32,714 nt of DNA, taken from assembly GCA_021820565.1 (NCBI GenBank), contig JAKADL010000004.1, positions 1 to 32,714 on the forward strand, given 5' to 3'. Below are positions 1 to 32,714 of the stretch, in pieces. Below the pieces are notes generated by a model. The model made no database searches. It saw nothing but the letters and a program-made list of their open reading frames with translations, and had not been told where the DNA came from. Position 1 is the stretch's first letter, and each line of letters opens with the position of its first letter. The stretch comes from Thermoplasmata archaeon. Lineage in GTDB: Archaea > Thermoplasmatota > Thermoplasmata > Thermoplasmatales > Thermoplasmataceae. A program made the translations under genes and the position numbers.

Positions 1-311
1 TCAAGAAACGTGCTGTATAGCATTGGTTCGCCCTCCACGGCATAAACCGTTCTGGTCCCTCTTTTACAGGACTCTGTTATAATTTTCCCATATCCGGCGC
101 AAATATCCTTTATTCCTGCATTTCCGATAGGGAACTGCATGGGCCTCAACTTGGATTTATCTATTTTCATACCATTGAGTATATTTTCTGCGGAGTTCAA
201 TGAAGTTTTCGGGTAAAAAATTATCTCAGCATCCATCAAGGCTCTGTATCCTTTCATTGTTACCAGTTCAGGGTCTCCCGGTCCGAGTCCCACAACCGTG
301 AACTTATTCAT
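1..311 (-). CDS. cbiL: Precorrin-2/cobalt-factor II C20-methyltransferase, N-terminal part (runs off the window edge)
   Basis: Manual minus-strand translation MNKFTVVGLGPGDPELVTMKGYRALMDAEIIFYPKTS...VYAVEGEPMLYSTFL. It has the tetrapyrrole methylase GxGPGDPELVT motif and a CbiL-like EGEPMLYSTF. Adjacent to other corrinoid genes. Confidence 0.75.
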   Translation of the reverse strand, partial: MNKFTVVGLGPGDPELVTMKGYRALMDAEIIFYPKTSLNSAENILNGMKIDKSKLRPMQFPIGNAGIKDICAGYGKIITESCKRGTRTVYAVEGEPMLYSTFL

Positions 312-1521
312 TTTTTACCACCCTAATTATGTAAATCTGATCCATTGGTACAAACCTTGTATATTTCGAAACAGGAGTTAATTTTGATATATTTATTTGA
401 CTGATATCCGCCTTTAATTTCATAGATTTAATATAATCCATGGCCCTCTGGAAATTTTCGATAGTCGTCAGGTTGATAACCATCCTACCATCTATTTTTA
501 GCCTTTTATATGAATAATCCATGATTTCCCGGATTTGGCCGGAAGAACCTCCAATGAATATTGCATCAGGATCAGGCAGCTGATGGAGTATCTCAGGTGC
601 AATTCCGTTTATGATTTTTATATCGCAGCCGCTCATTTCCATATTTGATTGAATATTTTTACAGAGTTCTGCATCTTTTTCTATTGCATATATCTCTCCC
701 TCTGTATCGGTGAAAGAGGCGGCTATGGCAAGAGATCCCGATCCTGAGCCTATATCCCATAAAATTGTATTCTTATCAATATCCAGGTCGGATAATGATA
801 TATCCCTCACCTCTTTTTTTGTGATATTCCCATTCCTCTTTGTAAATCCGCTATCATCGGGCATAGAAATTTTATATTCCGATTCCGCCGTGAGTATCAT
901 TATATTGAGCGGATCAAATTCCCTGCCTTTGAGTTCCTCTATGGAATAACTACCAGATTTTTCATTGCTGTATCCCATATTTTCGAATACATGTGCCCGG
1001 TATGAAGTCAATCCAAATCTTATCATATAGTCTGCTATAGTAGATGGTGTGTTCACGGTATCCGTAAATATCACGATTTTATATTTATTCCGAATTTTCT
1101 GTGCCAGTCCCTGTATGTTTCTTCCATGGAGGCTGACAGTATAAATTGCACTGGAATCCATTGCAATTCTTGAAAGAGCTACCTGCATGGAACTCACCTC
1201 AGGAATGATTTCAATTTCATTTCCAGGATAATTTTCGCTGATATATTTTCCTATCCCATAAAACAAAGGGTCCCCGGTGGCAACTACGGTTATTTTTTTA
1301 CCTGATTTATACGCATTTTCCATATCAATTCTGAATTTTTTGAATTCGCCGATATCAACAATTAACTTATTCGTTGCTTCAAAGAACTCCCTGTTGCGGT
1401 GACCGGAAAATATTATATCAGAGTCATTCAGGCATTCTACTGCCTCGTGGCACAGTGGTTTCCCAGGAAAAACCCCGATTACGTTAATTCTTTTCATATA
1501 TTCCACCGAAAAATGATACAA
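304..1521 (-). CDS. cbiET: Fused precorrin-6Y C5,15-methyltransferase (CbiE) / decarboxylating methyltransferase (CbiT)
   Basis: 405 aa. N-terminal CbiE-like tetrapyrrole methylase region (VVATGDPLFYGIGKYI) and C-terminal Rossmann methylase CbiT region (LWDIGSGSGSLAIAASF, DAIFIGGSSGQIREIM). The start may be the internal Met at about 1497 (MKRINVIGVFPGKPL). Confidence 0.85.
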   Translation of the reverse strand: MYHFSVEYMKRINVIGVFPGKPLCHEAVECLNDSDIIFSGHRNREFFEATNKLIVDIGEFKKFRIDMENAYKSGKKITVVATGDPLFYGIGKYISENYPGNEIEIIPEVSSMQVALSRIAMDSSAIYTVSLHGRNIQGLAQKIRNKYKIVIFTDTVNTPSTIADYMIRFGLTSYRAHVFENMGYSNEKSGSYSIEELKGREFDPLNIMILTAESEYKISMPDDSGFTKRNGNITKKEVRDISLSDLDIDKNTILWDIGSGSGSLAIAASFTDTEGEIYAIEKDAELCKNIQSNMEMSGCDIKIINGIAPEILHQLPDPDAIFIGGSSGQIREIMDYSYKRLKIDGRMVINLTTIENFQRAMDYIKSMKLKADISQINISKLTPVSKYTRFVPMDQIYIIRVVKNE

Positions 1522-2818
1522 TTTTTTTCTCTATTTCATCATAAGGATATTCAATTCGCATTACAGGTATTCTGTCAGAAATTTTGATCTCAGGGGGCAG
1601 GGATTCAGATTTACCTGCAAGCACTATAAGGTCTGATTTGTCCAGATAATCTTCAATGTATCCGTTGAAGTTATTTTTTTGAAGTTTTGCTATATCAATT
1701 TCTCCAGAATTTCCATAGCCCAATTTAATATAACTTCCATCTATCTCTGATATGTCAACTAAATTAAAAATCCCGTACTTTTTCAATAATCCTTTTCCAA
1801 TTTGATCCGTTGCTATTTTGCCCGCATCCCTTAAATCGAATTTATTCCATATTAATGTATCAAAAAAGGCCTGTACATATCTTCCTTCAATGGCAATGTT
1901 TTTACCGCAAAGTGAGTGCACATCTATTTTAACCGGGAATATCTGCGATTCTTTAATTTTAAAAATAGTGAATCCCTTACTTTCGAGATAATCTAATGGT
2001 GGACTATAAAAATCATAAAAAATTGATATGGTTTTTCCGGAGTACTCTCTGTTTTCAATTATCTGGAATTCCCTGTGATAATTAACAACATTCCCAACAA
2101 CGATAATTGAAGGTGATCCATTATATTTATAATCTATTTTTTCAAGGGTACCGCTAAAGGTTTTTTGATAATTATATGTTCCATTTTCAATTATGGCCAC
2201 GGGGGTTTCCTTCCTGTAACCTGCTGATAGTAGTTTTTTGATTATGTCCATTAAATTGTAAGCTCCCATAAAAATTACCAGTGTATACATGTTGCACTGA
2301 AATTCATGGCAATCTGGAATGCTAAGATTCTCTACACTGTTGCCTGTTGTAACTATCACCCCGTGGTTCACATTCCTGTGTGTTAGTGGTATCCCTGAAA
2401 ATTCCGGCACGGAAATTAAGGCAGAAACTCCGGGAATTATTTCATATTCTATGCCATTCTTTTTCAGTTCCTCTATTTCTTCCCCTCCCCTGCCGAATAA
2501 AAATGGGTCTCCACCCTTCAGTCTAACAACTATATTTTTTATTAATGATTCACGGACTATTATACTGTTAATTTCTTCCTGTGATATTCTCTTGATATAG
2601 GGTTTTTTGCCTACATAAATTTTATCGCATCCCGGTTTTGCCATATCAAGAATCTCTGGATTTATCAGATGATCATAAATTAGGGCGTCTGCCATGCCAA
2701 TTATTTTTGCCCCAGCAATAGTAAGCATATCCTTATTTCCCGGTCCGCAACCGACTATGTACGCCTTTCCCATCAATGGGTTATTTTGAACTAATATATG
2801 ATTTTGCTCATTAAACAC
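1484..2818 (-). CDS. Uroporphyrinogen-III C-methyltransferase fused to a C-terminal HemD-like domain
   Basis: 444 aa. N-terminal SUMT signature (YIVGCGPGNKDMLTIAGAKII, VVRLKGGDPFLFGRGGEE, VIPGVSALISVPEFSGIPLTHR). The C-terminal ~190 aa has the position and length of uroporphyrinogen-III synthase, but this part is weakly recognisable. Confidence 0.8.
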   Translation of the reverse strand: MFNEQNHILVQNNPLMGKAYIVGCGPGNKDMLTIAGAKIIGMADALIYDHLINPEILDMAKPGCDKIYVGKKPYIKRISQEEINSIIVRESLIKNIVVRLKGGDPFLFGRGGEEIEELKKNGIEYEIIPGVSALISVPEFSGIPLTHRNVNHGVIVTTGNSVENLSIPDCHEFQCNMYTLVIFMGAYNLMDIIKKLLSAGYRKETPVAIIENGTYNYQKTFSGTLEKIDYKYNGSPSIIVVGNVVNYHREFQIIENREYSGKTISIFYDFYSPPLDYLESKGFTIFKIKESQIFPVKIDVHSLCGKNIAIEGRYVQAFFDTLIWNKFDLRDAGKIATDQIGKGLLKKYGIFNLVDISEIDGSYIKLGYGNSGEIDIAKLQKNNFNGYIEDYLDKSDLIVLAGKSESLPPEIKISDRIPVMRIEYPYDEIEKKIVSFFGGIYEKN

Positions 2819-2866
2819 TTAAACTGTCTTTTAAATTCCATCTACATAAACCTTTTGCTCAGGAAA

Positions 2867-2880
2867 TAATTTAAATAAAC
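2867..2880 (+). promoter_or_regulatory. TATA-box candidate for the SQR-like gene
   Basis: taatttaaataaac centred ~25 nt upstream of ATG 2898. Confidence 0.5.
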
Positions 2881-2897
2881 ATATACACTTATCATGT

Positions 2898-4031
2898 ATG
2901 AATAAAATTAACGTCCTTATAATTGGCGATGCTAATGCAGGCCTTATAACTGCAAATAAATTGAGAATGCATACCGGAAATGATGTTAATATAACCGTGG
3001 TGGGGAAATCCGAAAAAACCTATTTTAAACCGGAAGGAGTTCTTATACCGTTCAACGGAATTGATTACCGGGATACTGTAAAACCAACGGACTCTTTACT
3101 AAATTATGGCATTAATCGAATTAAATCCATGGCAAAAAAGATAAATCCTGACAATCGTACGGTGCTTCTCGAAAATGGCAAGACAATAGAATATGATTAT
3201 CTCGTGATTGCAACTGGTGACAGGCTTGTCCCTGAAAACGTGCCCGGATACAATAAGGATGTTTATCATTTCTATGACATGGAAAATGTTCTGAAATTGA
3301 GAGACAAACTGAATAATTTAAAGGCCGGTAAATTCGTGGTGGGACCAGCAAGCATTCCCTTCCAGTGCCCGGTTGCTCCTGAGGAATTCGTGTTCGGCCT
3401 TGATATGCTATTGCGCAGGAAGGGCATCAGGGAAGATAGCGATATCACTTTAATACTTCCCATGGATGACGTTCTTCCTTTCAAAAATGTTTCGGACCTG
3501 GAGAGAAAGGGTTTTTCTGAACTGGGAATAAACTTCATTCCGAAATTCAAAACACAGGCTGTGGATACTTCTAAGGGTACTATTGTAGCTGAAAGTGGCG
3601 AATCTCTCAATTACGACACACTGGTTCTTGTACCCCCACATATGGGGCAGAATGTTATTATTGACTCGGGAATGGGCACGGCAAAGGGATTTATCGATGT
3701 GGATAAATTTACCATGAAGTACAAAAATTATGACAATATTTTTGTTGTGGGAGATGCCGCAAATTTTCCCATGAAGGTGGGGGCCCTGGGGCACTCAGAG
3801 GCTGCATACGTTGCAAGCAAGATCGCAGCAGAATGCGATGGAACAATCAATGATGACAAATTCGATGGATTTATGGGTTGTTCCAGTGTATACTCCGATA
3901 AAATGGGATTTACATTGTCCTTCGACTATAATTCAAAGCCCTTCGTGAATTTCCCATCAAAAACAGATTATTTTCTGAAATACATATCGGGGGATACTTA
4001 TTTCTCTTCAATAATAAGAGGGATACTTTAG
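2898..4031 (+). CDS. Sulfide:quinone oxidoreductase-like FAD-dependent oxidoreductase
   Basis: 377 aa. FAD-binding N-terminus (VLIIGDANAGLITANKLR), YDYLVIATGDRLVPE, FQCPVAPEEF, and the second FAD motif NIFVVGDAAN. TATA-like taatttaaataaac ends ~18 nt before the ATG. Confidence 0.8.
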   Translation: MNKINVLIIGDANAGLITANKLRMHTGNDVNITVVGKSEKTYFKPEGVLIPFNGIDYRDTVKPTDSLLNYGINRIKSMAKKINPDNRTVLLENGKTIEYDYLVIATGDRLVPENVPGYNKDVYHFYDMENVLKLRDKLNNLKAGKFVVGPASIPFQCPVAPEEFVFGLDMLLRRKGIREDSDITLILPMDDVLPFKNVSDLERKGFSELGINFIPKFKTQAVDTSKGTIVAESGESLNYDTLVLVPPHMGQNVIIDSGMGTAKGFIDVDKFTMKYKNYDNIFVVGDAANFPMKVGALGHSEAAYVASKIAAECDGTINDDKFDGFMGCSSVYSDKMGFTLSFDYNSKPFVNFPSKTDYFLKYISGDTYFSSIIRGIL

Positions 4032-4505
4032 GTGATTGTTATGGATAGTGATAAAAATTTGATAAAAGATAATGAACTGGAATCAGCACTTGAGAATAAT
4101 ATGGATGTAATACTGGCACTACTCAGATTAACGGAACGACTGAAACAAGCAGGAATTGTGCAGGCTTTGGACCACATAAATAATGAAGTGCTTCCCGATA
4201 ATTTTGACTTCTTTGCAAGAGCTTTTACTTCCAAGGATATGCTTGAAACAATTTCAAAATCGGGGAATACAATGATTTCACTGTTATTCCTCCTTTCAAA
4301 CAGGGAAATGGGCGATATGATCAAGGCCATTTCATTTAATTCACAGGGTATAGCAGAAGCCATTCAAAGTGGAGCTTCAGGGTCACAGCCACTCTCAATT
4401 TTAAAGATCATGGGGCTACTCAAAGATCCTGAATTTGCCACGGGATTAAATGCAATGATTTCCGGTCTGAAAGCACTTGGGTCTGTACTTAAAAAATTAG
4501 ACTGA
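4032..4505 (+). CDS. DUF1641-family protein
   Basis: 157 aa, immediately downstream of the SQR-like gene. Sequence style matches DUF1641 (ALLRLTERLKQAGIVQALD...). DUF1641 genes are known neighbours of SQR/NDH-2-type flavoproteins. The start may be GTG 4032 or ATG 4041. Confidence 0.65.
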   Translation: MIVMDSDKNLIKDNELESALENNMDVILALLRLTERLKQAGIVQALDHINNEVLPDNFDFFARAFTSKDMLETISKSGNTMISLLFLLSNREMGDMIKAISFNSQGIAEAIQSGASGSQPLSILKIMGLLKDPEFATGLNAMISGLKALGSVLKKLD

Positions 4506-5768
4506 TCTTGCAAGGCCGAGAAGTTCAAGAGCTCCGGATTCGTTGAGCTTCGCATCCATGTATGCGGTGCTTATTTTTTTTAATCCATCATTGTAGCCGT
4601 TAATCATAACGGTTATGAGTTTTGTCCTTGAATCCCTGTTGAATAGGTCTCCTATATTTACCTTATCTTCACCATCTGTGATAATTATAATTGTATTTGT
4701 TTCATCCATGATATGTCCGTTTTCCAGATCCTTCACTGCGGTTTTCAGCGCACATTCTATGCAGGTGCCCTTATTGGCCTCAACCGTGAGTATATTATCC
4801 ACTATATCCACCGGGCTGCTGAGAAGATCATGGGGCTTATTATCAAAAAATCTGAAGAAGTATTTTCTTCTTTTTATTCTCGCTATCCTGAACAGAGCAA
4901 GTGCAACAGATCTTGACCACAGTGTTTTGTCGCCTTCATACATGCTACCACTTTTATCAAGAAGCACATAATATGCTCCCGGGCTCAAAAGCCGTTTCTC
5001 TTTTCCTGTGAAACCATTGATAAGTTTTGAATAGAAGACCTCTTCAGGCATAGCAAGCTCTCTGGAAAGAACGTTTGATATGTGCCTTGTTTTGTAATAT
5101 CCAGCAAGCTCGCCTGTATTTGAATATGATCTCATTTTCTTGGTATATCTCGGCATTATATCTATGAGCTTGTTTGCCATTGTGAGAATTTTATCTGCAT
5201 TTTCAACATTCATTGCCCTGTCAGTAAGATCCATGAGGCTCTCCATGGACAATCCGTCCTTATGGCCGATATTTCCTCCTGGGCTTCTGTCTTTTACCAC
5301 TTTTTCTATTTCATGGGCCGTTTCCATTTTCCTGGATGCTTCCTCCATTGATTTCTCGACATTTTTTGAGTTAATTGAAGGATCAGAATTCCCGTTTCTG
5401 TTCATATTATTCTTTGCATTATTGTTCAATTCTTTCATAAAGTTAATGCTGTACAACATCGAGAGCCTGTCATTAAGAAGAGAATATGTCTTTGCCTGTG
5501 AAAAATCACGGGTTTTAATCATATAATCCATTTTCAGCCTGACATTTTCCATGAATTCATTGCTGTTTCTGGTTCTGTTCACACCGGCTATTCCTGAATA
5601 AAATAAAAAATAAAGGTCGGATGCCGCAGTTTTGATCTCTTCAGCAGAATTTTTGTCAAGGTCAATGTTTACGCGCCTGACCAGTCTTTCCTTAGTTATC
5701 CTGTAAACAGTACTTGATTCAGGAATGCCGCTTATATTACTTTTTGGTGTATTTCCCATATCAGTCAC
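4497..5768 (-). CDS. VWA-domain protein, ViaA/CoxE-like
   Basis: 423 aa. MIDAS motif YVLLDKSGSMYEGDK, then IIIITDGED. 4-nt overlap with the upstream MoxR gene. Confidence 0.8.
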   Translation of the reverse strand: MTDMGNTPKSNISGIPESSTVYRITKERLVRRVNIDLDKNSAEEIKTAASDLYFLFYSGIAGVNRTRNSNEFMENVRLKMDYMIKTRDFSQAKTYSLLNDRLSMLYSINFMKELNNNAKNNMNRNGNSDPSINSKNVEKSMEEASRKMETAHEIEKVVKDRSPGGNIGHKDGLSMESLMDLTDRAMNVENADKILTMANKLIDIMPRYTKKMRSYSNTGELAGYYKTRHISNVLSRELAMPEEVFYSKLINGFTGKEKRLLSPGAYYVLLDKSGSMYEGDKTLWSRSVALALFRIARIKRRKYFFRFFDNKPHDLLSSPVDIVDNILTVEANKGTCIECALKTAVKDLENGHIMDETNTIIIITDGEDKVNIGDLFNRDSRTKLITVMINGYNDGLKKISTAYMDAKLNESGALELLGLARSV

Positions 5769-6931
5769 CTTCCCTTGAGTTTTTCATATCGCTCACCTGC
5801 AAAGTTCAGGGATGAGTTAATTCTGTTTACTATATCCCTGTGGTATGGCGAACTATCGCTTCCCAGATCAAATTTCATTTTTTCCAGTTTTTTAATATAT
5901 ATTTCCAGAAGGCTCAACTGGTCGAGAACAACATTATACGGTGAATTCCTGTTTATTGCATCCTCTGTGGCCTGTATGAGCGATTTTGTTTCCTCCATGG
6001 TAGTTTCAGCTTTCTGCACAATTTCGGATTTGTTTTCCAGCTTTGAATCGATGATCGCTGCCTCTATTTTCGGCTTATAATCCTCGCTGTCTGCACTATA
6101 ACGGAGCGCCATGGCTATATCATTCCCTGTAATGGTTTTTGAGTTCATGAGTATACTGAAAGCAGATGCAATCTTCAGTAGTTTTATCTTTCTCCTATCG
6201 CTCAGTATAACATCATTCTCCTCCATCTGGAACAGTGCCTCCATATACCTATCGATAACATCATTTTTCATATTTCTTAGATGGTTCAGCCTCTCTATGG
6301 CATCGGCCTGCAGGTTTCTAACCTCTTCAATGGTGATAAATGGCCTTTCATCATCCTTTCTTGCCTCCATATTGATTCCCCTGTCAAGGAGGTCACGGAG
6401 TATAGTTCTCTCAACATATCCGTGGAACACCTTAATGGGGTATCTGTCATAGAGTGCCATATCCTCCTCATCATCTGAGATTTCATTGCTTGCAGAATAA
6501 ATTCCCAGAAGGTCGAGGTCCATCATAACTCCACCGTTGGGCAATCTCCTGTTTAGCATGATATCAAGCAGGGTATTCCTTATTGCAGAACTTGCCTTGA
6601 ATATCTCATCCAGGAATACTATGTTTGAATCGGGTAGCTTTCCTGTTATGATATTTTTATATTCACCATTTTTCAGGGCATTGATATCTATGGGCCCCAG
6701 CAACTCTTCCGGTTCTGTAAATTTTGTTAGCAGGTAATAAAAATAGCGTGCGTTCATGAGTTTACTCATTGTATCTATAATTGATGTTTTTGCAGTACCC
6801 GGAGGCCCGATGAGAAGCGTGGGTTCGCCGGATATCAATCCAGCAAGTACACCGTTTATTACATCCTCCCTTCCAACGAATGTGTTGGTAAGATAATTCT
6901 GTACTTCAAAGATTTTATTGATATTTTTCAT
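5765..6931 (-). CDS. MoxR-family AAA+ ATPase, RavA-like
   Basis: 388 aa. Walker A LLIGPPGTAKTSI, Walker B NIVFLDEIFKASSAIRNTLLDIMLNRRLPNGG, LLGPIDI and sensor SASNEI. Confidence 0.88.
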   Translation of the reverse strand: MKNINKIFEVQNYLTNTFVGREDVINGVLAGLISGEPTLLIGPPGTAKTSIIDTMSKLMNARYFYYLLTKFTEPEELLGPIDINALKNGEYKNIITGKLPDSNIVFLDEIFKASSAIRNTLLDIMLNRRLPNGGVMMDLDLLGIYSASNEISDDEEDMALYDRYPIKVFHGYVERTILRDLLDRGINMEARKDDERPFITIEEVRNLQADAIERLNHLRNMKNDVIDRYMEALFQMEENDVILSDRRKIKLLKIASAFSILMNSKTITGNDIAMALRYSADSEDYKPKIEAAIIDSKLENKSEIVQKAETTMEETKSLIQATEDAINRNSPYNVVLDQLSLLEIYIKKLEKMKFDLGSDSSPYHRDIVNRINSSLNFAGERYEKLKGR

Positions 6932-6982
6932 TCTTATAACAAATTAAAACGATGTTTTATAAAGTTTTGCCAGATGGATAAG

Positions 6983-8188
6983 TCATTGCTTTTTATCATC
7001 CGGCTTCTTGTCATCAGGTTTTTTGTCTTCGGTTTTTGGCTCACTGGCCTTTTTTAATTCACTGTATGCCTGTTCAAAGGCAAGATTTGTCTCGTTTATT
7101 GTTTTTTCCATGGTTCTACCGGACAATTTTACCTTTGCAAGAAAGACATTTGTTGTCGCCCCCCTTGTTAAAAGTATAATTTCAGTATCAGGTAGCAGTT
7201 TCGCGGTTTCATCTATTAATTTCCCGGAGGGAACATCCGAATTCAGTGTTACCGTAACCGGATAAACTATTTCAGAACCCTCATACATTGAATTGGGTCC
7301 CAGCACGTTGAATTTTGATTTTATATCCCAGTAAGCACCGTCTATTGCCATATTCGCCCTGGCAGTTTTCTCATTTATCTCAGTGACCTCATTAAATGAA
7401 ATCAAGGCCTCGAAGGTATTGCTGACGCCGTTTTTGCTGGAAAGGAAGAATTTCATATCCTTTAAATCATCCCTTGCATTTACCTCTTCAAGTATTTTGT
7501 CTGCCGGTACATCTGCCTGTGCGGTTATGTTCAGAGGATAAATATAACTGCTCCCATTATCCCTGAATTCCGTTATCACGCTGTTTCCAAGAATTTCAGA
7601 ATTTGGCAAATATATTACGTTGTTGTCTTTTGTCAGTATCTTTGAAAACAGGGTTTTAACATCCACCACTTTGCCGGTAGTTTCCACACTCCATACCCAT
7701 GAATTGACTGATATGACTTCCCCGAATTTTACTGTATTGGACGACGTTGCAAATATGCTGGATAAAACATTGGAGGCAACCGTCTGCACAGCAAGACCCA
7801 GTACCACACCTCCTATTGCACTTCCTGCAAGTATTCCTGTAACACTGACATGGAATGCACTCATTACCAGTGCAAGTATTATCACATAAAAAATAATTCT
7901 GACTATGAGGGATATGCCGTAGAGTCCACGGTTAGTTTTTATCAATACCTCCCTGAGATACTTGATAAATGATCCAACTATTAATAATCCCACTATCAGT
8001 ATGACTATCGCATGTACGGATTCTATTATAAATACCTCATCTGATCTATACTGCGGCAGAAATGTATTTATGAATAAGTCTGCTAAATAGCCAGAAAGTA
8101 TGGCCAGTATTACCCCAATTACCACTTCTGATGCTATTTTTAATACCTGATCCCTTCTAACAGCAAGATTTGATTTAGTTTTTGCCAT
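6983..8188 (-). CDS. Small-conductance mechanosensitive channel (MscS family)
   Basis: 401 aa. Several TM helices, then GSAIGGVVLGLAVQTVASNVLSSIFATSSNTVKFGEVI (MscS pore/beta domain). Charged C-terminal tail DKKPDDKKPDDKK. Confidence 0.85.
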   Translation of the reverse strand: MAKTKSNLAVRRDQVLKIASEVVIGVILAILSGYLADLFINTFLPQYRSDEVFIIESVHAIVILIVGLLIVGSFIKYLREVLIKTNRGLYGISLIVRIIFYVIILALVMSAFHVSVTGILAGSAIGGVVLGLAVQTVASNVLSSIFATSSNTVKFGEVISVNSWVWSVETTGKVVDVKTLFSKILTKDNNVIYLPNSEILGNSVITEFRDNGSSYIYPLNITAQADVPADKILEEVNARDDLKDMKFFLSSKNGVSNTFEALISFNEVTEINEKTARANMAIDGAYWDIKSKFNVLGPNSMYEGSEIVYPVTVTLNSDVPSGKLIDETAKLLPDTEIILLTRGATTNVFLAKVKLSGRTMEKTINETNLAFEQAYSELKKASEPKTEDKKPDDKKPDDKKQ

Positions 8189-9522
8189 TATTTAACCTCC
8201 GTGTTTATTTCACTGAATCCTGTATAAGGTACAAGAACATCAGGTACTTTTATTCCATTTTCCTGCTGGAAATTTTCCATTATTGCCACAAGAACCCTTT
8301 CTGTTGCAATTGCGGTACTGTTAAGGGTATGAACAAATTTATTCCCATCCGGAGTTCTGTATTTTACATTGAGTGACCTTGCCTGGTAATCGGTATCATT
8401 AGATGCTGAAACAACTTCCCTGAACTTTCCCTGGGACGGGTACCACACTTCTATATCATATTTTTTGGCCGCAAGGCTGCCGAGGTCACCGGAACATATA
8501 TTAACAATTCTGTACGGTAATCCAAGGCTTCTGTAAATATCCTCTGCATTGCTTACCAGTTCCTTGAAGTAATCCCATGATTCATCTGGCTTGCAGTAAA
8601 TAAACTGCTCTATCTTGTTGAACTGGTGAACCCTGAATATGCCCTTCGTATCCTTGCCATGGGCGCCGGCTTCCCTTCTGAAGCAGGGTGAAACGCCACT
8701 CAATCTCAATGGCAATTCGTTCTCTTCCAGGGTTTCACCGGATAGCATGGATGCGAGGGGGTGCTCAGCAGTTGCAATTAGATAAAGGTCATCCCCTTCT
8801 ATTTTATACAGCGCATCCTTGAACGTTTCAATGTCAGTGGCACCTGACATGGAAGCGTAATTAATCATAAACGGTGGCTCCATAACAGTAAAATTTCTCT
8901 GGGATAAGAAATCAACTGCATAATTAATGAGTGCCAGTTCCAGCTTGAAGAGCCTATTTTTCAGAAAATAAAACCTTGAACCGGCTATTTTACCAGCTCT
9001 CTGCAGATCTGCCAGGTCATATTTTTCCATGAGTGTCTGGTGGTCAACAGGCCTTGTATCAATTATTTCATAGTCCCGTGAATCCATGCTATTCTGTCTG
9101 AAATATTCCTCATCTTCGCCGAATACCCGTGCATGCCCCCAATACTTTACAATTTTGCTATTATCGTCACCCGTGCAGACAGGTACATCATCAGCCAGAA
9201 GATTTGGTATAAGGTGAACTATTTCACTTCTTCTGCTCTCTATCCCCTTCTGTTCTTCCTCGATGCTACTGATTTTTTCGTTGATCTCCCTTACACTGTC
9301 TTTCAGCCTATCGATATCCTTATTTCCTGTTTTCATCATTCTGGAAATATCAAGGCTGATGGTATTTTTATTGTGTTTATAATCATTAAGTGTTCTGAGA
9401 TTATCCTTCCATTTAGTATCCAGTATGAAAAATTCATCAAGAATCTTCGTATCAAATCCTCTGGCCCTGCATGAATCGTAAAATTTTTTACTTTCAGATC
9501 TCAGAAGTTTTATATCTATCAT
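8188..9522 (-). CDS. serS: Seryl-tRNA synthetase (class II)
   Basis: 444 aa. N-terminal coiled coil and class II motifs (FRREAGAHGKDTKGIFRVHQFNKIEQFIYC; LNSTAIATERVLVAIMENFQQENG). Confidence 0.95.
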   Translation of the reverse strand: MIDIKLLRSESKKFYDSCRARGFDTKILDEFFILDTKWKDNLRTLNDYKHNKNTISLDISRMMKTGNKDIDRLKDSVREINEKISSIEEEQKGIESRRSEIVHLIPNLLADDVPVCTGDDNSKIVKYWGHARVFGEDEEYFRQNSMDSRDYEIIDTRPVDHQTLMEKYDLADLQRAGKIAGSRFYFLKNRLFKLELALINYAVDFLSQRNFTVMEPPFMINYASMSGATDIETFKDALYKIEGDDLYLIATAEHPLASMLSGETLEENELPLRLSGVSPCFRREAGAHGKDTKGIFRVHQFNKIEQFIYCKPDESWDYFKELVSNAEDIYRSLGLPYRIVNICSGDLGSLAAKKYDIEVWYPSQGKFREVVSASNDTDYQARSLNVKYRTPDGNKFVHTLNSTAIATERVLVAIMENFQQENGIKVPDVLVPYTGFSEINTEVK

Positions 9523-9584
9523 ATTTTTGACCTTTAATATTAATATAAAAAGACTATATGTTTTTTATGATAAATTTTTGATTT

Positions 9585-10349
9585 TTACGGAATTTTTATT
9601 GAAAATGCATCAAGAAATTCTCTTTCCTTTTCATTTAACCCGGCAGGTATAATAATTGAAGCGGGGGAACCTGCAATCCTGTTGCCTATAATATTTTTTA
9701 TGCTTGAATTGATTATTTCTTCATTTTCAGTGGCTATTCCTATACCAACTATTACCTCTGTATCACCGGTTATAATCTGTTTCTTCCTTTTTTCTTCCAT
9801 ACCGATGAGTGTGAGCAAAGCCTGATATGGGGGCATAGTTTTTCCATCTGCAAGATCCAGGAGCAGGAGTGTATGCATATTATTTGAATAATTCAGATAT
9901 ATTTTATCATATACACTGGTAGGGAAAAAATTTTCATAAACAAATGGCATGGATACAATGTTACCCATCTTGTAGTTAAAAAGCCCTGTTCTGGATACAA
10001 AAGCCGTAATTATCGACGCATTTTCAAATACATTTGCGGTTATGCCGAGCCTTTTGGCCTCCATTCTGATCTCATTATGCGTTGTTGCTGAGAGCGCATC
10101 TCCTGTAACAATTAATGTCACAATTTTAGTTTTGGCTTCAACCAGAATATCCATTCCTCTTTCAATGAAATCCCTGTCTGCCTTCTTCAGGGTACCTCCG
10201 CAAAGGTCCTTTAATGAATCAAATGTGCTTTCTGGGGAAATTGATGTATAAGTTTCAAAATAAACAATATCAGAATCCCTGAGAATATCCGCTTCTTCTA
10301 ATGTAAGGCTCCTGGGTCCCCGCAAGCCCAGGCCCATTATATTTAACAT
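9585..10349 (-). CDS. dphB: Diphthine synthase
   Basis: 254 aa. MLNIMGLGLRGPRSLTLEEADILRDSDIVYFETYTS and VTGDALSATTHNEIRMEAKRLGI are characteristic of archaeal DphB. Confidence 0.92.
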   Translation of the reverse strand: MLNIMGLGLRGPRSLTLEEADILRDSDIVYFETYTSISPESTFDSLKDLCGGTLKKADRDFIERGMDILVEAKTKIVTLIVTGDALSATTHNEIRMEAKRLGITANVFENASIITAFVSRTGLFNYKMGNIVSMPFVYENFFPTSVYDKIYLNYSNNMHTLLLLDLADGKTMPPYQALLTLIGMEEKRKKQIITGDTEVIVGIGIATENEEIINSSIKNIIGNRIAGSPASIIIPAGLNEKEREFLDAFSIKIP

Positions 10350-10351
10350 AC

Positions 10352-11557
10352 CTATATCAGATCCTCTTCAATCCTTATAACTTCATTCAGTTTTGCCAGC
10401 CTTTCACCACCGATTGTGCCTGTTTTTATGAATCTGGAATTGAACGCAATAGCAAGAGAGGCAATAAAATCATCGGTCGTTTCTCCACTTCTGTGAGAAA
10501 CTACTGTGTCCATAGAATTCTTTGTTGCAACTTTAACCGATGCTACCGTATCTGATAGTGTTCCTATCTGGTTGACCTTGATCAATACAGCATTTGTGGA
10601 TTTTAATTCCACACCCTTCTGAATCCTCGTTGCATTTGTTGTATAAAGATCATCGCCCACTATCATCGCATTTTTTCCAATCTTTTTTGTTATTTCCGCA
10701 AATCCCTCGAAGTCACTATCATATAGTGGGTCTTCTATATAGTAAAAGCCGTGTTCCCTGTTCAGTGAAATTGCGTAATCTATCTGTTCATCCCTGGTTT
10801 TTGTAGATTTTTTGTATTTATATTTTCCATTTTCATGGAATGAATCTGCTGCGAAATCAACTCCAAGGTATATTTTTACATTATTTTCAGATGATATCTC
10901 TCCTGCGGCAGATTTCATTATATCTATTGCATCCTCATCAGAAACATCTGCTGTCCACGCTTTTTCATCTCCCAGGCCGACGCTCTGCCCTTTGAGTTTT
11001 TCGGATAATTTTTCACCCACCCTTCTATGGACCTGTATATTATAGAATACGGAATCGTAAAAGGTCTTGCCCTGTGAAGAGACGAGGAATTCCTGAATTG
11101 TAGTACCATTTTTCGAATGTTTTCCACCACCTATTATATTGCCCATCGGGCGCGGTATTGATGGATTTAGGCCACCCACATATCTATAAAGTGGAATTTC
11201 AAGATAATTGGAAACTGCCTTTGCATTTGCCATGGACAGAGCTGTTGCAAGATTTCCACCCATACTGGCAAAGTCATCGGTTCTATCCAGCTCATGCAGG
11301 AGTCTATCAAAGGCACCCTGGTTCATTGCATTGAAGCCTTGAAGCGCATTTTTTACATGTCTGTTATAGAAATCCACACTTTTATCAATATCATTATCCG
11401 GATATGCCTTTACTTCCGTTTTTCCCGTGCTTGCACCTGCAGGTGCGGAGGCTGTTCCCGAGGCATAATTCAAAAAAATTGTAGCCTCTATAGTAGGATT
11501 GCCTCTGGAATCAAATATTTTTGTAATTTTCGAATCAACTATTTCTATATCTTCCAT
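10352..11557 (-). CDS. eno: Enolase
   Basis: 401 aa. [39 protein letters not shown], and [29 protein letters not shown]. Confidence 0.96.
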
Positions 11558-11707
11558 ATAATGATAACGTTATAAAAAATATATATTTATTGATTGCACT
11601 TATTTTTTTAGACCGTGACAGGGATAATGTAATTTCCCACATTTATTATATAATTGTTAAAAAATGCTCATAGGAAAACTTAATTATTAGAATTAGATAA
11701 TGATTAC

Positions 11708-13684
11708 GTGGACACTAAAGATGATGATGTTGAAGAATGGGTATCTAAATTAAGTGTTAAGAGCACCAAAGAAATAGAGGTCCCCAAACTTCTGTTTAAT
11801 CAGGTAGTAGGCCAGGAGCACGCTGGGGAGGTCATTAAAAAAGCAGCTATGCAGAAGAGGCATGTGCTTTTAATAGGCGAACCCGGAACGGGCAAATCCA
11901 TGCTGGCCCAGTCTATGGTCGATTTTCTACCTAAAGAGGATCTTGAGGATATTTTGTGCTTTCCCAACACAGAGGATTCAAATAAACCTAAAATCAAAAC
12001 TTTTCCTGCTGGAAAGGGAAAAGAAATATTAAGGCAGTACCAGATCAAGGCAGAACGTGAAAAGAAAGATAGATCTAAAAGCATTCTATTCATAGTTCTT
12101 TCAATAATATTACTTGGAGCAATTCTAGCCATATATCTGTGGGCAGTGGCGAAATCACCAGGCACCGCAATAGAAATACTGTTCCTTGCAATCATAGGTG
12201 CAGCATTCCTGTATATAATTATGGCAATGAATCCCGCGGCCCGTGTTGAAAGGGCAATGGTTCCGAAATTGCTTGTCGGGCATAATCCCAATGATAAACC
12301 CCCGTTTATAGATTCGACGGGCGCACATTCCGGGGCATTATTAGGCGATGTAAGGCATGATCCTTTCCAGTCTGGAGGATTAGAAACACCTGCCCATGAA
12401 AGGGTAGAAGCCGGTAATATGCAGAAGGCTGATAAGGGCGTTTTGTTCATAGATGAAATAAACCTTCTCAGGCCAGAGGATCAGCAGGCCCTATTAACTG
12501 CAATGCAGGAAAAACGTTTCGCAATATCGGGTCAGAGCGAGAGAAGTGCAGGTGCAATGGTGCAGACAGAGCCTGTACCGTGTGATTTTGTGCTTGTAGC
12601 AGCAGGAAATCTTGATGCTATAAGAAATATGCATCCTGCTCTGAGATCGAGGATCAGGGGATATGGTTATGAAGTGTATATGAATGACACCATGGAAGAT
12701 TCTGATGAAAATAGGAAAAAAATAGTTCAGTTCATCGCACAGGAAATAGCCAAGGATAAAAAAATACCGCCATTTGATATAAGTGCAATTACAGAAATAC
12801 TGAAAGAAGCCCAGAAACGTGCAGGTAGAAAGGGCAGATTAACATTGAGGCTAAGAGAACTCGGCGGACTCGTCAGAGTAGCAGGAGATATAGCTGTAAC
12901 AAATAAACAATCTATAGTAACAGCAGATGATGTAAATGAGGCAAGATCATTGAGCAAGCCAGTGGAACAGCAGATTGCTGATAGGGCAATAGAAGTCAAA
13001 AAACTTTATAAAATGTTCACCGGCACAGGCAGTGCAATAGGAAAGGTGAACGGGCTTGCTGTAATGGGGTCGACAGATATGTCTGATTTCACAGGTGTTG
13101 TAATGCCGATTGTGGCAGAGGTAACGCAGGCACAGCATCCACATAACGGTACGGTATATGCAACCGGCAAACTGGGAGAGATTGCCAAGGAGGCGGTTCA
13201 GAATGTTTCCGCAGTAATAAAGAAAATAAGTGGAAAGAACGTTGCCGATGTGGATATCCATGTTCAGTTCATCGGCACATATGAGGGTGTGGAGGGTGAT
13301 TCCGCAAGTGTTTCCATAGCAACTGCAGTTATATCTTCCCTGGAATCAATACCTATAGATCAGACGGTCGCCATGACAGGGTCATTAAGTGTGCGTGGAG
13401 ATGTGCTTCCTGTGGGCGGTGTAACAGCCAAAGTAGAAGCTGCAATAGATACAGGTCTCTCAAAGGTTATAGTGCCAGCGTCTAATTTCAATGATATAAT
13501 ACTTGATGAGGCACACAAAGACAAAATCCAGATTATAGGGGCATCAAGAATAGAGGATGTTCTTGAAAATGCACTCATAACAGGTCCTGAGAAGGATAAG
13601 TTCCTCAAGAAAATAAAGGACATCGTTAATCCTTCCACAGATATTAAAAAACCCGTCCAGAGAAGGGGCACAAATGTTGCATAA
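11708..13684 (+). CDS. lonB: Archaeal membrane-anchored ATP-dependent protease LonB
   Basis: 658 aa, GTG start. Walker [13 protein letters not shown], two TM helices inserted in the AAA domain, Walker [10 protein letters not shown], Lon protease Ser site [16 protein letters not shown] and catalytic-Lys region [26 protein letters not shown]. Confidence 0.95.
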
Positions 13685-14096
13685 AATAAAATATTTTTTT
13701 TTAAATAAATTTGATGATAACATTCTTGATTTTCTTAAAAACACGCACGGAATTTTTCAATTGATAGACACTAAATGTGTTATTTCCGAGATACAGACAC
13801 TGGAGGCCATAAGAAAAACAGACAGATTCATGTCACACAATGAAAAAATAAGGTCTCCTGGAGCTATTCTCCTGATGTACATAGCAAGAACTAATCAGAT
13901 AAACGTCGCAATAGAAAAATGTGGCATAAATAAAGACACAGAGAGTGGAATAGTAGTTTATTCAGATCAGAATGATCTTCAGTTTTTAATTAAAAATGAT
14001 TACATACGTATTGCCGGAAGATTATTGCCATATGATAAACCGGAATACGATTTTGAGGTTTTTTCAGGGATGGCAAAGATAGATCTTATGCATTGA
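13674..14096 (+). CDS. KEOPS subunit Cgi121-like protein
   Basis: 140 aa. The Q(T)LEAIRKT...[26 protein letters not shown] pattern resembles archaeal Cgi121. Overlaps the lonB 3' end by 11 nt. Confidence 0.6.
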
Positions 14097-14976
14097 TAGT
14101 GGATAGCATATCATATACCCCATCAAACGTCATGTGGAACTCACTTATCCTGTTTTCAATCGCCATTGCTGCAGTAATATTTGCAAACATAACCGACTTT
14201 TTTAAATTCAGTCCTCTATACAGTGCCGTATAAAGTCCTGCCCTGAATGAATCCCCTGCCCCTACTGTATCTTTAACATGACTGGCTTTTATTCCATGAA
14301 TTATACTGGAATTACCATCTTCAATCAATATGGCACCATTGGGACCGTCTGTAATTATAATATTCCTAATTTTCCGGCTTATTTCGGATTCTTCCAAACC
14401 TGTCAATTCTTCTAGGTAACCGAACTCTTTTTTATTCATAATCAGCATCTGACTGTTCTCTATCATAAATCTAGCATTTTCAGGCGAGTATGTGTACCAT
14501 ATCTCCTGCCCCGGGTCAAATGTTATACTGGCATTTTTCTCATTTTCTATAATTTTTTTGTACTCTTTTACCGGTCCTGTGCCTATATCGATATGTTTGT
14601 AATTTCTATATTTGAAATCTTTTGAAGGGTGCCAGTCTTCCATAGGGCCCTGGAACATATATGCTATCTGTTCTTTTCCATCTGATGGAATATAACAGAT
14701 CGGGCCCATTTTATCCGGTACTATATCCACATGTTCCGTGCTGATACCGAGTTCTCTAAATCTTTTAAGATAGTCGCTATGGGAAGACTTGCCCACAGTA
14801 GAATACAGGTCAAATTCAAGGCCAAGTGAATGTGCTACAAATGCAAAATTGCCAGCAGTTCCAGCAAACTGTTCTTCTAATCCTGTAACCCCTCTGGCTT
14901 CTCCCGGCCCCGGTAGAGAATTTACACCTATTTTTACGTCAATATTAAGATGACCGAAAATGGCTAGGAATTTCAT
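14086..14976 (-). CDS. PfkB-family carbohydrate/nucleoside kinase
   Basis: 296 aa. GHLNIDVKIGVNSLPGPGEARG, FAGTAGNFAFVAHSLG, and the PfkB C-terminal motif DTVGAGDSFRAGLYTAL. Confidence 0.88.
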   Translation of the reverse strand: MKFLAIFGHLNIDVKIGVNSLPGPGEARGVTGLEEQFAGTAGNFAFVAHSLGLEFDLYSTVGKSSHSDYLKRFRELGISTEHVDIVPDKMGPICYIPSDGKEQIAYMFQGPMEDWHPSKDFKYRNYKHIDIGTGPVKEYKKIIENEKNASITFDPGQEIWYTYSPENARFMIENSQMLIMNKKEFGYLEELTGLEESEISRKIRNIIITDGPNGAILIEDGNSSIIHGIKASHVKDTVGAGDSFRAGLYTALYRGLNLKKSVMFANITAAMAIENRISEFHMTFDGVYDMLSTINA

Positions 14977-15109
14977 TATTCTGTAATTATATGATTGTAT
15001 ATAATAATTGATAAGACATTTTCAATTCTAAAACTTACGGGATATCATAATTGATAAAATTAACCAGTATATAATTTTTATCAGGTCATTTCATTCATGT
15101 AAGTATACG

Positions 15110-15122
15110 AAATATTTATAAG
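15110..15122 (+). promoter_or_regulatory. TATA-box candidate for the surface-protein/MoxR operon
   Basis: aaatatttataag centred about 29 nt upstream of the TTG start at 15145; consistent with a leaderless or near-leaderless transcript. Confidence 0.55.
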
Positions 15123-15144
15123 TGTACATTTCATTATTTCATTA

Positions 15145-16767
15145 TTGAATCATAGGGTTTTATTTGCGATGGGGATAAGTGCAATTCTAATAGTTACGGT
15201 ATTTGCAGGAGCTAATATAGCTTATCCCAATTATATTCCTATAGGTTCCCTTGGATCAGGAAATAGTACAGGTTCTGGTGGTTTACATACATTTTCAGAC
15301 CAAAATTTCACACTCACTGGAAACGTTTCGAACTTGTATAACGGTCTGCCCGTGCACGGGTCACTGATAATAAGTAATTCAACCATGAGTAAAGAATTGA
15401 ATTATAGTCAGAATGGAACTTTTAAAGTAACCCTGCCTGGAGGCCCATATTCGTTGAGCTATTCATCTCCGGGATTTGACACAATGAGTAGCTCCATATT
15501 TCTGGACAAAAATAAAACTGTAAACCAAAATATTATACCTTCACAAAGTATAGGTAATAGAATTTCTATCCTAGGAACTAATACTTCTATTATAGGTAAT
15601 ACATTAAATATTTCTCAAAGTGTACCATATCTAAGCGATAAGAATATTTCATATGGACTGGATAGGAATAATATAACAGGACAGAAGAATAATATTATAA
15701 CCTTAGAGTTTGGAAAAACCCTAAACAATACTGCTTTTATTGTATTGATAACACAGGATGGCACGGTTTATGAATACAATGGTACAACAAATAGTACCGG
15801 AAATGCCACAATGAGCCTAAATTATTCAGGCAACTATACTATGTCAGCATACACTCTATACTATAATTCCACCATAGTTAAATATAAAACAGCAAGCGGT
15901 AATGGAACCATAAAATTCCAGATGGAAAAAAGGCAAACATATAATGAAACTGTAAAATTATCCAGTAATTATAATTTAAACGGAAATAAATCAGTGAATG
16001 AATCAGCATTAACCGGTCATGGTGGTATTTTCCATCTGCAAACCACTGATATTACAATAAATTCAACAGGTACATATTATCATTATTCTGTTCCTGCTGG
16101 AACATATGGATTTTCGTATAATAATCAGAGCTTTGTAGGAAAATTATTTTCCGTAAATGTAATTGGCAATCAGACTTCATCAGAAAATGTGAGTGCATAT
16201 GTAATAGCCGTTAATATTACAGATATAACCGGCTCTGGATATTCTTATAATATATCAGGGGTGGCCGTCAATAATATGGTAAATAATACCTATAGGGCAA
16301 CTGCGGGCACTCATACTTTGAGTGTATCAATATCCGGGAAGATAATATATACATATAACATAAGCCTGAAATCTGGAAATCCATATTATGAGGTAACTCT
16401 AACTTTAAATAACAATAATTTCAATGTTACCGGAATTTTAACCTCTTATCCTGACAAAGACTTGAACTTAAATTATACTGGAACGATACCTAGCAATGTT
16501 ACCATCACGGGGATGCAATTAAAAAATGTAACTTTCTCCAGCAGTTCATCAAACGTAACAATTATTAACAATAAAACACCTTACAGCGTAAATGGCACAA
16601 TGTCGAACTATATATTCAACCTGACAACTCCTCTGGCCATATCTTCTGGAAATCTAGCTATCAGGGTTGTAATCACTAATAGTACATCAATATCAGTCTC
16701 TCAACCAGTGTATGCATATGTCCATGCCTACAATATAACAGAAAAAGGCATTTATAAAGATTTATGA
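15145..16767 (+). CDS. Secreted, heavily N-glycosylation-sequon-rich surface protein
   Basis: 540 aa. N-terminal hydrophobic signal/anchor (VLFAMGISAILIVTVFAGANIAYP). About 40 N-X-S/T sequons by hand count. N-terminal segment resembles a carboxypeptidase-regulatory-like beta domain (LTGNVSNLYNGLPVHGSLII...). TTG start preceded by TATA-like aaatatttataag. Confidence 0.8.
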   Translation: MNHRVLFAMGISAILIVTVFAGANIAYPNYIPIGSLGSGNSTGSGGLHTFSDQNFTLTGNVSNLYNGLPVHGSLIISNSTMSKELNYSQNGTFKVTLPGGPYSLSYSSPGFDTMSSSIFLDKNKTVNQNIIPSQSIGNRISILGTNTSIIGNTLNISQSVPYLSDKNISYGLDRNNITGQKNNIITLEFGKTLNNTAFIVLITQDGTVYEYNGTTNSTGNATMSLNYSGNYTMSAYTLYYNSTIVKYKTASGNGTIKFQMEKRQTYNETVKLSSNYNLNGNKSVNESALTGHGGIFHLQTTDITINSTGTYYHYSVPAGTYGFSYNNQSFVGKLFSVNVIGNQTSSENVSAYVIAVNITDITGSGYSYNISGVAVNNMVNNTYRATAGTHTLSVSISGKIIYTYNISLKSGNPYYEVTLTLNNNNFNVTGILTSYPDKDLNLNYTGTIPSNVTITGMQLKNVTFSSSSSNVTIINNKTPYSVNGTMSNYIFNLTTPLAISSGNLAIRVVITNSTSISVSQPVYAYVHAYNITEKGIYKDL

Positions 16768-16782
16768 AAGTCGGTGATCTAA

Positions 16783-17340
16783 TTGTTGTTTAAAAAAAAT
16801 TCAAAGAAAATCAGGGAAGATACGCAGGAGGAAAAAACCGTTCTAAAAATTAAGACAGTAGACGATATACCGGTAATAAAGGAGATGCGGAAAAAAATCG
16901 GCAATAATGAACGAAGGGATGCCATATTATATGCTTACGCCAGTGTGAAAAGCGATTATACCAGATACTTCGGTGCACCGGGTTATAAATCAAACCGTGA
17001 ATTCATATTCGGGGAAATGGAAAATTTTAATATAAAACCGGAAGACGAGGAATCCCGTACAGATAATATTGCAATTAAAGCCCTAATTTCTGATTCTAAC
17101 TACCCAGACAAGAAGGATAAAGCAAGTAATGATAGTAATACTATGGATAAAAATAGTATGAAATTTTTTGCTATAAAGAAAATAGCGCTCTTTTATTTCA
17201 ATTACTATGAGATAGCGAGATTCGGGGATTATAAATGGGAGAATCTGGATGAAAAACAGATGATAGACCCTGTAAAGGACATCTACAACTATATGGATAT
17301 AATGAAGCTTTTCTATAATGGTGATTCAACTGGGAACTGA
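16783..17340 (+). CDS. Small soluble DUF4129-like protein of a MoxR/DUF58 operon
   Basis: 185 aa, no TM. Segment DIPVIKEMRKKIGNNERRDAILYAYASVKSDYTRYFGAPGYKSNREFIF resembles the cytoplasmic tail of DUF4129 proteins. The family call is weak. Confidence 0.55.
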   Translation: MLFKKNSKKIREDTQEEKTVLKIKTVDDIPVIKEMRKKIGNNERRDAILYAYASVKSDYTRYFGAPGYKSNREFIFGEMENFNIKPEDEESRTDNIAIKALISDSNYPDKKDKASNDSNTMDKNSMKFFAIKKIALFYFNYYEIARFGDYKWENLDEKQMIDPVKDIYNYMDIMKLFYNGDSTGN

Positions 17341-17809
17341 CATCATTCACTTACTAACAGATTATCACACGAGCATCAAATTCTTTTACCCAATATTGAT
17401 ACTGGCGATACTTACACTGATAGTTACCGTCCACTCACGTAAATATAAAACATCTGATGATAAGGAAACTATCCATACCGTTAAACTTCAAATAGAAAAT
17501 ACGAGTTTCATGGATGAACTCAAAAAAATCAAATCCGGAGATTTTTCAGATTATCTTTTCATGATAAATCATGATATGGAAAAGATGACCACGCAGATGA
17601 AGGAATACAGAGCAGCGGTAAAAAAATTTAATAAATACGATGCTAAGTACCATTCATATTCTAATGGGATATTGAGAAAACATGCAGGTAAAATGAGAGA
17701 TGCCTATCTTATGAGTATACTCTATGACCTGGAGAATATGAAACAGATGAAAATGGCAATTGTTAATGACGAGGTGTATGACGAATGGAAAAAGAAACAA
17801 AAACAGTAA
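17318..17809 (+). CDS. Membrane-anchored protein, one TM plus a charged cytoplasmic domain
   Basis: 163 aa. One hydrophobic helix (FFYPILILAILTLIVTV) followed by a Lys/Met-rich helical region. Overlaps both neighbouring genes. Confidence 0.7.
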   Translation: MVIQLGTDIIHLLTDYHTSIKFFYPILILAILTLIVTVHSRKYKTSDDKETIHTVKLQIENTSFMDELKKIKSGDFSDYLFMINHDMEKMTTQMKEYRAAVKKFNKYDAKYHSYSNGILRKHAGKMRDAYLMSILYDLENMKQMKMAIVNDEVYDEWKKKQKQ

Positions 17810-18741
17810 GGGATATAGCCAGGGATATGGAAACATCCATAGATGAAAAGGTCATAGGTTCTAAAAGGATAGTGAGGTTCATGTTGATATCCCTATTCAC
17901 CAGTAACCATATTCTAATGGAAGGTGTACCTGGCCTTGCCAAGACAATGCTTGCATCGGAATTTTCAAAGCATCTGGGTTTGCAGTTCAAGAGAATTCAA
18001 TTTACACCAGATATGCTGCCATCAGATGTCACCGGAAATATGATATTCAATCCTGAAACGAAAAAAATGGAATTCCGGGAAGGCCCCGTTTTTTCTAACA
18101 TAGTGCTCGCAGATGAAATCAACAGGACACCCCCGAAAGTTCAATCAGCGCTTCTGGAATCCATGGAAGAAAAACAGGTTTCGGTTTATGGAATAACCAC
18201 ACGGCTTCCATCTCCATTCCTGGTTATAGCGACCCAGAATCCCATAGAGCAGGAAGGTACTTTTCCTCTCGCAGAAGCATTGATGGATAGATTCCTTTTC
18301 AGGTATTACCTGGATTATCCGGATCGTGATGATGAGCTGAGAATACTGAATTCAGTATACAAGAATAGCGCTCAGGTATACAATAAACTTGATTCGGATA
18401 CTATACTGGCCTTCAGGAAGATGGTTGAAAATATTTATGTAAACGAAGATATAATTGAATATATAATAAATATTATAAGGAAAACCAGGGAATCCGAGAT
18501 GGTTTTTGTGGGGGCAAGTACCCGTACAGCGGTAAAATATCTCCATGCAGCAAGGGCTAATGCATTATTAAGTGGAAGGAGTTATGTAATCCCGGAGGAT
18601 GTTATATTTATGGCAAGGGAAATATTGAATCACCGTCTTATTCTCCGGCCGGAAGCTCTCATGGATGCCGATGCCGATTATAAAAAAATAGTTTATGACG
18701 TCATTGATTCTATAATAAATTCAGTAGAGGCTCCCCAATGA
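17785..18741 (+). CDS. MoxR-family AAA+ ATPase
   Basis: 318 aa. Walker A MEGVPGLAKTML, Walker B NIVLADEINRTPPKVQSALLESMEEKQVS, ATQNPIEQEGTFPLAEALMDRF. Confidence 0.95.
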   Translation: MEKETKTVRDIARDMETSIDEKVIGSKRIVRFMLISLFTSNHILMEGVPGLAKTMLASEFSKHLGLQFKRIQFTPDMLPSDVTGNMIFNPETKKMEFREGPVFSNIVLADEINRTPPKVQSALLESMEEKQVSVYGITTRLPSPFLVIATQNPIEQEGTFPLAEALMDRFLFRYYLDYPDRDDELRILNSVYKNSAQVYNKLDSDTILAFRKMVENIYVNEDIIEYIINIIRKTRESEMVFVGASTRTAVKYLHAARANALLSGRSYVIPEDVIFMAREILNHRLILRPEALMDADADYKKIVYDVIDSIINSVEAPQ

Positions 18742-20030
18742 TTCGAAGGTCTGGCTATGCAATTCTTGCCATATTGACATATGGAACTATTGAAGCCCTT
18801 CTTCTCGGTTATAAATATTACATCATACTTACTATTCTGTTATTTTTCACTGTTGCATTCGAGGTTATATATTTCAATATATCCGGTGCAAGGGCCATGT
18901 CAAAAATTTCTGTAAGCCGGAATTCTGATACACTGCATTTCAGGAAAAATAGAAAATTCAAAATAACACTTCATTTTACAAATAAAAATAAATTCCCATT
19001 AACAGTGCATTTTTTTGATGAGGGTATCGATATACTGGAGATATCCGGAAATACCGGTGGAAATATACAGATTCCATCTTCAGGTTATAGAGATATTGAA
19101 TACTGGATAGTTCCCAGATATATTGGGAAGTATGAATTTGGCAATATAAAAATAAGGCTCTCTGACCTTTTTCACATTTCATCTATTGAAAAAACCTTTC
19201 TGAGCAGGCAGGAAGTTCATATATCACCTTCCATGGCAGATATCAAAGCAAGCAGGAGTGAGCTTCTCAGCAGTTTTCTATATACATTTGGAAACCATTA
19301 TTCACATAAAGTAGGGCAGGGGTACAATCTATATGGTGTGAGACCCTACACTTTTGATGACGATCCACGTTATATAATATGGTCAAAGTATGATGAGGTA
19401 AACAACAATCTGCTGGTCAAACAGATGGAAGAGGAGCGTGAAATAACTGTGATTTTTATAATCGATTACAGTATATCAATGAACTATGGGTCTTCCGACA
19501 GAATATACGACAGAACAATACTGGATATAATAAATTCTTCATATTTTATGGTGAAGAATAGAGATAATGTAGGATTTTTACTGTATTCCGACGTTATTCA
19601 TATGTATATACCACCGGACAAAAGCGGAAAAAGTATAGAAAGGCTTGAAGTTGAAGTTTCTAATATAATACCATCTGGAACATTCAGTGCAGCGGAAGCG
19701 ATAAAATACCTGGAAAAAAAACAGAAAAAAAATGCTTTATTGTTCCTTATAACCGCCTCAGTTACTGAAGCGGAAAGCATAAAATATCATAACAACCTAA
19801 CAGTATTTCTGATAAATCACGGATCGTACTATGAATACGAACCCCAGGGGGAATTCGATGATCTTCTTGCCCGAGACATAAGATTCAAGGAAATGAAAAG
19901 GATAACAAAAATAATGGGATCAGTGAGAAACAGGGGGATAAGGTGCACTTATGTGAACAGAACAAATATGCTACCGAGAATACTCCTTGAGTATAACTAT
20001 GGGAGAAGTATGAACATGGGGGCATCATAG
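18738..20030 (+). CDS. DUF58/VWA-like membrane protein
   Basis: 430 aa. Two N-terminal TM helices, DUF58 hallmark GVRPYTFDDDPRYIIWSKYDEVNNNLLVKQMEEEREI, MIDAS-like FIIDYSISMNYGSS. 4-nt overlap with MoxR. Confidence 0.9.
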   Translation: MIRRSGYAILAILTYGTIEALLLGYKYYIILTILLFFTVAFEVIYFNISGARAMSKISVSRNSDTLHFRKNRKFKITLHFTNKNKFPLTVHFFDEGIDILEISGNTGGNIQIPSSGYRDIEYWIVPRYIGKYEFGNIKIRLSDLFHISSIEKTFLSRQEVHISPSMADIKASRSELLSSFLYTFGNHYSHKVGQGYNLYGVRPYTFDDDPRYIIWSKYDEVNNNLLVKQMEEEREITVIFIIDYSISMNYGSSDRIYDRTILDIINSSYFMVKNRDNVGFLLYSDVIHMYIPPDKSGKSIERLEVEVSNIIPSGTFSAAEAIKYLEKKQKKNALLFLITASVTEAESIKYHNNLTVFLINHGSYYEYEPQGEFDDLLARDIRFKEMKRITKIMGSVRNRGIRCTYVNRTNMLPRILLEYNYGRSMNMGAS

Positions 20031-20031
20031 A

Positions 20032-20868
20032 ATGGATCGACCAGTACTCACCGTAGCAGCTATTGTAATATTCATTCCGGATTTTATAATGTTATTTGCA
20101 TTACGGAATGTAATATACAGTGTTACGGTTATATATTTCACTTTACTTTTTACGGCGACATTTATTATAATGAAACTGGTAAAGATATATGGAGTTCTAA
20201 TATTCCTTTTATCCATATTAGCAGTTTTACTTCTTTATATCAAAACATTCTATTCATATACAGCTACAGTTTCAAAATACTTTTTCTATCTGCCAAATAT
20301 GCCCATTTCGAATAAAATAATATTTACATTCATAATACTTTTAGTAATATTTTTTATAATTCAGGGTTTATTTTCAAGAAAATTCTGGGCCCTCCTGTCT
20401 TATTATTTTATGGCTTCAGGTGTGTTACTGTTGCAGATGGCCACACTAGCGTACATGCGCACTTTTCATATAGGGATAAACATAACTTCCTATCTAGTAT
20501 ACTTCGGTTATATCATGGATCAGGAACACACGTCAATTGTTTCCCTTATGAATCACGGTTACCAGACCTATCTACCGTTATATAGATTAAGCCTGCCAAT
20601 GGCCTTACCGCTTTCCGCTGGATTCGCAATCTCAGTACTAGGATCAATTTTATGGCTATATTTAAAGGATAGCAAAACAGATGATAATATAATTGGATCA
20701 TTTTCAATCATTATCGGCCTCGCAATCGGATTTATATTTTTTATATCCTTACGTTATATTATACCATTAAAATTTGAATTTCTTTACATTGCAATAGCTT
20801 TTACCACGTTATTTATTATAATATCTTATAGTAACAAGAAAGGAAGAGATATATATACCCATATCTGA
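20032..20868 (+). CDS. Polytopic membrane protein of unknown function, last gene of the MoxR/DUF58 operon
   Basis: 278 aa, mostly hydrophobic with about eight predicted TM segments by eye. 1 nt after the DUF58 stop. Confidence 0.75.
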   Translation: MDRPVLTVAAIVIFIPDFIMLFALRNVIYSVTVIYFTLLFTATFIIMKLVKIYGVLIFLLSILAVLLLYIKTFYSYTATVSKYFFYLPNMPISNKIIFTFIILLVIFFIIQGLFSRKFWALLSYYFMASGVLLLQMATLAYMRTFHIGINITSYLVYFGYIMDQEHTSIVSLMNHGYQTYLPLYRLSLPMALPLSAGFAISVLGSILWLYLKDSKTDDNIIGSFSIIIGLAIGFIFFISLRYIIPLKFEFLYIAIAFTTLFIIISYSNKKGRDIYTHI

Positions 20869-20996
20869 AAATTGTGATAATATAGCCATTAATTCTATTT
20901 AACTCAAAAATTATTAATAACTTGAAAAGTAAACATAAACGCCATAATAATAGGAAAATAGGCAAAAATTTATAATTTATGAAGTTATGATATTAT

Positions 20997-21084
20997 CATA
21001 GCCCAGCAATAAAAGGCATAGTATTGCCGTCCAGTAAAAAGCTGATGTAGTCCCATCAGCTCTGCTGAAAGATGGTAATGCTAT
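20997..21084 (+). ncRNA. Candidate structured non-coding RNA
   Basis: The intergenic region between convergent genes can fold as a 14-bp outer helix (21018-21031 with 21071-21084, three G-U wobbles) enclosing a perfect 8-bp hairpin (21040-21047 with 21054-21061, loop UAGUCC). TATA-like TTTATAA at 20969-20975. The 5' boundary is inferred from TATA spacing. Confidence 0.45.
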
Positions 21085-21399
21085 TTAGATAAGGGGCTTT
21101 TCTTCTATTTCCCATCCATATAATCCATTATAAAGGTTATATATATTTTCTATTCCATTTTCTTCAAGGAATTTGCCGGTATAATAACTCCTATGTCCTG
21201 AACTGCAAACCAGGACTATCTTTTTTCCATCATACTTTTTTACCAGGGAAATATCATTAAAAACATCATACATGGGTACCAGGACGGACCCCTCAATATG
21301 TCCGGTTTCATATTCAAACTGCTCCCTGACATCAATGATTATACATTCATCTTTCGCAATCATCTCTGAGAGTTCATCAGGAATTATGTTTAGAACCAT
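21085..21399 (-). CDS. Single-domain rhodanese (sulfurtransferase)
   Basis: 104 aa. IIIDVREQFEYETGHIEGSVLVP, active-site loop VLVCSSGHRSYYTGKFLEENGIENIYNLYNGLYGWE. Confidence 0.92.
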   Translation of the reverse strand: MVLNIIPDELSEMIAKDECIIIDVREQFEYETGHIEGSVLVPMYDVFNDISLVKKYDGKKIVLVCSSGHRSYYTGKFLEENGIENIYNLYNGLYGWEIEEKPLI

Positions 21400-21543
21400 G
21401 TCACTTAATCACAATTAAATATTTAACGGTTAAAACGTTTTCATTGCTACATGGGGAATCACTGGATATTATACAATTATTACCCTCGATAATATACCTA
21501 CGTATATAACATAATAAATATTTCTGGTTAAATACAAATAAAT

Positions 21544-23457
21544 TCAGGTTTTCTCATTCCTGGAATAAGCCGCATATTCAAGAAGGGTTATCACTAGTTC
21601 GGCATGACTCCATACCAGTGGTGATACCGAGTGTGGCTGCCCGGTATAGGGATTGATCTGCTCCGAGAATATCCCGGATTTCTGCCTGTGCGATTTCACC
21701 CACTCTATCAGTGACCATCCTCTTTCCAGGTCTCCCGCCTTCATGAAATATCTTGCCATCCAGAGTGTTGTGATTATCCATGGATTTCCGGGCACATTGC
21801 TATCTTCCTTTATCCTCATGTAGTTATCCTTTTCATATCTGGCTATACCGCCGACACCATTGACCCAGAGCTTTTCCATGATAGCTTCCATGGTGCTGAC
21901 CACCCTGGAATCCTTTGGCTCCTTCATGCCAAAAATTACAATGGAAGAAAGGGCACTATCCACAGTAAAATCTGGTTTTCCATCGATTATTGCCCTTGCA
22001 TATCTTCCATATTCATCCGAGTAAAATTTTTGCTCAAAGGCATTGTACATCTTCGTAGCAGCGTCAGAATATTTTTTTGAAAGGTCCTGGTCTCCGAAAG
22101 CATCAGCAAAGTGAGATGCTGCCTTTAACGCAGCGTATGTGGTTGATACCGTATAGGCATGTATTCCATACCTTTCCTCCCAGAGATCAAACGATTCCCT
22201 GGGCAATCCATCCTCGTCTACAAACCCTGCCATGAATTCAGCAGCTTTTATCACCAGATCCTCATAAAAGGGTGCAGTGAAACCTATATCATTGTACTTT
22301 CTGAAGTATTCCCAGAGTACCCATACAAGAAGCGCAGTTTCATCCTCCTGAATGGGATATATCTCCTTGCCCTTCATTATATGTGGAAGCCAGCTGCTTG
22401 CCAGATGCCCGTCCATGTTGTATTTATGTTGCATGTATCCCTGGTTTGAAATAAGTGATGTGGACAGTGTAAAGAACTGCCTTGCAGTCTGGGAATGCCC
22501 TGCTATGCTCAGTGAATACGCTGCAATGGCAGCATCCCGGGGCCACATGTAATAATAACCATCATGGCTCATTTTCAGAATATCACTATCCGATGATGCC
22601 GCTATTGACCCAAGCACATTTGAATGGCTTTTGATAATAAAAAGGGAACGCCTGAAAAGCGCATTTGTATCCGGGTCAAGATTAGGCGTAACCTTGGAAG
22701 ACCATAGCTCCCAGTAGTTGGTCGTTCTCCGTTCAAGCTTTTTGAGGTATTCCAGATCTATATTGCTTTTTATCTGTAATATCTCTTTATAACTCTCGCC
22801 CGCAATGATATAATAATAAACAGAGAACTTTTTACCTGGATCAATGTCCACTGAATGCCGCAAAACAGAGTCCACAGATCCAATAGAAACAGGATTCATG
22901 GAAAGTTCATTATCTTCCGCATCCTTCCATGTACCCTTCAGCTCACCTGTATCCTTTATGCCTGTTGCATACTGATCCATGGATTTATTATCCTGGTCCA
23001 GAGTGGAAGCCAGGAAATACCTGTTTTCTTTGTAATGCACAATGCCATTGAGCTCAGGATACAGTGCAGCCGTATCGCCGATATCATTCCCGTAAATATA
23101 GAAATTTTGATGGAAAAATAATTTAATATTTTTTCTTGTATTCCCGGTGTTTGAAATACTTATGTGCCTGAGGTATATATTTTTGTAAATATCTACAATA
23201 TCATGGTTTTCGAAATCCAGGGACGACATGGGGTAAAATACGGTGCCTACCATGGTATGATCATAATAATCCATGAATTTCAAATAATTCCTATCCATCC
23301 ACACAAAATTATTGTCTACTGAAACACCGAACATAAACGGGTGGCCACCTGAATGATTCTCAGATGCGTATTTTGAATAATAAAAATCAGTTATCCTGTA
23401 ATCTTCATCAAATGTCAATAACATTCTACCATTTCCCAGCGGGAGGTATCTTACCAT
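21544..23457 (-). CDS. GH15-family glucoamylase / glucodextranase-like glycoside hydrolase
   Basis: 637 aa. (D)GYYYMWPRDAAIAAYSLSIAG, ETALLVWVLWEYFRKYND, DLWEERYGIHAYTVSTTYAALKAA, GNPWIITTLWMARYF. Confidence 0.92.
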   Translation of the reverse strand: MVRYLPLGNGRMLLTFDEDYRITDFYYSKYASENHSGGHPFMFGVSVDNNFVWMDRNYLKFMDYYDHTMVGTVFYPMSSLDFENHDIVDIYKNIYLRHISISNTGNTRKNIKLFFHQNFYIYGNDIGDTAALYPELNGIVHYKENRYFLASTLDQDNKSMDQYATGIKDTGELKGTWKDAEDNELSMNPVSIGSVDSVLRHSVDIDPGKKFSVYYYIIAGESYKEILQIKSNIDLEYLKKLERRTTNYWELWSSKVTPNLDPDTNALFRRSLFIIKSHSNVLGSIAASSDSDILKMSHDGYYYMWPRDAAIAAYSLSIAGHSQTARQFFTLSTSLISNQGYMQHKYNMDGHLASSWLPHIMKGKEIYPIQEDETALLVWVLWEYFRKYNDIGFTAPFYEDLVIKAAEFMAGFVDEDGLPRESFDLWEERYGIHAYTVSTTYAALKAASHFADAFGDQDLSKKYSDAATKMYNAFEQKFYSDEYGRYARAIIDGKPDFTVDSALSSIVIFGMKEPKDSRVVSTMEAIMEKLWVNGVGGIARYEKDNYMRIKEDSNVPGNPWIITTLWMARYFMKAGDLERGWSLIEWVKSHRQKSGIFSEQINPYTGQPHSVSPLVWSHAELVITLLEYAAYSRNEKT

Positions 23458-23582
23458 GGTTCCATATAATTATATTCAGTTTAAAACCTTTCCGTAGTGA
23501 TATAATATGCCTCTAAATTTAAATTCTTTTTTCCCAGTAGGATTTCTGGCAATGTTTATTAATAAAATAATGTTATGCCAGT

Positions 23583-25415
23583 ATGGATTATAATCAGGAA
23601 TGGTTGATTGCCAATTCCCGTGGTTCTTATTCTTCTTCTACAGTATCATTTGCCAATACGAGAACTTACCACGGGTTACTTGTAGTATCCAATCCGGATA
23701 GATATGAAAGATATGTAATTCTTTCCAAGCTGTTTGAGGAAATCACGTTTTCCGGAAAAACCTACAGTCTTGATACTAACTATTACCCTGACACGATTTA
23801 CCCATCAGGATATAAATATATAAGTGAATATTCAACATGCCCTTTCCCCATATTCAATTATAATATAAACGGAGTTCCGGTTAAAAAATCGCTTGTGATG
23901 GATTCAGATTCAGATACTATAGTAATACGATATGAATTTTTGGAGAAAATTCCGGAATCCATTGCATTTTACCCGCTTCTGGCTTTCCGTAATTTTCACA
24001 GCGTAATAAGGGAAGGCCAGCGGGATTTTACTGTTAATGAATCCGGTACATCATACGATTTTACCGGCGGGAATTTCACACTCCATATCTCAAAAATTGG
24101 CTCATTTATAGCAGATAAGCACTGGTATTATAATTTCAGGTACCCTGTGGAAGAGGAACGGGGCACCAACAGTATGGAAGACCTTTATAATCCGGGTAGA
24201 ATTGAAACTGTCCCCATAAAAAAACAACTGGATATAAAAATTACAGCAGAAGCAAACCAAATGCCGGATTATGAAGAAATTCAAAATAAAATGTTAAAAA
24301 GAGGGTATAGCACAGAAAAGAATCCTGCAATTAAAGCCCTGATGTTCAATTCTGCCAACTTTAAATTGCAAAATGATATAATAGCAGGTTTCCACTGGTT
24401 TGGACCATGGGCCCGTGATACCTTTATTTCAATGCCGGGTTTGCTGCTCATACCGAAAAATTATGAACTTGCCAGAGCTGTACTCAATAACTATGCAGGA
24501 AAAATGGTAAAGGGCCTTATACCCAATAATGCTTACATAAATGGTTTCCAGCGTTCCGCCGATGCATCACTCTGGTTCATATATGCCCTCCAGAAATATT
24601 ACAATTATTCCGGTGATAAGAACTTTATTTCAAGCATGTATGATAAAATAAAAAGCATTATCAGTGCATATATAGACGGAAATGATGATTTTTACGTGGA
24701 TGGAAAGTTTGTACATATCAAATCACCACTGATGACCTGGATGGATGGCAAGGCCGGTAATACATCATTTACTCCTAGACTGGGAAAACCGGTTGAGATA
24801 AATGCACTGTGGTATAACGCACTGAAATTCTATTCATATTTTTCCGGAATTTCCGGGAATAAGATGGAGGAATCGGTTGCTGAAATTCTGGCATCCTTCA
24901 GAAAAAAATTTGTGGAAAAATATACCGCCGGTGGAATGATTGCCGACACCCTGGATCCCGTTGACACTTCCTTTAGACCGAATTTTTTGTTGGCCTATTC
25001 ACTTCCGTATAAACTACTGGATAATCCTGATTTTTTAAATCGGGCAAAACAGGAACTAGCGACCCCTTACGGAATTAGAACCCTATCTCCACAAGATCCG
25101 GGGTTTAAAGGAGTTTATTCCGGAGACCAGTATAACAGGGACAGTGCTTACCATAATGGAACTATATGGCCCTGGCTGGCAGGCCCATATATAAGTGCCA
25201 TGGTAGGCAATGGCGAAAATCCAGATAATCTGTTCAGGTATTTTTCCCCGCTATTCACAATGCAGTATGTACCGGAAATATTCGATGGGTTGAATCCTGA
25301 AGCACCGAAAGGATGCATGATGCAGGCCTGGAGTTACGGTGAATTGATAAGGGCTTACTACGAAAATTTGAGGCCCCGGAAACGAAATAAAAATTCAGGA
25401 GATGTTATGAGTTGA
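23583..25415 (+). CDS. Archaeal-type glycogen debranching enzyme (amylo-alpha-1,6-glucosidase)
   Basis: 610 aa. N-terminal EWLIANSRGSYSSSTVSFANTRTYHGLLV, catalytic-domain FHWFGPWARDTFISMPGLLL, and YNRDSAYHNGTIWPWLAGPYI. Confidence 0.93.
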   Translation: MDYNQEWLIANSRGSYSSSTVSFANTRTYHGLLVVSNPDRYERYVILSKLFEEITFSGKTYSLDTNYYPDTIYPSGYKYISEYSTCPFPIFNYNINGVPVKKSLVMDSDSDTIVIRYEFLEKIPESIAFYPLLAFRNFHSVIREGQRDFTVNESGTSYDFTGGNFTLHISKIGSFIADKHWYYNFRYPVEEERGTNSMEDLYNPGRIETVPIKKQLDIKITAEANQMPDYEEIQNKMLKRGYSTEKNPAIKALMFNSANFKLQNDIIAGFHWFGPWARDTFISMPGLLLIPKNYELARAVLNNYAGKMVKGLIPNNAYINGFQRSADASLWFIYALQKYYNYSGDKNFISSMYDKIKSIISAYIDGNDDFYVDGKFVHIKSPLMTWMDGKAGNTSFTPRLGKPVEINALWYNALKFYSYFSGISGNKMEESVAEILASFRKKFVEKYTAGGMIADTLDPVDTSFRPNFLLAYSLPYKLLDNPDFLNRAKQELATPYGIRTLSPQDPGFKGVYSGDQYNRDSAYHNGTIWPWLAGPYISAMVGNGENPDNLFRYFSPLFTMQYVPEIFDGLNPEAPKGCMMQAWSYGELIRAYYENLRPRKRNKNSGDVMS

Positions 25416-26530
25416 AAGTTGCAGTTATAGGATGGGAGCTCCCCCCGGCATTTTCTGGGGGGCTTGGAATACATACATACAATTTGTTTTCCATAGTTGG
25501 TAAGATCATTCCGGTTGACATATACCTACCTGATATGGGATATTCCTTTCCACCATACCCGTTCAATGTGAGAACCGTAAAAATTAAATCTGGAATAGCC
25601 GGAAATGTATATTCCCATGTAACAAACTTTATTGATGCGGTCAATGATTATAATGAAAAGGTTGTTGAAAATTTCAGGCCGGAAGGCGTTTCACTGGTAC
25701 ACTGCCATGACTGGATAACATTCAGGGCAGGAATTGAAATCAAAAAACGATATAAGATTCCGCTGGTGGTAACATTCCACAGCACAGAGTATGACAGGTC
25801 TGCATATTTCAATCCGCAGGAACCAATCATGAAGGTTGAGGCGGAAGGGGCCAGTGAAGCCGATGCCGTGATTACTGTATCAAATCTCACAAAGGACGTT
25901 GTATCGAAGAATTACCATATAAATCCTGATAAGATAACCACTGTATACAACGGAGTAAAGGCATTCCCCTATACATCTGGAATCCCATTCAGCAAAGAGA
26001 GGCAGGTTCTGTACTTCGGCCGGATAACGAGCCAGAAGGGCCCGAAATTTTTCATGGAAATGGCCAGAAAGGCCCTTGAATATGAAAACAATATAAGTTT
26101 TGTCATGGCAGGAACCGGTGACCTGCTGGATGAGATGAAAGCATATGCTTATAACTACAATATCCAGGATAAATTTTACTTTCCAGGATTCGTGGATTTC
26201 CAGAAGGCAATTGAATATTATAAAAAGTCCTCCGTATTCGTGATACCTTCGGTTTCGGAGCCATTCGGAATTACTGTTCTGGAATCAATGGTATCGGGAA
26301 CACCGGTTGTGATGAGCAGAACAACGGGAGTTGGTGAAGCATTGAACAATGCATTGAAAGCAGATTTCTGGGACACAGATGTGATGTCATCATACGTGGT
26401 TTCCATACTGAATCATAAAAGCCTGATGGATACTCTATCAATTTATGGAAAATATGAGGGTATGTCATTTACATGGGAAAAATCAGCCATGAAAACACTG
26501 GAGGTGTACAGATCAGTATGGAGGATATAA
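25412..26530 (+). CDS. Glycogen synthase-like glycosyltransferase (GT-B fold, GT4/GT5)
   Basis: 372 aa, TTG start. VIGWELPPAFSGGLGIHTYNLF, LVHCHDWITFRAGIE, VLYFGRITSQKGPKFFMEMA, SVSEPFGITVLESMVSGTPVV. Confidence 0.9.
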   Translation: MKVAVIGWELPPAFSGGLGIHTYNLFSIVGKIIPVDIYLPDMGYSFPPYPFNVRTVKIKSGIAGNVYSHVTNFIDAVNDYNEKVVENFRPEGVSLVHCHDWITFRAGIEIKKRYKIPLVVTFHSTEYDRSAYFNPQEPIMKVEAEGASEADAVITVSNLTKDVVSKNYHINPDKITTVYNGVKAFPYTSGIPFSKERQVLYFGRITSQKGPKFFMEMARKALEYENNISFVMAGTGDLLDEMKAYAYNYNIQDKFYFPGFVDFQKAIEYYKKSSVFVIPSVSEPFGITVLESMVSGTPVVMSRTTGVGEALNNALKADFWDTDVMSSYVVSILNHKSLMDTLSIYGKYEGMSFTWEKSAMKTLEVYRSVWRI

Positions 26531-27636
26531 TTTTTTATTTTGAATTGCACCAGCCATTCAGGATCCGTCCCCTGAGAATGCAGGATAAAATAAGCCCGGA
26601 GGATATTTTCTGGGAGGAAAAGAATATGGAAATATTCAGGAGGATATCTGAAGACGCATACATACCGGCCACAAAAACATTCATGGAAAGTGGTATACAT
26701 TCAACCTTTTCCCTATCAGGCACATTCATAGAGCAGGCATTGAAATATAACCCGAAAACCATTGATGTTATTGATGACTATGTCAGGTCAGGGTTATGCG
26801 AACTGATGGGTGAAACCTATTTTCACTCACTTGCATCTGTATGGAACGAGGATGAATTCATAGAGCAGGTAAATGATCAGAGAAAGCTTATCAGGGATAC
26901 CTTTAACTATGTTCCTGAATCATTCAGGAATACAGAGCTCATATATAACAACAGAATAGCCGAGATTGCGAGGGATCTGGGATTCAAAAATATCATTGCA
27001 GAGGGGACGGATAATATTATCAAAAATTATAATCCGGATTATAGATATCTCGCTCCATCAGGTATAAACTTATATTTGAGAAACTATGCAATGAGTGATA
27101 ATATATCTTTCAGGTTTTCCAATGATCAGTGGTCTGGATACCCATTAACAGCTGAGAAGTTTATAAAATGGGCAAAGGAAAGCCCCGGGGATATAATGAA
27201 CCTGTTCATGGATTATGAGACCTTCGGCGAGCATCAGAAAAAGGAAAGTGGAATATTTGAGTTCATCAAATATCTTCCAGGTTACATAGAAGAATACGGA
27301 TTGAAAACCATGAATATCAGAGAAATATCTGCGCATCACAGGTCCATGGGAACAGTGAGCATAGATAAAACCACTTCATGGGCAGATGCCGGTAGGGATT
27401 TATCTGCATGGCTTGGAAATTCTATGCAACAGGAAGCTTTCGATAGGCTGAAATCCTGCAATAATTTTGATAAAAGGAAAATATGGAGGTATATGCAGAC
27501 ATCCGACTTGATATATTATATGTCCATGGGAAACCCCGAAGATTTCAGTGTTCATCAGTACTTCAATCCGTACAGATCACCCTATCTGGCTTTTATTTAT
27601 TATATGTTTGCGCTGGATATTTTATGCAATAAATAG
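26518..27636 (+). CDS. GH57-family alpha-amylase-like glycoside hydrolase
   Basis: About 372 aa from Met 26518 (MEDIIFYFELHQPFRIRPLR), FSLSGTFIEQAL, NLFMDYETFGEHQKKESGIFEF. The extended ORF start at 26473 would overlap the upstream gene by 58 nt, so 26518 is preferred. Confidence 0.9.
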   Translation: MEDIIFYFELHQPFRIRPLRMQDKISPEDIFWEEKNMEIFRRISEDAYIPATKTFMESGIHSTFSLSGTFIEQALKYNPKTIDVIDDYVRSGLCELMGETYFHSLASVWNEDEFIEQVNDQRKLIRDTFNYVPESFRNTELIYNNRIAEIARDLGFKNIIAEGTDNIIKNYNPDYRYLAPSGINLYLRNYAMSDNISFRFSNDQWSGYPLTAEKFIKWAKESPGDIMNLFMDYETFGEHQKKESGIFEFIKYLPGYIEEYGLKTMNIREISAHHRSMGTVSIDKTTSWADAGRDLSAWLGNSMQQEAFDRLKSCNNFDKRKIWRYMQTSDLIYYMSMGNPEDFSVHQYFNPYRSPYLAFIYYMFALDILCNK

Positions 27637-27712
27637 AATATCATTTGAGCTATTCCTGCCGTAAATACCGGAAGAAAATAGATATTTAATATTTAAAGCG
27701 CATAAGCTTGCA

Positions 27713-28921
27713 ATGGGTGAGAATATGAAAAAAACTGTGGGCAATCACCTGCCTGTAGTGTTTCAGAGCATGTTTATAATAGCCCTCGGCAATTTCATAG
27801 ATTCCGCATATGCACCCCTAGCACCTTTCATCAAAAACTATTATCTCCTGACGGCAACACAGGTGGGACTTATCACAAGCATCCTGTTTATTGGGTCTTC
27901 CAGTGTTTCATTATTTACTGGATTTCTCGTTGATAAAATCGGCTATCGTAATGCAATGAAACTATCCTTCGGTATAATGGCCCTGGGTTCAACCATCCTT
28001 TTCAGTTCAAAGGGTTATGCCATATTATTGACAGGTTTTTATTTCATCGGATTCGGCTACGGCATACTGACCCCGGCAACCAACAGCCAGGTGATGAAGG
28101 AATACTATCCGGAACATCTTACCAGAATGGGAATCAAGCAGGCAGGTGTCCCAATGGGCGCTGCACTTGCTGCAATTGCCTTGCCACTTATAGTCATTAA
28201 AATAGGCATTCCGGATATATTTGTCGTTGTTATTGCCATGGCAGCCATCATGCTTGTAATTCTCCCTTTCAGGAAATCATTGAACAGGGATAAGTTCCGT
28301 ATTGCTAAATATCTCGGCGAAATGTTTGAAACTGCCAAGGACAGGTATCTGCTGCTCATAGGATTTTCTGCGCTGTTCATGTCATGGTCGCAGCAATCAG
28401 TCATGACCTATTATGTGCTGTATTTCAGAAACATCAAATTTGGAACCCTCATTGCTGAATCTTTCCTGTACTCGGTGCTTATCAGTGCTATATTCGGCAG
28501 AATCTTGTGGACAAGGCTGGGAAACCGGATGTTCAATCAGAATCACATAAAAACATTCTCGCTTATCATGATCTGCGCTGCTGCAGTGATAATTCTGCTT
28601 CCGCACTTCTCAACAGATATTTTCACGGCATATATATTTTCTATTTTCGTTGGCATAACCGCTATCTCATGGAATGGTGTATTTGTTTCCATGACATCTG
28701 AAATAGCACCACCGGGTAAAGTGGGAATGTACAGCGGCATAGGAATACTGCTCATAAGCTCAGGAACCATACTGGGAACACCTATTTCAGGTATGATAAT
28801 AGACCATTTCCATTCTTATGACCTGATGTGGATGGTCATGGGGATTACTCTACTGGTTGTGGGTATACTGCTGTTTTTCATATCAAATAGAATGAAAATA
28901 ACTGCAAGAAGATTAAATTAA
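27713..28921 (+). CDS. Major facilitator superfamily transporter
   Basis: 402 aa, about 12 TM segments. MFS motif A region FLVDKIGYRNAMKLSFGIMALGS. An alternative start at ATG 27725 is preceded by SD-like GGTGAG. Confidence 0.88.
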   Translation: MGENMKKTVGNHLPVVFQSMFIIALGNFIDSAYAPLAPFIKNYYLLTATQVGLITSILFIGSSSVSLFTGFLVDKIGYRNAMKLSFGIMALGSTILFSSKGYAILLTGFYFIGFGYGILTPATNSQVMKEYYPEHLTRMGIKQAGVPMGAALAAIALPLIVIKIGIPDIFVVVIAMAAIMLVILPFRKSLNRDKFRIAKYLGEMFETAKDRYLLLIGFSALFMSWSQQSVMTYYVLYFRNIKFGTLIAESFLYSVLISAIFGRILWTRLGNRMFNQNHIKTFSLIMICAAAVIILLPHFSTDIFTAYIFSIFVGITAISWNGVFVSMTSEIAPPGKVGMYSGIGILLISSGTILGTPISGMIIDHFHSYDLMWMVMGITLLVVGILLFFISNRMKITARRLN

Positions 28922-29038
28922 CTCATACAGACTCAAATGCAGAAAGATTGATGACGATTTCAGGAGCACCGGCATGTTATTCCTTGTTCTAATGCCCAAA
29001 ATTGAATATGGAATATGATTCAAAGTAATTTTATGAAT

Positions 29039-30616
29039 TCAATATAATGTGGACTGGTTGTTGTGAGTTTCCATGTCCAGTGATGATATATCTATGCCGA
29101 AATTTTGTATAAATGATTTAGAATAGGACCTATATCCGCCTCTGTATATTCTGCTTGTGTGTTCAATATAGAATTTCATATCATCAGAATTTAATTGCCT
29201 GGCTAAACTTTCCAGGTTACCATTGAATTTTATGCAATAACCTGCATAAAACGTATAATCCGGTTTATTCCATACTATGAATCTTGGTCCATTTCCCATA
29301 GGTGATACCAGTATTTTTTTACCAAAGGACGAATTTAAACTCTGGGTCCTGCCAAATGCATACCAGGGAATTATATTTTTACCTTTATCCCTGAGATCGA
29401 GTCTCTCCCTTATGGCCAAAAAATAGCTGTAAGTTAACGGATATCTCTTCCTAATTTCATCTTCACCAATCGGTATATTTTTTCCGTTTACTGATTTATA
29501 CGGAAATATAATAAATCTATTTTGAACTTCTTCAGAATGTTTCAGCTTTGAAACTTTTACTATCGGTTTGAGGATTTCTTTTTCTATTGTATATTTTTCA
29601 TTGTTTTTTAATCTTATTATAGCTTTACTATCCTCAAATACAACGTCTTTAAAAATATAAAAATCATCGGCCAAGGTAGTTATACCCACATGAATTTCTG
29701 CAATTTCCCCTAGTTTTTTACCTCTATTTTCTATTTCACTAATTCTATTCAATACCTTTAAATTATCCAGCACCCATTTATTATCATTTAAAATGCTAAA
29801 AGGTATATTGTCTATAAAATTTAATTTATCCTCATAGGTAAAATACGAGAAATAATCATTATCTAAATTCTTTGCAATTACAGTAATGGCACTGTAAGTT
29901 GTAATGCCCTCGAATAACTGTTTCTCATTATAGTTAATAATATTTTTAAGTAATTTATTATTTTTTAGATACTTCCTGAATAATTTAGCAGCGTCACTGT
30001 AAAAATAGGTATTTGGTGTTATAAAACCTAAAACGCCGGTTTCATTCAATAAATTTATGCCCAGTTGAAAAAAAGCAATGTAGATATCAGTAGAACCAGA
30101 TGCACAGAAATAATAATTATTTTGTATGTACACTCTCATTTCTTTATTCAGATTTTGAATTCTTATATACGGGGGATTACCGATAACATAATCAAATTTA
30201 TTAAATAAATCCCTATTTAACTCCATATCTAAAGCGTTCCTACAATACAGAGAGAAATCTAACTTATCTTCAATCTTATGTTTTAAAAGTATGTCATAAA
30301 GATTAATTTTACATTGTTCAAGTGCATTCTCGTCTGTATCTATTCCATATACATTTTTCTTTATAATATTTATTTTATCCTTGTAGGAAAAACCTTTATC
30401 TTCAAGATAACCCAAAAGTCTATCCAGTACCAGAGTTAAGAAATTGCCACTACCACAGGATGGGTCTATTATTGTTTTCTGTTCCAGGTTCTCTGTATAA
30501 CCTATATTATCCAGTATTAAATCAACTATCCAACCTGGTGTATAAACAATACCGTGGGATTTTTCTTTTGTAATATTCAGATACTTCGGTATGCCCCTCA
30601 ATTCTTTATTTTGCAT
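29039..30616 (-). CDS. N6-adenine DNA methyltransferase, TaqI-like (type II / IIG-like), apparently orphan
   Basis: HGIVYTPGWIVDLILDN, SAM motif IIDPSCGSGNFLTLVLDRLL, catalytic motif IV FDYVIGNPPYIRIQN, TaqI-like specificity-type C-terminus. Start assigned to internal Met 30616 because AAAGGAGGTG lies at 30625-30634. The ORF track extends to 30679. Confidence 0.9.
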   Translation of the reverse strand: MQNKELRGIPKYLNITKEKSHGIVYTPGWIVDLILDNIGYTENLEQKTIIDPSCGSGNFLTLVLDRLLGYLEDKGFSYKDKINIIKKNVYGIDTDENALEQCKINLYDILLKHKIEDKLDFSLYCRNALDMELNRDLFNKFDYVIGNPPYIRIQNLNKEMRVYIQNNYYFCASGSTDIYIAFFQLGINLLNETGVLGFITPNTYFYSDAAKLFRKYLKNNKLLKNIINYNEKQLFEGITTYSAITVIAKNLDNDYFSYFTYEDKLNFIDNIPFSILNDNKWVLDNLKVLNRISEIENRGKKLGEIAEIHVGITTLADDFYIFKDVVFEDSKAIIRLKNNEKYTIEKEILKPIVKVSKLKHSEEVQNRFIIFPYKSVNGKNIPIGEDEIRKRYPLTYSYFLAIRERLDLRDKGKNIIPWYAFGRTQSLNSSFGKKILVSPMGNGPRFIVWNKPDYTFYAGYCIKFNGNLESLARQLNSDDMKFYIEHTSRIYRGGYRSYSKSFIQNFGIDISSLDMETHNNQSTLY

Positions 30617-30624
30617 AAACGATA

Positions 30625-30634
30625 CACCTCCTTT
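30625..30634 (-). promoter_or_regulatory. Strong Shine-Dalgarno sequence AAAGGAGGTG of the methyltransferase
   Basis: Minus-strand sequence aaaggaggtgtatcgtttATGCAAAATAAA; consensus SD 8 nt upstream of the ATG. Confidence 0.75.
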
Positions 30635-30721
30635 AGAAATGATTGTTATACCAGAACTTCTAAATATAAACACCCACATCCTGGATTCAGAAATTGTAGA
30701 AGTTAGGTATATTTTGAAAAA

Positions 30722-30806
30722 TGCGGAGAGTGGGATTTGAACCCACGAATCCCTACGGAAATGGACCCTGAATCCATCGCCTTTGTCCTAGCTCGGCAAT
30801 CTCCGC
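30722..30806 (-). tRNA. tRNA-Leu (anticodon CAG)
   Basis: Minus strand GCGGAGATTGCCGAGCTAGGACAAAGGCGATGGATTCAGGGTCCATTTCCGTAGGGATTCGTGGGTTCAAATCCCACTCTCCGCA. 7-bp acceptor GCGGAGA/TCTCCGC, anticodon stem ATGGA/TCCAT, long variable arm (class II), T arm GTGGG TTCAAAT CCCAC, discriminator A. Confidence 0.96.
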
Positions 30807-31705
30807 TTTCTGAAGTTCACAGTTTCGTCATGAACCTTTTTCAATATATCTGGATATTTATCTTTTCCTAATAACTTTATCTTTCTTATACTTGACTCCA
30901 TTCCTATCATATTGCCCGGGCTTACGATACAGTGTTTATTAATCATATATCCTAATTTCTCGTTATTATAAATTATATAGCCATTCTCATCTGGTTTTCC
31001 CAACAGCAGGGATTTGGCAACTCCGATTGTAGGTTTTCCCATTATGATCCCGGCAAAAGTCGCCAGTCCGCATTTTCTTGGATGAAGCAGTCCGTTGGCA
31101 TCTATGATCAGGGTACTATCAAATCCATCTGATAGTTCTTCGATGAACGGTGTTTCTCTGTATCCTAAATATCCCGGTATATATGGAAAATCCACTCTTT
31201 GATAAAATGTTTTCACGGTATAATTCCCGCTATCATAAATTGCTATTGCGCCGTAACCATCTCTTCCTTCATAGGAAACATCAATAGCCGCATAATTATC
31301 AGCCACCGGTACATCTTCGAATGATGCCAGTGCTGCAATGTCTTTCTGCTCTTTCTGGAGCCTGGTAAGTGGGTAATCTGTCCTGAACTCTGAAAACAAG
31401 CGCCCCTCAAAATTCTCGATCATTCCGTTGGATATTATGATTCCATCTCTCCTCAGCCTCTTCTCCTTCTCATCAACTCCCAGTGCATATTTTCCAACAC
31501 GTCTATCGGTGTGAACTACCTTGTAGCAGGGAATTGTGTCGGGATCCGAATTAATTGACAGCATGTAACCAACTGCCCGTGCTGCCCTGATGTCTCCCAG
31601 TGCCCTGGCTAATTCGCCATATGTCGTAATATATCCATCCGGAACCTGCTTTACCAGGTCATAAAAATATTTATAGAGATTTATATGTGTATATTTGAAA
31701 TGCAT
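30788..31705 (-). CDS. Fused O6-alkylguanine-DNA alkyltransferase / endonuclease V
   Basis: AGT domain: VPDGYITTYGELARALG...RAARAVGYMLSINSDPDTIPCYKVVHTDRRVGKYALG, active-site Cys in PCYKV. EndoV domain: AAIDVSYEGRDGYGAIAIYD...LIIDANGLLHPRKCGLATFAGIIMGKPTIGVAKSLL. Start chosen at Met 31705 because TATAAATTT lies ~25 nt upstream; the ORF track extends to 31756. Confidence 0.92.
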   Translation of the reverse strand: MHFKYTHINLYKYFYDLVKQVPDGYITTYGELARALGDIRAARAVGYMLSINSDPDTIPCYKVVHTDRRVGKYALGVDEKEKRLRRDGIIISNGMIENFEGRLFSEFRTDYPLTRLQKEQKDIAALASFEDVPVADNYAAIDVSYEGRDGYGAIAIYDSGNYTVKTFYQRVDFPYIPGYLGYRETPFIEELSDGFDSTLIIDANGLLHPRKCGLATFAGIIMGKPTIGVAKSLLLGKPDENGYIIYNNEKLGYMINKHCIVSPGNMIGMESSIRKIKLLGKDKYPDILKKVHDETVNFRKRRLPS

Positions 31706-31725
31706 AAACTTCCATGCACCACATC

Positions 31726-31734
31726 TATAAATTT
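31726..31734 (-). promoter_or_regulatory. TATA-box candidate for the AGT-EndoV gene
   Basis: Plus-strand TATAAATTT (minus AAATTTATA) centred ~25 nt upstream of Met 31705; it lies inside the extended ORF. Confidence 0.55.
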
Positions 31735-31810
31735 CTATTGAAATATAATAATTCACTAAAAGAATTATTTACTCATAAACTTTATATTTCAAGTTTTTAT
31801 TACCCTATGA

Positions 31811-32714
31811 ATGTTTGAATCTTTCTTCTACAGGGTCGGAAAATACGTCAAGAAGAATAAGAAAAAGGTACTGGTATTCTGGATTATCGCCTTTTTGCTT
31901 ATGGCATATCCGGCAACCCTGATATTTACAGATACTTCCTATAACCTTACAAATTCCCTTGTAACAAAAAATTCGCAATCTACAAAGGCAAACGATATAC
32001 TTACATCACAGTTTAATGGTTCCTCCGATCCTTCCATAATTATTGTCTCCAACAATACCCCTATCGATAATTTGACTGTAAGCAGGGAGATGCTGGAATT
32101 TCAGCATTCAATTGCTTCATACTTGAAAAGCCAAAATGTGGGTTATAATGGCACAACCAGCATTTTCTCAGTTGAAAATCAAACTTTAACTGGTTATTCG
32201 AATAGCACTTATCAACTGGAAAATGCAACTAGAGGTCTAATACAGTATACTGCATATAATTTAAGTATAAGCCATAATGTAACTCTTGCTGTAGAAAATA
32301 TAACAAAGCTCTCACCACATAATGTAACATTTGATAAATTACTGGCTGAACTTTTCCCTGCATCTTTGTCTAACACTACCGCATTTGAAGACAATATATT
32401 CTTTTTTGTAGCCAATGTTAATGAAACCATAGTTCCAGTATCTGACTCAACAGCTTACAATAATTCAGTTGAAAAATGCACTGTAAGCCTTGTTAATTCG
32501 AGCCAGATATATTTAATCAACAACGCAAAACCCCTGGCAAATCCGCTCATCAAAATTAATGCCCCATATTTCTCAAACTACCTTTATTCACTTTACAACA
32601 ACTCCGGTTCAAATTATGCCGCTTTTGTACACTCTATATTGAATAACACAACGTATAATCATTATCCGGTGCTTCCATCCTCATATGCATCCTCCTCTCT
32701 TATAAGCCCGGGAA
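31811..32714 (+). CDS. MMPL/RND-superfamily membrane protein, N-terminal part (runs off the window edge)
   Basis: Manual translation MFESFFYRVGKYVKKNKKKVLVFWIIAFLLMAYPATLIFTDTSYNLTNS... is open to the window end. N-terminal TM followed by a long sequon-rich extracytoplasmic domain, as in archaeal MMPL proteins. TATA-like ctttatattt ~21-30 nt before the ATG. Confidence 0.75.
   Translation, partial: MFESFFYRVGKYVKKNKKKVLVFWIIAFLLMAYPATLIFTDTSYNLTNSLVTKNSQSTKANDILTSQFNGSSDPSIIIVSNNTPIDNLTVSREMLEFQHSIASYLKSQNVGYNGTTSIFSVENQTLTGYSNSTYQLENATRGLIQYTAYNLSISHNVTLAVENITKLSPHNVTFDKLLAELFPASLSNTTAFEDNIFFFVANVNETIVPVSDSTAYNNSVEKCTVSLVNSSQIYLINNAKPLANPLIKINAPYFSNYLYSLYNNSGSNYAAFVHSILNNTTYNHYPVLPSSYASSSLISPG

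Follow-up and report, generated by a model that had tools for sequence, protein, structure and literature searches.

Between the final MoxR-operon gene and the convergent rhodanese gene, the window (the whole 32,714-nt stretch of DNA analysed here) very probably holds a gene for a structured small non-coding RNA. The RNA forms its own family, without a relative in Rfam, would belong in kind to the archaeal intergenic trans-acting sRNAs and, judging from the genomes compared, is specific to one branch of the genus Ferroplasma. Its apical hairpin is complementary to the start of the mRNA for a TrpY-family regulator (trpY), and we consider it rather probable that it is a lineage-specific trans-acting sRNA that blocks translation of this mRNA. 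We see about an even chance that a recently arisen riboregulator represses an amino-acid transcription regulator in this way, its loop invading a leaderless mRNA at the opening codons. The coordinates of the features are given in Table 1.

Table 1. Positions of the predicted RNA, its structural elements and its candidate signals in the window.
Feature	Position	Strand	Remarks
Predicted small RNA transcript, ~105 nt	20998..21105	+	Both ends putative
Candidate promoter, BRE-like GCAAAAA then TATA box TTTATAA (GCAAAAATTTATAA)	20963..20975	+	Roughly constant distance to the core
Helix P1, 5′ arm	21018..21031	+	From the fold; cognate arms out-pair swapped arms in nearly all combinations
Helix P1, 3′ arm	21071..21084	+	Abuts the rhodanese stop codon of the opposite strand
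Helix P2, 5′ arm, CAGUA	21032..21036	+	Compensatory changes at two pairs in G008
Helix P2, 3′ arm, UGCUG	21063..21067	+	Compensatory changes in G008
AAA of the internal loop, invariant	21037..21039	+	Alignment columns 14-16
AAA bulge separating P1 from P2, invariant	21068..21070	+	Alignment columns 45-47
Apical hairpin P3 (21040-21047/21054-21061)	21040..21061	+	Hexaloop UAGUCC at 21048-21053
Proposed seed UGAUGUAGUCCCAU	21043..21056	+	Complement of trpY mRNA nt +3 to +16
Pyrimidine/U-rich tract, candidate terminator	21098..21112	+	Antisense to the last rhodanese codons; putative function

The plus strand of positions 20990–21095 folds with a free energy of −37.3 kcal/mol (z = −5.75), and none of 200 dinucleotide shuffles (mean −20.1, sd 3.0) was as good. 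The minus strand of the same region folds less well (−31.1 kcal/mol, z = −3.87). An earlier note on this DNA had proposed a 14-bp outer helix and an 8-bp apical hairpin; both are formed in the predicted fold, and all the sequence elements it named were found where it had placed them. What it described as an A-rich/CUGAAA internal loop is actually the 5-bp helix P2 together with an AAA/1-nt loop and an AAA bulge. The architecture is, in order, P1, AAA bulge, P2, an internal loop in which AAA faces a single nucleotide (21062), P3 and the hexaloop, making up one long stem. The fold is also formed by all the orthologs described below (6/6 genomes), with z-scores of −6.0, −6.5 and −7.4 in three of them and −2.5 in G003 and G009, in which P2 is less regular at its top, as is the AAA/1-nt loop.

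Two further features of the apical hairpin were observed. An AUG is followed by a UAG at 21045–21050 (GUG-UAG in G006), and this start–stop pair is probably a coincidence. The sequence GUAGUCC of the apical loop (21048–21053) also occurs in the sense orientation in helix 24 of Ferroplasma 16S rRNA (loci L206 and L207), which is probably coincidental as well.

As the earlier note had reported, the RNA is flanked by convergent genes, the final MoxR-operon gene at 20032–20868 (+) and the rhodanese gene at 21085–21399 (−; Pfam Rhodanese). For the own TATA box that it had proposed, the picture is mixed. TTTATAA is present at 20969–20975, directly preceded by the BRE-like GCAAAAA, and the distance from the start of the BRE/TATA element to the core is kept in four of the six genomes (~54 nt in the window, 53 in G005, 55 in G006 and ~50 in G008, where the candidate differs in sequence, AAAATACTATAAAT); in the other two, G003 and G009, a weak CTTTATG alone is seen at this position. 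Conservation climbs at the candidate promoter relative to the unconserved spacer. Motifs resembling a TATA box are frequent in DNA this rich in AT, which limits the weight of the candidate, and from its position and spacing we regard it as plausible that the RNA gene has its own promoter. The start of the RNA is predicted near 20998, ~25 nt past the TATA box. Together with the U-rich tract as the end, this predicts a length of ~105 nt.

The RNA gene was found in 6 of 10 Ferroplasma genomes, in one copy each: the window genome, G003, G005, G006, G008 and G009. All six copies occupy one site, flanked by the same convergent pair of genes. Searching 41 related genomes at the DNA level produced strong matches in the five further Ferroplasma genomes and noise elsewhere. 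With a covariance model built on the 55-nt core, the six true copies scored 75–82 bits. The other matches listed from partly overlapping sets of 101 genomes of the genus, 117 of the family and 11 of the order did not exceed 21 bits in this filtered Infernal search, which could miss very divergent copies, and those outside the genus (16–21 bits) were rejected as chance matches. None of the 4227 Rfam covariance models matched at its gathering threshold, and allowing E-values up to 10 gave chance-level matches only, in keeping with the earlier suggestion that the RNA is novel. Other candidates were also discarded. A scan of genome contigs with the 14-mer GATGTAGTCCCATC gave chance matches only, and for 15 matches of a 16-mer in viral contigs the covariance model confirmed the hairpin alone.

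The earlier note had named conservation and covariation in relatives as the test of its candidate, and the six syntenic Ferroplasma copies keep the structure and covary. Mean pairwise identity is 0.80 in the core, 0.15–0.4 in the upstream spacer and ~0.5–0.7 in the upstream coding gene, so the non-coding core is better conserved than the neighbouring protein gene. Changes on both sides are seen at 6 of the 21 core pairs. The covariation score was 0.314 against 0.218 for shuffled alignments; just 1 shuffle in 500 attained 0.314, and the score fell to 0.089 or less when the 3′ partners were slid. RNAalifold returned essentially the same fold when no structure was imposed. The arms of P1 are largely rewritten across lineages, and still, with few exceptions, an arm pairs better with its cognate partner than with a swapped one. 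Wobble cells in the alignment are G-U in 11 cases and A-C in none, which indicates that the changes keep pairing on the plus strand only. The structure is thus conserved under selection on one strand, as in archaeal itsRNAs, and the plus-strand RNA suggested earlier is supported, with the qualification that the minus strand folds too, if less well. As the alignment has six sequences, of which two nearly duplicate others, we take the support from covariation to be good but not overwhelming.

The hexaloop UAGUCC and the two AAA elements are invariant in the six carriers, and the loop and six stem pairs of P3 are unchanged in all of them but for one A-U to G-U change. While P1 and P2 covary, P3 and its loop hardly vary, which points to recognition of the apical sequence itself by some partner.

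We searched for targets by sequence patterns. AUG-UGG-GAC-UAC-AU, the start codon region of the TrpY-family regulator gene, is the complement of the apical segment UGAUGUAGUCCCA. The complement of the loop and its closing pair, GGGACTAC, occurs 11–18 times per genome in G003, G005, G006 and G008, and one orthologous set of these occurrences lies on a start codon in all four genomes, four bases into the ORF (ATG TGG GAC TAC ATM). A second set conserved in 4/4 genomes (L236, L221, L248, L210) was set aside; it lies deep in a coding region and presumably reflects coding conservation. The bases of GGGACTAC read backwards occur 87–116 times in each of these four genomes, and the scarcity of the forward word is perhaps due to avoidance of CTA/TAG words. 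With the 13-mer TGGGACTACATCA and at most one mismatch, the only matches in all six carriers are the RNA gene itself and the trpY start. The complement is 13 nt long in four genomes (a single G-U pair being included in one case) and 11 nt in G003 and G009.

The trpY start reads ATGTGGGACTACAT in 7/7 genomes of the carrier clade, which includes G001. In G002, G007 and G004, which lack the RNA, it reads ATGTGGGACTATAT or ATGTGGGATTATAT, that is, GA(C/U)-UAU. Within the carrier clade no stretch of the 510-nt gene stays unchanged for longer than nt 1–14 (the next longest is 11 nt), with 6 of these 14 bases fixed by Met-Trp. Much of the target conservation lies in two codons, and 2-fold codons of trpY are invariant 30–40% of the time, so that the synonymous-site evidence alone amounts to p ~0.1–0.15.

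The predicted RNA–trpY duplex spans 14 bp with an energy of −24.4 kcal/mol (in G003 and G009, between about −20 and −21.6), compared with −19.9 for the best of 240 control start regions using the window hairpin and −23.7 using the G006 hairpin. The trpY orthologs of the RNA-less species give −15.8 to −18.4 kcal/mol. Shuffled hairpins of matched composition were as good as the real one in 1–3 of 3000 cases, and we estimate that ~8 equally strong sites per genome arise by chance, ~0.2 of them in start regions. The duplex energy alone is not significant; what gives the proposed match its weight is the combination of position, exclusivity and co-distribution. The RNA gene and trpY are far apart (614 kb and 1,566 kb on contig C1 of G005; contigs C136 and C38 in the window genome), so that, as for archaeal itsRNAs, an intergenic RNA gene is distant from its proposed target and does not overlap it. 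In sequence, a complement at a regulatory site of the mRNA that is conserved among the carriers likewise agrees with this class.

The assembly that contains the window (G000) has a second trpY start region at the end of a contig (G000:C69:2938-2950, L292), and this closely resembles the G001 gene. Some DNA from another Ferroplasma species thus seems to be present in the assembly, and the L292 fragment is likely a contaminant.

The gap between the flanking genes is 144–216 nt in the carriers and 3–12 nt in G002, G004, G007 and G042, a genome of an outgroup genus. As the two genes are just 3–12 nt apart in three relatives and the outgroup, the RNA gene probably arose through one gain along the stem of the carrier clade. 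A tree of trpY, a gene unrelated to the RNA locus, groups the carriers with G001 and places the RNA-less species apart, with support of 0.92–0.99 on the intervening branches. Neither of the flanking genes nor the syntenic locus was found in the ~80% complete assembly of G001, which carries the trpY target motif; a near-match on its contig C88 was rejected as a copy of the RNA.

The target protein has 170 aa and matches NCBIfam TrpY_fam over its whole length (2e-48), with weak matches to ACT domains in Pfam. In its full-length match it is like TrpY of Methanothermobacter thermautotrophicus, from which it differs in scoring below the curated cut-off (164 bits against 180). The function of TrpY homologs differs between lineages (PMC6737238). 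With the score below the cut-off and homolog function varying in this way, a role of the Ferroplasma protein in tryptophan control is a guess. A TATA-like element, e.g., TTTAAATAC, lies ~25 nt upstream of the ATG, which suggests that the trpY mRNA is probably leaderless.

In the mechanism we propose, the ~105-nt RNA would be transcribed from its own plus-strand promoter and fold into one long stem. The invariant loop UAGUCC would first touch codons 2–4 of the trpY mRNA, through GGACUA, after which P3 would open and a 14-bp duplex would form over nt +3 to +16. The duplex would cover the stretch that enters the ribosome first and so keep the start codon from the ribosome, and the predicted outcome is lower synthesis of the TrpY-family regulator. 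Activation or stabilization of the mRNA may be the outcome instead of repression. Opening P3 is predicted to cost 6–10 kcal/mol against the 20–24 gained by the duplex. Points that weigh against the proposed role in trpY control include this need to open P3 (−6 to −10 kcal/mol), in G003 and G009 the short complement and the weak promoter, and in G001 a target motif with no RNA locus found in the incomplete assembly.

An invariant P3 stem and loop on covarying P1 and P2 is also what a protein-binding site would need, and chance alone should yield sites of equal energy. The RNA could accordingly be real, independently transcribed and structured, with a trpY match that arose by chance, and have another target or be bound by a protein via the apical hairpin and the AAA bulges. 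Against this stands the finding that in 6/6 carriers the trpY start is the sole complement with at most one mismatch beyond the RNA gene, as well as the weaker trpY complement in the RNA-less species, and we regard a chance match as possible but rather unlikely. The location between convergent genes would suit a cis element too, be it a 3′-UTR or terminator of the MoxR operon or a convergent antisense RNA acting on the rhodanese mRNA via the 3′-end overlap, since the predicted 3′ end of the RNA overlaps the rhodanese stop codon and the minus strand folds as well (z = −3.87). The loop is invariant, however, the G-U asymmetry argues against a symmetric bidirectional element, and relatives with the same two genes manage without the RNA. 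The stretch separating the RNA from the upstream gene shows no conservation and differs in length between genomes, which also disfavours the 3′-UTR alternative raised in the earlier note. A cis role thus appears improbable.

By eye, CUGA at 21065–21068 and a UGAUGU look like D and C boxes, and weak snoRNA matches far under threshold were obtained, as might be expected of an atypical C/D-box or H/ACA-box guide RNA. The CUGA is gone in G008 (GUCGA), though, no match reached the Rfam thresholds, and the 16S rRNA gene contains no GGACUA complement of the loop. As the bulges lack tandem G·A pairs they form no kink-turn. A RUGAUGA and CUGA kink-turn conserved in the orthologs, as in C/D-box RNAs, was not found; with respect to H/ACA RNAs, inspection of the fold by eye showed no guide pocket or kink-turn, and Rfam gave no match. 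We hold a guide RNA, for which the earlier note too had seen no convincing boxes, to be very improbable. The ideas of a tRNA and of a 16S antisense RNA were rejected after the Rfam search and the 16S comparison, respectively. The inverted-repeat shape and the presence/absence polymorphism at one site would fit a DNA element (MITE, REP or attachment site) with no RNA gene; given one copy per genome, none in other contexts, and strand-asymmetric wobble changes, we find this barely credible.

Archaeal small RNAs with a named target are few. In the literature searched we found none in Ferroplasma or other Thermoplasmatales, and we know of no earlier RNA–target pair of this kind in the order. If the proposed pairing with trpY is true it would be the first there, with the empty ancestral site still visible. 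Orthologs are at hand, as is a sister clade free of the RNA; the gain can be assigned to one branch, and there is one specific predicted target, with a poorer match in species that lack the RNA. The system makes small-RNA action on leaderless mRNAs in archaea directly testable in a cultured type strain. In Methanosarcina mazei, sRNA154 uses its loop 2 to mask the ribosome-binding site of the glnA2 mRNA, and sRNA41 masks ribosome-binding sites as well (reviewed in PMC5867862, according to which sRNA154 is conserved in its genus). Like these, the proposed Ferroplasma RNA would be an intergenic trans-acting archaeal RNA. It differs in being one long stem with one apical loop, with no sequence relation known, and in that it would pair with the opening codons of an mRNA that is probably leaderless, not with a ribosome-binding site. 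The proposed target mRNA of sRNA162 of M. mazei (PMC5867862) likewise codes for a transcription factor controlling metabolism, whereas lineage, structure and target differ.

Elsewhere in the window, the ORF at 30788–31756 (−) encodes an O6-methylguanine-DNA methyltransferase DNA-binding domain fused to endonuclease V (Pfam). A similar bifunctional alkyltransferase/endonuclease V protein has reportedly been described from Ferroplasma acidarmanus. The ORF shares its final 19 nt with a tRNA-Leu (CAG) gene at 30722–30806 (−), which is followed by an Eco57I-type restriction-modification methylase at 29039–30679 (−). The overlap of the tRNA-Leu gene with the ORF, followed by the methylase, suggests an integration site.
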